Of a DNA stretch of 64,000 nucleotides, positions 1 to 64,000 are shown one piece after another (position 1 is the stretch's first letter; the number at the start of each line of letters is the position of its first letter). Source of the stretch: a bacterium D16-76. Lineage in GTDB: Bacteria; Bacillota; Clostridia; Oscillospirales; Acutalibacteraceae. The notes below the pieces were generated by a model. It did not search any database and was not told the origin of the DNA. It worked only from the letters and a program-made list of their open reading frames with translations. The position numbers and the translations under genes are program-made. The stretch spans positions 1 through 64,000 of the forward strand of contig QZEE01000005.1 of the NCBI GenBank assembly GCA_009917445.1. Direction: 5' to 3'.

Positions 1-56
1 ATAGGGGTCACCAGAGTTATAATGGTTATGGAAAACTGCGAAAGGAGGCCTTTTAG

Positions 57-1802
<1,746 letters not shown>

Positions 1803-1904
1803 GAATGGTTGTTTCTATGCCCCCATCGTGCAGGCGCATGGTGTACGCCCCCACGTTTAGAAAGGAAATTCCATGAACGAGAACCGTCTGCAATAAGGAG
1901 AAAA

Positions 1905-3620
1905 TTATGCGGATGTAAGGTAGGTCATATCAGCGGAAGGCGTACAGTCAAGGCCGCTTAGGAATTGCTCTACGCTTAGATTCAGCTTGATGTTCAGTTG
2001 ATATCCACGGTATACGTCAACTCTCTCAATAATGTGGGAGACAATGACTTTCTTTGCCGGGAAAGTCACATGGTCATAGGCAGCGGACCATTCCAGGATA
2101 TCGTCATATTGCCGGCTCATGCGGTCAAGGGTAAACTTGTTATCGTCCAGCTCTTGCTGGACGATAACAATGGCACGTTTCAGCTCGCCACATTTGACCT
2201 CCTGCTCTTGGATTACACTGTTTAGAAGTTCCGGGGAAAATGCGCTTTCGCCTGAAATGGATTTGATGATCTCTTTTTTGAGATTTTTTAACTCCGATTC
2301 AGCTTTTTCATACTCCCTTTTTGTGCTCTCCAGCGCGGCCTTTCTCGTGGTGCAGTCAGACGCAAACCGCTCCGCGATGATTTCCTCCCGGCTAAGGCTG
2401 CTCACCTTTGCAAAAATGGTATGTATGACAGAGTCTATCATAGCGTCCAGTTTATGAACAGTATAACCTGTCTGACCGTCACAATCGCCGTGGGTGCGGC
2501 TCTTTGTCTGGCAAGTATAGCGGGTACGGACTTCATCGGTGCCGTCCTCCCTGCGGCGGCCTTTTCCGCTGGTGGTAATACACAGCCTTGCCCCGCAATG
2601 GCCGCAGAACACGTTGCCTGCCAAAAGTGACTGGCCTCTGGTATTCAATGGCTTTGCCCGGATTTGCTCGGTGGAGCGGGAACGTGCCGCCAGCATATCC
2701 TGGACCTCCTGGAAAATGCTGTCCTCCACAATTCTTAGGCGCTCTATGGGTTCAGAACGGCTTTTGCCACTCCGCAGCACCCCGGTATAAAGAACATTCC
2801 GCAGCATACCCTGGATAGAGGATGGGTGCCAGTTTTTGCCGGAGCGGTTCTTGATCCCGCGCTCATTCAGGTAATTGGCAACCCGCTGCGCTCCAAACCC
2901 GCCCTTGGCGGCAAGCTGGAATATGAGACGGACTATTTCGGCCTCCGGCTCTCCGATTGCCAGATCATTGACCTCCTGGCGGCGCTTGTTCTTTCGTCCG
3001 CTCTTGACAAAGTTGTACCCATAGGGGCGGGAGCCGCCTGTAAAGCATCCGTCCTCTGCCAAAAGGCCCATGCTGTTGGCCGTGCGGATAGAGGTCTTTT
3101 CACTCTCGCCGTCGGCCTGCCAAAACCTGATATAGTTTGTCAGCTTGTCCGTATGATTGTCAAAGCGCTGTTCGCCCTCTTGGGTACTCCAGACACGGAT
3201 GCCGTTGCGCACGAACCACTCCACCACAAAGGGCGTTTCATCGGAGATACGGCCTATCCGGTCGAACATGAACACCAGGAGAATGTCAAACTTTTTCTGT
3301 TTGGCATACTCCTTGATAAGCTGTATCTTGTCCCGGTTTTCCGCCCGTACCTTGTGGCCGGAAACGCCCTCCTCCTGCAATTCGCACACGATCGTCCAGC
3401 CCATAGATTCACAGTATTTCCGGCAGCGCTTTCTCTGCATGGGGATATCCGCCTCGTTGTTGTCAGTTTGGTATAGCTGCTTATCGGTAGAAACGCGGTA
3501 AAGGCATAAAACCCTCGTTCCCGGTTCGATGCAGGACGGGATATCCATTCTCCAACCGGTATCTTTATCAAAAAGGGCATTTTCAGAAACATGATTCGGG
3601 ATAATGCTTGTTTGATTCAT
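1905..3620 (-). CDS. Large serine recombinase near the ICE left end
   Basis: This 571-aa integrase is the likely excision/integration enzyme of the ICE because it lies 100 bp inside the left attachment repeat. The N-terminal catalytic domain carries the nucleophile serine in LCLYRVSTDKQ, then FMFDRIGR. A recombinase domain follows, then a zinc ribbon (FCGHCGARLC ... CQTKSRTHGDCDG), a coiled coil and a C-terminal tail. The ATG at 3620 (MNQTSIIP) was chosen because AAAGGATGG precedes it; the frame is open to 3689 but without a ribosome site. It is only distantly similar to the recombinase at 57-1781, so the two are not a duplication. The 100 bp between it and the repeat contains only tiny ORFs, such as MNENRLQ, behind a good ribosome site. 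Confidence 0.92.
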   Translation of the reverse strand: MNQTSIIPNHVSENALFDKDTGWRMDIPSCIEPGTRVLCLYRVSTDKQLYQTDNNEADIPMQRKRCRKYCESMGWTIVCELQEEGVSGHKVRAENRDKIQLIKEYAKQKKFDILLVFMFDRIGRISDETPFVVEWFVRNGIRVWSTQEGEQRFDNHTDKLTNYIRFWQADGESEKTSIRTANSMGLLAEDGCFTGGSRPYGYNFVKSGRKNKRRQEVNDLAIGEPEAEIVRLIFQLAAKGGFGAQRVANYLNERGIKNRSGKNWHPSSIQGMLRNVLYTGVLRSGKSRSEPIERLRIVEDSIFQEVQDMLAARSRSTEQIRAKPLNTRGQSLLAGNVFCGHCGARLCITTSGKGRRREDGTDEVRTRYTCQTKSRTHGDCDGQTGYTVHKLDAMIDSVIHTIFAKVSSLSREEIIAERFASDCTTRKAALESTKREYEKAESELKNLKKEIIKSISGESAFSPELLNSVIQEQEVKCGELKRAIVIVQQELDDNKFTLDRMSRQYDDILEWSAAYDHVTFPAKKVIVSHIIERVDVYRGYQLNIKLNLSVEQFLSGLDCTPSADMTYLTSA

Positions 3621-3802
3621 ATACAGTCCATCCTTTTCCTTGTTTATTGAAAAATGACAGACCAGCATATCCCAATATGAAATTGTCAAGGTACAGTTGT
3701 AATGTGTACCCGCGTATGCTAAGGGCTTGCAATCCCATGGCGCATATTAGGCTTTCCTACATATATATTATCTCATATCATGCGGTTTCTGTCAAATTTC
3801 AC

Positions 3803-3834
3803 AAAAGAAAAGAGCACTCTTTGTGAGTGCTCTT
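3803..3834 (-). terminator. Intrinsic terminator of the Rpn-family gene
   Basis: A perfect 10-bp stem (AAGAGCACTC, loop tttgt, complement) at 3810-3834 is followed on the minus strand by a TTTTCTTTT run. It lies 20 bp past the stop of the nuclease gene. Confidence 0.8.
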
Positions 3835-3853
3835 ACAAATGAAATGCAGGGTG

Positions 3854-4774
3854 TTATTTCTTTTCGACCAACCTTTTCACTTCTTCCAGCTCTAACCCCA
3901 TCATGTCGCTGATTTCCTCCAGGCTCAGGCCCCGGGACAACATGCGCTTGATGGTCTTGATCTGGCTGGCGCGTTCGCCCTCTGCCCGGCCCTCTGCCCG
4001 GCCTTCTGCCCGACCTTCTGCCCGACCTTCTGCCCGACCTTCTGCCCGGCCTTCTGCCCGGCCTTCTGCCCGGCCTCTGGCCTCGCCCTGCTCAAAGGCT
4101 TCCTTGCGTTCGTCCATCATTTTCATAGCCAGCGTCATGTATTCCATCTCCCTTCCGCTGTCCTGCTTGATTTCATTGACCGCATTATCTATCTGCTGTA
4201 AATAGCTTGAACTGGAAGTATCAAATTCCTCGCCCTTATAGCCTGCCCGGATATACCGCAGAAAATCCAGCACTGCGGGGTTGCAGTTTTCTTTCGTGAA
4301 ACTCGCGTTCAGGATGTAAGCGTGGGAGCCGTCCTCATAGGCAATCTCCGGCGCGCCCTTGATATGGCTCTCCCGCTCATACACGGCCAGCCCGGCTTTG
4401 AAGTAATCCTCCACGCATAGGAAGATCACAAAACTGTCCGACAGTTCCTCGTAATCTGCGTTTATTTCCAGGCTGTGCCGGTCTATCCCGCTTTCGTAAT
4501 AGCGTATGCGCTTTTCCAGCTTGCGGTGCAGGCGGGCCTGGACCTCCACATCGTACTTCGTGTTGTGTTCATCCTCCAGGTACACGTCCAGCCGGATGCC
4601 GTGGGCGTCGTAAGTGTCCTTCAAGTCCTTCTGCTTGTCGATGGCTACTACCCTTTGGATTTTTGTTTCCAACAGGGACTCCAAAAAGGGTTTGATATTT
4701 TCCGGCTTGCGCATGACTTCCGAAAACATGAAATCGTCCACAAGGCTTAAATCCTTAAACGGCTTAATGGGCAT
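3854..4774 (-). CDS. Rpn/PD-(D/E)XK-family recombination-promoting nuclease (transposase-like)
   Basis: This 306-aa protein belongs to the Rpn/YhgA-like family of PD-(D/E)XK nucleases, which cleave DNA and promote RecA-independent recombination (family knowledge). The N-terminus LSLVDDFMFSEVM is typical, followed by the nuclease core with RLDVYLEDEHNTKYDVEVQ (candidate D...E-x-Q residues, about 80-100). Near the C-terminus is an RAEG repeat tract (8 DNA units of 12 bp), then a short helical tail (LSLEEISDMMGL) as in other members. Start ATG 4774 follows AAAGGAAG by 8 nt; a GTG at 4783 is in frame but overlaps that site. It has its own promoter and terminator, so it is probably an independent cargo gene. 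Confidence 0.85.
   Translation of the reverse strand: MPIKPFKDLSLVDDFMFSEVMRKPENIKPFLESLLETKIQRVVAIDKQKDLKDTYDAHGIRLDVYLEDEHNTKYDVEVQARLHRKLEKRIRYYESGIDRHSLEINADYEELSDSFVIFLCVEDYFKAGLAVYERESHIKGAPEIAYEDGSHAYILNASFTKENCNPAVLDFLRYIRAGYKGEEFDTSSSSYLQQIDNAVNEIKQDSGREMEYMTLAMKMMDERKEAFEQGEARGRAEGRAEGRAEGRAEGRAEGRAEGRAEGRAEGERASQIKTIKRMLSRGLSLEEISDMMGLELEEVKRLVEKK
3981..4076. repeat. 12-bp tandem repeat (8 units) inside the Rpn gene
   Basis: Eight consecutive 12-bp units of the form tctgcccgRcct encode RAEG on the minus strand. Units differ by only one or two bases. The unit length keeps the frame, so slippage changes tail length without breaking the protein. Confidence 0.9.
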
Positions 4775-4796
4775 GGGGGTCACTTCCTTTACTTAT

Positions 4797-4825
4797 AGTA
4801 TACTATCTTTCGGCCCGGTTTGCAA
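4797..4825 (-). promoter_or_regulatory. Sigma-A type promoter for the Rpn-family gene
   Basis: On the minus strand TTGCAA (4820-4825) and TATACT (4797-4802) are separated by exactly 17 bp, about 25 bp upstream of the chosen ATG. Confidence 0.65.
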
Positions 4826-4860
4826 GAGAACAGCCAAAAAGGATAGGGAGTTTTCTTGTG

Positions 4861-5061
4861 TTACGGAATATCTGTCACTTTTCCAGGGACGGGCTGGTGA
4901 AAAAATGAGTCCACAAGGATGCCTTTCACTTTATCGTATAACTCTGCATTGTCCTGTTCTGAACAGGTGACGATAACCTGACAGCCGCCTACGCTCAAAT
5001 AGATTGTGTTGTGTGGCTTGTCCACAAAGGTGACGCCTGTTTCTGGTATTACTTTTTGCAT
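4861..5061 (-). CDS. Small TnpW-like transposon protein
   Basis: This 66-aa protein starts at ATG 5061 behind AGGAGA at normal spacing. Its centre (NTIYLSVGGCQVIVTCSEQD, then DKVKGILVDSF) has the pattern of small TnpW-family proteins found in Tn1549-like elements: a short beta-rich segment, then a helix. No catalytic motif is visible and the molecular role of that family is not known to me. Family assignment is tentative; the reading frame itself is well supported by the start site and position in the element. Confidence 0.5.
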   Translation of the reverse strand: MQKVIPETGVTFVDKPHNTIYLSVGGCQVIVTCSEQDNAELYDKVKGILVDSFFHQPVPGKVTDIP

Positions 5062-5103
5062 AGCTTTTCTCCTAAATATAAAATATATAGGCTCATACAG
5101 ACG

Positions 5104-5177
5104 GCGGCTGGCAGCCGCTCCATAGTCTTTTCATCCTCCGTCATTCTTATGACGGGCGCTCTGTCCAGTGACGGACA
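5104..5177. other. Cluster of three hairpins in the 415-bp spacer 5062-5477
   Basis: Three inverted repeats lie in a row: GCGGCTG/CAGCCGC (5104-5118), CCGTCAT/ATGACGG with a 4-nt loop (5138-5155) and TGTCC/GGACA (5162-5177). On the minus strand they precede the TnpW-like gene, so they may be a leader or an attenuator. The rest of the spacer to 5394 holds no gene I can support. Confidence 0.4.
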
Positions 5178-5394
5178 GCCAGCGCAAGTATCATGATTCC
5201 CCGCTATGCGGATTATGGCCTGCTGCCTTGCCAGGGCAGTTTGCCGCTTGGTGTGGTCGCTCCGTTTCTGTGGCCGTGTTCACCACCTTTCCCGCTCACG
5301 AAACATCTTGGCGCACCTTACGGCATGACTCCCCGCACAGGGAATGTATCTGTTTTGCCTTATTCAATTTTCAAGGTTCTTTGGGACAAAAAAG

Positions 5395-5421
5395 TAATGC
5401 GTCCCAACTTGGGACGCATTA
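5395..5421. repeat. ICE palindrome copy 1 (perfect)
   Basis: A 27-bp perfect palindrome with arm TAATGCGTCCCAA around a central C. It sits 57 bp past the stop of the sigma-factor gene. It is a member of the family described in the findings. Confidence 0.9.
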
Positions 5422-5477
5422 CCCGGCCAGACGATAAGGCAGGAAACATGTCCCTTACCTATCGTCTGTATTTGGCC

Positions 5478-5963
5478 TTAATGCATGGCCTTTTTGAAAA
5501 ATTTTTTCAATTTCTCTTTTGCCCTCCAAAGACTTTCAGCTATGTTCTGATAGGCTACACCCTCAGAGTCGGCAATTTCTTCCTGCGTCTTGTCCTCGAA
5601 GTAATACTTTAAGAGCCTCCTGCGCTGGGGTTCAGTTAGGCAGGTGTCTATCCCTTCTGAAAGCAGCTTGCAAAACTGTTCCCTGTCCAACTGGTCATAC
5701 CACTCGGACAGCAGTTGTTCCGGGGAAGGGGAAGCCGCCTGCGCTGCAGCCCCGTCTAAACTGGTGGTATGTTTGGCGTATGTATGGTTTCCTATATCCG
5801 CAATGTGGTAATCCTCATCCGACCAGACTTTCCACTTGTGAAATTCTTCCTCGGATGAAAAGTCCTCTTGCCGCAGACGTACATAGGCCCCGGCCGCCGT
5901 TTTGAACACAATGGCGCCAGGGTCTTTTTTGTTTAAGGCATAATCGCTTTTTCGGTCAAACAT
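5478..5963 (-). CDS. RNA polymerase sigma-70 family factor (region 4 type)
   Basis: This 161-aa protein resembles the small sigma factors carried by Tn1549-like ICEs. The N-terminal half (YVRLRQEDFSSEEEFHKWK) is the element-specific part. The C-terminal half is a sigma-70 region 4 helix-turn-helix: LTEPQRRRLLKYYFEDKTQ, then EEIADSEGVAYQNIAESLW. It should direct or modulate transcription of ICE promoters, though no target is shown. ATG 5963 was chosen because AAAGGAGA lies 8 nt upstream; the frame is open to 6239 but that extension lacks a ribosome site and is AT-rich non-coding in composition. A 16-bp-arm inverted repeat overlaps the ribosome site (5976-6015). Confidence 0.82.
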   Translation of the reverse strand: MFDRKSDYALNKKDPGAIVFKTAAGAYVRLRQEDFSSEEEFHKWKVWSDEDYHIADIGNHTYAKHTTSLDGAAAQAASPSPEQLLSEWYDQLDREQFCKLLSEGIDTCLTEPQRRRLLKYYFEDKTQEEIADSEGVAYQNIAESLWRAKEKLKKFFKKAMH

Positions 5964-5975
5964 TCTGTGGCTCTC

Positions 5976-6015
5976 CTTTGTCTCAAATTTCTTGCCTGTG
6001 AAATTTGAGACAAAG
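5976..6015 (-). promoter_or_regulatory. Perfect inverted repeat overlapping the sigma-factor ribosome site
   Basis: Arms of 16 bp (CTTTGTCTCAAATTTC and its exact complement) enclose an 8-nt loop. On the minus-strand mRNA the 3' arm ends in ...ACAAAG, which runs directly into GGAGA of the Shine-Dalgarno. The hairpin could block ribosome binding, or as DNA it could be an operator. The rest of spacer 5964-6398 is AT-rich; apart from the 37-bp palindrome at 6282 I see nothing in it. Confidence 0.6.
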
Positions 6016-6281
6016 GGTGGGGCGCGGATTTTATACCCGCATTTTTTGTCCACTAGAAAAGTGCGTAAAAGCAAAAGCTTCAGCACTTCAAAATATTTTC
6101 GTTCTATTATCTTTTGAAGATATTTTGAAATGTTGAAACAGACTAACAAAATCATAAAGCTTTGATCAAGCGCTGCACCATTTTCATCAAAACACGTTTG
6201 CTTACGCAGGTGTTTTTTTTGACTTATGCACATTATCAAGCAAATTTAGATTCATTTTTCTGCTTTTATTCTGTTTTTGGC

Positions 6282-6318
6282 ATGAAAAATGCGTCCCACT
6301 GTGGGACGCATTTTTCAT
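6282..6318. repeat. ICE palindrome copy 2 (37-bp variant, terminator-like)
   Basis: A perfect palindrome with 18-bp arms (ATGAAAAATGCGTCCCAC, central T). It shares GCGTCCC/GGGACGC with the family but has a CAC-T-GTG centre instead of CAA-S-TTG. A-run before and T-run after the GC stem fit a bidirectional terminator, placed 80 bp past the stop of the 6399-7760 gene. Confidence 0.85.
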
Positions 6319-6398
6319 AGCTTATTGCCAACATGGCATCAAAATACTTTCTGCAAATAAATCATAATGTTCTTTAACCACATACAGAGCACACCACT

Positions 6399-7760
6399 TC
6401 AATCAGCATTATAAGTCACATGGAATTTACCTCCATCCAAGGTAAAAACAGGGGTTTCAAAGGTAGGGGTGCCCGTATAGTTTTTCATTAATTCAATATA
6501 GGCAAAGCCTTGTTCTTTCATGAAATCATAACTTCCCTTCTCGATAATTGTTGCCACTTCAGGTGTCTTACCGATAATTTGGCCGTTCTTGTACTCCAAA
6601 TCATTGACTCCAATGCCATAGAACCTTTTCATAGATTCATCTGACCGGTACAAACTGTAAGCTTCCTTAAGTTGCTTCATCTTTTCCACATATTCCTTTG
6701 GTGTGTCAGCAATCCCATGCTCCCTAATCTCCGCTGCCTTTTCTTCCGTGTCCATTTTGCTCGTAGAACTCCATGGGTTATAGCTCCCATCCTCCCGTCG
6801 GTGGGCTAAAAGCGCGAAAATAATTGTGTTCATGTTGTCGATATCGTAGCTGTGGCCCCATATATTTTTAGTATTCACGACCTTTGCCATCAGCTCGTTT
6901 TCCTGCTCTGTTCCTCCCGAAACTCTGAATGTGAAATCAGACGTATCCAGCGTGAAGGAGTAAGATTTATCCTTGTCGAATTCCAACCCGTTTTCATGGA
7001 ACTCCTTTTCAATCTGCTCAAGCACTGGCCCAACCTTATCATCAAATGTGGCGTGATTGTAAAAATCAATCCGTGCATTTGAACTGGATAAAAGGCGTTC
7101 GGTATCAGTAAGTCCTGTAGTGAATGCTTTTTTCACCATTACGCTATCGAAAGCAAAAAGTACATCTGTTACCGTCTGTTTATCCCTACTGCGCAGCATA
7201 GCCGGGATGTCTATGTCATGATAATCTTCGGGAATTTCAAGGCAGGGAAAATTCAAGTCCGGATATAATTTAGCATTTAGGTTTGAATTATTCCAATCGT
7301 TCCAAATTGTCTTTGCCATTTGATCCTGGAGTTCCGGGTCTCCAAGTATCATTGCTGTAGCCAACTGTTGTGCCACAGGGTTGCGAAATATACTACGACT
7401 GTTGCTTTTAACAAAGGACTCATCCTTTTCTAACTCACTTTTCAAGCTTTCAATCGTTTTTTGTATTGTCTCCCGCGCAGAGTCAGACAACGGCTGGCGC
7501 TCCCCTTTGCGGACATATATGATAGGTAGCCTTCTGCTGCTCTCAAATATGTCGCCCGAATCCGTATTCACATTTTTCGTATTGGTATCCTGCCCACCGA
7601 GTTCTTTTAGATGGCTTAAACATCCCGCGTTGATGGACACAGTGTCCAACCCATGGCGAAAAGGTGAATTTTTTGATATGCTTGAGCCATTCGCACTTGT
7701 GCTTTTGCCTGCCAGCAGGCTCGTTAGGTAGGCAGACTTGGGTCGGAAGCTGATATTCAT
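6399..7760 (-). CDS. Hypothetical 453-aa protein, ICE cargo
   Basis: I do not recognise this protein. It has no signal peptide or membrane segment. The N-terminal 70 residues are Ser/Asn-rich and look disordered, followed by a charged, mostly helical body. It starts with ATG 7760 after GAGGTGAG at 8 nt. Base composition is more AT-rich than the conjugation operon, as are its neighbours to 10.5 kb, suggesting separate acquisition. The 37-bp palindrome lies downstream. Confidence 0.7.
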   Translation of the reverse strand: MNISFRPKSAYLTSLLAGKSTSANGSSISKNSPFRHGLDTVSINAGCLSHLKELGGQDTNTKNVNTDSGDIFESSRRLPIIYVRKGERQPLSDSARETIQKTIESLKSELEKDESFVKSNSRSIFRNPVAQQLATAMILGDPELQDQMAKTIWNDWNNSNLNAKLYPDLNFPCLEIPEDYHDIDIPAMLRSRDKQTVTDVLFAFDSVMVKKAFTTGLTDTERLLSSSNARIDFYNHATFDDKVGPVLEQIEKEFHENGLEFDKDKSYSFTLDTSDFTFRVSGGTEQENELMAKVVNTKNIWGHSYDIDNMNTIIFALLAHRREDGSYNPWSSTSKMDTEEKAAEIREHGIADTPKEYVEKMKQLKEAYSLYRSDESMKRFYGIGVNDLEYKNGQIIGKTPEVATIIEKGSYDFMKEQGFAYIELMKNYTGTPTFETPVFTLDGGKFHVTYNAD

Positions 7761-7836
7761 AATAACTCACCTCATGAGTATGAAAGTATATCCAGGTTCA
7801 TGCGTTAAAAGCCGCATGGATCTGGATACTTATAAC

Positions 7837-8877
7837 TTATGCTCCAAAAGCGTAAAGATAGTTGACTGTCATTTTCCCGCTATAGGAATATCTGCTGCTT
7901 GCAGAAATACCTGTTTTCCAAGATACACTCATCAAGTTAGCTTTATAACTCCCTTTTACCGGTGAGGCATTTGTATACATGAGGCTCGCACCATAAGTAA
8001 TGCGAGAATTTGAAGTACGTAAACCAGAAAGCGCCCTTCCACTATCTAAAGTTATAGTGAGTACAGCACTATTAATGTTGGCATCGCCATAGGTAGAAGT
8101 GCGATTAATTGTGACACTTTTGACCCAAGAACGTTGGGGAACACTACTAGGCGCACTTACAGAAACATTTGCGGAAGACCTATTGGGCGAAAAAATATTA
8201 ATAGTAAATGTACCTCCAGTTGCAGTCGCTTCTTTAGTGAGAGGATTGCCAAACCAGAAGGAGTAATGCGGCTGAACGGTATCTGATGTCGTTGTAAACT
8301 CCACAAAATGCCTACTACTTCCAACATCAGACAAATTCAGCTCAATAAAATAAACTACTTTATCGCCATCAGTTGATCTTTTATAATAGGAAACTGCCGA
8401 AGAATTATATCTACCACTGCTCTCCGCTATATTGACCTGCTGTGAATTCTTTAGTACAAAATCAACTTCTTGGTCGGCATAAACTGTAAGAACATTTCGG
8501 TTAATTGGACTAGCTAGGCTCTTAACTGTATTGTAAAAGGAAAACCGCTGTATTTCTCCTTGCTCGCGCAGGAAGGCACCATATCTTGCATAATCGACCG
8601 GCAAATTATTAACAGTATCGATTGAATTATACAACGGTGCGTTGACATACTCCAAGTCACCTTCCTGCTCCTTCTTATAGGATTCATACTTGTCTATATC
8701 ATCTGTACCGCTAAAGTCAAACTCAGCGCCTGACGCTGCAAGTGTCTGTATTGAAGAAAATTCCTCGCTAGAAGCCAACTGAACCGACTCCGTTGCAAAC
8801 GCCGGGATTCCTCCAACAACTAAAAGGACGACCAACACTGCACAAAAAAACTTCAAAGCCATTGATTTTTTTCTCAT
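7837..8877 (-). CDS. Secreted hypothetical protein
   Basis: This 346-aa protein starts at ATG 8877 (MRKKSMALKFF) after AGGGAGAA. A Sec signal peptide (KFFCAVLVVLLVVGGIPAFA, probable cut after AFA near residue 29) is clear. The mature part is Ser/Thr/Asn-rich with alternating hydrophobic residues, suggesting an all-beta fold, for example TFTINIFSPNRSSANVSVSA. No anchor motif (LPxTG, SLH or lipobox) is present, so it is probably released. The family is unknown to me. It is transcribed away from the PadR-type regulator at 9193 and may be in its regulon, like the secreted protein at 10091. Confidence 0.75.
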   Translation of the reverse strand: MRKKSMALKFFCAVLVVLLVVGGIPAFATESVQLASSEEFSSIQTLAASGAEFDFSGTDDIDKYESYKKEQEGDLEYVNAPLYNSIDTVNNLPVDYARYGAFLREQGEIQRFSFYNTVKSLASPINRNVLTVYADQEVDFVLKNSQQVNIAESSGRYNSSAVSYYKRSTDGDKVVYFIELNLSDVGSSRHFVEFTTTSDTVQPHYSFWFGNPLTKEATATGGTFTINIFSPNRSSANVSVSAPSSVPQRSWVKSVTINRTSTYGDANINSAVLTITLDSGRALSGLRTSNSRITYGASLMYTNASPVKGSYKANLMSVSWKTGISASSRYSYSGKMTVNYLYAFGA

Positions 8878-9136
8878 AATACATTCTCCCTGTTGTTTCA
8901 ATTTTCAAAATTTGAACATCCGAAATCGAGCCTGCACAAAATCATTTTCAAATGTGCACCCCCCTTTCCCCATGGATTCCAATTTTTGTAAAACATTTCC
9001 CAGTAACTCGGAATATATGCCAAGGCTTGGCACACTGGATAGGAAATCGAATTGTCTAATTGGGAGCAAAAGCAAGCTCGAATATCTTATTTTTAAGATA
9101 TCATATTTACATGGTATTGTCAATAGAAAATCTTTC

Positions 9137-9165
9137 TTTACAAAGTATTTATGACGTGGTATAAT
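9137..9165 (+). promoter_or_regulatory. Promoter of the PadR-HAAS operon
   Basis: TTTACA (9137-9142), a 17-bp spacer and a perfect TATAAT (9160-9165) precede the TTG start by 28 bp. PadR proteins usually bind dyads at such sites to repress themselves. Confidence 0.7.
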
Positions 9166-9192
9166 TTAATATATAGGCAGGGGGAAACAAAA

Positions 9193-9528
9193 TTGAGTAT
9201 TCGAGACAGCTTCAAAAAGGGCTCGCTTGAAATGTTAACATTGGCGCTGCTCAAGGGCGGCGACAAGTATGGGTATGAAATATCCCAAACTATAGGCGAC
9301 CGCAGTTCCAGCGTGATAACCATGCCGGAGGGATCGCTCTACCCTACATTTTACCGGCTTGAAAAAGAAGGGTGCATTACATCCTATAAAAAGCTAGTAG
9401 GGGAACGGCGCACCCGCGTGTATTACCATTTAGAGCCGCCCGGGCTGGAGCGGCTGAACCGATTGGTGGAAGAGTACAACGCGGTAAACGACGCCATACA
9501 AAATATACTTGCAAAGCTGGAGGGGTAG
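9193..9528 (+). CDS. PadR-family transcriptional regulator
   Basis: This 111-aa regulator is of the short PadR type. SFKKGSLEMLTLALLKGGDKYGYEI opens the winged helix and ITMPEGSLYPTFYRLEKEG is the recognition helix with the typical LYP-x-L pattern; the C-terminal helix drives dimerisation. The start chosen is TTG 9193, preceded by AGGGGGAAAC; the frame is open from 9151, but that part contains the -10 box. The gene is followed after 2 bp by a HAAS membrane protein, the usual PadR partner. It probably represses its own operon and perhaps nearby secreted-protein genes. Confidence 0.9.
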   Translation: MSIRDSFKKGSLEMLTLALLKGGDKYGYEISQTIGDRSSSVITMPEGSLYPTFYRLEKEGCITSYKKLVGERRTRVYYHLEPPGLERLNRLVEEYNAVNDAIQNILAKLEG

Positions 9529-9530
9529 TT

Positions 9531-9944
9531 ATGCGCAAAAATGGGACCGATGCGCTTCTACACAGATACATCAAGGAAATCGACAAAAGCTTGGCCTGCC
9601 CAGCCGATGGGCGCAGCCAGATCCTGTCAAGCTTGAAGGAAAGCGTTTCCACTTATCTGCTGGATCATCCGAACGCCACATACGAGGATATCACCCAACG
9701 CTTCGGCACGCCCGCACAAGTAGCCGACGCTTTTCCGGACGCGGAGGGGATGCCGCGCGCCGCGCGGGGCCTTTCTTTGTTCAGAAAAGTCGTGCTGGGC
9801 GTCCTCATCGCCGCCGTGCTTTCCGCTATAGTTTTGGGGGCTGTTTATGTGTCGGATATGCATGGTTTCTTTCACGGGCACTATAGTGAAACGGTAGCAT
9901 ACGGAACACCCCCGCCGCCAGAAAGTGGCGTCCGTCGGTATTAG
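9531..9944 (+). CDS. HAAS-domain membrane protein, PadR partner
   Basis: This 137-aa protein has an N-terminal helical HAAS (DUF1700-like) domain with the signature YIKEIDKSL ... ILSSLKESV ... ITQRFGTPAQVADAF. One membrane segment (VVLGVLIAAVLSAIVLGAVYV, about 88-108) and a short outer tail follow. The family is commonly co-transcribed with PadR regulators and thought to act in membrane stress signalling. Spacing of 2 bp to padR indicates one operon. Confidence 0.8.
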   Translation: MRKNGTDALLHRYIKEIDKSLACPADGRSQILSSLKESVSTYLLDHPNATYEDITQRFGTPAQVADAFPDAEGMPRAARGLSLFRKVVLGVLIAAVLSAIVLGAVYVSDMHGFFHGHYSETVAYGTPPPPESGVRRY

Positions 9945-9947
9945 TCC

Positions 9948-10060
9948 AGGGGCTGTTTGTAAATGGAATTATGCATAAATGAATGACCGGGGTTTTAAGG
10001 CAGGGAAGTATGGCAGCAAAAACACCGGTTGGTCACATTAACTATTTTCAAACAAGCCCT
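9948..10060. mobile_element. Possible MITE-like insertion (113 bp)
   Basis: Terminal inverted repeats of 17 bp (AGGGGCTGTTTGTAAAT, and AGGGCTTGTTTGAAAAT on the other strand) match at 14 of 17 positions and enclose a non-coding segment. No convincing target-site duplication is visible, so a coincidental inverted repeat is possible. Confidence 0.35.
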
Positions 10061-10090
10061 AATAATGAATATTTTTAGGAGAGGATTTTT

Positions 10091-10543
10091 ATGAAACGAC
10101 TTCTTGCCACACTGCTTACTCTACTTTTGTTTGTATCTGTTCCTGCACTGCCTGCCAGTGCGGCAGAGCCTGCAGACCAGCTTCTATCACGGTCAATAGA
10201 ATATCTGGATAATGGAGACTATATCATCACAGAAGTCTATAAGTCTGCTGCACAATTATTTTCTGGAACAAATGGATACAAAACCTCTACTTATACGCAC
10301 GCTAATGGTTCTAATATTTTTAGCGTTACCGTTAACGGAACTTTTACTTATAATGGCTCTACTTCCTCTGCCAACAGCGCCAGTGCTTCTGTAAACATTT
10401 ACGCTTCTAACGCTTCATTTGTAAACAAAAATGCGTATACGTCCGGGGCTACAGCCTATGGAACCGGTACTGTGAGATATGGTGGAGTCAATATTTCCAG
10501 AAGCGTCTCTTTGACCTGCGATAAAAACGGAAACCTGTATTAA
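10091..10543 (+). CDS. Small secreted hypothetical protein
   Basis: This 150-aa protein has a textbook signal peptide (MKRLLATLLTLLLFVSVPAL, cut near ASAAEP at about residue 25). The mature 125 residues are rich in Ser, Thr, Asn, Ala and Tyr in a beta-strand-like alternation and have a single cysteine near the end. AGGAGAGG sits upstream of ATG 10091. I do not recognise the family. Its place beyond padR-HAAS and its resemblance in style to the 7837-8877 product suggest one secreted-protein island. Confidence 0.75.
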   Translation: MKRLLATLLTLLLFVSVPALPASAAEPADQLLSRSIEYLDNGDYIITEVYKSAAQLFSGTNGYKTSTYTHANGSNIFSVTVNGTFTYNGSTSSANSASASVNIYASNASFVNKNAYTSGATAYGTGTVRYGGVNISRSVSLTCDKNGNLY

Positions 10544-10599
10544 GGGAAACCCGAAAAGAAAACTACTCAAATTAAAGTGAGCCCCCATTGCCTTGAAAG

Positions 10600-10624
10600 A
10601 ATGCGTCCCAAGTCGGGACGCATT
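10600..10624. repeat. ICE palindrome copy 3 (one mismatch)
   Basis: Arm AATGCGTCCCAA with the right half carrying TC instead of TT at the centre. It lies between two convergent genes (stops at 10543 and 10627), where it could also end transcription in both directions. Confidence 0.85.
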
Positions 10625-10626
10625 TC

Positions 10627-12663
10627 TTATTCCTTAAACTGCGGCCAAGCCATCTCCGCATAATTCATGCCATTCTCACCAGGGCTGCCATGATAGTACA
10701 GCGCCAGGTGCAAGTGCGGCCCGGTAGAATTGCCGGTACTGCCAATGTACCCCACAAGCTGGCCCTGTCGGATAGGCGTGCCAGGAGTTACCGCCAGCCT
10801 GGACAAATGCGCATAAACAGACTGCCAGCCGTCCGTATGGTCTACCACCACGCAGTTGCCAAAGGACCACATACCACCCACCCCATTGGCAGGCACCCAT
10901 CCATCTTGAATATAGCGGACAGTGCCGGGGGCGCAGGCATAGACCGGCTCACCATAGCAGTCTGCAAAGGAAATATCAATACCGTTGTGTCCGGGGTAGG
11001 TGTCCCAGGTATGGCCCGGGAACGGAAAAGCAAACCGGCCCTCGGCTATGGCGCTGGCACCGCCCAGTGGGTTCGCCGCCAGAGGATAATATCGGAGAAC
11101 ATGGTCTACATACTCAATGTCGCCGTACCCGCTCCACCCATGGATTCCCGCCTGCCAGACAGAAAACTCCCGGGCATTTTCTTTGGAGTACCCGCCCCGG
11201 GCCAGTGCCCAGGATATGTAGCCGTTGCCGAAGTTATAGCCCTGCAAGGCAAGGCTTATATGCGGGATATCGCCGGGGCCGGTGGCCCCCGCTAGCTGTA
11301 GGTTGCTGGCGATAATGCTTGTCCCAAAATCAATAGATTTTTCCGGGTCAACCGGCGTCCCCACTGGCAGGCCCATGCCCTCGGCGCATTGCATCACGTC
11401 GCCGCCCACCAGCTCTACATTGCCGCCGGATTCCTGCATCATCACGGCCTTTATCAAGTCCACATATTCGGGGATCCCGTGCTGGGTTGCATAAATACGG
11501 ATGATGGGGTCAAAGGCTTCCACTTCCGCGCTGACTGGTGTATAGACGCCTGTACCCGGAGAACTGCCGAATGCGGACAGCGCCCCGCCCAGCAGCACCA
11601 CGGCCAGGAGGATGAAAACCCCTGTCCCGCCCACAAGCCCAGCAAGGGCGCTGACAAGAGCCCGCGCGGCCCGGACAGTCATAACGGCGGCTTTTTTGGT
11701 GACGGCTCCCGCAGCTTTAGCGGTTTTACCTGCTTTTTGGGCAAGCCGCTTTTGGCTGTGGAGTTTCATTTTTTGGGCGGCACGTTCTATCAAAGCCCTG
11801 CCAGCGCGCTTTCTCCCGCTGGCAATCGCTTTCCTCCGGGGGATATTTCCCGGCCCTGGCCTGCCGGGCCTTTTTTCAAAAGCGCCCGGTTTCCCCGCTT
11901 TTACGGGATTCCCCATAGCTTTTATGGATTCCTCCGCACGGCGGGACTTAATAGCGGAAGGACCGCGGACCGGTTTTTCTTTGGGGGCAAAAGCGCCGGA
12001 ATGGTGCTCCTTAATAGGGGAACGTCCAGCCTCCCTAGCGGGCGGCTGGACGGATTGATGGATGGATTGATTTTTCCCCGTTCTGCTGTCTTTTGTTGGG
12101 GCGGGCTGGAAAAACGCCCCTGTCCTCCCTACTGCGTTTTTAGCGGAGGAAGGCTGTGGGGAAAATGCGCTGGAGGACCTTCCCCGCCGCATGGCGGAAT
12201 GGGGGGCGGGGCCAGCCTCTATCCCTGCGCGCGGCTGTGTCCCACTGTGATACGCAGGCGTGTTATCTGTGGGGATGGGCTGTCCCTGTGTCCCAGAGTG
12301 GGACCCGTCCCCGCCTATCCCCCGCCCCTGGTGGGCTGTATCCTCTGACCGGGCCTTTTCTTCCGCAGCCTGGGCTTTGCGCTCCTTTATCAATTTCTGC
12401 CGTTTCTGGATTGCCATTTTTGCCTTCTGCGCACTGCCTTTTACAGTCCCCACGGCCTTGCTGCCCACAAACCGTGCCGCCTGCTGGGTGCTGTCAACCC
12501 CATAGCTGCTGCCTGCCTTATCCTGCTGCTCCGAACTGCCCGGCTGGGCGGATTCCCGGATTTTTTTGGTAAACTGGTCCCTGGCAAGCTTCAGCGCCCG
12601 CTGCCTGGGCAGGGCACTCCCCGGCTGTTTTCTTTGGACAGGGGCTTTTGCCTTGATTGCCAT
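10627..12663 (-). CDS. Conjugation cell-wall hydrolase: membrane anchor, lysozyme-like and M23 peptidase domains
   Basis: This 678-aa T4SS hydrolase opens the peptidoglycan for the mating channel. Order: a basic, Pro/Ser/Gly-rich cytoplasmic linker (about 1-320); one membrane segment (LVSALAGLVGGTGVFILLAV); a CwlT-like lysozyme domain (IIRIYATQHGIPEYVDLIKA, VMMQESGG with catalytic Glu, LALQGYNFGNGYISWAL); and a C-terminal M23 metallopeptidase with GHNGIDIS and HLH zinc ligands. It belongs to the minus-strand transfer operon after the C5 methyltransferase. ATG 12663 (MAIKAKAPVQ) has only a weak ribosome site. An in-frame ATC at 12693 lies 8 nt after AGGAGG and may be the real start. Two degenerate ICE palindromes lie inside the linker-coding part. 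Confidence 0.9.
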   Translation of the reverse strand: MAIKAKAPVQRKQPGSALPRQRALKLARDQFTKKIRESAQPGSSEQQDKAGSSYGVDSTQQAARFVGSKAVGTVKGSAQKAKMAIQKRQKLIKERKAQAAEEKARSEDTAHQGRGIGGDGSHSGTQGQPIPTDNTPAYHSGTQPRAGIEAGPAPHSAMRRGRSSSAFSPQPSSAKNAVGRTGAFFQPAPTKDSRTGKNQSIHQSVQPPAREAGRSPIKEHHSGAFAPKEKPVRGPSAIKSRRAEESIKAMGNPVKAGKPGAFEKRPGRPGPGNIPRRKAIASGRKRAGRALIERAAQKMKLHSQKRLAQKAGKTAKAAGAVTKKAAVMTVRAARALVSALAGLVGGTGVFILLAVVLLGGALSAFGSSPGTGVYTPVSAEVEAFDPIIRIYATQHGIPEYVDLIKAVMMQESGGNVELVGGDVMQCAEGMGLPVGTPVDPEKSIDFGTSIIASNLQLAGATGPGDIPHISLALQGYNFGNGYISWALARGGYSKENAREFSVWQAGIHGWSGYGDIEYVDHVLRYYPLAANPLGGASAIAEGRFAFPFPGHTWDTYPGHNGIDISFADCYGEPVYACAPGTVRYIQDGWVPANGVGGMWSFGNCVVVDHTDGWQSVYAHLSRLAVTPGTPIRQGQLVGYIGSTGNSTGPHLHLALYYHGSPGENGMNYAEMAWPQFKE
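12236..12308. repeat. Two degenerate ICE palindromes inside the M23 hydrolase coding sequence
   Basis: 12236-12256 (GTGTCCCACTGTGATACGCA) differs at three positions from the 6282-type core, and 12287-12308 holds GTCCCAGAGTGGGAC. Both fall in the disordered linker and are read in frame as HSGTQ motifs on the minus strand. Confidence 0.5.
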
Positions 12664-12719
12664 AGACGGCTCTTTCTCTCGTATAATTCGGATAAAATGC
12701 ACCTCCTGGAATATAGAAA

Positions 12720-12746
12720 AAATGCGTCCCAACTTGGGACGCATTT
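12720..12746. repeat. ICE palindrome copy 4 (perfect)
   Basis: A 27-bp perfect palindrome (arm AAATGCGTCCCAA, centre C). It lies directly after the C5 methyltransferase stop at 12752 and upstream of the hydrolase ribosome site. Confidence 0.9.
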
Positions 12747-12751
12747 CCACT

Positions 12752-13807
12752 CTAATTTATTGACTTTCTGATACCTTCCATAATGTAAAAGGCGCATGGG
12801 AGGGCGATAGAATTGCCCAATGCCATATACCTTTGGGTCGAGCTTATCCGCTCTCCTGCCGCGCCGAGCTCTGTCCAGCCATCCGGCAAGCCCATGAGCC
12901 TTTCCGTTTCCCTCTCCGTCAAATAGCGGATGCAGCCGCCTGCCGGATCGTCCTTGTACCAAAAGGCAAAGGGAGCGTTCTTGCTGGCAAGGATAGTGGG
13001 GAACGGGTCGTTCCGCTTTCCAAAACTGCCTGTAAACTGCGCGTGATTCCTATTCATGGCCGCTGCCCTCATTCTATACATTTGAAAGGGGTAGACGATG
13101 GGTATACGCCCCCCTGTTTCAAGAAAAGGGCCTCTATCTCCGGGGGCGGCGGGAGGCCCGCCCGGGCCGCAAGCTCCAAAAAGCGGGTGCACGCCCTGGG
13201 GCCTAAACAGTATGCTGGCAGCCCGCCGCCCTCTAAAATCTGCCAGGACAAAGACCCTTTTTCTGCGGGCCAGAGGGGGCCTTGCCCAATATTGGGCGTC
13301 CATAAGCCGCCAGGCCAGGTCAGGTTGTCCCCCTCTAACCATCCCGGCGTTTGCCCATTTTCCAGAAACAGGCATTGGAACCGGGCGCCCCGCGAAAGCT
13401 GTGAGCACGGCTCCAAAATCCAGCCTGTTTCCTGATGAAAGGCTTCCCATGACGTTTTCCCAAACAGCGAAAGTTGGAAATAGATTTCCAGTGGCATCCC
13501 TCATTTCGTTTATGATTCTAATAGCCTGAAAAAACAGGCTTGATTTCTTCCCGGCCAGCCCCGCACGGTCGCCAATCTGTGAAAGGTCCTGGCAGGGAGA
13601 GCCGAAAGTGATAATGTCAACAGGCGGTATCTTGCCGCCGTCCAACAGGGTAATATCCCCTAAATGCGCCATGCCGGGGAAGTGGCGCTTGGTGATGGAC
13701 ATAGGCGCTTTCATAATCTCGCTGGCCCAGATTGGTTCTATACTGTTCAGTTTCGCGGCAAGCGGAAATACTCCGATCCCATCGAATAAACTGCCTAAGG
13801 TCAGCAC
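12752..13807 (-). CDS. DNA (cytosine-5) methyltransferase
   Basis: This 351-aa C5 methyltransferase would methylate cytosines with S-adenosylmethionine. Motif I is SLFDGIGVFPLAA, the catalytic PCQ is in FGSPCQDLSQIG (about residue 71), ENV is in FAVWENVMG, and the C-terminal motifs LTERETERLMGLPDGWTE and YMALGNSIALP close the fold. The target-recognition region is about 185-280. GTG 13807 overlaps the VirB4 stop by one base (TAGTG), so it is translated in the transfer operon. A lone methyltransferase in such ICEs probably protects incoming DNA from restriction; no cognate endonuclease is nearby. Confidence 0.92.
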   Translation of the reverse strand: MLTLGSLFDGIGVFPLAAKLNSIEPIWASEIMKAPMSITKRHFPGMAHLGDITLLDGGKIPPVDIITFGSPCQDLSQIGDRAGLAGKKSSLFFQAIRIINEMRDATGNLFPTFAVWENVMGSLSSGNRLDFGAVLTAFAGRPVPMPVSGKWANAGMVRGGQPDLAWRLMDAQYWARPPLARRKRVFVLADFRGRRAASILFRPQGVHPLFGACGPGGPPAAPGDRGPFLETGGRIPIVYPFQMYRMRAAAMNRNHAQFTGSFGKRNDPFPTILASKNAPFAFWYKDDPAGGCIRYLTERETERLMGLPDGWTELGAAGERISSTQRYMALGNSIALPCAFYIMEGIRKSIN

Positions 13808-16140
13808 TAAGATTCACCCGGTGTGGTGGTCATGAGCTTATAGAGGGCCGTGTCCCTGGGGATGGTATTGGCAAAAGGCACCAGGGCCCCGCCCATGCGC
13901 AAAAGCCCATGCCCGGCCTCTGCGTTCTCTATGTAGCCCGTCTGCGTGTCGGAAAGATGGAGGAGTTGAGCCAGCTCGGCCCGGTCGGTAGCCGCCTGAT
14001 TAAAGAGCAGCAGAAATTCGGAGTTGGCGAACATGAGCCGGGCCGTTTCGGAGCGCAGGCACTCCTCCACGTTCTGCGTTGCGGCTGTCAGGGGCGCGCC
14101 GTATTTGCGCCAGCGTTTCCAGGCCCGGTAGAGGACTTCGGCGGAATAGTGATACTTAAAATACAGATACACTTCGTCTATAAAGACCCAGGTATACTTG
14201 CCTTTTCTGCGGTTGGCGGCAACCCGGTTCTGGATGGCCTCCAGGGTAACAACTAAAGCCGTGGGCCGCAGGCTTTCGCCCATTTCGTAAAGGTCGATAG
14301 CTACCAGGCGGTTGTCCATGTTCACGTTGGTTTCATGGGCGAAAACATTCAAGCTGCCCTCGGTGATGAGTTCAGCGGCAAGGGCGATCTCCCGGGCCTC
14401 CGGCTCGGTCTGTTTCAAAACTTCAGCCCGCCAGTCTGTGAGCAGCGGGGCGGGCAGTTTGCCCTTGCTTTTGAGGAAAGGGCGGTAGACGTTGGCTGTA
14501 CAGCGGTCAATAATGGATTTGTGGCTGCCAGTAATGCGGCCCGCGCCCATCTGCTGTTCCAGAATACTGGTGATAACCTCGGATTTTAAGGCCACCGGGT
14601 TTTCGTCCTCGCCGTACCCCTCTGCCATGTCCAGGGGTGAAATGTGGTGGGGGCTGTGGGGGGATATCTCCACCACCTCGCCGCCCAGGGTGCGGACAAG
14701 AGGGCCGTACTCCCGCTCAGCGTCGATGATGATAATATCATCATTTGTACCAAGCGCAACATTGGTAATGGTAGACTTCATAGCCATAGACTTGCCGGAA
14801 CCAGACACGCCCAAGTAAAAGCCGTGGGGAGATATCAGGCGCTTGCGGTCACAGATAAGCAGATTTTTACTGACTGCGTTCACACCATAATACATCCCGC
14901 CCGGGTCTTGTATCTCCTGGGCCCGGAACGGCATAAGGACGGCGGTGCTCTCGGTGGTGAGAGTGCGCAGAGCTTTTACCCGGCGCAGGCCATAGGGCAG
15001 GACGGTGTTCAAGCCGTCCTCCTGTTGGTAGCGCAGGACGGAGAACTGGCAAAGGTGCTCCCGGCCGATGGCAAGGAGGGTTTCGGTGTCCGCGTCAAGC
15101 TGCTCCAAGGTGTCGGCGACATGGGCCAGGGTGACAACGGCAAACATCATCCGCTGGTCACGGACAGTCAAATCGTCCAGAAACTCTTTTGTTTCGGCCC
15201 TAAGCTGCTCCAACTCATAAGGAACGCTGGCCGTAAAATTGTTCTTGGAGTTCTGCCGCTGCTGCCAGCGGGTTATATCCGATTCCACGCCCAAAATCCG
15301 CTGCTGGATTTCTTTTACAGCCTCGTCCGTGGGGACAGGGAGAATGTCAATGGCAATCACCAGATTGCGGGCAAAATCGGAGAGGTCTGCAATCATCTCG
15401 TCCTTGATATAGCTGGCATATTCCTTGAGAAAAAGCACCCTGCCAAACTTGCCGCCCATCTCAAAATGCCCAGCCTTAAACTGTAAACCGTCCGGGCAGA
15501 CCAGGTCTTTGTAGTCCACGCCGTGACGGATAGCGGCGGCCTGGTCGAAGGTGAAATACTGCTCCTCGCCGGGACGGAAAAAGTCGTGGAGAAGGCGCAG
15601 GCGTTCATAATTGGATATGGCCCGTGCGCCGGAGTCCAGCCGGCCAAAATTCTTTGACAGGTTCCCATCCACCCGGCGGAAGTAGGCGCGGGTGTCCTCG
15701 ATTTTCCGCTGGGCGATGGACAGGGTAATGTATTTCTCCTGTACCAAATCGTTGCTTTCGGCGGCCTTACCTATCAGGATATCGTTGTACTCCCCGCGGT
15801 ACTTGTCCAGCTCGTCCCCCTGTTCTTTCATCAGGACGGAACGGCGGAAGTCCACCGGGTTCAGCCGTCGGTTGATGATATTGATTTTTGCCGTGGCGTC
15901 GGTGGGCAAAGAGTTCAGCACCGCACTGTAAGAGAGGAAAATGCTGCGCCTGTCCTCACTGGACGCGGCGGCATAGTTCACGTCGGCAAAACGCCAGGTG
16001 CGGCTGTGCTTGCCGCCCACCTGCCAGATTCCGTCACTATAGATTTTCTTAATGGGGATGGACTGCTGGACGCTGCGGGGGATGGTAAACGTGTCCTTTT
16101 CGCTGTTGTTGGCGGCAATCAGGGATTTAATCAAAGCCAT
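13807..16140 (-). CDS. VirB4-family T4SS ATPase
   Basis: This 777-aa cytoplasmic ATPase energises assembly of the mating channel. The N-terminal half is VirB4-specific. The C-terminal ATPase has Walker A GVSGSGKSMAMK, Walker B YTWVFIDEVYLYF and the downstream AATQNVEECL segment. ATG 16140 (MALIKSLIA) follows GGAAGGAGAG; the frame is open 16 codons further but without a site. It overlaps the PrgI-like gene by 14 bp upstream and the C5 methyltransferase downstream, as expected for one coupled operon. Length is normal for Tn1549-like elements. Confidence 0.95.
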   Translation of the reverse strand: MALIKSLIAANNSEKDTFTIPRSVQQSIPIKKIYSDGIWQVGGKHSRTWRFADVNYAAASSEDRRSIFLSYSAVLNSLPTDATAKINIINRRLNPVDFRRSVLMKEQGDELDKYRGEYNDILIGKAAESNDLVQEKYITLSIAQRKIEDTRAYFRRVDGNLSKNFGRLDSGARAISNYERLRLLHDFFRPGEEQYFTFDQAAAIRHGVDYKDLVCPDGLQFKAGHFEMGGKFGRVLFLKEYASYIKDEMIADLSDFARNLVIAIDILPVPTDEAVKEIQQRILGVESDITRWQQRQNSKNNFTASVPYELEQLRAETKEFLDDLTVRDQRMMFAVVTLAHVADTLEQLDADTETLLAIGREHLCQFSVLRYQQEDGLNTVLPYGLRRVKALRTLTTESTAVLMPFRAQEIQDPGGMYYGVNAVSKNLLICDRKRLISPHGFYLGVSGSGKSMAMKSTITNVALGTNDDIIIIDAEREYGPLVRTLGGEVVEISPHSPHHISPLDMAEGYGEDENPVALKSEVITSILEQQMGAGRITGSHKSIIDRCTANVYRPFLKSKGKLPAPLLTDWRAEVLKQTEPEAREIALAAELITEGSLNVFAHETNVNMDNRLVAIDLYEMGESLRPTALVVTLEAIQNRVAANRRKGKYTWVFIDEVYLYFKYHYSAEVLYRAWKRWRKYGAPLTAATQNVEECLRSETARLMFANSEFLLLFNQAATDRAELAQLLHLSDTQTGYIENAEAGHGLLRMGGALVPFANTIPRDTALYKLMTTTPGES

Positions 16141-16471
16141 CACTCTCCTTCCGGCCCATAAGGGTGTAGTGGAGGTTGTGGGATTCAAACCGCCTGCCCC
16201 CAGCGCAGAGGATTTCTGATTTTACGACAGCCCAAATAAATTGCTCCAAGGTCATACCGTTGTAGGTGAAAAAGCCTGCCACGCCTGCCGGGGCCGCGCA
16301 GAGGATGCACAGCCAGCTTGCGGTTTCTTTGCCGATGAAGGGGCCCAGGCCGAGATAAATGCCAACGGCCATCAGGACGGCCAGGGCCGCACACAGAAAC
16401 TGCCGGACGGACAGGCCGAAGAATATCGTTTCCTTGTGGCGGCGGACTTCTTTAGGGATTTTTACTTCTAT
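16127..16471 (-). CDS. PrgI-family T4SS membrane protein with AUA start
   Basis: This 114-aa protein begins EVKIPKEVRRHKETIFFGLS, the conserved N-terminus of ICE PrgI-like channel proteins, and has two membrane segments (FLCAALAVLMAVGIYLGLG and ASWLCILCAAPAGVAGFFTY). Family members start MEVKIPKEV. Here the first codon is ATA (16469-16471), 9 nt after AAGGAG; there is no in-frame ATG/GTG/TTG before an internal ATG at 16372, which would delete the first third. The gene overlaps virB4. It directly follows palindrome copy 5. Initiation at AUA is inferred, not shown. Confidence 0.8.
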   Translation of the reverse strand: MEVKIPKEVRRHKETIFFGLSVRQFLCAALAVLMAVGIYLGLGPFIGKETASWLCILCAAPAGVAGFFTYNGMTLEQFIWAVVKSEILCAGGRRFESHNLHYTLMGRKESDGFD

Positions 16472-16486
16472 AACGTATCACTCCTT

Positions 16487-17041
16487 CTACTGTGTCCCAA
16501 GTTGGGACGCATTAAATTCAATCGAGCTTTCAACCTCATTGCCCCACACGTCCCAGCCGGGAACGGTCTGCCGGGCAAAAAGCTCTATACGGGGGATATC
16601 CCCCATGAGGGCAACAATCTTTTCCCGGACGATATCCGGTTTTTTGCTATGCTGTTCTATAGGCGAGATAATGAATTGGTGTACATTCGCGACCTTTCTT
16701 TTAGGATGGCCTTTGGTCGCTAGTAAGCATATTTCAGCGTTTCCCCTTGTCCAGAACCCCAGCCCATAAAACCAGCTATCTGTCTTGCGGTTTTTCTTCA
16801 GCCAGACAAAAGCCACTGTTTTATAGCGGAACCTCCATGCGTTGATAACACGCAGCGTGTCTGCCAGTTGGGGAAAGGTTGACCAAAGGAACAGGGCGCA
16901 ATCTGGGGCGGCAATATCCGCAACAGGCAAGTCGCAAAGCTGGCTGATACTCATGGTAGGATAATGTTTCTCAGCAGCACCCCGGAGATTTTTCTGGCTA
17001 TACCGCCAGGGCGGATCAGCATAAATAATCGGATACTTCAT
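16487..17041 (-). CDS. MT-A70-family adenine-N6 methyltransferase
   Basis: This 184-aa enzyme has the catalytic DPPW in YPIIYADPPWRYSQK near its N-terminus, then LPVADIAAPDCALFLW and FWTRGNAEICLLATKG, the order seen in phage and ICE MT-A70 enzymes. It should methylate adenine in DNA. ATG 17041 overlaps the upstream VirB6-like stop (ATGA). The final codons (ASQLGTQ, stop) are encoded by palindrome copy 5, so the repeat has been absorbed into the C-terminus. It sits between channel genes, so it is expressed with transfer and probably helps evade restriction. Confidence 0.9.
   Translation of the reverse strand: MKYPIIYADPPWRYSQKNLRGAAEKHYPTMSISQLCDLPVADIAAPDCALFLWSTFPQLADTLRVINAWRFRYKTVAFVWLKKNRKTDSWFYGLGFWTRGNAEICLLATKGHPKRKVANVHQFIISPIEQHSKKPDIVREKIVALMGDIPRIELFARQTVPGWDVWGNEVESSIEFNASQLGTQ
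16491..16514. repeat. ICE palindrome copy 5
   Basis: TGTGTCCCAA-G-TTGGGACGCA with one T/C difference between arms. It covers the end of the MT-A70 gene and lies 10 bp upstream of the PrgI-like ribosome site. Confidence 0.85.
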
Positions 17042-17877
17042 AGTCCAAACATTTCTTTTGCCAGCCGGTCCGCGCCCTTTACCAGCCCTACCAGCACCAG
17101 CATATTGAAAACAAGCTGGCCCAGGTACTCCCAGGCCATAGTGACGGCGGGAAGGCTGGGATCTACCGATGGGGTGGAGCTTGACAGGAACGCGGAATAG
17201 ATCAGGCAGGCCAGCACAATGATAATACCCTCGGCGCACACGCCTATATAGGATTTGATGAAAGCCTTGCCGGTGGAGGACGTACCCTCCCCGGCAAAAG
17301 ACGCCAAGGGCAGCGGGGCCAGGGCCGTGTACATATAGAGCCGGAAGAACCGGCTGTACACAGTTAAAATCAAGATAAAGGACAGCACCGTTATAATCAG
17401 GCTGGCAAGTAAGGACACCAGCCAGAGGGGGATGGATTCAAAAAAGCCTATCCCCTCTATGGCGTCCACAATTTCCGTGGGCAAGTCGGCCCCGGCGCTG
17501 ACCATGCCGCCCATGCTGTCCATAACATTGCCCACTATGCCGCCGCAAATTTTGAAGATGGCGGACATGATATCCATGGAGTACCCCACGGCCACCTTTG
17601 CCCCGGCAAACCGGATAAAGTGCCGCAGGGCAAATTCCGGCCTCTGCATTTCCTTAAAGCCCGCCGCACTCTGGAACACGCCCATGGCAAAGAAAAGCAC
17701 CAGCAGTCCATACCCAATGCCCTGCATGGCCCCGGCCAGGGTGTTGATGATGTTCCAGATATCCCCGCCTTTGAAGGTTTCCGGGGATTGGGTCAGGAGC
17801 GACCACAGCTCGGCCAGCTTGCCGTTCCAGGCGCCCAAGGCGCTTTGTATGTTCTGTACCACCCAGTTATCGCTGAT
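17038..17877 (-). CDS. VirB6/TrbL-like T4SS membrane protein, probable AUC start
   Basis: This 279-aa polytopic channel subunit reads SDNWVVQNIQSALGAWNGKL at its N-terminus, then about six hydrophobic segments (for example GLLVLFFAMGVF and LASLIITVLSFILILTVYS). It matches ICE VirB6/TrbL-like subunits. AAGGAGG lies 9 nt before ATC 17877. The first usable GTG (17862) lies too far from it. An ATG just after the ribosome site is out of frame because of one extra T, so a recent frameshift of an original MA-ISDNW start is the alternative. Palindrome copy 6 lies immediately upstream. Confidence 0.85.
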   Translation of the reverse strand: MSDNWVVQNIQSALGAWNGKLAELWSLLTQSPETFKGGDIWNIINTLAGAMQGIGYGLLVLFFAMGVFQSAAGFKEMQRPEFALRHFIRFAGAKVAVGYSMDIMSAIFKICGGIVGNVMDSMGGMVSAGADLPTEIVDAIEGIGFFESIPLWLVSLLASLIITVLSFILILTVYSRFFRLYMYTALAPLPLASFAGEGTSSTGKAFIKSYIGVCAEGIIIVLACLIYSAFLSSSTPSVDPSLPAVTMAWEYLGQLVFNMLVLVGLVKGADRLAKEMFGL

Positions 17878-17896
17878 AGGCCATCACCTCCTTGAG

Positions 17897-17925
17897 AAAA
17901 TGCGTCCCAAGTTGGGACACATTTT
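17897..17925. repeat. ICE palindrome copy 6
   Basis: 29 bp, arm AAAATGCGTCCCAA, centre G, one C-to-A mismatch in the right arm that becomes a G-U pair in minus-strand RNA. It ends 8 bp before the AAGGAGG of the VirB6-like gene. Confidence 0.9.
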
Positions 17926-17951
17926 CCCGTCTGTTTTTTGTCCTCATGGCA

Positions 17952-18275
17952 TTACACCACGCCGATCAGCTTCAGGATGTCCTCCGCACAGGCAATGAGC
18001 AGGCCGCCGAACAGGCACAGAAACCCTTGCGTCCGCTGGCTGGCGTCATGGGACTGGACGGACATGCCCACCTGCACCATGCCCCATCCCAGGATAATGA
18101 TCCCGATGGCGCGGATGCAGGAAAAAATAAAGGTGGACAGGTTGTTTACAATGGTAAGGGGGCTGTCACCACCGTCTGCGGCAAAGGCCGGGACTGCCAG
18201 GACGGTAAAAGCCACGGTCAGCACGGCCCAAAAGGATATGGCCCATTTTGCGGGCCGAGGTGTGTGTGTTTTCAT
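17952..18275 (-). CDS. Small T4SS membrane protein (Maff2/VirB2-like)
   Basis: This 107-aa protein has an N-terminal signal-like helix (WAISFWAVLTVAFTVLAVPAFA), a short loop and two further hydrophobic helices (LSTFIFSCIRAIGIIILGWG and GFLCLFGGLLIACAEDILKL). That is the layout of Maff2-type or VirB2-like subunits in Gram-positive ICEs. ATG 18275 overlaps the VirD4 stop (ATGA). It is placed between coupling protein and VirB6-like subunit, as in Tn1549 relatives. Pilin-like role is by position only. Confidence 0.75.
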   Translation of the reverse strand: MKTHTPRPAKWAISFWAVLTVAFTVLAVPAFAADGGDSPLTIVNNLSTFIFSCIRAIGIIILGWGMVQVGMSVQSHDASQRTQGFLCLFGGLLIACAEDILKLIGVV

Positions 18276-20029
18276 TCAGATTCCTCCATATCTTCTATAA
18301 TTTCGATTTCGTCTAAGCTGGTAAACGGAAAATTCAAGTCCTCCACCGCATAGGGGGAGGCGGGGTAGTGGATATATGGCGCGGCCCCGCCGTCCTCGGT
18401 CAGTGAAAGATTAGGGTGTTTCATAAGGTCGTACTTATTATCCAGCACAGGCAGCTCGCCACGGAGCAGCACCAGGGCCTTGGCATTATCCAGCATACGC
18501 ACCTCGTCCGGGGTCATGAGCTCCCGGCCGGACTGCTGAAAATTCTTGCTGAAAGAGCCATTTTTGCCCTTGCTCTGGCTGTGGGTGGATGTGCTGATGG
18601 TCTCCTTGCCCAGTAGCTCGGAGATATATTTGTGGGTGCTTTTCTCGTTGCCGCCGAGGTAGCAAAAAGCGTCGGCGTTGCCGATTATCCCCTCCCAATC
18701 GTCCTTAAAAAGCCCTTTTAGCTGGGAGATATTTTGCAGGATAATGGTAGCCATAATGTTGCGGCTGCGCATGGTGGCCTGCAAGCGGGCGTAGCCGTCC
18801 GGGAGGGCGATGTTCGCAAACTCATCGAACATCAATCGAACAGGAATGGGCAGGGAGCCGCCATAATTCCGGTCGGCCTGATAGTACAACTCCTGGAAAG
18901 CCTGGGTATAGAGCATACCCACCAGGAAGTTGAGGGAGGCGTCGTTGCTGTCCGGGATAACGCAGAAAACCGCCTGTTTGCGGCTGCCCAGCTTGTCCAG
19001 CTCCATATCGTCCCGGCTGGTGATCCGCTGCACTTCTGGCAGGGTGAAAGCAGACAAGCGAACAGCAGCCTGCACCAAAATTGACTTTGCAGTTTTGCCG
19101 GCGGCTTGCTTGAAAATTTTGTACTGCCGTACCGCGATATGCTCCGGCTGTTCTTCCTCCAGGGCCTCGAAAAGCAAGTCAAGGGGGGATTGAAAATCAT
19201 CATCGTCCTCCTTGGCGCTGCCGTACTCTATCATGGTAAGTATCATTTCCATGTTCTGTTCTTCGGGCGGGGCCTCGTGGAGCAGATAGAGCATGAGCGC
19301 ACTGTCCAGGGCGGTTTCGGATTTTTCCCAGAACGGGTCGGAGTTAGCGGCCTTTTTGGGGGTGGTGTTCTTGATGAAATTGTCAATGAGCCGGAACACG
19401 TCGGAGTCTTTCCGGATATATCGAAAGGGATTATAACAGTCCGAGTGCTCCGGGTCTATCAGGTCAAGGACACGCAGGGTATAGCCCTTTTGTAGCAGCA
19501 GCGCGCCCACGGAGCGCAGCACCTCAGATTTCGGGTCTGTGACAATGTAGCTGGTATTGGCAAGGTAAAGGTTGGGCTTCACCACAAAGCGGGTCTTGCC
19601 GGAACCGGAGCCGCCCACGATTATCTGTAACAGGTTGCGGCGGTGCTTGCGGCTGTCCAGGCCCATTTGCAGGCGCTGGGTCAGAATGACGTTTTTCTCC
19701 GGGTCTTTGTCCCGGTATTTGCGGTTCAGTTCCCGGACGCTGCCCCATTTTGCCGAGCCGTGTTCCTCGCCTGGGCGCTTGTTCTCCCGGGTGGAGTAGT
19801 ACATAAAAATGGCGCAGGCGTAAACTGCCAACGCGCCCAAGATGAAAGGTATGGTTTGGGCCGTCCACCTCAAGGCAAAGGGGCGTTCCATAGCTTTTGA
19901 GAAAGCGCCCATAAAGTCAATGAGATCCATCCCGGCGGTATAAGCCCCGGCGGCGGCCGCGCCCAGCCATACCACCACAAGGGAAAACGCCGCCCAAACA
20001 GGCGCGGCGTCACGAAAGGATTTCTTAAT
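18272..20029 (-). CDS. VirD4-family type IV coupling protein, probable AUU start
   Basis: This 585-aa coupling protein brings the relaxase-DNA complex to the channel. Two N-terminal membrane helices (AFSLVVVWLGAAAAGAY and IPFILGALAVYACAIFMYY) precede the TraG/VirD4 ATPase with Walker A GGSGSGKTRFVVKP and Walker B LMFDEFANIALPD. AGGAGG is followed after 8 nt by ATT 20029 (then KKSFRDAAPVW). The only upstream alternative, GTG 20038, overlaps the ribosome site itself and cannot be used normally. Palindrome copy 7 ends 6 bp before the site. The downstream small membrane gene overlaps by 4 bp. Confidence 0.9.
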   Translation of the reverse strand: MKKSFRDAAPVWAAFSLVVVWLGAAAAGAYTAGMDLIDFMGAFSKAMERPFALRWTAQTIPFILGALAVYACAIFMYYSTRENKRPGEEHGSAKWGSVRELNRKYRDKDPEKNVILTQRLQMGLDSRKHRRNLLQIIVGGSGSGKTRFVVKPNLYLANTSYIVTDPKSEVLRSVGALLLQKGYTLRVLDLIDPEHSDCYNPFRYIRKDSDVFRLIDNFIKNTTPKKAANSDPFWEKSETALDSALMLYLLHEAPPEEQNMEMILTMIEYGSAKEDDDDFQSPLDLLFEALEEEQPEHIAVRQYKIFKQAAGKTAKSILVQAAVRLSAFTLPEVQRITSRDDMELDKLGSRKQAVFCVIPDSNDASLNFLVGMLYTQAFQELYYQADRNYGGSLPIPVRLMFDEFANIALPDGYARLQATMRSRNIMATIILQNISQLKGLFKDDWEGIIGNADAFCYLGGNEKSTHKYISELLGKETISTSTHSQSKGKNGSFSKNFQQSGRELMTPDEVRMLDNAKALVLLRGELPVLDNKYDLMKHPNLSLTEDGGAAPYIHYPASPYAVEDLNFPFTSLDEIEIIEDMEESE

Positions 20030-20048
20030 TCCAGTCACCTCCTGAAAA

Positions 20049-20073
20049 AATGCGTCCCAAGTTGGGACAGATT
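20049..20073. repeat. ICE palindrome copy 7
   Basis: AATGCGTCCCAA-G-TTGGGACAGATT; the core is perfect and two outer bases of the right arm differ. It lies just upstream of the VirD4 ribosome site. Confidence 0.88.
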
Positions 20074-20316
20074 AAACCGGCCGGCAAACCCTCCGGCCAT
20101 CTGAAAAACAGAGTAGAAACAGGGTGCACCCGCACACGGTTCTGGATTTTCCCCATGACTACTAAAATCCCGGCGGACAGACCCGGTCAAGGCCCGGCGA
20201 AGGCCGGCTCGCGGATTTTTGTGGGCGGCCGCAGGCAGCACGCAAAAATCCGGCCTTGACAGGGGCTGGCCGGTGGGATATCCTCCCCATGGGGGAAAAT
20301 TCAGAAAAGCCGCTGA
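20074..20316. other. Non-coding spacer with long imperfect hairpin
   Basis: The spacer between the ArdC-like gene and VirD4 has no supported ORF. It contains AAGGCCGG...ATTTTTG near 20190-20222 facing CAAAAATCCGGCCTTG near 20245-20262, an interrupted inverted repeat that could fold in the operon mRNA. Confidence 0.4.
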
Positions 20317-21192
20317 CTATCTGGCGGGCCTTCTGCTGGGCTGGCGGCTGCCCCTTGTGTGCTGCTGGGGCGCGATCCCCTGCTGGATGGAGCCGCCGAT
20401 CTTCTTGCTCATGTCCTGCACATAGTCCAGGGCCCGCCGGATATCCTCCGCGCCCCAACCGTTATAGAGTTCCCGCAGCCCGGACAGCTCCGGCATATCC
20501 CGCTCTATGCCAAACCGGCGGCACAGGATATAGGAAACGCTTTCCGCGTCCAAGTGGCATTCCTCCCGGCTATAATACTGGTTGCGCCCTTTATCGTGGA
20601 ACCGGGAATGGGCCACCTCTGTAGCAATGGCCGCAAAGGCGTCCGTATCCGAAAATTCCGGCGAGACGTACAGTTTCATTTGCTGGCTGTCATAGTACGC
20701 GGGAATTTCAAGCCCCTGGTCAGCCTCCACAGGGACCGCCGAAAAGTTGAGCAGCGTTGTCAGGGCGCTTTCCATGTCTTTGCTCCCTTCCGTAAGCCGC
20801 GCCTGTTTCGGGTCCCGGCCCTGGGTCTGGCGGATATCATAGGCGTCTGTAATGATGTACCCCTTGCCAAAGCTGGAACGGGCGAATATCTGCACCCCGC
20901 GTCCCTTTTCCCCCTCCGCAATGTAGCGGCCCATGGCCTGCCAGCGTTCCTTGGTGCCAAACTGGGTTACCTCCGCGTCCTGGGCCATAGCCAGGGCCAC
21001 ATTGCCCACACTGTACATGGGGTTGTCCCCCTGGGTTTGGAGATACCGGGAATAGGCGTCGGGATTGCCGGCAATCTCCATCACCCCCGCGTCCTGCATG
21101 GCCATCAGGTTCTCCCTCTCGGATTCCCGCTGGGCTTTCCACTCCTGGTCGTTCTGTGTCTTTCGCGCAACAATATTTGCCAAATTTGCCAT
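20317..21192 (-). CDS. ArdC-like antirestriction protein with zincin domain
   Basis: This 291-aa protein begins like ICE ArdC-type proteins (TQNDQEWKAQRESERENLMA), with an ssDNA-binding-like N-terminal half (YSRYLQTQGDNPMYSVGNVA, FARSSFGKGYIITDAYDI). The C-terminal half resembles a metallopeptidase: AAIATEVAHSRFHDKG (E-x-x-H-like) then CHLDAESVSYILCRRFG. ArdC proteins protect incoming single strands from host restriction. ATG 21192 follows GGAGG at 9 nt. It is first after the relaxase/PcfB-like pair in the same operon. Zinc binding is inferred. Confidence 0.85.
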   Translation of the reverse strand: MANLANIVARKTQNDQEWKAQRESERENLMAMQDAGVMEIAGNPDAYSRYLQTQGDNPMYSVGNVALAMAQDAEVTQFGTKERWQAMGRYIAEGEKGRGVQIFARSSFGKGYIITDAYDIRQTQGRDPKQARLTEGSKDMESALTTLLNFSAVPVEADQGLEIPAYYDSQQMKLYVSPEFSDTDAFAAIATEVAHSRFHDKGRNQYYSREECHLDAESVSYILCRRFGIERDMPELSGLRELYNGWGAEDIRRALDYVQDMSKKIGGSIQQGIAPQQHTRGSRQPSRRPAR

Positions 21193-21207
21193 AAGAAAAT
21201 TCCTCCT

Positions 21208-21786
21208 TTATCGGATATGCTCTCTGTTTTTTACGGGGCTGGATTTCATACTTTCGCTGGCAGCGCGCATGGCCTCCAGCCGCCTTTTTACGGACGGTTT
21301 ATCCGTCGGTCTCTCCATCGTCTGTTTCGAGCCATTCCCGCGCCCGGGCGAGGATCGCTCTTGTGGAGCGCGGGGGATGGCTTTTTTTGCGGGTTCTTCC
21401 TGGTTTTCCCTGGCAGGGATGGGGTAGCCCATGGCCTGAAAAACCGCGTTGAGCTTGGCGGCATTGGCCTCGTTGGACACTACATTGAACATGGGGTTGT
21501 TTTCGCCCCGCTTCTTGGGGATAAAGTACAGCAGCCCAAAGGAACGGGCCAGCTTTTGAAATTTCTTCTTATCCTCTGCTTTCAGGGGGGCCACCACTGC
21601 CGGGGAGGGGTCTTTTGCCAGGGTCTTGGCGTTGGTCTTTCCCACCAGCTTGTAATGCTCGTGCCTGATAGCCAGCAGCAGGGCGGCCACATTTTTAATG
21701 CCAGCGCCTGCCAGTTTTAGGGCCTCGCCGGTGAGTTCCACGCCTTCTTTTACCACCACATCGGCGGCTGCACCGCCTACATCCAT
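21208..21786 (-). CDS. PcfB-family (DUF3801) conjugation protein
   Basis: This 192-aa protein matches PcfB-like accessory proteins: EGVELTGEALKLAGAGIKNV, then AALLLAIRHEHYKLVGKTNA and FQKLARSFGLLYFIPKKRG. In pCF10 PcfB works with the relaxase and coupling protein at oriT. The C-terminal 60 residues are basic and low-complexity. ATG 21786 overlaps the relaxase stop by 10 bp, so translation is coupled. Confidence 0.85.
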   Translation of the reverse strand: MDVGGAAADVVVKEGVELTGEALKLAGAGIKNVAALLLAIRHEHYKLVGKTNAKTLAKDPSPAVVAPLKAEDKKKFQKLARSFGLLYFIPKKRGENNPMFNVVSNEANAAKLNAVFQAMGYPIPARENQEEPAKKAIPRAPQERSSPGRGNGSKQTMERPTDKPSVKRRLEAMRAASESMKSSPVKNREHIR

Positions 21787-23081
21787 ACATCATGACCTCG
21801 CTTTCTCTGTTTGGTTTTTTCCTGTTTCTTCTCCGGGGGCTTGTCTACTAATAGTGGGGACTGCTCCCGAATTACCGGGATATCTTCTTGTATCTGCCTG
21901 CATAGGCGCAGATCGCGCCGCAGGGGGCGCAGTTCTAGGCTGATATTTTGGATATCTGTTTCCACATCCTCGCCACGTCGTTTCTGCCTGTACAGTTCCT
22001 TACGGCGGGCAACAAGCCCGGTAATCTGAACGTCCAGCAAACCCATATACCCCGCAAGCTGCTCTGCCGTGTCAATGTGATTCTCCCGCAAAAGCTGAAA
22101 TTGCCGGATATAGCGGTTGAGTTTCGTTACCTCCTTTCGGACGCTATAGGGCCGGGGCCGTCTGCTGGGGCGCATACCCCGCAGAAGATAGATATACCGG
22201 AAGTATAACGCCCGGAACCCATGCAGGCGGGGACGGGGCCTGCCGAATTTCTTCACCCGGTACTCTTTGCGGATTTTTGGCAAGGATATAGCTTGCGGGC
22301 TGCTCCCCTCAGCACGCCCTTGGGCCAGACGCTTTTGCAAGGCTTCTTCGGTATATGCAGCGCCCAGCCCACCCAGACGGATAAACCGTTTGCCGCCGGG
22401 GGGCCTGACTGCCGTATGCTTTACATTGGGGCCGCGCTTGACTTCATACCCCATCCGGGTCAGCTCAGCCCAAAAAGACTTATAGGTAAAGGAATGGGCC
22501 AGGGCAAAATCAATGTCCTGCCGAACCTGCCCCCGGATGGTGGGCTTGCCGGAATTTTCTGCTTTCCATTCGGCGTACTGTCTGCCCCGGTCCGTGGGTT
22601 CGATAGTGGAAAGGCCGTTTTCCAGACTTACCATGTTGGACGTACCCCGGATATCTCCAAAGTAGTCCTTAAAGGTATTCTGGTATTTGCGGCCGTCCAC
22701 AAAGGACACGGAGTTAAAAAGGATGTGGCAATGCAGGTGCGCATGGTCTAAGTGGGTGGACACCACGACTTCATATTTTTCACCCAGCACACGCCGGGCA
22801 AATTCCACCCCCAGCGCATGGGCCTGCCGGGGCGTTACCTCGCCGGGGGCAAAGCTGTGGATAAGGTGGTAGCCCAAGACGCCGCCCGGTTTGCCCCAGC
22901 GCTCCTTGGTTGCCATCATGTCCTGACAGGCGGTTTCCAGGGAGCAGTTCAGCGCGGTTTCCAGCACGGTGCCCTCTGAAATGTTCTTGTCCGCATTGCC
23001 TATGTAGCCCAGCACGGCGGCAAGGTCTGTTTTTTCCCGGTTCAGCACATAATCCACGCAATGGTCGAGCCTGCTCCGCAC
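21777..23081 (-). CDS. MOBP-type relaxase
   Basis: This protein nicks oriT and pilots the strand into the recipient. The MOBP histidine motif is in THLDHAHLHCHILFN (about residues 105-119), and Tyr in DHCVDYVLNREKTD near the N-terminus is the likely nucleophile. A basic helical C-terminus follows. The first standard codon is GTG 23081 (434 aa), but it has no ribosome site. In-frame codons upstream encode AYDKIIAV, the expected first beta strand, and AAGGAGG in the end of mobC lies 9 nt before TTA at 23103-23105, where an initiator is expected. The true start is therefore uncertain and may be mutated. Confidence 0.9.
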   Translation of the reverse strand: MRSRLDHCVDYVLNREKTDLAAVLGYIGNADKNISEGTVLETALNCSLETACQDMMATKERWGKPGGVLGYHLIHSFAPGEVTPRQAHALGVEFARRVLGEKYEVVVSTHLDHAHLHCHILFNSVSFVDGRKYQNTFKDYFGDIRGTSNMVSLENGLSTIEPTDRGRQYAEWKAENSGKPTIRGQVRQDIDFALAHSFTYKSFWAELTRMGYEVKRGPNVKHTAVRPPGGKRFIRLGGLGAAYTEEALQKRLAQGRAEGSSPQAISLPKIRKEYRVKKFGRPRPRLHGFRALYFRYIYLLRGMRPSRRPRPYSVRKEVTKLNRYIRQFQLLRENHIDTAEQLAGYMGLLDVQITGLVARRKELYRQKRRGEDVETDIQNISLELRPLRRDLRLCRQIQEDIPVIREQSPLLVDKPPEKKQEKTKQRKRGHDVWM

Positions 23082-23106
23082 GGCAATGATTTTATCGTAT
23101 GCTAAC

Positions 23107-23415
23107 CTACAACACCTCCTTTATCAGCCGCCATGCCTGTTTTACCAGGGCGGCGGCCTCTTGAATATCCCGTTCTGAAATGCTCCTGCATGAATTGGCC
23201 CAGTACGCAATCTGGTTCACGTTGTTGCCGATTGCTGACAATTCCCGCAAAAGTGCCGCGTATTCGTCCGGGGGCCGGGGGCGCAGCTCCACGCCCAAAA
23301 TGAGTTGCCGGATCAGCGGCTCCATCTTCATGCCCGACACCTGGGCCAGCCGCTGCAAGTGGGAATACTCCGGGGCGGTCAGGCGCAAGGTCAGGCGTTT
23401 TACATTTTGTCGCAT
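23107..23415 (-). CDS. MobC-like relaxosome accessory protein
   Basis: This 102-aa protein has an N-terminal ribbon-helix-helix-like segment (RLTLRLTAPEYSHLQRLAQ) and the MobC signature LRELSAIGNNVNQIAYWAN. It binds near oriT and opens DNA for the relaxase. ATG 23415 follows AAGGAGG. Its stop lies 2 bp before the extended relaxase frame, and its final codons supply the relaxase Shine-Dalgarno. Confidence 0.9.
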   Translation of the reverse strand: MRQNVKRLTLRLTAPEYSHLQRLAQVSGMKMEPLIRQLILGVELRPRPPDEYAALLRELSAIGNNVNQIAYWANSCRSISERDIQEAAALVKQAWRLIKEVL

Positions 23416-23450
23416 GATACCTCCTTCCTTTTTAGGGTGAAATGTGCTAT

Positions 23451-23465
23451 AATGTGTCCCAAGTT
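23451..23465. repeat. ICE palindrome copy 8 (half-site)
   Basis: AATGTGTCCCAAGTT retains the left arm and centre, but the right arm is replaced by ACAGT. It abuts a TATAAT (23449-23454) that could serve the plus-strand gene at 23494. Confidence 0.7.
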
Positions 23466-23493
23466 ACAGTAAATGCTAAAATGGGAAGGGAAC

Positions 23494-23817
23494 ATGGATA
23501 TGATAGAACGAGTCGCTTTCTCAAGTAAATTAGACATCCAGCTTTTTCACCACATTCGATTTGTGATGAATGCCCTCCGAAAAAAGCACAAGGACATCGA
23601 AATATCCATAGAATATGGACCTGCAAAAGATGAAAGAAAAAGCGTTTCTGCCAACGTATGGGCCGGATTTGACGGCGCCCATGCCAGGTATTTTCTCTAT
23701 ACGGCATATATGGATTGCGATTTAGATGATTATGTTGCCGTTGCTCGAGCCATACATGAGAGTGAAGAATTTAGGCTTGCTTTGAAAAATTTTTTGGGCG
23801 AACATCTGATGGACTGA
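23494..23817 (+). CDS. Hypothetical 107-aa protein opposite to the transfer operon
   Basis: ATG 23494 follows GGAAGGGAAC; an ATG at 23473 is in frame but lacks a site. The protein is small, charged and cytoplasmic, with patterns HHIRFVMNALRKKHKDIEI and YVAVARAIHESEEFRLALKN suggesting an alpha/beta fold. I do not recognise it. It is divergent from mobC, with a TATAAT and the half palindrome in the shared 78-bp spacer, so it could be a regulator or be regulated with transfer. Confidence 0.6.
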   Translation: MDMIERVAFSSKLDIQLFHHIRFVMNALRKKHKDIEISIEYGPAKDERKSVSANVWAGFDGAHARYFLYTAYMDCDLDDYVAVARAIHESEEFRLALKNFLGEHLMD

Positions 23818-23881
23818 TTCCCGGCCCTCTCTTTGCTTGTCATGCAAACGCGCCTCTCCGGGCGCGGTTGGAACCGGGGTC

Positions 23882-23962
23882 TTAGGGGCTTGTGCCCCTA
23901 ACAAGTGGGATTTTGCTGTCAAAATCCCGTACTTGCTGGGACGCCAACACTAAAGTGTTGGC
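23882..23962. other. Candidate origin of transfer (three consecutive hairpins)
   Basis: Three perfect inverted repeats lie side by side: TTAGGGGC/GCCCCTAA (23882-23901), CAAGTGGGATTTT/AAAATCCC-gt-ACTTG (23902-23935) and GCCAACAC/GTGTTGGC (23943-23962), in a 185-bp gene-free spacer near mobC and relaxase. Such inverted repeats beside a short unpaired stretch (here gctggga, 23935-23942) are typical of MOBP oriTs. No known nic consensus could be matched. Confidence 0.5.
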
Positions 23963-24002
23963 AGGGGAAAACTCCCGGGGACAGTATCCGGGTATGTTTT
24001 CC

Positions 24003-24503
24003 CTATCTGTCCGGGCCGTCCTTCTTTTTCTGTACTTTCTTCTGATGGGCGGCTTTCTTCCGCTCCACAATCTGGGCGCGCTCGGAAAGCTGCTCGGGAG
24101 TGACAAACTCCTTCAGCACATAGCAGCCAAAATCATTATAATACCATGTCAGCCGTTTGGATTCTGGTATGCGTTTTGCCTTTTCCCACTTTCCTACGGC
24201 CTGGGTCTGCAGTTCCATCCGTTCCCGTATATCCGCATTTTGCCGGGAGGGTTTAAGCTCATACTGCCACATTTCTTCCTCGGTCAGCGGATGGGAATAA
24301 ATGATTTCTCCCCAGGCCCGAAAGGCCTCGCCTTGCACCGGCTCCCTATCCTCATAGAACTCTATATGCACAGGCTTATTGAAAGGTTCTGACGGGCATG
24401 TGCCGGGCCCAATGGGTCGCTGGGTGGAGTAGTATTTGTAGCTCTCCTGCGGGGGAGGTTCCGTTATTTCAGAGTGGACAATATCACTGTCTACCTTTTC
24501 TAT
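24003..24503 (-). CDS. Conserved ICE accessory protein, AUA start
   Basis: This 166-aa protein contains YYSTQRPIGPGTCP, then EDREPVQGEAFRAWGEIIYS and LTEEEMWQYELKPS, a pattern I associate with accessory proteins of Tn1549-like ICEs (DarA-related annotation; role unclear). Standard start codons give only 122 aa from GTG 24371, without a ribosome site and losing the conserved YYSTQRP block. AAGGAGG, inside the end of the upstream gene, lies 7 nt before ATA 24503, the best start. The C-terminus is strongly basic. AUA initiation is inferred. Confidence 0.7.
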   Translation of the reverse strand: MEKVDSDIVHSEITEPPPQESYKYYSTQRPIGPGTCPSEPFNKPVHIEFYEDREPVQGEAFRAWGEIIYSHPLTEEEMWQYELKPSRQNADIRERMELQTQAVGKWEKAKRIPESKRLTWYYNDFGCYVLKEFVTPEQLSERAQIVERKKAAHQKKVQKKKDGPDR

Positions 24504-24505
24504 AT

Positions 24506-24859
24506 CTATTCCTCCTTCCCAAACCTCTCCGCCGAGTCAAAAGCTGGTTCCATATATTTGCTCTCAAAGGCGGCGGGGTTGTACCGGGCCGCCTCCTCCG
24601 GCTCCGCGTAATTGCCGGGGCCAAGGGGCTTGCGGCCCTCCGGGAGCTCCATAGGCAGGAGTGTCAGGATGGTGCCGCAAAACTCCCTGTCCTGGGCGTG
24701 TTCCGTAAGCGTAAAGGGCTGGCCCGGCTGTGCACACAGCTCATAGCAGAACAGCATATGTACCGTGTCCCGGCTCACCCTATGGGGTGTGAACAGGGCA
24801 GGGCACCCGAATATTTCTACTTCCAGCATAGGCGTTGTGGCGGCGTTTATCATGGTCAT
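24506..24859 (-). CDS. LPD28-like small ICE protein
   Basis: This 117-aa protein reads PMLEVEIFGCPALFTPHRVS, RDTVHMLFCYELCAQPGQPF and HAQDREFCGTILTLLPMELPEG. The pattern resembles polyvalent-protein-associated domain LPD28 found alone or fused in ICE proteins, of unknown function. ATG 24859 follows GGAGAAC. The stop overlaps the ribosome site of the next gene, so the two are co-translated. Confidence 0.65.
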   Translation of the reverse strand: MTMINAATTPMLEVEIFGCPALFTPHRVSRDTVHMLFCYELCAQPGQPFTLTEHAQDREFCGTILTLLPMELPEGRKPLGPGNYAEPEEAARYNPAAFESKYMEPAFDSAERFGKEE

Positions 24860-24871
24860 TTTGTGTTCTCC

Positions 24872-25156
24872 TTATCTTGTATAAATTTTTTGTGCTTTCT
24901 TTTCGGGCGGCGCCGTTCCTCTTTCCGGGGATATAGCGTCTATCATCCCGGCGGCGGTAGAGCGTATCACTTCCAGGGAGGCTTTCAGCTCTGGCAGGGC
25001 CTTATTTTTACTCCATCCGGCCACATAGCCGAAGGAGTAATCGGAAGTATCAATGCCCAGGCGACAGCATACCACATAGGCAACACTTTCAGCCTCCACC
25101 TCTTTTACATTACGGTCACGCTTTTCACCGTCATTACAACTAATGTTTTCAAACAT
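24872..25156 (-). CDS. Remnant-like C-terminal piece of an ArdC/zincin-type protein
   Basis: This 94-aa ORF has VEAESVAYVVCCRLGIDTSD then YSFGYVAGWSKNKALPELKA, which in larger ICE proteins is the C-terminal end of an ArdC-type protein following the zinc-peptidase domain. Here the N-terminal catalytic part is absent and a new short start (ATG 25156 after AAAGGTAGG) is used. It is either a degraded copy with a functional-looking start or a split domain. The same motif order (DAESVSYILCRRFGIE) occurs in the ArdC-like protein at 20317. Confidence 0.65.
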   Translation of the reverse strand: MFENISCNDGEKRDRNVKEVEAESVAYVVCCRLGIDTSDYSFGYVAGWSKNKALPELKASLEVIRSTAAGMIDAISPERGTAPPEKKAQKIYTR

Positions 25157-25161
25157 CTTAC

Positions 25162-26001
25162 CTACCTTTCTATTTCTTTTGGGTGCGCTTTTGGCTGCAA
25201 TTTCCTGGGGTCTGTCCCATCGCTGGGGCAGATGGCCTTTACCCGGCTGGCGGCATAAATGGCGTTAGCGGAAAGCTGCCGCTGCCATGCCCCGGCGCTC
25301 CTGGCCCAGTGGAACCCGTTGGATTTCAGCGCGGAACGCACGTCCTCCGGGGGTATCTCGTCAAAGAACACCTGCAACCGGTTTGCGTCCATATTGGCCT
25401 CGACCCGGCCCCCATCAAATTCCCAGCCCCGGAACCCTGTTTCCTGTTTTTCTTCCAACACGGCAATACGTTTTTCTATGCGGCGTATCTCAGCATTGTT
25501 GTTGGACAAGGCCCAGGCGGGAAAAGGGGCGGTTTCCCAGGAATAGGCGTTTGCCATGGAATTGTCCAGTTCAGCGGCCCGCTCCGGGGAAATAGCGTCA
25601 CACCCCCGGCAGGTCTGGTGCTTGCGGTAGTAGGCGTTCACCTGTTTCATAAGGGACTGCTTATTTTTGAGCTTGTCCAGCTTGTCTTTTAGCTTTGTAA
25701 TGGCCTCCGGGTCGTCAGATGAAATAGCCGTGTTGTTTTCAGCAGCCTGGGCTTTCTGGTCATAATAGGCGGCCTTATCCATAGCCTCCATAGACTTCTC
25801 CATTTTATGGGCAGCCCGGTCACGATAGCGCTTATCTGACTTATAAGAGTAGTGGTCTACCAAGAGCGGCTGGCCGGGCGGGATGGCGGACAGCATATCG
25901 CTGGACTGTTTATAGAGATCGTGGCTTTCCGCACGGGCCTTGTCCGCTTTATCCCGGTAGTAGTCTATCCGGGCCTGCTTTTTGGTTTCATAGTCATTCA
26001 A
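25162..26001 (-). CDS. DUF3560-domain protein
   Basis: This 279-aa protein opens with a Lys/Arg/Ala-rich coiled segment (KQARIDYYRDKADKARAES) then LLVDHYSYKSDKRYRDRAAH, the DUF3560 pattern. The C-terminal part (VEANMDANRLQVFFDEIPPE, GFHWARSAGAWQRQLS) resembles the LPD-type domain at the end of such proteins. Function unknown; common accessory gene in conjugative elements. Start is TTG 26001 after GAGGTGA. Confidence 0.75.
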   Translation of the reverse strand: MNDYETKKQARIDYYRDKADKARAESHDLYKQSSDMLSAIPPGQPLLVDHYSYKSDKRYRDRAAHKMEKSMEAMDKAAYYDQKAQAAENNTAISSDDPEAITKLKDKLDKLKNKQSLMKQVNAYYRKHQTCRGCDAISPERAAELDNSMANAYSWETAPFPAWALSNNNAEIRRIEKRIAVLEEKQETGFRGWEFDGGRVEANMDANRLQVFFDEIPPEDVRSALKSNGFHWARSAGAWQRQLSANAIYAASRVKAICPSDGTDPRKLQPKAHPKEIER

Positions 26002-26005
26002 AATA

Positions 26006-26833
26006 TCACCTCAATTCCTGTTTTTCCTTTTTCTTCTGAGAAGTTTTTGAACTCCTTGGCGCGTGCGATAACTCCCCGTCCAGTGAAAATCCAGTGCGCT
26101 CCTGCTTTGGCGCAAAAACGCCGCCCAGCTCTTTCAGCACTTCACTGGCGCTCTTTTCCACGGCGGGCAGCTCTTGCCCCTCCGCCGTGTACCCCGGCAG
26201 GAACAGACCGTTCACCATAAAATATCTGGCGTATTCTTGAGGAATGGGCGGGGAGATTTTGTAAAAAAGGTGCTCGTAAAAAGCCTTTCTCCCATCCAAA
26301 TATTTCTCTGATGCGGCCTTGTCGGTAAAGCGCTTTTTGTCCTGGTGGGCGATGGTTTTCCCATTCTGCCCCGGCAGCACATTCAAGGAAACCCGCCAGC
26401 TCACATACCACGCCACGGGCACAGATTTTTTCAGCGCACGGTCGTATTTCGTATCCTCGTACACATGGATATACATTCTATATACCATGTTGCTGATTTC
26501 ATCCGCGTGCCCATCAGAGGATTTCTGCCATACATTGCCGGTGTGCTTTACCTGGGGCATTTTCAGATACTCCACTGCCTTTTGCAAAAGGAGCGTGACA
26601 GCGGCCTGCTCCTGCCATTTCCCCACCATTGACTGTAATTCAGCATATAGGGATTTTTCAGCAGAAACACTTTTCTCCATCCAGGCCGTAAGCGTTTCCG
26701 TGGATTCCTCCGCAAAAGGCCGCAAAAAACCGTCAGTATCGTTGAAATAGATGGTGGAGCTATATTTGAGTTCACTCCCCGGCTGAACATTACCGTGGCT
26801 GTAGGCAGTATAGAATTTCTCATTTTCTGCCAA
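26006..26833 (-). CDS. Hypothetical ICE protein
   Basis: This 275-aa cytoplasmic protein is not recognised. It has N-terminal ENEKFYTAYSHGNVQPGSEL, a central basic region (LNVLPGQNGKTIAHQDKKRF) and a disordered Lys-rich C-terminus. TTG 26833 is used, 6 bp after the parB stop, with AAAGGTG as ribosome site. Co-transcribed with parB and the DUF3560 gene. Confidence 0.65.
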   Translation of the reverse strand: MAENEKFYTAYSHGNVQPGSELKYSSTIYFNDTDGFLRPFAEESTETLTAWMEKSVSAEKSLYAELQSMVGKWQEQAAVTLLLQKAVEYLKMPQVKHTGNVWQKSSDGHADEISNMVYRMYIHVYEDTKYDRALKKSVPVAWYVSWRVSLNVLPGQNGKTIAHQDKKRFTDKAASEKYLDGRKAFYEHLFYKISPPIPQEYARYFMVNGLFLPGYTAEGQELPAVEKSASEVLKELGGVFAPKQERTGFSLDGELSHAPRSSKTSQKKKEKQELR

Positions 26834-26839
26834 AGGCCA

Positions 26840-28498
26840 TCACCTTTCCTTTGCGGCGTCCTTCACCGCCTGCTTGGCTTTCTGCTTTTCCTCCATTTTA
26901 CGCTGCAGGTCCAGGGCATTGAACACCTTGCGTTTGACCTCGCTGACCGTAGGGGCCTTGTCATTGGGGAAATACTCCTTCAGTTCATTGCTGGTGAAGG
27001 TGTACTTGATTTCGGGTTCGGCCTTGGGCTTGACAATGGAAGATATCTTCTTTTCGTCCAGCGGAGCGGGGGCCTTGGCGGGCTTGGTGGGTGCAGGGGG
27101 AGCAGCTTTCTCCGTGGGCTGAGTGGCGTTGCCCATAACAGGCGGTTTTGGGGTAGAGGCTGTTTTTTCCAGCGCAGGGGCAGCTTTCGCGGCCTCCTGG
27201 CTGGCCTTTTTTATCTCTGTGGCCTGGGCCATGGTGGGGACAACGCCCTCTTTCTTGATATAGTCCACCACCTTTTCCTGTTCCTCGGGCTTGAGATAGG
27301 ACAGCTCCACCGCCGTATTGAAGGGCATTTCTTTTTTGTCCACCTGCTGTTTTAAGTCTGGCACCAGGGATTCAATCCGCACTAAGCGCTGTACCTGGTT
27401 GCGGCTCATGCCCAAGTCCTCGGCCACCTGCTGGTCAGATCGCTTTTGCGGCCCGGCAAGCTGCTCCATCTTGGAGCGCCGCCCAGCTTTGCGGGTCAGG
27501 GCGTCCAGTTTCATTTTGGCGGCACGGGCCAGCTCAGAGGTGGGAATATCCTGGCGGTGCAGGTTGCCATCCACCACTTCAATGCGGGCGGTATCGTCGT
27601 CCTCCCGGACGATCACTACGGGCACGGGGTAGTTCAACTGCTTGGCAATATCGTGCCGCCTGTGGCCGGAGAGCAGCTCCAAACCGCCGCCCTCCCGGGG
27701 GCGGGCCTTGACCGGCTCGTTGATGCCGTTTTCTTTGATGGATTCATACAAATCCTTGTAGTCCTGGACTTCCCGGTTAATGGAAAAGGGGTGTTCCAGG
27801 AACTCAAAGAAATAGCCAGGGTGCAGGCGCATGGAAAAACCCTCGCCTTCCTGGGGAATGGGCAGGCTTTTCAGCGCGGATTCATCGGGCTTGTCCAGCT
27901 TATCCGCAAAAATCTGCGTTACCTTTATCCCTTTAGGCGGCTCAATAGCAGTATCTTTCGCGGGGCCAGCGGCGGGGGCAGGCTTACTATCACTGTTCTT
28001 TGCCGGAGCCTCTGATTTTTTATCGCTGGTGGCAGGGATGGACTTATCCTCACCAGCCTTTACCGGGGTATCGGGCTTTTTGTCACCAGTGGCAGGGGTG
28101 GCCTTACCGTCACCAGCCTTTGCCGGGGCATCGGGCTTTTTGTCACCAGTGGCAGGAGTGGCCTTACCGTCACCAGCCTTTGCCGGGGCCTCTGGCTTTT
28201 TGTCACCAGTGGCAGGAGTGGCCTTACCGTCACCAGCCTTTACCGGGGCCTCTGGCTTTTTCTCACCAGTGGCAGGGGTGGACTTACCGTCACCAGCCTT
28301 TGCCGGGGCCTCTGGCTTTTTCTCACCAGTGGCAGGGGTGGACTTGCCGTCACCAGCCTTTGCCGGGGTATCGGGCTTTTTCTCGCCAGGGGCAGGTGCG
28401 GCCTTGGTATCAGCAGCTTTCAGCGGGCCACTGTCCAGCTTGATTTGCTCAGGTTTCTTTTCAACCGGGGATATGCCTGGCTTTTTGTTATCGGGCAT
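26840..28498 (-). CDS. ParB-like partition/segregation protein with Ala/Pro/Lys repeat arm
   Basis: This 552-aa protein has an unusual N-terminal arm of about 185 residues made of 20-residue Lys/Pro/Ala repeats (GDKKPEAPAKAGDGKATPAT type). It then has a ParB/Srx-fold domain (about 240-325) with LLSGHRRHDIAKQL as the CTP-binding ParB box, and a helix-turn-helix (SDQQVAEDLGMSRNQVQRLV, about 360). A second low-complexity C-terminal region follows. No ParA is nearby, as is usual for Tn1549-like ICEs. ATG 28498 follows AAGGAGG. Three ICE palindromes lie within 20-135 bp upstream, so ParB is the first candidate to bind them. Confidence 0.88.
   Translation of the reverse strand: MPDNKKPGISPVEKKPEQIKLDSGPLKAADTKAAPAPGEKKPDTPAKAGDGKSTPATGEKKPEAPAKAGDGKSTPATGEKKPEAPVKAGDGKATPATGDKKPEAPAKAGDGKATPATGDKKPDAPAKAGDGKATPATGDKKPDTPVKAGEDKSIPATSDKKSEAPAKNSDSKPAPAAGPAKDTAIEPPKGIKVTQIFADKLDKPDESALKSLPIPQEGEGFSMRLHPGYFFEFLEHPFSINREVQDYKDLYESIKENGINEPVKARPREGGGLELLSGHRRHDIAKQLNYPVPVVIVREDDDTARIEVVDGNLHRQDIPTSELARAAKMKLDALTRKAGRRSKMEQLAGPQKRSDQQVAEDLGMSRNQVQRLVRIESLVPDLKQQVDKKEMPFNTAVELSYLKPEEQEKVVDYIKKEGVVPTMAQATEIKKASQEAAKAAPALEKTASTPKPPVMGNATQPTEKAAPPAPTKPAKAPAPLDEKKISSIVKPKAEPEIKYTFTSNELKEYFPNDKAPTVSEVKRKVFNALDLQRKMEEKQKAKQAVKDAAKER
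28019..28425. repeat. 60-bp tandem repeat in parB
   Basis: About six and a half 60-bp units (containing gtcaccagtggcagg and gccttaccgtcacc), 85-95% alike, encode the 20-residue repeats of the ParB arm. Being in-frame, copy-number change would only alter arm length. Confidence 0.92.
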
Positions 28499-28516
28499 TC
28501 AATTCCTCCTTCTTTT

Positions 28517-28539
28517 TGTGTCCCAACTTGGGACAGATT
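28517..28539. repeat. ICE palindrome copy 9
   Basis: TGTGTCCCAA-C-TTGGGACAGA, upstream of parB (19 bp from its ATG, overlapping the region just 5' of the ribosome site). Confidence 0.88.
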
Positions 28540-28557
28540 TTTACAGATACGGGTCAA

Positions 28558-28582
28558 AATGCGTCCCAAGTTGGGACACATT
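28558..28582. repeat. ICE palindrome copy 10
   Basis: AATGCGTCCCAA-G-TTGGGACACATT, one base different between arms; 41 bp from copy 9. Confidence 0.9.
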
Positions 28583-28601
28583 ACTTACAAGGATAAAGCC
28601 A

Positions 28602-28630
28602 GAAATGCGTCCCAAGTTGGGACGCATTTC
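28602..28630. repeat. ICE palindrome copy 11 (perfect, 29 bp)
   Basis: Arm GAAATGCGTCCCAA with central G, perfect. Spacing between centres of copies 9, 10 and 11 is about 42 and 46 bp, close to four helical turns. Confidence 0.9.
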
Positions 28631-28670
28631 CAGATATCCCCTGTGATCAACAGGATTTTTTATAGAAAAT

Positions 28671-28699
28671 TTGCATTTTGATTCCAGGCGCGGTACAAT
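28671..28699 (+). promoter_or_regulatory. Promoter of the SLH-CAP gene
   Basis: TTGCAT (28671-28676), a 17-bp spacer and TACAAT (28694-28699), 43 bp before the ATG at 28743. Confidence 0.6.
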
Positions 28700-28742
28700 T
28701 ATATTGTAAGAAATTTATATAACAAGAAAGAGGTTCTATATT

Positions 28743-30008
28743 ATGAAAAAGCGGTTTTGTTTTGTACTGTTCCTGGTTCTGCTTGTCACCTCCCTTTGGT
28801 CTGTCCCCGCCCGGGCAAAAAGCGTTTCCGCCTTTACAGACGTAAAGCCCGGCGCATGGTATTACAGCGCCGTGGAATACGCCGTGTCAAACAGTCTGTT
28901 CAGCGGTACATCAGCCGCCACGTTCAGCCCCAACACGCCTATGACACGGGGGATGTTCGTTACCGTGCTGGGCCGTTTGCATGGGGTTGAAAAAAGCTAT
29001 GGCATGGACAGCCAGTCCCCCTTTGGCGACGTGGCAAAAACAGCCTATTACTTCCCCTATGCCCTGTGGGCCAGCGAAAACGGTATTGCCAACGGTACAG
29101 GCTACGGATTCAACCCGGACGGAAAGATCACCCGGGAACAGATGGCGGTCATGCTGTATAATTACTTTGTGAAATTCAACACCTTCTCTCTGATAGAAAA
29201 AGACAGCGATTACCATACCTTCACCGACCGCGACCGGGTTTCCTCTTTTGCCCGGCCCGCTATGGAATGGGCCGTCCGGTATGGCCTCCTGAATGGCACC
29301 GGGCAAAAAAGGCTGGAACCCCAGGGGCAGGCCAGCCGGGCCCAGGTGGCCCAGATATTCCTGAGCTTCAGCAAACTGGAAAAGTACGCCACACCCAACG
29401 CCACGCCGGCGCCTCCTGATTTAACGCCCACGCCTTCCCCGGTTCCTACGCCTGCACCCACTCCCGCGCCCACCCCTACAACCCCGCCCTGGTACAACTA
29501 TGACCCAGTCTACGAGCTGCCCACCGGGAAGTCGGAAAAGGACGCCCACGGCGGATATTTTGACTATGACTTGGCCCGGGAAGTCACCCGGCAAATCAAC
29601 GAGCTCCGGGTAAAAGAGGGGATGAAGGCCCTGAAATTCCACCCCCTCATAAGGGATTGGGCGGATATCCGGGCCATGGAGAGCGAAGTATTGTTTGAGC
29701 ATACCCGGCCCGATGGCAGCGTGTGCCTCACCGTGGGCCTGGGCCTCCATGTGGAGAACCTATATAAAGGCATCGGCTACCCGGTAGGGTATATTGCTGA
29801 TTCCCGGGCCATGGCAAAGCGCATTGTGGACAGTTGGTACAACTCCATCGGGCACCGGCGGAATATGCTCCACACGTCCATGGACGTGGCGGCGGTCTCC
29901 TGCTATGTGGTGGACCGGAACGTATACGCCGCCCACCTGTTCAGCAAACACCCCCTTTACTTCTTTGACTATGATATTTACGATATCTACGGCTGGCCCC
30001 GGACATGA
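28743..30008 (+). CDS. SLH-domain surface protein with C-terminal CAP domain
   Basis: This 421-aa exported protein has a signal peptide (MKKRFCFVLFLVLLVTSLWS, cut near ARA at about residue 25). Three SLH repeats (about 30-215: FTDVKPGAWYYSAVEYAV, FGDVAKTAYYFPYALWA, FTDRDRVSSFARPAMEWAV) bind cell-wall polymers. A Thr/Pro linker (TPAPTPAPTPTTPPW) precedes a CAP/SCP domain (about 265-415) with ELRVKEGMKALKFHPLIRDW, HTRPDG and GHRRNMLH. CAP proteins in bacteria act at the cell surface with varied, mostly unknown roles. It is the only plus-strand gene in this half of the ICE, with its own promoter and terminator. Confidence 0.93.
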   Translation: MKKRFCFVLFLVLLVTSLWSVPARAKSVSAFTDVKPGAWYYSAVEYAVSNSLFSGTSAATFSPNTPMTRGMFVTVLGRLHGVEKSYGMDSQSPFGDVAKTAYYFPYALWASENGIANGTGYGFNPDGKITREQMAVMLYNYFVKFNTFSLIEKDSDYHTFTDRDRVSSFARPAMEWAVRYGLLNGTGQKRLEPQGQASRAQVAQIFLSFSKLEKYATPNATPAPPDLTPTPSPVPTPAPTPAPTPTTPPWYNYDPVYELPTGKSEKDAHGGYFDYDLAREVTRQINELRVKEGMKALKFHPLIRDWADIRAMESEVLFEHTRPDGSVCLTVGLGLHVENLYKGIGYPVGYIADSRAMAKRIVDSWYNSIGHRRNMLHTSMDVAAVSCYVVDRNVYAAHLFSKHPLYFFDYDIYDIYGWPRT

Positions 30009-30010
30009 TG

Positions 30011-30040
30011 GAAAGCCCCTTTAGGGGGCTTTCTTTTTTT
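30011..30040 (+). terminator. Intrinsic terminator of the SLH-CAP gene
   Basis: GAAAGCCCC and its complement with a short loop, then TTCTTTTTTT, immediately after the stop. It overlaps the last bases of the convergent DUF11 gene. Confidence 0.88.
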
Positions 30041-33000
30041 ACCATTCATCATCCAGCAGCTTGATCCAGGTCTCCCGGCCGTGGCTGTCCTTGGTGTATT
30101 CATGGCTGTTGCTCACCTCGGCCACCAGCGGGGCAAAGGAGCCCACGTCCGTGAAAGTGCGGCCCATCAGGCCGTTGCGGTTGGGATTGGTGTCCCTTTC
30201 TGTAAAGTCGCACAAATCCATTGCCAGCTTGATGCGGCTGACCGGTTCATCGGCATGGGAGATATAGGACGTAAAGTCCCTCCTGAAAGCCTCGCCCAGA
30301 ATGCGGTAGGCCTGTGCCTGGGTAGCCGGGGTGCCGCCCATGCTGTCAGAGGGGTACTCCGCCGGGGAGATGATCCCCAGGGACATTAAGAAACGGACGG
30401 CCTTGGTTTCCACCTCGTCGGGCACGGGCTTTGTGCCCGCGCCCAGAGAGCCGCGGTATGTATCGGTCATAATACGGTATGCTACCTGGCACACCTGCTG
30501 GATGGTAATAGGGTCGTCCGGCCCCCATTTGTGAATGGGATTTCCCTGGCTGTCCCCATAGCCGACGAACATGGCATAATGGATGTCCGTAAATGGATTG
30601 CTTATATCCTCCGGGATGGACACCTCCGGGGCGGTCACATTCACATCCATATGGCTGGTGCTCTTGATGGCGGCATGGTTGGTAAAGCTCTTGCCGGATG
30701 CGTCTGTCTTGAATTCCACACTGAACGCGGCCCTTACAGACTGGCCCGGCTGGATATCCCCAAGATTGAGCACCAGCCTGCGCCCATCAAAGCTCCATGC
30801 CTCCTTGGACGTTTTTATGCCGTTGATGGTAATGGAGTCGTTCAAGAGGGTCATGAGGGAGTAGTCCAGGGTATCGGACACCTGCACGCCGCTCCAAACC
30901 TTATCGCTGGTATTATTGGCTGTGATGGTGTAGGTAGCAGTTTCATGGGACTGCACGATAGTCTTGTCCACGGCCTTTGTGCCGCTGGGCTGCTGGGCAG
31001 GGGTATCCGGCTGGCCGGGGGTGGGTGTTGGAACAGGCGTGGGGCCGGGAACGGTCACGCCGGGGTCAGTGCCGGTCTTATCGCCGTTGTCCCCTTTGCC
31101 AATAGCCGTGTTGGTGATGGTCGTCCCCTCCGCGCTGTCCAGGACGCGCACTTCAAATTCCACAACAGCCTCATGGTTGGGTTTCAGATCCCCCACGGGG
31201 ATTTCCAGGGCCCTGCCGGATATGCCATAGGCAATGGCCTGCCCGTCCACCCGCACAGAGCCGGACACAAATTCCAGGCCAGCGGGGATGATATCGGAAA
31301 CCGTGACATTCTTCCAGTCTGCGGTAGCGTTTGCTCCGTTCTTTACCTTGATAGTATAAGTGAAAATGTCGCCGGGCTTTACCTCGGTCTTGCTGGCTGT
31401 CTTGGTAAGAGAGGGCGCGGTCTTACCGCCGTCAATGGTTACGCCGGTATCGGGGAGCTGGATGTCCTCCCGGTCGGGGCTTTTCACAACGGCGGTGTTG
31501 GTGATGTATAGTCCCTGTGCGCCATCGTCCACGGTGACGCGGAACGAAAATGTTTTGGTCTGTCCAGGCTCTACGGTATCGGCCAGGAGCTTTAGGGTGC
31601 GGCTACTGGCGTTGTAGGAATAATCATTGGTGCCCCTGCCGTTTACCTCCACGCTGCCGGAAACAAAGCTCAGGTGTTCCGGGATAACGTCCACGACTTC
31701 CACATTCTTCCAGGGCCCGGAGGCGGTGGATGCGTTGCGCACGGCAATGGAGTAAGTAAGGATATCTCCCACTTTAGCCTTAGACTTGTCCACGGTCTTA
31801 GCGTTTACAGAACCCTCTGCCTTGCCGTCCGCCACAGTCACATCGCTGGGAGTGGTGACGGTAACAGGGCCGCCGTTCTTTGCGGTGATCACAGCGGTAT
31901 TCCCGAACTTTTTGCCGTAAGCATGGGAGTTGACCGCCGCTGTGAAAGTGACGGTTTTCGTCTGGCCCGGAGCGAGATCCCCCAGCTCCACCCGGAGCTG
32001 CCGGGCCGTACCGTCAAAAAAATGACGAGCGGGAAGGCCGTCCACCTGGACGCTGTCAGGGTTCAGGGTCAGGTATTCGGACAGGGTGTCGGTAACGATT
32101 ACATCTTTCAGGTTGGACGTAACCTTGTCGGAGTTGTGGGCGGTAATGGTGTAGGTAAGTACATCGCCCACCTTGGCGGTGGTCTGGCTGACGGTCTTTG
32201 TGCCGCTCAATTCGCCTTTCCCCAGCCCAACTTCCACGCCGTTGTCGCTGGCGGTGCGCTTGCCGTTATCACCCTCGGCAGTAGCCACGTTGCGGATAAT
32301 ATCCTCGGCGGCCCTTTCCAGAACCTTCACCTGGAACGTCACCCGGACGCTCTCATTGGGCTTGAGATTGCCCAGCTTGACTTCCAGCACCTGCCCGGCC
32401 AGGGTGTACTCTGTGGTGGTATCGTCAATAGCGACTGTGCCGCCCACCAGCTCCACACCAACCGGGAGCACGTCGGAGAGTACCACGTTTTTCCAGTCGG
32501 CGGTGGCCTTGGCTCCGTTCTTGACCTCCACGGTATAGGTGAAAGTATCGCCGGGCTTGGCCTTTTTCACGCTGGCGGTTTTCGTCATCATGGGCTCGGT
32601 CTGGCCACCGCTGATCTCTACGCCTGTGTCGGGGAGCTGCATATCCTCCCGGCCGGGGCTGGTGACTTTGGCGGTGTTCACGATGTACTGGCCCTGGGCT
32701 CCGTCCTCTACAGTGACGCGGAAAGTATAGGTCAGGGTTTTGCCGATGGCAATTTTATCGGCAATCAGGGTCAAAGTATGGGTATCTGCATTGTACGAAT
32801 AATCATTGCTGGAACGGCCGTCCACCTCCACGCTGCCGGGGACAAAGGCCAGGTGTTCGGGGATGGTATCCGTCACCTTGACATCATTCCAATCAGCGGT
32901 AGCGGTGCTGGCGTTGCGCAGGGCAATGGAATAGGTGAGCGTATCGCCCGCATTGGCCTTAGACTTGCTCACCGTCTTAGCCCCGGAACTGCCCTCGGGT

Positions 33001-35222
33001 ACACCAGCGGCGACGCTCACGCCGGTATCAGTAGCGGAAATATCCTCGGAATTGTCCGCGCTCAAAATGGCGGTATTGCTGAACTTCTTGCCGTATGCGG
33101 TGTTGTTCACCAGAACGGAGAAAGTCAGCACCTTGCTCTGGCCGGGGGCGATATCCCCCAATTCAGCGGTAAGCTGGCGGGTCTTGCTGTTGAAGGTGGT
33201 GCGTACCGGGCTGCCGTCCACGGCGACGCTGCCCTGGTTGAAGGTGACGTATTTAGGTAGTGTATCAGACATGACAACATTCCGCAGGGGGACGGTGGCG
33301 GTGTCGGCATTGCTGGCGGTGATGGTATAGGTAAGCGTATCGCCAACTCTGGCCTTAGCCTTGTCCACGGACTTCACAGCGGACATTTTCGCGGCGCCGT
33401 CCTCAACGGTCACGCCCTCGTCAGAGGGGACAACTGGGTCACTGTTCTCTGCACCCAGAACGGCGGTGTTCTGGAAAGCCTGCCCATACGCGGCGCTGTT
33501 GACTTTCACCTGGAAAGTGATAATCTTTTCAGCGCCCGGGGCTATCTCCCCCAGCTCCACCGTCAGGGCGCCCTTTTCAAAACGGTAACGCCCGCTGGTC
33601 CCGTCCACCATGACGCTGCCCTGCACAAAGTCCACGAAAGCGGGGAGGGTGTCTGTCAGGGTAGTATCTTCCAGCGGAGCGGTGGCATCCTCCGCGTTCT
33701 TGGCGGTGACGGTATAGGTCAGGGTATCGCCCACCTTGGCCTTACCCTTATCCACGGATTTTTTTGAGGTAAGCCCCGGCTTGCCGTCCTCTACCTTGGT
33801 ACTGCTGTCCGTAACGGGCACATCCTCGCTGTTATCAGCTCCCAGAATGGCAGTATTGGAAAGGGTTTCGCCGTAAGCGGTATCTTTGACGATAGCCGCG
33901 AAAGAAACCTTTTTGCTCTTGCCGGGGGCAATATCCCCCACGTTCACGGAAAGCAGGCCGGTTTTCACGTCAAAGCTGTATCTGGTGTTTTCTCCGTCTA
34001 CCAGCACGCTGCCATAGACAAAGCCTAAATGCTGGGAAAGGGTATCGCTCACGACGGCATTTCTCAAAGTGCCGGCAGCGCTCTTGTTGTTGCCGACGGT
34101 GACAGTGTAGTGGAGGGTATCGCCCACTTTCGCCTCAGCCTTATCCACTTCCTTAGAGCCGGTCATAACTGCCTGCCCCTGGCGGTAGACATAGGTGATC
34201 TCTGTGGTGTAGCCCAGATAATTCCTATTTTTGAAGTCTCTGGGGGAGTGGGTTGACTGCCCTTTGGTGACGATAGGCTCTGCAATCTCGTTGCCCTCAC
34301 CGTCCACAAAACGCTCTGTGACTGTATTGAGATTATCCTCGCTGTAGTTCAGCTTGTGCCAGTCAGCGGCATTGTGCTTGACCGTGGCCTCGATAAGCTC
34401 TCCATAGGCCCAGTAGCTTTCTGAAAGGTCTTTGTAAGGGTTCTGCACCCCCAGCGCCCGGAGTTCTTCCGCCGTGATTTTTCGGTTGCGCAGGCGGTTT
34501 ATCAGGGTGACGGTCTCGGCCCGGCTGATTTCGCTTTCGGGGCGGAAAGTGCCGTCCGGGTAGCCCACGATCCAGCCAGCCTCGGCGGCGGAATTGATAT
34601 CATCGTAAGCCCAGTGGGAACGGCTCACGTCGCTAAAGGGCGCGTTCTCTGCCTGGGGCAGCTCGGCAAAGGCAGCGGCCATGGCCGCGAACTCCGCCCG
34701 GGTGATAGCCGCATAGGGCTGGAACTTTCCGTCCCCGCACCAACTGAGGATGCCCGCGTTGTAGCAGACAGACAGCTTGTCATAATACCACACGCCGGCG
34801 GGCACGTCGGAGAAGGTCTTTTCTGTCAGGCGCTGCTTGGCTTCCGGGTATACGCCGTTGTACAGCCGGGAAAAAATCGTTACGGCCTCGCAGCGGGAAA
34901 GGCTCCGGTCCCCCCGCACGGTCTTGTCCGGGTAGCCAACGATGAAGTTGATTTCTTCCTGGGAGTAGATATGGTCGGTAGTCTGGGAAAAGCTCTCAAA
35001 CTCATACCCTTCGATGGCGGGCGCGTCCTTGACCCAGCTTGACTTGCTGGTGTTGGACGGTGCCAGCTCCCGGCTGGTGCTCTCGTCAATATAGCGTTCG
35101 GTCAGGGTGCCGGGTTCGCCAGGGGTCAAATCCTCTGCGGCAAAAGCTGGGGTTGTCATTGTCCCCACAATGGTAAGCAGGGACAGGAATAGGGCCAAAA
35201 ACTTGCTGGTGATTTTCTTCAA
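30039..35222 (-). CDS. Giant SLH/DUF11-repeat surface protein
   Basis: This 1727-aa exported protein starts at TTG 35222 after AGGAGG. A signal peptide (KKITSKFLALFLSLLTIVGT, cut near AFA, about residue 28) leads to three SLH units (about 92-300, with FIVGYPDKTVRGDRSLSRCE and WIVGYPDGTFRPESEISRAE). Nine DUF11-type beta domains of about 118 residues then follow (about 355-1500), each opening like KSVDKGKAKVGDTLTYTVT and containing VTDTLP. A Pro/Thr linker precedes the ninth. The C-terminal 220 residues include a further SLH-like region (NPFTDIHYAMFVGYGD). It is wall-anchored through SLH and forms a long stalk, a plausible adhesin or mating-contact factor. It makes up 15% of the ICE. Confidence 0.93.
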   Translation of the reverse strand: MKKITSKFLALFLSLLTIVGTMTTPAFAAEDLTPGEPGTLTERYIDESTSRELAPSNTSKSSWVKDAPAIEGYEFESFSQTTDHIYSQEEINFIVGYPDKTVRGDRSLSRCEAVTIFSRLYNGVYPEAKQRLTEKTFSDVPAGVWYYDKLSVCYNAGILSWCGDGKFQPYAAITRAEFAAMAAAFAELPQAENAPFSDVSRSHWAYDDINSAAEAGWIVGYPDGTFRPESEISRAETVTLINRLRNRKITAEELRALGVQNPYKDLSESYWAYGELIEATVKHNAADWHKLNYSEDNLNTVTERFVDGEGNEIAEPIVTKGQSTHSPRDFKNRNYLGYTTEITYVYRQGQAVMTGSKEVDKAEAKVGDTLHYTVTVGNNKSAAGTLRNAVVSDTLSQHLGFVYGSVLVDGENTRYSFDVKTGLLSVNVGDIAPGKSKKVSFAAIVKDTAYGETLSNTAILGADNSEDVPVTDSSTKVEDGKPGLTSKKSVDKGKAKVGDTLTYTVTAKNAEDATAPLEDTTLTDTLPAFVDFVQGSVMVDGTSGRYRFEKGALTVELGEIAPGAEKIITFQVKVNSAAYGQAFQNTAVLGAENSDPVVPSDEGVTVEDGAAKMSAVKSVDKAKARVGDTLTYTITASNADTATVPLRNVVMSDTLPKYVTFNQGSVAVDGSPVRTTFNSKTRQLTAELGDIAPGQSKVLTFSVLVNNTAYGKKFSNTAILSADNSEDISATDTGVSVAAGVPEGSSGAKTVSKSKANAGDTLTYSIALRNASTATADWNDVKVTDTIPEHLAFVPGSVEVDGRSSNDYSYNADTHTLTLIADKIAIGKTLTYTFRVTVEDGAQGQYIVNTAKVTSPGREDMQLPDTGVEISGGQTEPMMTKTASVKKAKPGDTFTYTVEVKNGAKATADWKNVVLSDVLPVGVELVGGTVAIDDTTTEYTLAGQVLEVKLGNLKPNESVRVTFQVKVLERAAEDIIRNVATAEGDNGKRTASDNGVEVGLGKGELSGTKTVSQTTAKVGDVLTYTITAHNSDKVTSNLKDVIVTDTLSEYLTLNPDSVQVDGLPARHFFDGTARQLRVELGDLAPGQTKTVTFTAAVNSHAYGKKFGNTAVITAKNGGPVTVTTPSDVTVADGKAEGSVNAKTVDKSKAKVGDILTYSIAVRNASTASGPWKNVEVVDVIPEHLSFVSGSVEVNGRGTNDYSYNASSRTLKLLADTVEPGQTKTFSFRVTVDDGAQGLYITNTAVVKSPDREDIQLPDTGVTIDGGKTAPSLTKTASKTEVKPGDIFTYTIKVKNGANATADWKNVTVSDIIPAGLEFVSGSVRVDGQAIAYGISGRALEIPVGDLKPNHEAVVEFEVRVLDSAEGTTITNTAIGKGDNGDKTGTDPGVTVPGPTPVPTPTPGQPDTPAQQPSGTKAVDKTIVQSHETATYTITANNTSDKVWSGVQVSDTLDYSLMTLLNDSITINGIKTSKEAWSFDGRRLVLNLGDIQPGQSVRAAFSVEFKTDASGKSFTNHAAIKSTSHMDVNVTAPEVSIPEDISNPFTDIHYAMFVGYGDSQGNPIHKWGPDDPITIQQVCQVAYRIMTDTYRGSLGAGTKPVPDEVETKAVRFLMSLGIISPAEYPSDSMGGTPATQAQAYRILGEAFRRDFTSYISHADEPVSRIKLAMDLCDFTERDTNPNRNGLMGRTFTDVGSFAPLVAEVSNSHEYTKDSHGRETWIKLLDDEW

Positions 35223-35309
35223 ATAAAAGCCTCCTTATATATTTTTTGTTTGGTGGGTTTAGGGTGAAATGCCGGTATGGGGGGCGCGCGGGGTTGGGAA
35301 GAAAAGCGT

Positions 35310-35666
35310 TTATTCTTCATGTTCCTGCCCCTGGCCTTTCACAGTCAAGATACCCTCCAGGGTGGTGGCGGCAATATGCAGACGCTGGGCCACGGCGATA
35401 TCGTTTTTCACGGTTTCGTCTGCCTGCTCCCCGCACATGACAAGCAGACGGGAACGGCGCAGGTACTCTCTTGCCATGTCCAGGCCATCCTTATGCTCCT
35501 GGGGGATGGATTCGTGGAGGAACATGGGCAGGAACAGGTTGGGGCAAATGGGCGAATAGCCTGCCTCGTATACCTGCCTGCAATACTGGGCGGCGCGTTC
35601 CCGGTCAGCGGTATGGTTGCCGCTCCATGCGGCGGTAATGTAAGCAAGGGGACGTTTCGCGGTCAT
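35310..35666 (-). CDS. DUF7768-like (nucleoside deoxyribosyltransferase-fold) protein
   Basis: This 118-aa protein has AYITAAWSGNHTADRERAAQ at its N-terminus, YSPICPNLFLPMFLHESIPQ in the middle and EYLRRSRLLVMCGEQADETV, the layout of small DUF4406/DUF7768 proteins with a deoxyribosyltransferase-like Rossmann fold. Enzymatic activity is unproven. ATG 35666 follows AGAAAGGAAG. It is common next to repA in Tn1549-like ICEs. Confidence 0.75.
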   Translation of the reverse strand: MTAKRPLAYITAAWSGNHTADRERAAQYCRQVYEAGYSPICPNLFLPMFLHESIPQEHKDGLDMAREYLRRSRLLVMCGEQADETVKNDIAVAQRLHIAATTLEGILTVKGQGQEHEE

Positions 35667-35691
35667 ATTTATCTTCCTTTCTCCCGGTTAA

Positions 35692-35720
35692 GGGTAAAAA
35701 AATAACGGCTGTCAGCCGTT
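35692..35720 (-). terminator. Intrinsic terminator between repA and the DUF7768-like gene
   Basis: Stem AACGGCT/AGCCGTT with a 3-nt loop, followed on the minus strand by ATTTTTTT. Confidence 0.75.
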
Positions 35721-35726
35721 TTGTGA

Positions 35727-35751
35727 AATGCGTCCCAACTTGGGACAGATT
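35727..35751. repeat. ICE palindrome copy 12
   Basis: AATGCGTCCCAA-C-TTGGGACAGATT, two outer differences, 40 bp from copy 13. Confidence 0.88.
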
Positions 35752-35766
35752 ATCCTATTTTGTTTT

Positions 35767-35787
35767 TGTGTCCCAACTTGGGACACA
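35767..35787. repeat. ICE palindrome copy 13 (perfect)
   Basis: TGTGTCCCAA-C-TTGGGACACA, a perfect 21-bp palindrome in which both arms carry T/A where most copies have C/G. It ends directly at the repA stop codon (35788). Confidence 0.9.
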
Positions 35788-36723
35788 TTAGCCGGAACCG
35801 TACAAATCATGCTGTACCTCTGCCTGATAAAACTGCCCGATGGTAGTGGGCGCGTTGTAAAGGCTGGTGAGCAGATAAGCGCGGATATTGTGGATTTTCT
35901 TCGTACTCTTACGCAGGCAGTCAAACACATACTGGACATGCGTTTCGTCCAGCTTCCTAAAGCGGGAACGTACCGCCTGGATAGGAACTTTCTCCCGCCC
36001 TATCTGGACAGTGGGCTGGGTAGAAGTCAAAACATCGGTAATCAGGTCCGTAACCCCCTCCACGTCCTCCCTGCCGTATTCCTCCGCAAGCTGGTCAAAA
36101 CAAATATTTTCCATCACCTCCTCCCGGCAAGCCTGCCAATCCATCCCATCCGTCATTGGCTGGATAGATGGATTGGTATAGCTCCTTTCAGTCTGATTCT
36201 TGTAAGTATAATTACACTCCGGTTTTCCGAACTCTGCACTTCGGCTTTCCCGAAGTCTTGACTTCTGATTTTCCGAACTCTTGACTTCGGTTTTTCCGAA
36301 GTCTGGATTTCGGGCCGGGGGAGGGGGAGGGTTTTCAACCTGTGGCGGGATATCCTTGCAGGTAAAACGCTTGACATATATCATGGCTGGCTTACCTTGC
36401 CCCTGCTTGACCCGTTGGATCAGGCCGATGCCTTTGCCGGTGTCCAGTTCTGCCAGCAGCTTGACCGCCTTATCGTTGCCGCAGTTCAGGGCCTCTTTGA
36501 TTTCATCTAAGGGATAGTAGATGAACACACGGTTTTCCTCGTCATACCAGCCGTTGCGGGCCGACAAACCCATGCGGTCAAGCATAAGGCCATAGAGCAG
36601 CTTGGCGTCAGTGGAAACATGCTTGAACTCCGGGCCCACAATGAGCTGACGGGGGATGCGGTAGAAACTGAACTGCTCCGATTCCCCGCCGTAGAAATAA
36701 TCATAGTCAAGGCGGTCTTTCAT
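35788..36723 (-). CDS. repA: RepA_N-family replication initiator
   Basis: This 311-aa protein has the RepA_N winged-helix domain (about 15-115): FYRIPRQLIVGPEFKHVSTD, AKLLYGLMLDRMGLSARNGW, VFIYYPLDEIKEALNCGNDK. A linker follows, then a DUF6017-like C-terminus (about 195-305: FDQLAEEYGREDVEGVTDLI, KSTKKIHNIRAYLLTSLYNA). It would let the excised circle replicate during transfer. ATG 36723 follows AAAGGAG. It lies 180 bp inside the right attachment site, the standard place in Tn1549-like elements. The region coding residues 140-175 contains short direct repeats (cttcggttttccgaa-like). Confidence 0.92.
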   Translation of the reverse strand: MKDRLDYDYFYGGESEQFSFYRIPRQLIVGPEFKHVSTDAKLLYGLMLDRMGLSARNGWYDEENRVFIYYPLDEIKEALNCGNDKAVKLLAELDTGKGIGLIQRVKQGQGKPAMIYVKRFTCKDIPPQVENPPPPPARNPDFGKTEVKSSENQKSRLRESRSAEFGKPECNYTYKNQTERSYTNPSIQPMTDGMDWQACREEVMENICFDQLAEEYGREDVEGVTDLITDVLTSTQPTVQIGREKVPIQAVRSRFRKLDETHVQYVFDCLRKSTKKIHNIRAYLLTSLYNAPTTIGQFYQAEVQHDLYGSG

Positions 36724-36768
36724 GGGGAAAACTCCTTTCTGTTATGATGGTATCTAAAAATGGGCATG

Positions 36769-36801
36769 AAAAAAGGGGCGTTCAAAAAATCTGAACGCCC
36801 C
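36769..36801 (-). terminator. Intrinsic terminator at the ICE right end
   Basis: Ten-bp stem GGGGCGTTCA/TGAACGCCCC, followed on the minus strand by TTTTTT. It shields repA from transcription entering from tRNA-Ala. Confidence 0.8.
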
Positions 36802-36854
36802 ATAGGGGAGTGTGCTTGCGTGGCCGGGATATGCCAGTCTACGAAACACACATA

Positions 36855-36886
36855 CGAAAAAAGACTCGTTTCTTTTGAAACAAGCC
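36855..36886 (-). terminator. Terminator downstream of tRNA-Ala
   Basis: Stem GGCTTGTTTC/GAAACGAGTC (with G-U pairs), loop AAAA, then TTTTTT on the minus strand, 20 bp past the tRNA 3' end. Being inside the ICE, it is supplied by the element. Confidence 0.65.
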
Positions 36887-36905
36887 TTTTCTCTCGTGTA
36901 CCCTG

Positions 36906-36981
<76 letters not shown>

Positions 36982-37163
36982 TTGGTGCTTTAAAATAATA
37001 CCACATCCTTCTGCATTTTGCAACCCCTTTTTTAAAAAAATTTCCCCAGATCTACGTTTTTATCGTATGACACCAGAAAATGTTCCCCATATACATAAAA
37101 ACCAGTCATTCCCCCATTGCCTGGCAAAAACAGAAGGGGGAGCGTCCCCACTCCCCCTACTCT

Positions 37164-37712
37164 TCACAGGCCCAGCGCCTCATGGTTTTCCCGCATGCCC
37201 TCTATGCACGCGCCAATCACCTCGTCCAACTCTACGTCCAGACGCTGGCAGCCGTCTAAGATTACGTCCCGGTTTACCCCGGCCGCGAATTTCTTATCCT
37301 TAAACTTCTTTTTCACCGACTTCACTTCCAAATCCATCACCGAGTGGGAGGGCCGCAGGATCGCCGCCGCGTTAATCAGCCCACTAAGCTCGTCCACGGT
37401 GTATAGCACCTTTTCCATGTAGAGCTCCGGTTCCACATCTGTCACCAGCCCATAGCCATGGCTCACCACCGCATGGATGAACTCTTGGTCATACCCGGCA
37501 CCCTGTAAAATCTCTACCGCCTTTTTGCAATGTTCCTCTGGATATTTCTCGTAGTCCACGTCGTGCAAAAGGCCCACACAGCCCCAATACTCTACGTCCT
37601 CCCCGGCCTTCTGCGCATAGTGCCGCATAATGGCCTCAACTGCCAGCCCGTGCACCACCAGCGCTTGGTTCTGGTTATACTCTTGCAGCAGCGCAAATGC
37701 TTTTTCCCGCAT
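37164..37712 (-). CDS. HD-domain hydrolase
   Basis: This 182-aa HD phosphohydrolase has VHGLAVEAIMRHYAQ, the metal-binding GLLHDVDYEKYPEEH and HAVVSHGYG. Such HDIG-type proteins hydrolyse nucleotides or phosphate esters; the substrate is unknown. ATG 37712 follows AAAGGTG. It is the first chromosomal gene beyond tRNA-Ala, and the 180-bp spacer between them holds nothing I can name. Confidence 0.85.
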   Translation of the reverse strand: MREKAFALLQEYNQNQALVVHGLAVEAIMRHYAQKAGEDVEYWGCVGLLHDVDYEKYPEEHCKKAVEILQGAGYDQEFIHAVVSHGYGLVTDVEPELYMEKVLYTVDELSGLINAAAILRPSHSVMDLEVKSVKKKFKDKKFAAGVNRDVILDGCQRLDVELDEVIGACIEGMRENHEALGL

Positions 37713-37772
37713 GATTACCACACCTTTCTAAAAATCCATCTTAACTCCTATCCCGTCCAGCGGGCCCCAGTC

Positions 37773-38672
37773 TTAAACGGCACCCGCCCTTCTGCCCTTT
37801 TCCAGCAGGGCCCATACCTCTTCTTCGGTCTCCAGGTCATAATCCCCCACAAGCCCCTGCCTATGGTAGACTACCCCTGCCTTATCCAAGGCCTCCAGGC
37901 AGTCCAGTAGGGTTTCTATCCCATACTGGCGGGCAAACCCCACAAAGGCCCGCACTCGCGTCTTTTGCAGCATGGGCGCACCGCAGGGGAATTCCCCGCA
38001 CTCCCAGCAGCCCTTCAGCCCTTTTTCCAGGCAGCACTGGTAGTTTTGACACTCCTGGTGGTTCCCACACCCCTCTGCCTGGCAGCCTGGGCACTGGGCG
38101 TTCTCGCTGCACAGGCAGCAAGCCAGGCCGCAGTATGCCACCCCCAGTTCCCGGCGCATGGCGCTTACAGGCACCCGGTAGTAGTCCGGATAATCTCGGA
38201 AGCGCTGAGGGCCCGCAAAGCCCAGCTCCCCCAGCACCTTGCGGCGGGCGGCGGCAGCGGGCGGGGCTTTTGTCACTAAGGCGCCCATGGGGAAATCCCG
38301 GGTAAAATCATCCAAGGCCAGCTGGTAAAGCTCCCGCAGGTATGCTTCCTGTTCGTACTCCCGGCGAAGGTCTACCCGCAGCACACCGGTTTCCCCGCCG
38401 AAAATCTCCAACGTCCCCACTGGCTCGCCGCTTTGCTTGTCGATTATTGCCGGCCGGGCGTAACCCTCCCCCTGCCAGATGCGGATGTAGGCTTCCATAT
38501 CTTCCAGCGTCCCGCACAGGAAGCCACGGCTGCAGTTGTCGTCGTTCATCAGCTGCACCGCAGCGGGGTCGCTGTAGCATTTCAGCAGGGCAGGGGCGTC
38601 CTCTACGGTGGTTTGCCGCAGGAGGAAATGTTCTGTCTCATAGCGGTAGCCACGGTTTTTTTCGTCTGCCAT
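37773..38672 (-). CDS. GNAT acetyltransferase fused to a Cys-rich DUF3795 domain
   Basis: This 299-aa fusion has an N-terminal GNAT domain (about 1-165: FLLRQTTVEDAPALLKCYSD, GEPVGTLEIFGGETGVLRVD). The C-terminal DUF3795 domain (about 178-285) starts AYCGLACCLCSENAQCPGC and has further pairs in CQNYQCCLEKGLKGCWECG, probably binding zinc or Fe-S. The substrate is unknown. ATG 38672 follows AAAGGAG. Confidence 0.8.
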   Translation of the reverse strand: MADEKNRGYRYETEHFLLRQTTVEDAPALLKCYSDPAAVQLMNDDNCSRGFLCGTLEDMEAYIRIWQGEGYARPAIIDKQSGEPVGTLEIFGGETGVLRVDLRREYEQEAYLRELYQLALDDFTRDFPMGALVTKAPPAAAARRKVLGELGFAGPQRFRDYPDYYRVPVSAMRRELGVAYCGLACCLCSENAQCPGCQAEGCGNHQECQNYQCCLEKGLKGCWECGEFPCGAPMLQKTRVRAFVGFARQYGIETLLDCLEALDKAGVVYHRQGLVGDYDLETEEEVWALLEKGRRAGAV

Positions 38673-38758
38673 TTTGCACGGCTCCTTTCAAAACATTTGT
38701 TCTAAAAAGAGTATAGCACATGCAACCCGCAAAGTCAAGAAAAATCGAACAAACTTTC

Positions 38759-39487
38759 TCAAACCTCTGCCGCCAGGGCAAGCACCTGTGTCAAGTCATC
38801 CCGTATGAGCAGATCTGCCCGGTTGTCGTAAGGGGTGGGGTCGCGGTTGATGAGCACCAGCTTGGCCCCGGGCGCCAAATACCCCACCAGCCCCGCCACC
38901 GGGTACACCACCAGGGACGTCCCCGCCACAATCATCAGCTGGGCTTTAGCCGCGTAGTCTACGGCCCGGCCCAGCAGCTGTTGGTCCAGCGGCTCGCCGT
39001 ACAGGACTACATCGGGCTTCAGCACCCCGCCGCAGGGGCACAGGGGCGCCCCGGGCTCCCCCATCACATAGGCCATGTCGTACATTTTGCCGCAGCGCTG
39101 GCAGAAATACCGGTTTTCGTTGCCGTGCAGCTCCAGCACGTTGCGGCTGCCGGCCAGCTGGTGCAGCCCGTCTATGTTCTGGGTGATGACCGCCTCCAGC
39201 TGCCCGGCCTGTTCCAGCTTGGCCAGGGCGTAGTGGGCGGGGTTGGGCCGGGCTTCTGGGTAAAGCATCACCCGGCGGAGGAAATCATAAAATTCCGCTG
39301 TGTGCTGCACAAAGTACGCGTGCGAAAGCATCTCTTCATAAGAAAGCCCCTGCTTTTTCTGAGCGTACAGCCCGTGGGCGCTGCGGAAATCTGGTATGCC
39401 GCTGGCCGTAGACACCCCCGCCCCGCCCAAAAAGACCGTGTGCCGGCTTTCAGCCAGCCAGCTTTTCAAGGTTTCAATGTGGCCCAT
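38759..39487 (-). CDS. cobB: NAD-dependent protein deacylase (sirtuin, Sir2 family)
   Basis: This 242-aa sirtuin has [30 protein letters not shown], catalytic His in LELHGN, the zinc ligands CQRCG ... CPCGG, and PDVVLYGE. It removes acyl groups from lysines using NAD+, in the cytoplasm. ATG 39487 follows GAAGGAGG. The gene stands alone. Confidence 0.93.
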
Positions 39488-39552
39488 GTGTGCCCTCCTT
39501 CCTTCTCATTTGTATTATAGCAGTTGTGCCGGGCTTGTCAATACAAGGCCCA

Positions 39553-39592
39553 TAAACAAATAAACGGCGCAGAGCTTTTGTACTCCTGCGCC
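39553..39592 (-). terminator. Terminator of the BlaI/M56 operon
   Basis: Stem GGCGCAG/CTGCGCC followed on the minus strand by GTTTATTTGTTT, 20 bp past the 42-aa ORF. Confidence 0.6.
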
Positions 39593-39611
39593 ATTTAGTA
39601 ATTTTCGTATT

Positions 39612-39740
39612 TTATTTCATATCGATCCAATAAGGATCCTCCCAACGATTCCGGGTAGCGTTCCAACGACGATACTGAAGAACCCCGTTATTCATTCGAA
39701 ATTTGGTTTCAATTACATCCGCAAATGGCATTATACCCAA
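39612..39740 (-). CDS. Small ORF (42 aa) downstream of the M56 peptidase
   Basis: TTG 39740 lies 9 nt after AGGAGG. The peptide (TKFRMNNGVLQYRRWNATRN then RWEDPYWIDMK) is Arg/Trp-rich. It lies 29 bp after the M56 gene and before a terminator, so it is the third gene of that operon. I do not recognise it. Confidence 0.5.
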   Translation of the reverse strand: MGIMPFADVIETKFRMNNGVLQYRRWNATRNRWEDPYWIDMK

Positions 39741-39769
39741 TTCAAAATTCCTCCTCAAAAATATACTTT

Positions 39770-40942
39770 TTAAGTATCAGGTCTTATTTGAAAACCCTCT
39801 TCTATCATTAACTGAACAAAATCATCTGGAACAGTTGTTTGTAAAAAGCCATGATTGTACAAAGAGTATGTACCATCATGGTTATCTACCAAGTAGGAAT
39901 CTTCTGATAGAATTTCTACACACGTATTCCCACCAATTATATTTTCTTTAATCTCGTCCTCAGGCGCTTCATAATACGGCTGGATGACAAAGGAATAGGA
40001 GATCACCATCAAAACGGCCATAAAAACAGAAGTGACAGCTGTTGCTACGGCAGCTATCTTGGGGCGGTGCTTATAATTCAAAATGGCATTTACACGTTGA
40101 AACAAGCGCTCCTTTTCATCCTGTGTAAACTCTGCAATGGCTGCTACTAAAAAGTCCAGGTCCGGTTTGCCTTTGGCAAACTCGGCGGCCTTTTCCAAAG
40201 TATGCACATAAGCAATGCGCCCATCCAAGTCCCGCTTTTTGGCAATCATGATGTCGCACCGCAGCTCCAAGGTCTGGGTCAAGTCGGAATACAGCCAGTA
40301 CACCAGCGGGTTCCACCAAAAAATATCCCGCACCAGCTCTGCCATAAGCTTCACCCAAATGTCGCCATTCTTCCAGTGGGTGAACTCATGCTCTAAAATG
40401 TTGCGGTAATCTTCGCTGGAATAAGGGTGCAAGGGAAACAAAACAACCGGCCTACAAAACCCTGTCACCATAGGCGAGCGCACCACGCTTGTCATAAAGA
40501 TGGCAAAATCGCGCACACCCAGCTGTAAAGCCACTTCCTGTGCTTCGGCATAGGGCACGTCCTCTTCTGTTACGGGCTCGAAAGCCCGCAGCAGTTTGCA
40601 AAACTTACCATACCTGCGCAGGGAACGGGAAAGGAAAAAGAGTATACCTGTCAGCCATATTAAGCCAATTAACTGCACCGGGGTAAAGCCCAGCCAAGCA
40701 ATCGACGTGTTAAAGAAACCGTCAATCCTGGTCACGGCCCCACTGCCCATCAAGGCCTGGGTAAAGGAGGGCATCTCTAAGGGCAGGAAACACCGTGCCG
40801 CGCTGCAAAGCACAATCGCCAGCAGCGGCCATACGCCAAAGCCAAGGATAAAGCTACTGTTGCGGCGGCATATGCACAGCAGCAAAATGAACAGGCTGCT
40901 CCAACACACCGCCATGAGGAACGAGTAGACGGAAACGATCAC
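39770..40942 (-). CDS. BlaR1/MecR1-like M56 membrane metallopeptidase
   Basis: This 390-aa protein has four membrane helices (for example FILGFGVWPLLAIVLCSAARCF and FTPVQLIGLIWLTGILFF) and the zinc motif LEHEFTHWKNGD with FWWNPLVYWLY, as in BlaR1. The C-terminal outer part after the last helix (about 325-390) is short and is not a penicillin-binding domain. It probably cleaves the BlaI-like repressor upon a signal. GTG 40942 overlaps the blaI stop (GTGA). Confidence 0.88.
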   Translation of the reverse strand: MIVSVYSFLMAVCWSSLFILLLCICRRNSSFILGFGVWPLLAIVLCSAARCFLPLEMPSFTQALMGSGAVTRIDGFFNTSIAWLGFTPVQLIGLIWLTGILFFLSRSLRRYGKFCKLLRAFEPVTEEDVPYAEAQEVALQLGVRDFAIFMTSVVRSPMVTGFCRPVVLFPLHPYSSEDYRNILEHEFTHWKNGDIWVKLMAELVRDIFWWNPLVYWLYSDLTQTLELRCDIMIAKKRDLDGRIAYVHTLEKAAEFAKGKPDLDFLVAAIAEFTQDEKERLFQRVNAILNYKHRPKIAAVATAVTSVFMAVLMVISYSFVIQPYYEAPEDEIKENIIGGNTCVEILSEDSYLVDNHDGTYSLYNHGFLQTTVPDDFVQLMIEEGFQIRPDT

Positions 40943-41403
40943 TCCATAACGCTCCCTTTGGACTCTTCCCGCTTCTCCCTGGCCTCCTCCCTTTTCTTCT
41001 GGACGAATTTCTCAATCCCGCCCAGCACCGATTCGGTGTCTGTGTCCGGGGAAAGGTCCAGCAAAGCGGAAAGGATTTCCGGGATGTCTGCGGGCTGGTA
41101 ATCCTGGGTAGAGTGTACCTGCCTGGCCAGGAATTCATTGCGGGAAACTGTAGGCGCATACCGCCGCGCGTTCTTCCTGCCCATGCCCAGGTTGTCTACC
41201 GGTACCAGATACTCCTTGGCGATCAACTCGTTAATCAGGATATGGAACGAGTTTTTGGCGAACAAGGGGTTTTCCGCGTCTTCCGTGGCCTTTGCCATGA
41301 TCTCCTGCTTGTTCAGGGGCCGCGGGGAATTCCACAACACCTGCAGCAAGGCCAGTTCCGAAGCGGTAACAGACGAATTTTGCCGTTTTGACATGAGAGC
41401 CAT
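40939..41403 (-). CDS. BlaI/MecI-family repressor
   Basis: This 154-aa winged-helix repressor has VTASELALLQVLWNSPRPLN and HILINELIAKEYLVPVDNLG. The C-terminal third is charged. It should repress its own operon until cleaved by the M56 partner. ATG 41403 follows AAAGGAGG. No beta-lactamase is adjacent. Confidence 0.85.
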   Translation of the reverse strand: MALMSKRQNSSVTASELALLQVLWNSPRPLNKQEIMAKATEDAENPLFAKNSFHILINELIAKEYLVPVDNLGMGRKNARRYAPTVSRNEFLARQVHSTQDYQPADIPEILSALLDLSPDTDTESVLGGIEKFVQKKREEAREKREESKGSVME

Positions 41404-41519
41404 TACACCTCCTTTCCTGCGCAGCGGGCTGCCGGCCTGCCGCTATAATCCGCGCACCCCACACCCTGCGCCGGGCAGCGCCTTGTTGGGAAAAGGCGCC
41501 TGGGGGTTTGCTTGCCCCT

Positions 41520-41548
41520 ATTATACAATACGCAGCCGGAGATGTCAA
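41520..41548 (-). promoter_or_regulatory. Consensus promoter of the BlaI/M56 operon
   Basis: Perfect TTGACA (41543-41548), 17-bp spacer and TATAAT (41520-41525) on the minus strand. The near-dyad TATTGTATAATA over the -10 may be part of the repressor site. The rest of spacer 41404-41773 holds no gene; a TATAAT near 41678 may serve the plus-strand gene at 41774. Confidence 0.85.
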
Positions 41549-41773
41549 TAAAAAAAACGCACTTATTTACATTTTTATTTGGACATTGCTGGCAAACGCC
41601 CCCTCTCATCCCCCTGCCCCCTGGGGAAAACGCCATATTTTGTATACGCAGAACCTTCCGCCCCCTTAAAGCCCCCGTTATAATTTGTAAAGAAGCAGGC
41701 GGGGCAGGCATTTCTAATGTAAGCGTTTAGAAAGCCGCGCTAGCCCCGCCCATTATTTACGGAGGTGTCACAT

Positions 41774-42151
41774 ATGAAACTAACAGAAAACCGGGCCTAC
41801 TTTTTGACTTGGGCGGAAGCATCCTCAGCCGCGGCAAAGGGTATCGAAGAATCCCTGGGCCTGCGCCTGCCCTGCGCCGCCGGCATCGTAGACGGCTCCT
41901 ATTGGGAGGTGGCCTTCCCCAGCGGCCGCATGCCCCTCTCCCAGCTATGCCGCCTTTTGGTACAGACCGGCGCGCCGGAAAAGGTATGGGCCGCCGCCCT
42001 GCCGGACGAGGGCGACCAGGCCGTCACCGGCCTGGGCCGGGAGCTGTCCGCCCTGCTCATCCAGAAAAGCCTGCGCCTGGCAGGGTGCCAGGCCCTGCCC
42101 ACCCCAGAGGGCCTGTGGCTTGTAGCCGCACAGGCAGGCGGCCTCCATTGA
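41774..42151 (+). CDS. Hypothetical 125-aa protein
   Basis: ATG 41774 follows GGAGGTGTCAC at 8 nt. The protein is soluble, Ala/Leu-rich (FLTWAEASSAAAKGIEESLG, SGRMPLSQLCRLLVQTGAPE). I do not recognise it. Its end runs into the remains of a chemoreceptor gene in another frame, so it may once have been part of a longer sensor. Confidence 0.55.
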   Translation: MKLTENRAYFLTWAEASSAAAKGIEESLGLRLPCAAGIVDGSYWEVAFPSGRMPLSQLCRLLVQTGAPEKVWAAALPDEGDQAVTGLGRELSALLIQKSLRLAGCQALPTPEGLWLVAAQAGGLH

Positions 42152-42756
42152 CGGCCCGGTAGAAAACGTGGCCGCTATCACCACCCAGATACAGACCAGC
42201 AGCCTGCGCGGCGGCAGCCGACGCCAAAATGGAACAGCTGATGACCGCCACCAAGAATATCGACGCTTCCTCTTCCCGCATCGTAACCATTATCAAGACC
42301 ATTGAGGACATTGCCTTCCAGACAAACATCCTGGCCTTAAACGCCTCGGTTGAGGCCGCCCGGGCCGGCACAGCGGGGAAAGGCTTCTCGGTTGTGGCGG
42401 AAGAGGTGCGGAATTTGGCCTCCAAGTCTACCGAAGCGGCCCAGAACACCAACGGCTTAGTAAGCCGGTCTATCCAGGACGTAAAAACCGGCACAGAGTC
42501 TACCGACCTGGCGGTTTCCGCCATGCAGGTCATCCACAGCTGCGTGCAGTCCATTAAAGAGCTGATGGATGAGATCGCCGCTGCCAGCGTGCAGCAGTCC
42601 CAGATGATTTCCCAGGTCGAAGACGGCATCAAGGAGATCTCCCAGGTGGTGCAGGCAAACGCCGCCTCTGCCGAGGAAAGCGCCGCCGTGTCCAAAGAGC
42701 TCTCCGGTCAGGCACGCACCTTGAACCAGCTGATCAGCCGGTTCCATATCCGGTAA
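42141..42756 (+). pseudogene. Broken methyl-accepting chemotaxis protein (signalling domain only)
   Basis: The frame before 42203 reads VENVAAITTQIQTSSLR. After a one-base shift near 42205-42212 it continues as AADAKMEQLMTATKNIDASS, IEDIAFQTNILALNASVEAA, the conserved MCP hairpin tip, and ends SGQARTLNQLISRFHIR. The sensory and membrane part is missing. An ATG at 42229 opens a 175-aa ORF that could still be made, but without HAMP or input domains and without a ribosome site it is probably inactive. Confidence 0.75.
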
Positions 42757-42788
42757 AACCCAGCCGCTGAAAACGGCCTATAACCGAA

Positions 42789-42828
42789 GAAGCCCCGGCC
42801 CGCCATCTGGCGCCGGGGCTTCTTTATG
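42789..42828 (+). terminator. Terminator after the chemoreceptor remnant
   Basis: Perfect 11-bp stem GAAGCCCCGGC/GCCGGGGCTTC followed by TTTATG; it also faces the convergent gene at 42838. Confidence 0.75.
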
Positions 42829-42837
42829 TTCCTTTTG

Positions 42838-43326
42838 TTACCACACGGCGCCTGCCCGTTCCTGCAAAATGGCTTCGCTTATGTGGGTAAGGTTATCCAG
42901 GGGGATCGCCAGGCAGGGCCTGCCGTCCGGCATGGCGGCAATAAAGGGCTCTATGGTGCCCGGCAGCATGCGCAGGGGCAGGGTATCCGCGGGGCCTGCG
43001 GCTTTCCGGTAGACGTAGCCCCCCATGGTGTACACAAAGTCCTTTGCGGAAGGTTTTTCTACCACCTGGTAGCCATAAAAATGGTTGAACAGCCGCCGGT
43101 TCCCCTTTTGGTCCCACAGGCTTTCCACCGCCCGCGCCAGCGTGCGCTGGACCGCCGCGACACTGGTTTCCTGCGTAGATTTTAAGAGGTTCCGGCAGAA
43201 CACGTCAAAGGTAGGGAAATGAGGGTACAGGGAAGAAGCTTCCTGGATAGCCAGGCAGAGGAGCTGGTAGCCCTTGTTGCTCCTCCGCATGGCGAAATGG
43301 GACATGACAAATTCTTCAGCCAACAT
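42838..43326 (-). CDS. Spo0A C-terminal-like DNA-binding protein
   Basis: This 162-aa protein carries a segment like the Spo0A effector domain: RRSNKGYQLLCLAIQEASSL, then LLKSTQETSVAAVQRTLARA and VESLWDQ. A receiver domain is absent, and a C-terminal extension follows. It could regulate sporulation-type genes without phosphorylation. ATG 43326 follows AAAGGACG. The 305-bp spacer upstream (to 43632) holds hairpins only. Confidence 0.65.
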   Translation of the reverse strand: MLAEEFVMSHFAMRRSNKGYQLLCLAIQEASSLYPHFPTFDVFCRNLLKSTQETSVAAVQRTLARAVESLWDQKGNRRLFNHFYGYQVVEKPSAKDFVYTMGGYVYRKAAGPADTLPLRMLPGTIEPFIAAMPDGRPCLAIPLDNLTHISEAILQERAGAVW

Positions 43327-43592
43327 GTGGTTTTCGTCCTTTCTGCAAATTTTTGTTTTTTTATGTATATCATAATATAAAACACCGCACAATGGGAAGA
43401 ACTTGACAAAAAAAGACACCTTAAAACGAAAAATGACAGGAACCGGCCGCCATACGAATCCAGGCTTTCATGGAAAGGGAAAGGCAACGCCAGGGCTTCT
43501 CTCCCAAAGGCGCAAAAAAGCCGCTCGAACAAAGCTGTTTAAGCGGTTTTTGTATAGGGCCGTACCCTAAGTGCCGACTAAGCCGTAAAAAC

Positions 43593-43632
43593 ATAAAAAA
43601 CCTGCGGCCAGCTATCATGCTTGCCGCAGGTT
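43593..43632 (-). terminator. Terminator downstream of tRNA-Ser(GCT)
   Basis: Stem CCTGCGGC/GCCGCAGG followed on the minus strand by TTTTTT. A second stem (GCCGCT..AGCGG) with flanking A/T runs lies at about 43512-43551. Confidence 0.75.
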
Positions 43633-43722
43633 TGGCGGAGAAGGAGGGATTTGAACCCTCGCGCCAGTTTCCCGACCTACTCCCTTAGCAGGGGAGCCCC
43701 TTCACCACTTGGGTACTTCTCC
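43633..43722 (-). tRNA. tRNA-Ser (GCT)
   Basis: A 90-nt class II tRNA with a long variable arm and encoded CCA. Acceptor GGAGAAG pairs with CTTCTCC; the anticodon loop CTGCTAA gives anticodon GCT; the T loop is GGTTCAAATCC. Confidence 0.95.
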
Positions 43723-43760
43723 ATGGTGAAAATCTATCTGTAAATACAGGATTATACTAA

Positions 43761-43849
43761 TGGCGGAGAGGAAGAGATTCGAACTCTTGGTCCCTTGCGG
43801 GATCACTAGTTTTCAAGACTAGCTCCTTAAACCACTCGGACACCTCTCC
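43761..43849 (-). tRNA. tRNA-Ser (TGA)
   Basis: An 89-nt class II tRNA with encoded CCA. Acceptor GGAGAGG pairs with CCTCTCC; the anticodon loop CTTGAAA gives TGA; the long variable arm is GATCCCGCAAGGGACC. It lies 38 bp upstream of tRNA-Ser(GCT). Confidence 0.95.
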
Positions 43850-44073
43850 AAATGCCCTTCGCGCGTATCCTATGATACCATATCCCCCCTGCAAATGTCA
43901 ATGGTTTTTTCATTTTCTTTTTAAACTTCTTTTCCCCAGCTTCCCCAGCCTTACAAAAGTGTAAGCCTCCCTGCCAGATTTGTAATCCCCCCGTAAGGTT
44001 TTCGTAAAAACTATCGGCTATACTGGTAGGCAGACCAAAGGGGCGCGGCCCCCGGAAAAGGAGTTGCCTGGAT

Positions 44074-44853
44074 ATGGCTTTATTAAGTGTAGAACATGTA
44101 AAGAAAATATATGCTACCCGCCTGGGCGGGGCCAAGGTGCAGGCCCTGGCAGACGTAGATTTTACCGTGGAGCAGGGGGAGTTCGTGGCCATTATGGGCG
44201 AGTCGGGCTCTGGCAAGACCACCCTCCTCAACATCCTGGCCGGGCTGGACAAACCCACCAGCGGCGGGATCTTCCTAAACATGCGCAGCATCAGCGACCT
44301 GAAAGAAAAAGAGATTTCCGCCTTCCGCCGGGACAACCTGGGCTTTGTGTTCCAGGACTTTAACCTGCTGGACACCTTCTCCATTCAGGATAACATCTTC
44401 CTGCCCCTGGTGCTGGCCGGCAAAAAGTTCGACGAAATGCACCAGCGCCTTACACCCATTGCCCTGAGCTTGGGCATCACCGACATCCTGCAAAAGTTCC
44501 CCTACGAGGTATCGGGCGGCCAAAAGCAGCGCACAGCCATTGCCCGGGCCATCATCACCCAGCCCCAGCTTATTTTGGCCGACGAGCCCACCGGGGCGCT
44601 GGACTCCCGCTCTGCCGGGCAGATCCTGAACATCTTCGGGGACATCAACGCCCAGGGCCAGACCATCCTTATGGTCACCCACTCCATCCAGGCGGCCAGC
44701 AAGGCCGGGCGGGTGCTCTTTATCAAGGACGGCCAGGTCTTCCACCAGCTTTACCGGGGGGATATGGACAGCGCCCAGCTGTACCAGAAAGTCTCCGACA
44801 CCCTTACGGTGCTGACCACCGGCGGGGAGGAAGGGGGCGCGTACCATGGCTAA
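44074..44853 (+). CDS. BceA-type ABC transporter ATP-binding protein
   Basis: This 259-aa ATPase has Walker A GESGSGKTTLLNILAGL, signature VSGGQKQRTAIARAI, Walker B LILADEPTGALDS and the H-loop TH. With its FtsX-type partner it forms a BceAB-like peptide-antibiotic detoxification or sensing module. ATG 44074 follows AAAGGAG. A TATACT (44019-44024) without a proper -35 box suggests activator control, but no two-component genes are adjacent. Confidence 0.9.
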   Translation: MALLSVEHVKKIYATRLGGAKVQALADVDFTVEQGEFVAIMGESGSGKTTLLNILAGLDKPTSGGIFLNMRSISDLKEKEISAFRRDNLGFVFQDFNLLDTFSIQDNIFLPLVLAGKKFDEMHQRLTPIALSLGITDILQKFPYEVSGGQKQRTAIARAIITQPQLILADEPTGALDSRSAGQILNIFGDINAQGQTILMVTHSIQAASKAGRVLFIKDGQVFHQLYRGDMDSAQLYQKVSDTLTVLTTGGEEGGAYHG

Positions 44854-46837
44854 GGGCCTTTACGGCAAGCTTTCCTGGGGCAACCTGCGGAAAAACTACC
44901 GCCTAACCCTGCCCTACCTGTTTTCCTCCACGGGCATCTGCATGATGTTCTACATGCTCTGCGCCTTGGGCCAGGGCATCGACAAAAATGCCATGTACGG
45001 CGGCCAGTCCGTTGCCGCCATGATGGAGCTGGGCGTATACGTTATCGGCATATTCGCCGTGCTCTTCCTGTTTTACACCAACAGCTTTATCATGAAGCGC
45101 CGCAAAAAAGAGCTGGGCCTTTACAACATCCTGGGCATGGAGAAGCGCCACATTGCCCGGGTCATCCTGGCCGAAACCCTCATGGTAGCCTGCGCCTGCA
45201 TCCTTTTGGGCCTGGTGCTGGGCATCCTGTTTTCCAAGGTGCTGTTCCTGGCCTTGGGCAAGGTGCTGGGGCTCACCGTGCCCATTGCCTTCCTGGTGCC
45301 GGCCAAGGCGGTAACGGCCACTGTGCTCCTGTTTTTGGCAATTTTTGCCCTCATCCTGTTTTATAATATCTTGCAGGTAAAGCTTTCCAAGCCCATCGAG
45401 CTCCTGCAAGGCAGCCAGGTAGGGGAAAAAGAACCCAAAGCCCACTGGCTCCTGGCCATCCTGGGCATCCTGCTGCTGGGGGCGGGCTATTACCTGGCCG
45501 TCACCATCCAGTCGCCTATTGAGGCCATCATGTTCTTCTTTGTGGCCGTCGTCCTGGTGATTTTAGGCACCTACATGTTGTTTATCGTCGGCATCACCGC
45601 CCTTTTAAAGCTCTTAAAGAAAAACAAGCGCTTCTATTACAAAACCCGCCATTTCACCGCCGTTTCCGGCATGCTCTACCGCATGAAACAGAACGCCGCC
45701 GGCCTTGCCTCCATCTGCATTTTGTCCACCTGTTTATTGGTGACAGTGTCCACCACCTTCTCCCTCTACACAGGCATTGAGGATTTAATACACAGCCGCT
45801 ATCCCCGGGAGTATTCCCTTATCCTGCGCAACCCAAACGACGCCGCCATCGAGGCGATGCACACGCTGGCGGGGGAAGAGGCCGCAAAGCTGGGCGTGTC
45901 TCAGGAAAATGCCTATGAATACAAGGTGCGTATGTGGAACACAGCCCGCACAGGCACAGACTTCCACATCGGAGACGACAGCTACAGCACCACCTATGCC
46001 ATTTTCCAGGCCTGCACCCTGGAGGAGTTCAACCGCTTTTCCGGGCGGCAGGAATCCCTGGAGCCAGGGCAGGTGCTGCTGTCCGACCCCCGGAACAGCT
46101 TCGACAGCCCCACCATCTCTTTTGATGGTAAGGAGTTTTCCGTAAAGGAGACGGACTATACTGCGGAAGGGGAGATGAACGCCGTGGTGTACGAGGTGTA
46201 CACCATCGTGTTCCCGGACGAAGAAACCCTCCTGTCCCTGTTAAGCCAGGAGCAGCTCGATGTCTATAGAGCGGATGTGCCCCGGTGGTACTATTATTTT
46301 GACCTGAGCGGGGATGACGAGTCCTTGCAGGCCTTTTCCGACGCCATGGACAGACACATCGAGGAGGATTTCCCCATGGCAGGGGTGAAGTTTGAGTCTC
46401 TGCGCACAGACGATGCCTTTAACGCCCGTGAGGATTTCCTCTCCCTTTACGGCGGCCTGTTCTTCCTGGGCATGTTCCTGGGCCTCCTGTTCCTTCTGGG
46501 CACCGCCCTTATCATCTACTACAAGCAGGTCTCCGAAGGCTACGAGGACGCCAAGCGCTTCGCCATCATGCAAAAGGTAGGCATGAGCCGCCAGGAGGTC
46601 AAGCGCAGCATCCACAGCCAGATTATCCTGGTGTTCTTCCTGCCCCTGCTTGCCGCCATACTCCACCTCGTCTTTGCTTTCCCCATGCTCCAGCGGATCA
46701 TGGCCCTGATGAATATGGTAAACTACCAGCTCATCCTGTTTTCCACCATCGGCTGCGTGGCAGTCTTTGCCTTGTTCTATTTCATCATCTATGCATGCAC
46801 TGCCCGCACCTATTACAAGATCGTCGAGCAAGGCTAG
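44846..46837 (+). CDS. BceB-type FtsX-like permease
   Basis: This 663-aa permease has ten membrane helices in the BceB layout: one, then two and three grouped before a large outer domain (about 315-540), then three C-terminal. The KRRKKELGLYNILGMEKRHI coupling segment of FtsX permeases is present. The large outer domain is the peptide-sensing part in BceB. ATG 44846 overlaps the ATPase gene by 8 bp. Confidence 0.9.
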   Translation: MAKGLYGKLSWGNLRKNYRLTLPYLFSSTGICMMFYMLCALGQGIDKNAMYGGQSVAAMMELGVYVIGIFAVLFLFYTNSFIMKRRKKELGLYNILGMEKRHIARVILAETLMVACACILLGLVLGILFSKVLFLALGKVLGLTVPIAFLVPAKAVTATVLLFLAIFALILFYNILQVKLSKPIELLQGSQVGEKEPKAHWLLAILGILLLGAGYYLAVTIQSPIEAIMFFFVAVVLVILGTYMLFIVGITALLKLLKKNKRFYYKTRHFTAVSGMLYRMKQNAAGLASICILSTCLLVTVSTTFSLYTGIEDLIHSRYPREYSLILRNPNDAAIEAMHTLAGEEAAKLGVSQENAYEYKVRMWNTARTGTDFHIGDDSYSTTYAIFQACTLEEFNRFSGRQESLEPGQVLLSDPRNSFDSPTISFDGKEFSVKETDYTAEGEMNAVVYEVYTIVFPDEETLLSLLSQEQLDVYRADVPRWYYYFDLSGDDESLQAFSDAMDRHIEEDFPMAGVKFESLRTDDAFNAREDFLSLYGGLFFLGMFLGLLFLLGTALIIYYKQVSEGYEDAKRFAIMQKVGMSRQEVKRSIHSQIILVFFLPLLAAILHLVFAFPMLQRIMALMNMVNYQLILFSTIGCVAVFALFYFIIYACTARTYYKIVEQG

Positions 46838-46882
46838 CCCCCACAGCCCTGCCAAACCATAACACCATAAGGAGTTGAGTGG

Positions 46883-47146
46883 ATGATACGCTTTCTTTTT
46901 GACCTCATGGGCGCCTGCGCCCACTTCCTCTGGGCCCTACTGGGCGCCCTGTTCGACCTGGCCATGCGCCTGGTTTCCGCCGCGGCCACGGTGCTGACCT
47001 GGCCCTTCCGGGCTTTCGGCAGTCTCTTAAACGGCACCTTCAGCTGGATGCCCTTCTTCCTTACCGCCTGCCTGGTGCTGGCCGGCCTGCTGGTACTCAT
47101 CACCCTGCTGGCCCTCATCAGCCGGGGGCGCCGCCACTTTAAGTAG
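46883..47146 (+). CDS. Small membrane protein, 87 aa
   Basis: ATG 46883 follows AAGGAG by 8 nt and lies 45 bp after the permease, so it is likely co-transcribed. Two hydrophobic stretches (LMGACAHFLWALLGALFDLA and FFLTACLVLAGLLVLITLLA) give a two-helix membrane protein with an Arg/Lys tail. Family unknown. Confidence 0.65.
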   Translation: MIRFLFDLMGACAHFLWALLGALFDLAMRLVSAAATVLTWPFRAFGSLLNGTFSWMPFFLTACLVLAGLLVLITLLALISRGRRHFK

Positions 47147-47167
47147 CCGCCCTCTTCCATATCCCAT

Positions 47168-47203
47168 AAAAAAGCAGCCTGGCCCACGCCAAGCTGCTTT
47201 TTC
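47168..47203. terminator. Bidirectional terminator
   Basis: AAAAGCAGC with complement GCTGCTTTTT around a 15-nt loop, placed after the BceAB operon and facing the convergent eda gene. Confidence 0.75.
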
Positions 47204-47268
47204 CATCTTAACCATGTGTACCGCCCTTTTTCGCCCGGCCCCGCTCCTCCCCTGGTGTCACGGCTTTC

Positions 47269-47910
47269 CTACTTCCGCGCCGCTTCCACGGCCTCCCGGG
47301 ACTTTCTGCACAGCTCGGTGATTTCCTCCCACCGGCCGCCCTCAATGAGCTCCGGGGTGACCATATAAGACCCCCCGCAGGCGCAGATGCACGGGCAGGC
47401 GCTGTACTCGCCCAGGTTTTTCAGCGATATCCCCCCCGTGGGCATCACCTTGAACTGGGGGAACGGCGCGCTCATGGCCTTAATCTTCGCAAGCCCCCCC
47501 GACTGCTCCGCCGGGAAAAACTTAATGACCTCCAGCCCGAATTTCAACGCCGCGTGGTAGTCGGTGGGCGTGGTGCACCCGGGGTAGATGGGCACGCCCT
47601 TTTCCTGGGCATAGGCTACCAGCTCCCCGTCAAAACCCGGGGTAACGATGAAGCTGCCCCCCGCTTCCAGGGTCAAGTCCATATGCCTTGTGGTGGTGAC
47701 GGTCCCCGCCCCCACCAGCATGTCCGGGCAGGCCTCCCGCATCATGCGTATAGCCTTTTCGGCCCCTGCCGCCCGGAAGGTGACCTCTGCCACCGGCACG
47801 CCGCCGGCGCACAGGGCCCTTGCCAAAGGCGCGGCATCCCGCTCCGGGTTTGCCAGCTTAATGACCGGCACGATTCCAATAGCCGCAATTCTCTCATTTA
47901 CGCTGTTCAT
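47269..47910 (-). CDS. eda: KDPG/KHG aldolase
   Basis: This 213-aa class I aldolase splits 2-keto-3-deoxy-6-phosphogluconate or a related 2-keto-3-deoxy acid into pyruvate plus an aldehyde. It has PVIKLANPERDAAPLARALC, EVTFRAAGAEKAI, GAGTVTTT, the Schiff-base lysine region GLEVIKFFPAEQSGG, and MPTGGISLKNLGEY. ATG 47910 follows AAGGAG. It lies 24 bp after the dehydratase gene, so the two form an Entner-Doudoroff-type step pair. Confidence 0.92.
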   Translation of the reverse strand: MNSVNERIAAIGIVPVIKLANPERDAAPLARALCAGGVPVAEVTFRAAGAEKAIRMMREACPDMLVGAGTVTTTRHMDLTLEAGGSFIVTPGFDGELVAYAQEKGVPIYPGCTTPTDYHAALKFGLEVIKFFPAEQSGGLAKIKAMSAPFPQFKVMPTGGISLKNLGEYSACPCICACGGSYMVTPELIEGGRWEEITELCRKSREAVEAARK

Positions 47911-47934
47911 ACTCTTTTCTCCTTCTTTCATCCA

Positions 47935-49686
47935 TTATTCGTCCCCAAAGGAAAGGTAAGCCCCCTTCATAGGCGACTCCGCCAGCTCGGAAAACAGGCG
48001 CAGCACCCCGGACTTATATTTCATAGGTTTAGGCACCCACTTCTCCCGGCGCTGTGCCAAAACAGCGTCGATCTCCCCCGGGGCCTTCCTTTCGCCCTTT
48101 ATGCCCACAATGGCCAGTATCCGCTGCTGTACATCCAGCTGGATCAAATCCCCCTCTTCCACCAGGGCAATGGGCCCCCCGGCCTGGGCCTCTGGGCTGC
48201 AATGGCCGATCACCGGCCCTGTAGAGGCCCCGGAGAACCGCCCGTCGGTAATCAGGGCAATGCTCCTCCCCAGCTCCTTGTCCGAAGAGATGGCCTCCGA
48301 CGTATAGAACATCTCCGGCATCCCCGAGCCCTTGGGCCCCTCGTACCGGATAAACACCGCGTCCCCGGGCTTTACCTTGTGGTGCAGCACCGCGTCAATG
48401 CACTCCTCCTCGCTGTCAAAGGGCCTGGCGTTGAGCACCGCCGAGAACATCTCCTTGGGGCAGGCCGTGTGCTTAATCACCGCCCCCTCCGGCGCCAGGT
48501 TCCCCTTCAGCACCGCAATGGACCCATCACAGCCCAACGCCTTACCATAGGGCCGTATAATGTCTTCACGCTGTAAAGAAAGGCCGTACTTCCTGTTGGC
48601 TTCTTCCAGCCATTTCTGGCACCTTTCATAAAAGCCGTTTTCTTTCAGCTCTTCCAGGTTCTCGCCCAGGGTCTTGCCCGTCACCGTCCGGGCATCCAAA
48701 TGCAGGCTCCCCTTTATCTCTTCCATAATGGCCGGCACGCCCCCGGCATAGTAGAAGAACTCCGCGGGCCACCGGCCGGCAGGCCGCACGTCCAGCAGGT
48801 ACCGTGCCCCCCGGTGCAGCCGGTCAAAGGTCTCCCCGGTGATCTCCAGCCCATACTCGTGGGCCAGGGCCGGCAAATGCAGCAGGCAGTTGGTAGACCC
48901 CGAAATAGCCGCGTGCACCAATATAGCGTTTTCAAAGCTGTCCATGGTCACAAGGTCCTTAGGCCGCATGTTTTCCGCGTAAGCCAGCTTTACCGCCAGG
49001 GCCCCGGCGCGCTTGGCGTATTCCAGCAGGTCCGGGCTGGTGGCGGGCAGCAGGGCGCTGCCCGGCAGCGAAAGCCCCAGCGCCTCAGCCATGACCTGCA
49101 TGGTAGAAGCCGTGCCAATAAAGGAGCAGGCCCCGCAGCTGGGGCAGGCGTTCTCCTTGGCCCAACCCAGCTTCTTTTCGTCAATCTCCCCCCGTTCAAA
49201 CATGGCGCTGTACATGCCCAGCTGCTCCAGTGTCAAAAGCTCGGGCCCCGCGGCCATGGTGCCCCCGGCCACCACCACAGAGGGTATGTTCACCCGGGCC
49301 ATGCCCATCAGGTTGCCGGGCAAGCCCTTGTCGCAGCTGGCCAGGTACACGCCCGCGTCAAAGGGCGTGGCGTTTGCCTGTATCTCGATCATATTGGCGA
49401 TCATCTCCCGGCTGCAAAGGGAGTAGTTGATCCCATCGGTCCCCTGGCTTTCGCCGTCGCATATGTCCGTGCAGAAATACCGGGCCCCATGGCCCCCGGC
49501 CGCCGCCGCGCCGGCGCACACAGCCTCCACCAGCTTGTCCAGGTGGCCGGACCCTGGATGGCTGTCCCCAAAGGTGCTCTCTACAAAGACCTGGGGCTTC
49601 CCCAAATCCTCGGCCTTCCAGCCGGTCCCTAAGCGCAGGGGATCCAGCTCAGGGGCCAGGGTGCGCATTTTCTGGCTTATCAACAT
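47935..49686 (-). CDS. IlvD/Edd-family sugar-acid dehydratase
   Basis: This 583-aa Fe-S dehydratase has the cluster cysteines in [21 protein letters not shown] and [13 protein letters not shown], then [14 protein letters not shown] and [22 protein letters not shown]. Next to eda, it most likely dehydrates a sugar acid (gluconate, 6-phosphogluconate or another aldonate) to a 2-keto-3-deoxy acid. Sequence alone does not settle substrate versus dihydroxy-acid dehydratase. ATG 49686 follows GGAAAGGACG. Confidence 0.88.
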
Positions 49687-49906
49687 CTTTATCGTCCTTT
49701 CCGTCCTTATAAAATAGCGTCCTTAACAAAAGGGGGCTGGCCGCCCTCTTTCTTATCAGGATAACACGCCCTTTCCCGCAATACAAGTAGCCGTTTTCAC
49801 AGTTTATTGCCCCTGCCATTGGGCGCTTTCACGAAAAAGCCCGGCCCATCCCCCTGTCCCGCCCACATATCCCCCAAAAATACCCCACCCATATTTCCCT
49901 ATGCCG

Positions 49907-49935
49907 TTGACATATGGGGTTGGCCGGGATATAAT
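49907..49935 (+). promoter_or_regulatory. Consensus promoter of the hybrid histidine kinase gene
   Basis: TTGACA (49907-49912), 17-bp spacer and TATAAT (49930-49935), 49 bp before the ATG. Confidence 0.85.
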
Positions 49936-49983
49936 AGGTTTAAATTATGATTTTACCGTGTACGCAAGCAAAGGGGGGCCTAT

Positions 49984-51708
49984 ATGACAGACCAGAACCG
50001 CCAAGGCCATTTTATCCGGCGCATCCTGTGGCTGCTGCGTCTGCTGGAGGAAAACCACCTGGAACCCGGCCATATACCGGAAAGCGGCTGGCCCCCGCCC
50101 GGCCTTTCTCCCGAAGAGCAGGGGGAGCTGGAAGCGGTCCAGTCGGCCATCCGATTTATGGACGAAATGCCCGGGGGTTTTTTTATCTATTACGCCGGCG
50201 GCGAGGAGCAGGTTATCTATGCCAACCAGGGCATGCTGCGTTTGTTCCAGTGCGACACCCTAAGGGAGTTCCGGGATCTTACCGGCAATTCCTTCAAGGG
50301 CATCGTCCACCCCGAAGACCTGGACGGCGTAGAAGCCTCCATCCGCAAGCAGATTGCCGAAAACCGCTACGACCTGGACTACGTGGAGTACCGCATCCGC
50401 CGCAAGGACGGCTCTATCCTCTGGGTAGAGGATTACGGCCATTTCATCCATGCCGGGGAGGCGGGGGATGTTTTCTATGTGTTCCTGGGCGACCCGGCAG
50501 ACGAACGTAGCCGCCAGATGGCAGAACAGGAGCAGGCCTTGCGGGAAGCCTTGGAAAAGGCGGACCTGGCCGTAAAAGCCAAAAACGCCTTCCTTTCCCA
50601 AATCTCTCACGAAATGCGCACCCCCTTAAACGCCATTTTCGGCTTTATGACCCTGGCCAAAACCACCCTGGCCGACCCCACGGCCGCCGCCAGCTATTTA
50701 GAGCAGGCCGAGGCCGCCAGCCACCAGCTGCTGGACATGATTACAAAAGCCCTGGACGTTTCCAGCCTGTCCAACGCCGCCGGCTCCCCCGAGGAAGAGG
50801 AGTGCGACCTGGGCGACACCCTGCAGAAAGTCCATGACTTCCTGCTGCCCCAGGCCCAGGAAAAGGGCATCTCCTTTACCCTGGACTGCAGCGGCGTCAC
50901 CCACAAGCAGGTGTACGCCAACCAGAAAAAGCTGCGGCAGCTGGCTTTAAACCTGGCCAACAACGCCATCACCTACACCGAGTCCGGCGGTGTCAGCGTG
51001 GTCTTGACCGAAGAAAAACCCCTGTCCGACAGCCACATCGTCTACCGTTTAGAGGTGCGGGACACCGGCGTTGGCATCAGCGACGAATTTTTGGAAAAGG
51101 TCTTCGAGCCCTTTAGCCGCGAGCAGGTCTCCACCCTCAGCGGCATCCGGGGCATTGGCCTGGGGCTCACCATTGCCAAAAGCATTGTAGATATGCTCAA
51201 CGGTTCCATCCAGGTAAAAACCTCTGTAGGGGAAGGCACCACCTTTATTGTCCTGCTGCCCTTCCGGGTCCAGCTGGCCGTCGGCGCCACGGTTAAAAAA
51301 GCCCCCCAGCCCCGGCCCAAGCTGCGCATTCTGCTGGCAGAGGACAACGATATCAACCGGGAGATCGAAACCGAGCTTTTAGAGCGCATCGGCTTTGTGG
51401 TAGACCCGGCCGCAGACGGCCTGGCCGCCTGGGAGAAAGCCCAGAAAGCCTCCCCCGGCGACTATGACCTGGTGATCTTGGACCTGCAAATGCCCTTAAT
51501 GGACGGCTGGGAGGTAGCCGCCGCCATCCGCGGCCTGCCAGACCCCACTATGGCCCGCATCCCCATTGTGGCCCTTTCCGCCAACAGCCAGCTGGACGAC
51601 CAGCGCCGCTCCCTGGAAAGTGGCTTTGACACCCACCTGCCCAAGCCCCTGGACTTGAACGTGCTGCTGGAAACCATCGGCAGGCTCACCAAAAAGCCCC
51701 TGTCTTAA
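49984..51708 (+). CDS. Soluble PAS hybrid histidine kinase with C-terminal receiver
   Basis: This 574-aa protein lacks membrane helices. Domains: PAS (about 55-180, GGFFIYYAGGEEQVIYANQG, GIVHPEDLDGV), a short coiled coil, HisKA with phospho-His in SQISHEMRTPLNAIFGF (about 217), HATPase_c with LNLANNAITYTESGG and GIRGIGLGLTI, and a receiver domain (about 440-565) with LLAEDNDINREI and phospho-Asp in LVILDLQMPLMDGWEV. The partner output protein is not adjacent. ATG 49984 follows AAAGGGGGG. Confidence 0.92.
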   Translation: MTDQNRQGHFIRRILWLLRLLEENHLEPGHIPESGWPPPGLSPEEQGELEAVQSAIRFMDEMPGGFFIYYAGGEEQVIYANQGMLRLFQCDTLREFRDLTGNSFKGIVHPEDLDGVEASIRKQIAENRYDLDYVEYRIRRKDGSILWVEDYGHFIHAGEAGDVFYVFLGDPADERSRQMAEQEQALREALEKADLAVKAKNAFLSQISHEMRTPLNAIFGFMTLAKTTLADPTAAASYLEQAEAASHQLLDMITKALDVSSLSNAAGSPEEEECDLGDTLQKVHDFLLPQAQEKGISFTLDCSGVTHKQVYANQKKLRQLALNLANNAITYTESGGVSVVLTEEKPLSDSHIVYRLEVRDTGVGISDEFLEKVFEPFSREQVSTLSGIRGIGLGLTIAKSIVDMLNGSIQVKTSVGEGTTFIVLLPFRVQLAVGATVKKAPQPRPKLRILLAEDNDINREIETELLERIGFVVDPAADGLAAWEKAQKASPGDYDLVILDLQMPLMDGWEVAAAIRGLPDPTMARIPIVALSANSQLDDQRRSLESGFDTHLPKPLDLNVLLETIGRLTKKPLS

Positions 51709-51737
51709 AAGCGGGGCCCCAACACAAAGCGTAAAAG

Positions 51738-51762
51738 GGAGGGGCCCCCCAGGGCCCCTCCC
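51738..51762 (+). terminator. Hairpin after the hybrid kinase gene
   Basis: Perfect 11-bp GC stem GGGAGGGGCCC/GGGCCCCTCCC with a 3-nt loop but no T run; possible terminator between convergent genes. Confidence 0.45.
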
Positions 51763-51778
51763 TCTGCCATACAGCCAG

Positions 51779-52396
51779 TTACCGTATAAAGTTCGTCCGT
51801 TCAAAGGGCTCACGCTCCGGCAGGCCGTACTTCTCTTTGGCCAGCTGCACCCCCCGCATCAGGAACACCATGTTCCGCGCCAGGGTGCGCATGCCCTGCA
51901 GGCCCTCTTTGTCCCCTTCCGCCTCGCCGGGCATCTGGCCGTGCACGCTGTTCCAATACTGCCCCGAAGCCACCGGCATGCCGGAAATGGTAAAGAACTT
52001 GTTCAGCTCGTCAAAGGTAGCGGAAAGCCCGCCCCGGCGGGCCACCACCGCGCAGGCGCCTACCTTCATGGTCTTGTCAAAGCGGGTGCTGTAAAACAGC
52101 CTTGTCAAAAACGCCACCAGCGTCGCGTTGGCCGAGGCATAATACACTGGGCTGCCCACCACCAGGCCGTCGCATTCCTCAAACTTTTTGGCGGTTTCGT
52201 TCACCACGTCGTTAAAGATGCACTGGCCGGTTTCCCCACACTTGCGGCACCCAATGCACCCCCGCACCGCCTGGTTGCCTACCTGCACCATTTCCACCTC
52301 CACGCCCTCCTGGCGGAAGATTTCCTCCATCTCGTGCAGCGCGGTGTAGGTGTTGCCCTTTGGCCGCGGGCTGCCGTTGATCATCAAAACTTTCAT
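51779..52396 (-). CDS. Flavodoxin-like NADPH-dependent FMN reductase
   Basis: This 205-aa protein has the FMN phosphate loop NGSPRPKGNTYTAL, a Cys cluster GCIGCRKCGETGQC typical of iron-sulfur-flavoprotein relatives, and DGLVVGSPVYYASANATLVA. It probably reduces flavin or quinone-type substrates. ATG 52396 follows AAAGGGTG. Confidence 0.88.
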   Translation of the reverse strand: MKVLMINGSPRPKGNTYTALHEMEEIFRQEGVEVEMVQVGNQAVRGCIGCRKCGETGQCIFNDVVNETAKKFEECDGLVVGSPVYYASANATLVAFLTRLFYSTRFDKTMKVGACAVVARRGGLSATFDELNKFFTISGMPVASGQYWNSVHGQMPGEAEGDKEGLQGMRTLARNMVFLMRGVQLAKEKYGLPEREPFERTNFIR

Positions 52397-52609
52397 ATTG
52401 CCTTCACCCTTTCTTTTTTTATTTGGGCACGTCTTTGCTTCTCATTATACACGCCATTTTCCTTCTTGAGAAGCCCGTTTGTGTAAATTTTCCCCGCCGC
52501 CCCGCAAAATCCCAGGCCCCAGGGGAAATTAGGTCTGTTATTTTTTCGCTAAATGCGTTATACTAGTATATATTGGGGCCCAGCCCCCACAGAAAGGATG
52601 GTTTTTCCT

Positions 52610-53110
52610 ATGGAGTTTATCAAGATTATTGGCCGGGCCGTAGGGCAAGCGGCAGAGACCCTGGGGCAAAAGCACCGCAAAACCGCCATGCTCAACCGCA
52701 TCCGCACCGTGGTCCGCTGTGAAGAGCGGGCCGCCGAAAAGGAATACCTTGCCTTGGGCCGCTATTATTACAACGCCCTGCGGGACAAAACAAACCCCGT
52801 GGCCGAGCCCCACTGTGTGGCCCTGGACCAAATCGAAAAGCGCCTGGACGCCGCCCTCGGCGCCATGCAGGCTATGGCAGACGAGCACTTCTTAGGCTGC
52901 ACCTGCCCCGAAAGCAGCGCCATAGGCGTTATATGCGGCTGGGACGCCGACGAAGACGGCCCCTGCCCCCCAACCGAGGGGGAATACGAGGAAATCGACC
53001 TTTCTGATGTAGAGGTTTACGACGCCGACCCCAGCCTGAAGGCCTCGATTACCATAGAGCCAGACAAGGACGCGCCCGAAGAAACCACCAGCCTGCCCTT
53101 TGAGGGTTAA
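52610..53110 (+). CDS. Hypothetical 166-aa protein
   Basis: ATG 52610 follows AAAGGATGG; an in-frame ATG at 52553 lies in the promoter. The N-terminal half is a basic helical region (KIIGRAVGQAAETLGQKHRK ... EERAAEKEYLALGRYYYNAL) and the C-terminal 70 residues are acidic and disordered. Not recognised. A TATACT lies at 52559. Same direction as, and 30 bp before, the CpXC gene. Confidence 0.65.
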   Translation: MEFIKIIGRAVGQAAETLGQKHRKTAMLNRIRTVVRCEERAAEKEYLALGRYYYNALRDKTNPVAEPHCVALDQIEKRLDAALGAMQAMADEHFLGCTCPESSAIGVICGWDADEDGPCPPTEGEYEEIDLSDVEVYDADPSLKASITIEPDKDAPEETTSLPFEG

Positions 53111-53140
53111 AGGCGCGCTCTTTGGGAGGGAATATAGGGA

Positions 53141-53770
53141 ATGTCTACAGAGATTGTAAAGGATATTATTTGCCCCCAGTGCGGGGTTTCACAAAAATAC
53201 CGGCTGTTTGCCGGCATAAACGCCAGCGAAAACCCAGAGCTTAAGCAGAAAGCCCTGGAAGAGACTATTTTCGACTGGCGCTGCCAGCGCTGCAATTATT
53301 TTGCAGCCATGGCCTACCCCTTTTTGTATATGGACCGGGAGGCCCAGTACGTCATCTGCGTCACCCCCGGCGGCAGCGGCCAGGCAGCCGAGCCCACCGC
53401 CCCTATTGCGGACTACGTGAAGCGCCGGGTGAAAAACCTGGCCGAGCTGAAAGAGAAGATCCTGATTTTTGACAGCGGCCTGGACGACGTAGCCGTAGAG
53501 GTGGTGAAAAACGCCCTCTGCACCATTATTAAGAAAAAGTACCAGGCCAAGCGTGTCCATGCTTATTTCAGCCGCATACGCGACAACGATATGGATTTCG
53601 CCATTTTCGTCCCCGGCCAGCCGGATCCGGTTTACCACTCTACCCGTTTAGAGGTTTACCGCCAGTCCCAAGAGGTTCTTCGGGCCCTGGACTTTATTGA
53701 CCCCCCCGGCTTTGCCACCATCGACGCCCGCCTGGCCCGCCTTATTTTAGAACAGTACCAGGCTACTTAA
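53141..53770 (+). CDS. CpXC-domain protein
   Basis: This 209-aa protein begins with a zinc-ribbon-like CpXC domain: IICPQCGVSQKYRL with a second pair in WRCQRCNYFAAMAYPFLYMD. The C-terminal half is a helical domain (RVKNLAELKEKILIFDSGLD). The function of CpXC proteins is unknown. ATG 53141 follows GGGAGGG. Confidence 0.8.
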   Translation: MSTEIVKDIICPQCGVSQKYRLFAGINASENPELKQKALEETIFDWRCQRCNYFAAMAYPFLYMDREAQYVICVTPGGSGQAAEPTAPIADYVKRRVKNLAELKEKILIFDSGLDDVAVEVVKNALCTIIKKKYQAKRVHAYFSRIRDNDMDFAIFVPGQPDPVYHSTRLEVYRQSQEVLRALDFIDPPGFATIDARLARLILEQYQAT

Positions 53771-53772
53771 GG

Positions 53773-53960
53773 CCCCCAAGCTAAGACCTTGGGGTTAACA
53801 CCCCAAACCCCGGCTCACGCCTGTAGAGCCTCCGGCGCAAAGGTCGCGCCTGCGGCAAGATCTTGGGGCTGCGCCCCAAGCCCCCGCATGGGCTTCGCCC
53901 CTGCACCCCACCAAAGGGCCATGGGCCCTCTGGACTCCCACGCTTCGCTTCCGCTGCCTG
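53773..53960 (+). repeat. Hairpin-rich chromosomal repeat, copy 1
   Basis: Intergenic copy with stems TTGGGG/CCCCAA (ttaaca loop), TTGGGGC/GCCCCAA, GGGC-ttc-GCCC, AGAGGGCCC/GGGCCCTTT-like and GCTTCGC near its end. It shares CCCCGGCTCACGCC, GCCTCCGGCGCAAAGG and CTGCACCCCAC with other copies. Confidence 0.8.
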
Positions 53961-53987
53961 GGGGTACGCAGCCGGGGTATTTACACA

Positions 53988-54027
53988 AGAAATGCTGACA
54001 CCCTCCTTGGCGTCAGCATTTCTTTTT
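53988..54027. terminator. Terminator between convergent genes
   Basis: Perfect 12-bp stem AGAAATGCTGAC and complement, then TTTTTG; serves the minus-strand OppA-like gene's opposite neighbour and both directions. Confidence 0.75.
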
Positions 54028-54045
54028 GTTCAGGATTCACTGGTT

Positions 54046-55644
54046 TTACCCTTTCTTCTTGGCCGTGATGAAATTCACACTTAAATCCGGCGCCGCCGCA
54101 ATACCCCGTGTGGCCGGGCTGGTCACATAATAAGTTTTATCGCTGAAAAGCGGGTAAAACACATAATTTTCCATCAGCATCCCTTCCAAAGACCGGTAAG
54201 ACGCCAGCTCAAAGCTCAAAGAGTGCAGCCCCGCGTCAAATTCCTCGCTTTCCAGCAGGCTCGGGTAAGAGGTGCTCTCAAAAGCCTTCAGCACCTGATA
54301 GGGCGTCGTCCCCCCAGCCCGCAGGGTGTACAGGGCCGCGTCATAATCCCCGGCGGCAATGCGGCTTTTCATCCCCTCTTCCGGCATGGGTTCAATATTA
54401 AAGGCATTGCCCAGCTTGTTGTTCCAAGACACCAAGAACCCATTGGCAATCTCCACCGATTCCGCGTCGTCCGGGCATATCACCGAAATAGGCGGCATCT
54501 GCTCCATTTCCAGCATTTCCAGCAGGGACGGCAGCCGTTCCAGTACCGTATCGTCGGGCTGGGCGTACATCCGGGCCCCGTCAGCATAGTACGAAGAGGT
54601 ATTCCACACCACGCAGTTGGGCATGATACCCATAGCCTCCGCAGCCTCCGGGTCTTCCCGGCGTTCCAGCAGCGCCTGGCGGTCTAAAGACTTAAAGAAA
54701 ATCTCCCGCGTGGTCACATATTCCAGCACCTCCGACCGTGGGTTCAGCAAAAGCCCTGTCACCGCGTCATCCAGTACCTGCACGGCGCAGCCCTGTTCCT
54801 CGGCCAGCCTGGCCAGTGTGTCCGACATAGTGAGGATGTCCACGCTTCCGTTTACCAGCGCGGCCACCGGGTCGTCCAGCAGGGCGCTGTCATAGTCGAT
54901 CAGGAACGTTAAGCTGGCCGGCCGCACCTCGTGGGGCCCCTTGTACTGGCTGTTGCGCGAAAGCCCAATGGACCGCTTGCCGTACTCTGTCACCCAAGAA
55001 TACGCGCTGGAAAAGGTAAAGGGCCCGTTGGTAATCAAGTATTCCGAACCCAGACCGTAATGCCCGGCGCTTTCCTCAAAATATTTGCGGTTACAGGGCA
55101 TATAGTGGCTGCCTGCCGTCAGCGCCGGGAAATCCGCGTAGCTTTTTTCCAGCTGCACCACCAGGGTCAATTCATCCCGGGCCTCTACCCCCAGGGCGCT
55201 TTCCGGTATTTCCTTATTGTAGACCTGCCGGGCCCCCTTCAAAATAAACAGGTCGTCCACCGAAGGGGTAGCGGTTTCAGGGCGCAGGGCCCGCTGCACG
55301 GCAAAGACGAAATCATCGGCTGTTACCGGCGAGCCATCGCTCCATTTTGCCCCGCCCCGCAGGTAAAAGGTGAATTGGGTGTTTTCGGCGTTTGCCTCCC
55401 ATTTTTTTGCCACGCCGGGTACTACCTGGCCGTCCTCGTCAATGCGGCACAGCCCCTCAAATAAAGAGCTAATCACAACCCATGCCGGTTCCCCCGAGGC
55501 TGTCTGGGGGTCCAGGGTGTCGATGTTCTGGGGAAGAAGGTAGGTAAATTCCCCGTCCAGCTCAAAGCCGTCCCCGCAGCCGGCGCATAAAGAAGCCAGC
55601 AGAACCGACAAAAAGAGCAGCGCCCCCTGTTTCAAACGTCTCAT
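54046..55644 (-). CDS. OppA-like peptide-binding lipoprotein (SBP family 5)
   Basis: This 532-aa solute-binding lipoprotein starts at ATG 55644 after GGGGAGG. Signal and lipobox are GALLFLSVLLASLCAGCGDG, with lipidated Cys at about residue 23. Family-5 signatures are LLPQNIDTLDPQTAS, KWEANAENTQFTFYLRGGAK, WSDGSPVTADDFVFAVQRAL and NGPFTFSSAY. It captures peptides or similar ligands outside the cell for an ABC importer, whose permease and ATPase genes are not next to it. Confidence 0.9.
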   Translation of the reverse strand: MRRLKQGALLFLSVLLASLCAGCGDGFELDGEFTYLLPQNIDTLDPQTASGEPAWVVISSLFEGLCRIDEDGQVVPGVAKKWEANAENTQFTFYLRGGAKWSDGSPVTADDFVFAVQRALRPETATPSVDDLFILKGARQVYNKEIPESALGVEARDELTLVVQLEKSYADFPALTAGSHYMPCNRKYFEESAGHYGLGSEYLITNGPFTFSSAYSWVTEYGKRSIGLSRNSQYKGPHEVRPASLTFLIDYDSALLDDPVAALVNGSVDILTMSDTLARLAEEQGCAVQVLDDAVTGLLLNPRSEVLEYVTTREIFFKSLDRQALLERREDPEAAEAMGIMPNCVVWNTSSYYADGARMYAQPDDTVLERLPSLLEMLEMEQMPPISVICPDDAESVEIANGFLVSWNNKLGNAFNIEPMPEEGMKSRIAAGDYDAALYTLRAGGTTPYQVLKAFESTSYPSLLESEEFDAGLHSLSFELASYRSLEGMLMENYVFYPLFSDKTYYVTSPATRGIAAAPDLSVNFITAKKKG

Positions 55645-55711
55645 AAATAGCCTCCCCTCCCCAATATATACGTTATGATAGCAAAGGCCGCCGTAAAAGT
55701 CAAGCCGCCGA

Positions 55712-55868
55712 CAGGAGGCCAAGAAGCGAAGCGTGGGAGTCCAGAGGGTGTAAACCCTCTGGTGGGGTGCAGGGGCGAAGCCCTTGCTGGATTCTTAAGG
55801 CGAAGCCTTAAGCTGCCAGAGGCCATAAAGGCGTGAGCCGGGGTTTGGGGTGTAACCCCAAGGTCTTC
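55712..55868 (-). repeat. Hairpin-rich chromosomal repeat, copy 2
   Basis: Inverse orientation in the 318-bp spacer 55645-55962. Stems: CCAGAGGG/CCCTCTGG, GGGC-gaa-GCCC, CTTAAGGC-gaa-GCCTTAAG and TTGGGG/CCCCAA. The rest of the spacer holds nothing I can name. Confidence 0.8.
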
Positions 55869-55962
55869 CCTCCCCCCAAAAAGCAGAAAAAAAGGGAGCC
55901 TGCCAAAGCGCCCAAACCCCCGCGCCTCCACAAGCTCCCCTGCCAAAATTATAAAACCACCC

Positions 55963-56502
55963 TTAATAGTTCGCCGGCTTCAACTGGAAATACGCCTGCG
56001 GATGGGCGCACACCGGGCACACCTGCGGCGCGGCCTTGCCCACCACAATATGCCCGCAGTTGCGGCATTGCCAAATAGCGTCGCCATCCCGCGAGAACAC
56101 CAGCCCGTTTTCAATGTTGGCGGCCAGCTTCCGGTACCGTTCCTCGTGCTCCTTCTCAATGGCCGCCACACCCTCAAACAAATGGGCAATCTCCGGGAAA
56201 CCTTCCTCCCTGGCGGTCTGGGCAAAGCCCGCATACATGTCCGTCCACTCGTAATTCTCCCCGTCGGCGGCTTCCTTCAGGTTTTGCAGGGTGTCCCCCA
56301 CCTGGCCGTGCAAAAGCTTGAACCACATCTTGGCGTGCTCTTTCTCGTTGTTGGCGGTCTCCTCAAAAATCTCCGCAATCTGGGTATACCCGTCCTTTTT
56401 CGCTTTCGACGCAAAGTACGTGTACTTGTTGCGGGCCTGGCTCTCCCCGGCAAAAGCGGTGAGAAGGTTCGCCTCTGTTTTGCTTCCTTTCAGCTCTGGC
56501 AT
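55963..56502 (-). CDS. rbr: Rubrerythrin
   Basis: This 179-aa non-heme di-iron peroxidase detoxifies hydrogen peroxide in anaerobes. The ferritin-like part has ExxR/ExxH patterns ([41 protein letters not shown]) and the C-terminal rubredoxin centre is [12 protein letters not shown] ... [14 protein letters not shown] 56502 follows AGGAGG. A consensus-spaced promoter and PerR-like box lie upstream. Confidence 0.95.
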
Positions 56503-56522
56503 ACAAGCTCCTCCTTATATTA

Positions 56523-56576
56523 TAAAAATGATTCTAACTTAATCCCCATCATACGCCCTCCGCCGGAAAAAGTCAA
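56523..56576 (-). promoter_or_regulatory. rbr promoter with PerR-like operator
   Basis: Minus strand TTGACT (56571-56576), 17-bp spacer and TATGAT (56548-56553). TTAGAATCATTTTTA at 56523-56537 matches the PerR consensus at 12 of 15 positions and covers the region just after the transcription start, fitting peroxide-relieved repression. Confidence 0.55.
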
Positions 56577-56631
56577 TAGCCCGTCCACCCCCGCCAAATG
56601 TAAATTTATCGTAAAGCCCGCGCCCAGCCAG

Positions 56632-56660
56632 TTGAAAAACATGGCCCGTGGGCGTATACT
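56632..56660 (+). promoter_or_regulatory. Promoter of the 56690 gene
   Basis: TTGAAA (56632-56637), 17-bp spacer and TATACT (56655-56660). Confidence 0.75.
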
Positions 56661-56689
56661 AAACTTACAAAAAGAAAGGTCGTGATTCC

Positions 56690-57085
56690 GTGTTTTTTCA
56701 AAAATTCCAGCGCTTCATGCTGGGCCGCTACGGTACCGACACCCTCAGCTTTTTCCTGCTGGGCCTGGGGTTAGTATTGACCTTTTGCGGCAGCTTATTC
56801 TTCTGGCCCCTTACCCTTTTGGCAGACGCCGTCTATATTTACTCCATTTTCCGCATGTTTTCCCGCAACATCCCCGCCCGCCAGCGGGAGTATTACGCTT
56901 TTTTGAAGGTCTGGAACCCCGCCCTCAAGTGGCTCCGCTTTCAAAAGCGCAAGTTTCTTGACCGCAAGTATTACCGCTACTTTAGGTGCCCCAACTGCAA
57001 GCAGGACCTTCGCGCCCCCCGGGGGAAGGGGAAGATTGAAGTGACCTGCCAGAAGTGCCATAACGTTTTTACCACAAAGACTTGA
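56690..57085 (+). CDS. Membrane protein with C-terminal zinc ribbon
   Basis: This 131-aa protein starts at GTG 56690 after AGAAAGG. Two adjacent hydrophobic helices (LSFFLLGLGLVLTFCGSLFF, then WPLTLLADAVYIYSIF) are followed by a basic stretch and a zinc-ribbon-like FRCPNCKQDLRAPRGKGK ... CQKCHNVF. Function unknown; common in Clostridia. Confidence 0.75.
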   Translation: MFFQKFQRFMLGRYGTDTLSFFLLGLGLVLTFCGSLFFWPLTLLADAVYIYSIFRMFSRNIPARQREYYAFLKVWNPALKWLRFQKRKFLDRKYYRYFRCPNCKQDLRAPRGKGKIEVTCQKCHNVFTTKT

Positions 57086-57091
57086 GGGGGC

Positions 57092-57296
57092 CGTAAGACC
57101 TTGGGGCTTCCGCCCCAAACCCCGGCTCACGCCTTTTAGAGCCTCCGGCGCAAAGGTCGCGCCTGCGGCAAGGTCGTGGGCTCCGCCCACCCCCGCTCAA
57201 GGCTTCGCCTTAAGAATCCAGCAAGGGCTTCGCCCCTGCACCCCACTTAAGGGTTTGCACCCTTAAGAATCCCACGCTTCGCTTTTGCGCCCCATC
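57092..57296 (+). repeat. Hairpin-rich chromosomal repeat, copy 3
   Basis: Stems TTGGGGC/GCCCCAA, CTCAAGGC-ttc-GCCTTAAG, GGGC-ttc-GCCC and CTTAAGGG/CCCTTAAG, ending at CCCACGCTTCGCTT. It fills the spacer 57086-57321. Confidence 0.8.
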
Positions 57297-57321
57297 CCAC
57301 ACACGAGAGGAATTTGAGGAT

Positions 57322-58503
57322 ATGAAAAATCTCACCGCCATGCCCCTGGCCGATTTTGCCGGCCTCTCCTACCCCTGCCAATGCGGCCGCACCCACACCG
57401 TCTCCATCCAGAAAATCCTGGTAGAAAACGGCTGCCTGGCCCAACTCCCCCAAACCGTCCAGGAACTGGGCGGCGGCCCCGCCTACCTTCTGGCCGACCC
57501 CAACACCTACGCCGCTGCCGCTGAAAAAGCCGGGGCCCTCCTTACAGCCGCCGGCATCCCCTTCCACGGCCAGCTCTACCGCACCCAGGCCCCCCTTGTC
57601 CCCAACGAACACACCCTGGGCGAGGCCCTGGCCAACCTGGAGCCCTCGGACAAGCTCATTATCGCCGTAGGCTCCGGCACTCTTAACGACACCGCCCGTT
57701 TTCTAAGCTCCCGCACCGGCATCCCCTACATGGTGGTCTGCACCGCCCCTTCTATGGACGGCTACGCCTCCACCGTCTGCCCCCTGATTTTAGACGGCCA
57801 GAAAATCACCAAACCCGGCGTATACCCCCAGGCTATCCTGGCCGACACCGACATTTTAAAAGAAGCCCCCATGCCCATGCTCACCGCAGGCTTTGGGGAT
57901 ATTATCGGCAAGTACACCGCCCTGGCAGACTGGCGCCTTTCCCAAATCCTAAACGGCGAATATTACTGCGAAGCGTGCGCCCAGCTTATGGCCCATGCCG
58001 TAGAGAAATGCGCCCAAAACGCCCCCGGCCTAAAAGCCCGCGACCCCCAGGCCATCCAGTACGTCACCGAAGCCCTTATCCTTTCCGGCATCGCTATGGG
58101 CATGGTGGGCAATTCCCGCCCCGCTTCCGGCGCCGAGCACCACTTCTCCCATTACTGGGAGGTAGACGCCCTGCGCTGGGGCCAGCCCCATCCCCTCCAC
58201 GGCAACTCCGTAGGGGTGGGGGCCGTGCTTTCCGCCTCCCTTTACCAGCTGGCCCAAAGCCGCCTGCCCCAAGGCTTCCCCCTGCCGGACAAAGGGCATA
58301 TCCTCCGCTGCCTCACCGCCGCCGGCTCCCCCACCGGCCCCCAAGAGCTGGGCATCCGCCAGGCCCTTTTCTACGAAAGCATCCTCCACGCCATGGAGAT
58401 CCGGGACCGCTTTACCATCCTACGCTTTTTAGACCGCGAGGGGCTTCTAGGCGGCTGCGCCGCTGAGCTGGCCCCCCGCTTTTACCCCGCCGGAAAGGAG
58501 TGA
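57322..58503 (+). CDS. araM: sn-glycerol-1-phosphate dehydrogenase
   Basis: This 393-aa protein matches AraM/EgsA: GSGTLNDTARFLSSRTG (NAD-binding), TAPSMDGYASTVCPLI, AGFGDIIGKYTALADW, and metal-binding His in GAEHHFSHYWEVDAL and HPLHGNSVGVGAVLS. It reduces dihydroxyacetone phosphate to glycerol-1-phosphate, a precursor of unusual glycerolipids in some Firmicutes. ATG 57322 follows GAGAGG and GAGGAT. Confidence 0.88.
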   Translation: MKNLTAMPLADFAGLSYPCQCGRTHTVSIQKILVENGCLAQLPQTVQELGGGPAYLLADPNTYAAAAEKAGALLTAAGIPFHGQLYRTQAPLVPNEHTLGEALANLEPSDKLIIAVGSGTLNDTARFLSSRTGIPYMVVCTAPSMDGYASTVCPLILDGQKITKPGVYPQAILADTDILKEAPMPMLTAGFGDIIGKYTALADWRLSQILNGEYYCEACAQLMAHAVEKCAQNAPGLKARDPQAIQYVTEALILSGIAMGMVGNSRPASGAEHHFSHYWEVDALRWGQPHPLHGNSVGVGAVLSASLYQLAQSRLPQGFPLPDKGHILRCLTAAGSPTGPQELGIRQALFYESILHAMEIRDRFTILRFLDREGLLGGCAAELAPRFYPAGKE

Positions 58504-58508
58504 CCCCC

Positions 58509-59771
58509 ATGCGTTGGCGAGACTTTGAAAAAAACCTGCACGACGATAAGCGCGTACTGCGCACCGGCATGTTCCTGTTGGCCTTTGCCGCGGCGCTGGT
58601 GCTGCTCATCCTCCGGTTCGACGCGGTATGGGGGGGCATGCAGGTGGTATTCAGCACCCTTACCCCGGTACTGGGGGGCCTTATAGTGGCCTATGTTCTC
58701 AACGTGTTTGTCCATCTTTTTGAGGACATCATCTTCAAGCCCTTCCAAAACTCCCCCAGCCCCACCTGGCAAAAGCTCCGCCGCCCCCTTTCCGTGGTGC
58801 TGGCCTATGTGATGCTGCTGCTGGTGGTGGTGTTCATGGCCTGCTTCATTGTGCCAGGCCTTATCGAATCTATGGGTATACTGGCTGAAACCGCCCAAAA
58901 GACCCTGCCCACCACCATTAACACCTGCCTGCGCTGGCTTAACCAGTTTGCCCAAGAAAACGACCTAGACTTTATCCAGGACTACCTGCGCACCTTCAAT
59001 TGGAGCTCGCTGTTGGCAAACGTCACCAAAACCGCCACAGACTTTATCTCATCGCTGGTGGGCATCATGTCCAACGTAGCCTCAGGGCTGTTCAGCATGA
59101 TCATGGGGTTTATTTTCTCCATCTATATGCTGGCGGGCAAAGAAAAGCTGCTGCGCGGGGTACGCTCGACCCTGCTGGCCTTTGTGCCCCACAAAACGGC
59201 CCGCAGCCTGGCCCGGGTGGGCTCTATCACCAATAAAGTGTTCTTTTCCTTTATAAAAGGCCAGCTTACCGAGTGTGTGATCTTAGGGGTGCTGTGCTAC
59301 ATTGGCATGTGCCTTTTGGGCCTGGATTATGCCCTGCTAATCTCCTCTGTTGTGGCCATTGGCGCGCTCATCCCCATCTTAGGCGCGTATATCGGCGCGG
59401 CGGTCGGGGTGGTGGTGCTGCTGCTGGTAAACCCCTTAGATTCCCTGATCTTCCTAATTTTCCTGGTAATCTTACAACAGGTAGAAGGCAACCTGATCTA
59501 CCCCCGGGTGGTGGGTTCGTCCATTGGCCTGCCCCCGGTGTGGACGCTGTTCGCGGTGCTGTTCTGGGGCGGGGTGATGGGTATAGCCGGCATCTGGCTG
59601 GGTACGCCCCTTACGGCGGTGATTTACCGGTTGTTCCGCAGCTCGGTGCGTACCCGCCTGCGGCGGAAGAACTTAGACCCTTCAGACCCCCAGCTTACCG
59701 CCCGCCCCCCCTTCTCCGACGAAGACCTGGAAGAAGGCGAAGGCGAACAGCAAAAGATAGACCAAGTGTAA
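58509..59771 (+). CDS. AI-2E family (PerM-like) transporter
   Basis: This 420-aa membrane protein has about eight helices with the family layout: two pairs at the N-terminus (GMFLLAFAAALVLLILRF), a soluble region (about 125-190), then LLRGVRSTLLAFVPHKTARS and GALIPILGAYIGAAVGVVVL with QQVEGNLIYPRVVGSSIGLP, the family hallmark. Substrate unknown. ATG 58509 follows AAAGGAG, whose bases are the end of araM, so translation is coupled. Confidence 0.88.
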   Translation: MRWRDFEKNLHDDKRVLRTGMFLLAFAAALVLLILRFDAVWGGMQVVFSTLTPVLGGLIVAYVLNVFVHLFEDIIFKPFQNSPSPTWQKLRRPLSVVLAYVMLLLVVVFMACFIVPGLIESMGILAETAQKTLPTTINTCLRWLNQFAQENDLDFIQDYLRTFNWSSLLANVTKTATDFISSLVGIMSNVASGLFSMIMGFIFSIYMLAGKEKLLRGVRSTLLAFVPHKTARSLARVGSITNKVFFSFIKGQLTECVILGVLCYIGMCLLGLDYALLISSVVAIGALIPILGAYIGAAVGVVVLLLVNPLDSLIFLIFLVILQQVEGNLIYPRVVGSSIGLPPVWTLFAVLFWGGVMGIAGIWLGTPLTAVIYRLFRSSVRTRLRRKNLDPSDPQLTARPPFSDEDLEEGEGEQQKIDQV

Positions 59772-59779
59772 CCCCCGCG

Positions 59780-59930
59780 CCAAGAAGCGAAGCGTGGGAT
59801 TCTTAAGGGCCTTTGGCCCTTAAGTGGGGTGCAGGGGCAAAGCCCTTGCTGGATTCTTAAGGCAAAGCCTTAAGCTGCCAGAGGCCATAAAGGCGTGAGC
59901 CGGGGTTTGGGACGAAGTCCCAAGGTCTCC
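59780..59930 (-). repeat. Hairpin-rich chromosomal repeat, copy 4
   Basis: Inverse orientation. Stems CTTAAGGGC/GCCCTTAAG, GGGC-aaa-GCCC, CTTAAGGC-aaa-GCCTTAAG and TTGGGAC/GTCCCAA, the last changed on both sides relative to TTGGGG/CCCCAA. Confidence 0.8.
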
Positions 59931-59981
59931 CCCAAAAAGAGATAAAACCAATTTCATCACGAAACCCAAGGAGGCAAAAAT

Positions 59982-61259
59982 ATGGATATGACCATCCAAA
60001 CCAAGCAAGGCCAAATCGAAGGCAAGCTAAGCCAAGACGGCCGCACGCGGCTGTTCTTAGGCATCCCCTATGCCGAGCCCCCTACGGGCCCCCTGCGCTT
60101 CCAGCGCCCGCAGGAGAAACGCTCCTGGCCCGGGGTGCTGCCCTGCCAGGATTTCGGCCCCCGGTGCCCCCAGGCAGACCTTGCCTCTATGGATTTTTAC
60201 GGCAAGGAATTCTACGACGACATGGTCCCCCCCTGCAGCGAAGACTGCCTGTACTTAAACATCTGGGCCCCGGCCCAAAGCAAAGGCAAGCTGCCGGTGC
60301 TGTTCTGGATCCACGGCGGGGCCTTTATGCACGGCTGTGGGAGCGAAAAGGAATTTGACGGCGAGGGCTTTGCCCAAAAAGGCATCATCTTAGTCACCAT
60401 CAACTACCGGGTCAATGCCTTCGGCTTTTTCACCCACCCCGACCTGGAAACCGAAACCCCAGAAGGCGTCTCCGGCAACTACGGTATTCTAGACCAGCTT
60501 TTCGCCCTAAAATGGGTGCGCGAAAATATCCATGCCTTTGGGGGCGACCCCGGGCGCATCACCCTGTTTGGCCAGTCGGCCGGCTGCATGAGCGTAGAGG
60601 CCCTCATCTCTTCTCCGCTGTCCCAGGGCCTGGCGGTGGGTGCCATCCTGCAAAGCGGCACAGGCCTGCCGCCCCGGCGGTCGGTGCCCAGCCGCCAGCA
60701 GATGTGGGAAACCTCCCAAAAGCTCATGGCCTACCTAAAGGCTCCCAGCCTTGCCGAGCTCCGCCAGGTCCCCGCCCAGGCCCTAATGGAAGCCGCCTAC
60801 GCCGTGCAGGACGGCGGCCCGCTGTGCTGGCGCCCCCATGTAGACGGCTGGCTGCTGCCCAGCCAACCGGACGACCTGGCCTCCCGGGGGGCCATCCACC
60901 ACATCCCCTATATAATCGGCTGTACCGGCGACGACATTGGCGGCGGGGCCTTGACCGAGGGCACAGCCGCCTGGTGCGAAACCCTTCAAAAGCAGGGCCT
61001 GGGCCCCGTATACCTCTATTTCTTCGACCGTAAGCTCCCAGGCGATGAAGCCGGCAGCTTCCATTCCAGCGAGCTTTGGTACGTCTTCGAGACCCTGCCC
61101 CGCTGCTGGCGCCCCTGGGAGGACTGGGACTATGCCCTCTCCCATACCATGTCGTCCTACTGGGCCAACTTCGCCAAGCAAGGCGACCCTAACGGCTCTG
61201 GCCTGCCCCGGTGGGAGCCTTACAGCGAAAGCAGCCCATCCCCCATGCAGTTCCTGTAA
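59982..61259 (+). CDS. Carboxylesterase type B
   Basis: This 425-aa alpha/beta hydrolase has LFLGIPYAEPPTGPLRFQRP, SEDCLYLNIW, oxyanion HGGAFMHGCG, nucleophile in LFGQSAGCMSV and the C-terminal HSSELWYVF His region. It hydrolyses ester bonds; the substrate is unknown. No signal peptide. Somewhat shorter than the usual 480-550 residues. ATG 59982 follows AAGGAGG. Confidence 0.88.
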   Translation: MDMTIQTKQGQIEGKLSQDGRTRLFLGIPYAEPPTGPLRFQRPQEKRSWPGVLPCQDFGPRCPQADLASMDFYGKEFYDDMVPPCSEDCLYLNIWAPAQSKGKLPVLFWIHGGAFMHGCGSEKEFDGEGFAQKGIILVTINYRVNAFGFFTHPDLETETPEGVSGNYGILDQLFALKWVRENIHAFGGDPGRITLFGQSAGCMSVEALISSPLSQGLAVGAILQSGTGLPPRRSVPSRQQMWETSQKLMAYLKAPSLAELRQVPAQALMEAAYAVQDGGPLCWRPHVDGWLLPSQPDDLASRGAIHHIPYIIGCTGDDIGGGALTEGTAAWCETLQKQGLGPVYLYFFDRKLPGDEAGSFHSSELWYVFETLPRCWRPWEDWDYALSHTMSSYWANFAKQGDPNGSGLPRWEPYSESSPSPMQFL

Positions 61260-61295
61260 ATCCATAAAATTTCACAATAGAAAGGATGTTTTCAC

Positions 61296-61664
61296 ATGAA
61301 CGTACTAGAAACCAGCCAGGCCCCCGCCGCTATCGGCCCCTACTCCCAAGGTTACGAGGTAAACGGCATCGTGTACACCTCCGGGCAAATCCCCGTAGAC
61401 CCGGCCACCGGCAGCGTACCCGAAGGCATCGCGGCCCAGGCCAAGCAGAGCTGCGAAAACGTAAGCGCTGTACTGGCCGCCGCTGGCAGCGAGCTGGGCA
61501 AGGTCTTCAAAACCACCTGTTTCCTGGCCGACATGTCTGACTTTGCCGCCTTCAACGAGGTGTACGCCCAATATTTCACCTCTAAACCCGCCCGCAGCTG
61601 CGTAGCCGTAAAAGCCCTACCCAAAGGCGTGCTGTGCGAAATCGAAGCCATAGCCGCAAAATAA
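61296..61664 (+). CDS. ridA: RidA family enamine/imine deaminase
   Basis: This 122-aa protein has APAAIGPYSQGYEVNGIVYT, SGQIPVDPATG, the substrate Arg in KPARSCVAVKALPKGVLCEI and terminal EAIAAK. It hydrolyses reactive 2-aminoacrylate-type intermediates from PLP enzymes. ATG 61296 follows AAAGGATG, 36 bp after the esterase. Confidence 0.93.
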   Translation: MNVLETSQAPAAIGPYSQGYEVNGIVYTSGQIPVDPATGSVPEGIAAQAKQSCENVSAVLAAAGSELGKVFKTTCFLADMSDFAAFNEVYAQYFTSKPARSCVAVKALPKGVLCEIEAIAAK

Positions 61665-61682
61665 CCCCAAACGCCGCGGCAA

Positions 61683-61828
61683 GTCAAAGGAAGCGAAGCG
61701 CGGGATTCTTAAGGGGCTCGCCCCTTAAGTGGGGTGCAGGGGCAACGCCCCCTGCCCGCCGGCGGCGACCTTGCCGAAGGCCATCCAATAATCAATCGGG
61801 GTTTGGGGCGCAGCCCCAAGGTCTCCCG
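61683..61828 (-). repeat. Hairpin-rich chromosomal repeat, copy 5
   Basis: Stems CTTAAGGGG/CCCCTTAAG, GGGGC-aac-GCCCC and TTGGGGC-gca-GCCCCAA; the middle part (GCCGGCGGCGACCTTGCC) differs from the other copies. Confidence 0.75.
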
Positions 61829-61832
61829 GAAA

Positions 61833-61873
61833 AAAGCAAAACCCCCAGCCACTCCCAAAAGCGGCTGGGGGCC
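61833..61873 (-). terminator. Terminator of the XRE/DUF2975 operon
   Basis: Stem CCCCCAGCC/GGCTGGGGG, then TTTTGCTTTTTT on the minus strand, 4 bp past the XRE stop. Confidence 0.85.
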
Positions 61874-61876
61874 TTT

Positions 61877-62092
61877 CTATCCATCCTCCGGCAAATAAGC
61901 CAGCAAATCCCCTGGCTGGCAGTCAAGTGCCTCGCAAATGGCGGCCAAGGTCGAAAACCGCAGGGCCGTAACGTGGTTATTCTTAATCTTCGATAAGTTC
62001 ACGTTGGTAATGCCCACCTGTTCGGCCAGCTGGTTCAACGAAACCTTCCGCTCGGCCATGCGGGCGTCCAGGTTCAGCACGATCTTCCCCAT
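61877..62092 (-). CDS. XRE-family transcriptional regulator (YozG-like)
   Basis: This 71-aa protein is a single Cro/CI helix-turn-helix: LNQLAEQVGITNVNLSKIKN then FSTLAAICEALDCQPGDLLA. ATG 62092 follows GAGGGGGG. Such small regulators are typically paired with a DUF2975 membrane protein, as here, and together act as a membrane-linked regulator pair of unknown signal. Confidence 0.88.
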   Translation of the reverse strand: MGKIVLNLDARMAERKVSLNQLAEQVGITNVNLSKIKNNHVTALRFSTLAAICEALDCQPGDLLAYLPEDG

Positions 62093-62103
62093 ACCATCCC
62101 CCC

Positions 62104-62682
62104 TCATACCAGGCCATCCACGTCCTGCTGCATCTGCACCCCCAAGGCAAAGCACTGGGCCAGGCACAGCAGCAAAATACCTGTAACCAAATCCCCGGCC
62201 CCGGCGCTGACCTCCGCCTTGTCCGGCCCCAGCACCAGCACGGCAATGCCGCAGAATATCCACTGTACCACCACAATGGCAATGAAGAAAATCCCGATTT
62301 CCCGCAGCATGCGCACATTAGCCTTTTGAAAAGGCGTCTTCCCCTGGGAGAATTTCGTAAGCCCCTGGGTGGTGCGCAAAATCAAGTTGACATTGCGGAA
62401 CACCATAGTCATCAGGCCCAGGGACAGGGCGCAGTCGATAAGGAAAACGGGCAGGGCGCCGGGCAGCAGATTCCCCTGGGCGTCCGATATCACCAGCGAG
62501 AATCCCCGGGAGGCAAGCTCCTCCAAAGGCCCAAGCCGGCCTGGCAGCGCAGGGTCCACCAGTACCAGCACCAGCATTACCACCACGCATATCATGGCGC
62601 CGCAGTAGGCGATTTCCAATATCCGGGAAAGGATGGTCGCAATTTTCGTGATTCGTTTTTCATGTGTGTCAAAAAATGGCAT
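62104..62682 (-). CDS. DUF2975 membrane protein
   Basis: This 192-aa protein has four membrane helices (for example AYCGAMICVVVMLVLVLV, VFLIDCALSLGLMTMVF and IGIFFIAIVVVQWIFCGIAV) with the family loop FRNVNLILRTTQGLTKFSQG and TPFQKANVRMLREIG. ATG 62682 follows GGAGG at 8 nt. It lies 11 bp before the XRE gene. Confidence 0.85.
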   Translation of the reverse strand: MPFFDTHEKRITKIATILSRILEIAYCGAMICVVVMLVLVLVDPALPGRLGPLEELASRGFSLVISDAQGNLLPGALPVFLIDCALSLGLMTMVFRNVNLILRTTQGLTKFSQGKTPFQKANVRMLREIGIFFIAIVVVQWIFCGIAVLVLGPDKAEVSAGAGDLVTGILLLCLAQCFALGVQMQQDVDGLV

Positions 62683-62807
62683 ACAGGGCACCTCCAAAAG
62701 TTGATTGTGCCCTTAGTATACACCCGAATTTATCGTTTGTCAATAAATATTTAATGTTTTTCGATAAAAGAGAACCCCCGGCCAGTCACCCGCCGAGGGC
62801 CCCGTTT

Positions 62808-63302
62808 TTATCGTTCCGGCAGCGCGCCTTCCCGCAGCATCGCCCGGGGGCAGAACTGGTAAAGCCGCACCCCACCTACCCGGCCTTCAAAGGCTTCAAA
62901 GCCCTGAAGCGCCAGGGGCAGGGCCGCGCAAACCTGCTCCGGTTCCTCTATCAGCAGGGTGGTGTGGGCTGTCCAGTTCCGGCTTGTGCCGAAATGCTCC
63001 TTCAGTGTGAGCAGCTCCCGGTTCACGTCCGGCGCCAGGAACAGCACCCGGCCCCCGCCGAATACGCCAAAATGGTTGAAGGTGAGGGAAAAAGCCCTGG
63101 TCTGCCGCAGCGCTTCCTCCATTGCGGCAAGGGTTTCTTCCTGCTCGCTGGGCTGGAAAATCCCCAGGGTGATGTGATGGGGCAGGTTTTTCGTCTGCCT
63201 GCCGGCAAAGCCCGCCCCTACCAGCCGCGCCCGCATTTCCTCTATGCGCCGCTGGGTTTCTTCGTCATACACCGCCATAGCGCACAGGAAAGTTTTGTCC
63301 AT
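62808..63302 (-). CDS. 2'-5' RNA ligase family phosphoesterase
   Basis: This 164-aa protein has the two His-x-Thr motifs, LPHHITLGIF and WTAHTTLLIEEP, of the 2H phosphoesterase superfamily (ThpR/LigT-like). It probably acts on cyclic phosphates or 2'-5' bonds in RNA. ATG 63302 follows GGGAGG. Confidence 0.85.
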   Translation of the reverse strand: MDKTFLCAMAVYDEETQRRIEEMRARLVGAGFAGRQTKNLPHHITLGIFQPSEQEETLAAMEEALRQTRAFSLTFNHFGVFGGGRVLFLAPDVNRELLTLKEHFGTSRNWTAHTTLLIEEPEQVCAALPLALQGFEAFEGRVGGVRLYQFCPRAMLREGALPER

Positions 63303-63314
63303 GATGTCCTCCCA

Positions 63315-63467
63315 AAGACCTTAGGGGTTACACCCCTAAGACCCCGCTAACGCATGTTGGGCCTCCGGCAAGATCTTGGGGCTCTGCCCCAAACCCTGCC
63401 AGGGCTCCTCGCCCTGGACCCGCCAAAGGGTTTACACCCTTTGGAATCCCGCCTGGGCTCCCCGTCA
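63315..63467 (+). repeat. Hairpin-rich chromosomal repeat, copy 6
   Basis: Stems TTAGGGG/CCCCTAA, TTGGGGC/GCCCCAA, AGGGC/GCCCT and CCAAAGGG/CCCTTTGG; again both sides changed together relative to other copies. Confidence 0.8.
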
Positions 63468-63469
63468 GG

Positions 63470-64000
63470 TTATTTGATTTCTTTACTGGCGATTTCCTTT
63501 TGGGCCCGCTCTAAGAACGCTTCTACTGAGATCGCGCCTAAGTCGCCGTCCTTCCGGTGCCGCACCGAGACCTCCCCGGCCTCTTGCTCCTTGTCGCCTA
63601 CTACCAGCATATAGGGTGTCTTTTTCAGCTGCGCTTCCCGGATTTTATACCCCGTCTTCTCGCTGCGCAGGTCGCACTCCACCCGCAGCCCAGCCGCTTC
63701 CATCTGCTTCTGCAAGGCCTTAGCATACTCGTGGTGACGCTCCGCAATCGGCAGGATAACCGCCTGCACCGGGCTCAGCCACAGCGGGAACGCCCCGGCA
63801 AAGTGCTCTGTGATCACCCCAATAAACCGTTCAATAGACCCCAGCACCACCCGGTGTATCATCACCGGCCTATGGCGCTCGCCGTCTACCCCTACATATT
63901 CCAGCTCAAACCGCTCCGGCAGCTGGCTGTCCAGCTGGATGGTACCGCACTGCCACGTGCGCCCCAGGCTGTCTGCCAAATGGAAATCCAGCTTCGGCCC
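63470..64000 (-). CDS. thrS: Threonyl-tRNA synthetase, C-terminal part (runs off the window)
   Basis: The last 176 residues of ThrRS are present: GPKLDFHLADSLGRTWQCGT then IQLDSQLPERFELEYVG, HRPVMIHRVVLGSIERFIGV (motif 3, class II), then the anticodon-binding domain with LSPVQAVILPIAERHHEYAK and KIREAQLKKTPYMLVVGDKE. It charges tRNA-Thr. The gene begins beyond 64000, so its leader (often a T-box) is not visible. Confidence 0.95.
   Translation of the reverse strand, partial: GPKLDFHLADSLGRTWQCGTIQLDSQLPERFELEYVGVDGERHRPVMIHRVVLGSIERFIGVITEHFAGAFPLWLSPVQAVILPIAERHHEYAKALQKQMEAAGLRVECDLRSEKTGYKIREAQLKKTPYMLVVGDKEQEAGEVSVRHRKDGDLGAISVEAFLERAQKEIASKEIK

Follow-up and report, generated by a model that had tools for sequence, protein, structure and literature searches.

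Dispersed palindromes as probable loading sites of an orphan ParB-like protein in a Bacillota ICE

We analysed 64,000 nucleotides of a contig from the Clostridia bacterium D16-76, hereafter called the window. It contains a 35-kb ICE integrated at a tRNA-Ala gene, with a RepA_N gene, a relaxase, a VirD4-type coupling protein and further transfer genes. Two serine-recombinase genes (57–1781 and 1905–3689) flank the left 59-bp repeat (Table 1), and the first of them overlaps it. The product of the parB gene exceeds the Pfam cut-offs for ParB_N (27.5 versus 26.3 bits) and HTH_ParB (26 versus 22.6 bits) and scores slightly below that of TIGR00180 (55.5 versus 58.45 bits). A PDB sequence search with this protein matched Spo0J, ParB and Noc. 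Its N-terminal A/P/K-rich repeats are encoded by 60-bp direct repeats (28100–28420), the length of which varies among relatives. Nine ParB matches of this family, some of them partial, were found in the genome. Below, we refer to open frames of roughly 430–720 aa with repetitive N-termini as long ParBs and to those of about 310 aa as short ParBs. The GxRR motif of the CTP clamp, searched as a regular expression, occurs in all 38 long ParBs and in 95 of 97 short ones, the NxxR motif in 27 of 38 and 71 of 97, respectively.

A sequence-only reading had placed three palindromes directly upstream of parB, and we confirmed three exact copies of GTCCCAASTTGGGAC there, with gaps of 21, 64 and 110 bp between the cores and the parB ATG (28498, minus strand). 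Their centres are 43 and 46 bp apart (about 4.1 and 4.4 helical turns); the earlier reading had given 46 bp correctly and 42 bp for what we measured as 43 bp. It had also taken the palindromes as helically phased, which was not borne out. We rejected phasing on a 38-bp spacing in the second cluster of the window and on pairs 36 and 45 bp apart in one sister locus; as these spacings differ, a constant phase is no feature of the sites.

In total, the window holds 11 copies of the palindrome (ten exact, one with a single mismatch), all of them within the ICE (5401 to 35784). With up to three mismatches allowed, 13 matches were found versus a mean of 1.63 in shuffled sequences, and this number was reached in 0 of 100 shuffles. 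A de novo palindrome scan recovered 11 copies at up to one mismatch, versus one copy in each of three simulated sequences. All ten exact copies in the 3.78-Mb genome lie inside the window; the rest of the genome contains none. Window-type sites keep their dyad symmetry beyond the 15-bp core, giving the extended form AATGYGTCCCAANTTGGGACRCATT. Judged by the mechanically called ORFs, most sites are intergenic, the exceptions being those at 16494 and 5401. The parB leader was the one region scanned for promoters, and its three sites sit downstream of the predicted promoter.

Table 1. Coordinates of the palindromes and associated features in the window
Feature	Position	Strand	Remarks
Left 59-bp direct repeat, likely att	1744–1802		Partial tRNA
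Palindrome copy	5401–5415		Exact; within a mechanical 139-aa ORF (5193–5612) without Pfam match
Palindrome copy	10605–10619		One mismatch; just beyond the 3' end of the M23/lysozyme-like ORF
Palindrome copy	12726–12740		Exact; between the M23/lysozyme-like ORF, the start of which is uncertain, and the methylase ORF
Palindrome copy	16494–16508		Exact; overlaps the MT-A70 ORF at its 3' end; 22 bp ahead of the start of a 114-codon frame with RBS
Palindrome copy	17904–17918		Exact; between the VirB2-like ORF (17952–18275) and an ORF starting at 17862
Palindrome copy	20054–20068		Exact; just before the VirD4-type coupling protein gene (18272–20038)
parB, 552-aa orphan ParB-like protein	26840–28498	-	A/P/K-rich repetitive N-terminus; Pfam ParB_N and HTH_ParB
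HTH_ParB match, residues 345–419	27242–27466	-	Pfam
ParB_N match, residues 246–307	27578–27763	-	Pfam
Palindrome GTCCCAACTTGGGAC	28520–28534		Exact; parB leader, closest to the ribosome-binding site
Palindrome GTCCCAAGTTGGGAC	28563–28577		Exact; parB leader, middle
Palindrome GTCCCAAGTTGGGAC	28609–28623		Exact; parB leader, far; inverted-repeat dyad reaches 28602–28630
Promoter-like TTGTTA-16-TATAAT	28698–28725	-	Upstream of the three leader palindromes; consensus match only, 10/12
Palindrome copy	35732–35746		Exact; between the RepA_N gene (3' end) and a minus-strand start downstream
Palindrome copy	35770–35784		Exact; adjoins the 3' end of the RepA_N gene (35788–36723)
Right 59-bp direct repeat	36906–36964		Inside tRNA-Ala(GGC) 36906–36981

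If the palindromes belong to ParB, sister ICEs should carry them, and the earlier reading had named sister elements lacking the palindrome as evidence against its proposal. In one contig scan we found six close relatives with ParB cores 75–97% identical to that of the window, and all six carry the palindrome, with one to seven copies each at up to one mismatch in the sequence covered. A site lies 21–48 bp before parB in each of the ten related loci having the upstream region, window included. An RBS and a start codon were present within 70 bp of 49 of 124 sites, versus 625 of 5400 random positions; the other 75 sites had none within that distance.

Several diverged long ParB loci without ParA have a repeated 15-bp palindrome of their own, different from that of the window. 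A motif-free de novo search of other long-ParB loci gave the odd 15-bp dyads GGGCCAANTTGGCCC, GGGCCATNATGGCCC, CCCTCAANTTGAGGG and GTCTCACNGTGAGAC, and further GTCTCAANTTGAGAC, TGGACAANTTGTCCA and GGGACAANTTGTCCC; the best count in simulated controls was 2 at up to one mismatch. Searches of whole genomes with their own motifs found ten exact copies in G207, all within 17 kb, six exact copies within 13 kb in G233, and six copies (three exact, three with one mismatch) within 12.3 kb in G332. The pattern GGGCCAWNWTGGCCC is noisy at this scale when one mismatch is allowed (2 to 17 matches per genome for the reversed control), and exact, chance-like copies without an element occur in G000 (two) and G252 (one). 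Degenerate motifs at several long loci had escaped a search that required perfect 7-bp arms, and a rescan of 35 long loci with nine fixed motifs gave more. At up to one mismatch, G477_C27 and G000_C148 had no copy of these nine motifs, and many other loci had one or two copies only, several of them near contig ends. Copies upstream of parB in G363_C7b may belong to another element. We took L032 to be G509:C6 and L033 to be G352:C34 and counted each once among the elements.

Some observations on these loci stand by themselves. The ParB frame of G509:C6 ends early compared with 96%-identical relatives. A shared terminator-like stretch (hairpin plus T run) precedes parB in loci with GGGCC- or GGGAC-type sites, for example G233_C2, G470_C56 and G505_C2. 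Arrays of GTCTCACNGTGAGAC are found at about 65.6–84.5 kb of G332:C3 and about 200.6–203.8 kb of G252:C1, with no ParB relative nearby by tblastn. The long ParBs E_G207_C1, E_G373_C1b and E_G233_C2 combine dispersed copies with a palindrome inside the gene (7, 6 and 6 matching pairs of 7) and are possible intermediates between the long and the short form.

In short ParBs, the palindrome is mostly located within the parB gene itself, in the linker between ParB_N and the HTH. From 165 ParB ORFs we dropped identical ones and those below 200 aa, leaving 135. These contain 81 perfect 15-bp odd palindromes, 68 of them at one alignment column, compared to about 9 expected by arithmetic in 150,240 bases. 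At the in-gene site at least six of seven pairs match in 92 of 97 short ORFs, and 66 of these 92 sites are perfect dyads versus 0.25 expected when each protein was left unchanged and its codons were drawn from the synonymous usage of the gene concerned. Positions 8, 9 and 10 were symmetrical in 82, 85 and 93 of 99 genes, respectively. In a family sample of 200 genomes, the exact palindrome of the window occurs in seven, its own genome among them; in five of the other six it lies within parB and in one its context resembles the repA-side site of the window.

The dyad was also encountered elsewhere. Locus L041 encodes a close ParB relative with the site in its gene, and in L311 the palindrome occurs with no parB gene. 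A distant ParB-like frame of 28% identity (L082, 1769–2158), located on a viral contig of 110 kb, includes the palindrome at 1872. Among the matches listed, 14 of 120 viral stretches have at least three exact copies of GTCCCAASTTGGGAC each, ten in the case of L043 (9080–13905). No ParB relative was detected in these 14 stretches by tblastn (E 1e-4), and another protein may use the same dyad there.

We then compared the arms of the in-gene sites with the ParB sequences, using the 92 short ParBs with at least six of seven pairs, the numbering of L177, and all columns except those encoded by the palindrome. Mutual information peaked in the HTH, where columns 164 and 166 pair with arm positions 1–2, columns 177, 178 and 181 with positions 2–4, and column 205 with position 6; rare variants also threw outliers such as column 262 with arm position 7. 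Among these short ParBs, N178 goes with C4 (26/26), D178 with G4 (24/24) and R205 with C6 (24/24), and C6 never occurs without R205. The R205–C6 pairing agrees with published work on Noc, which was not used in our analysis: there, arginine at residue 201 reads cytosine 6 and residue 173 contacts base 1 (PMC7383237).

Six HTH residues predicted much of the arm. In figures that are optimistic because these 92 genes also served to choose the code columns, positions 1–4 of left-out genes were predicted correctly in 89/86/80/84% of cases (40/32/40/35% with permuted arms, at most 64/61/60/60% with 200 random six-column sets), the relative closest in the remainder of the protein gave 52/42/50/53%, and with relatives more than 50% identical barred the code reached 62/64/74/74% versus 24/21/28/28% for the rest of the protein. 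Split halves, which are unaffected by this choice, settled on the same residues, 178 and 166 being chosen in 20 of 20, and predicted positions 1–4 with 80/75/78/81% accuracy versus majority baselines of 48/43/55/49%. Equally unaffected is a further set of 30 ParBs, obtained from 35 new loci after removal of four duplicates and one fragment. Of these, 25 came from a class search and five from named plasmids (Pusillibacter, Cohnella, Monoglobus, Subdoligranulum and Enterococcus faecalis); one is 98% identical to a training ParB and the others 51–89%. The palindrome was present in 29 of the 30 (24 perfect). With one ParB left out for having 5 of 7 pairs, positions 1–4 of the remaining 29 were predicted with 86/86/86/83% accuracy versus a baseline of 45/41/59/48%, and all six positions were right in 16. 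In this set the code did no better than baseline at arm positions 5 and 7 and only slightly better at position 6.

The corresponding residues of the window ParB are R353, D355, R366, N367, Q370 and N394 (columns 164, 166, 177, 178, 181 and 205). They are identical to those of four short ParBs, all of which have GTCCCAA in their gene, and the short-ParB code predicts exactly this arm for the window. Among 15 long-ParB classes, eight were right at all six positions, a test that is independent only where the motif was found de novo, as in the window, since arm labels of the weaker long loci were given after the nine-motif scan and some were not blind; for two divergent long ParBs only three of six positions were predicted. 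In an AlphaFold model of low overall confidence (mean pLDDT 54), the code residues are predicted to lie at or beside the HTH helices.

These results show that the sites are genuine, that they are restricted to the element and that they are coupled to HTH residues of ParB. According to the core idea of the sequence-only reading, ParB of the element binds the dispersed palindromes, with a parS-like or autoregulatory cluster at parB. This was borne out computationally: the six relatives, the private palindromes of diverged long ParBs, the HTH covariation and the predicted window motif all speak for it. We consider it quite probable, on sequence evidence, that the palindromes are sequence-specific loading sites of the orphan ParB of the ICE, dispersed and autoregulatory in the manner of KorB. 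The part of this proposal by which ParB would bind the palindromes is strongly supported computationally.

The same pairing of ParB and site could instead serve partition or organisation of the excised, replicating ICE, as a dispersed centromere that controls no genes and uses a ParA from the host or another element. The RepA_N gene of the ICE has two sites beside it, its own genome has 15 ParA-family matches elsewhere, and short relatives often adjoin a ParA gene (54 of 97 loci, many of which include only about 1.2 kb upstream). We nevertheless regard this role as unlikely, though it deserves to be taken seriously. The sites are enriched before start codons, and ParB had been said to lack a ParA, which holds by the searches made: there was no ParA-family match on the 149.6-kb contig of the window or in the 35 long loci (1.21 Mb, two-query search), and the cognate ParA encoded nearby that would place the window in a ParABS system was not found. 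That 38 long ParBs show no canonical ParA-binding motif counts only weakly, because the motif is also absent from the first 120 aa of 97 short ParBs.

Two further explanations do without ParB. The palindromes might form RNA hairpins in leaders and act as terminators, attenuators or mRNA stabilisers; indeed, the leader RNA is predicted to fold strongly (z = -10.1) and three of four terminator-like calls in 28400–28800 involve or neighbour the palindromes. But the pair flanking the centre varies symmetrically across loci (AA..TT, AC..GT), and these bases could not pair in RNA across one nucleotide. As the arms also track ParB HTH residues and Rfam gave four tRNA matches, none at the sites, we hold an RNA role to be highly improbable. 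That another regulator of the element uses the sites as its operators is less credible still. The ICE does encode a PadR-like protein and a second one weakly matching sigma region 4, and many sites precede genes, but it is the ParB recognition helix with which the sites covary, and they do so in isolated short parB genes of other elements and plasmids.

In the preferred reading, the helix-turn-helix of a ParB dimer would recognise the odd dyad GTCCCAASTTGGGAC, or AATGYGTCCCAANTTGGGACRCATT in its extended form, as we strongly infer from the covariation. Since ParB_N retains the GxRR motif of the CTP clamp, the protein would probably load at the 11 sites and then slide along the 35-kb element, as members of its family lead one to expect. 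Through the three leader sites it would control its own gene, and through those near transfer and replication genes it would act on the element by silencing or tuning it, a role like that of KorB on RK2.

Known systems offer partial parallels. parS and NBS are even dyads of 14–16 bp, and in Bacillus subtilis a parS lies inside spo0J. The ParBs described here share with chromosomal ParB–parS and Noc–NBS the domains ParB_N and HTH_ParB, palindromic sites and, in the short ParBs with R205, an arginine matching residue 201 of Noc that goes with C6 (PMC7383237). Unlike those sites, the ones described here have an odd 15-bp core with a free centre, are private to the element, and are dispersed or located in the gene. 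Like the spo0J parS, the short-form site lies within a parB-type gene, but spo0J carries one shared chromosomal sequence and here each gene has a different site.

KorB of RK2 is a parallel to the long form. It is described as a clamp that depends on CTP and silences genes for replication and transfer, with OB sites either 4–10 bp or 45 to more than 1000 bp away from promoters (PMC11790492); a title cited there gives 12 sites. Both are ParB-family proteins with operators dispersed over a conjugative replicon, here 11 sites on a 35-kb ICE. They differ in host group, in site sequence and in the long repetitive N-terminus of the window ParB; the leader sites of the window are downstream of the predicted promoter, unlike the upstream operators of KorB, and no counterpart of IncC, the ParA relative of RK2, was found here. 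In our reading, the long form would be an orphan, autoregulated clamp with sites spread over the element. BisD of ICEclc-type elements is likewise ICE-borne and ParB-type, said to be a ParB-CTPase-fold protein that regulates gene expression (PMC12704722); it is Gram-negative.

We found no prior description of these sites in the open-licence literature. With a slight preference over the contrary, we propose that mobile elements of Bacillota have a large ParB family with a private, readable code, in which the short form encodes its own site and the long, ParA-free form has its site scattered over a conjugative element, corresponding in Gram-positives to the KorB circuit and perhaps of independent origin. 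With the short-form site written in parB, protein and site would be inherited together and able to co-diverge. The analysis links ParB-like proteins of Gram-positive ICEs and plasmids to a DNA site, gives a testable rule by which the site is read from the protein, and yields dozens of natural variants in specificity with which to ask how ParB-type proteins change sites. ICE-wide control by an orphan ParB clamp is now directly testable. If the proposal is true, private sites would keep co-resident elements from interfering, which would be one way for many related elements to share a single gut bacterium without cross-talk.
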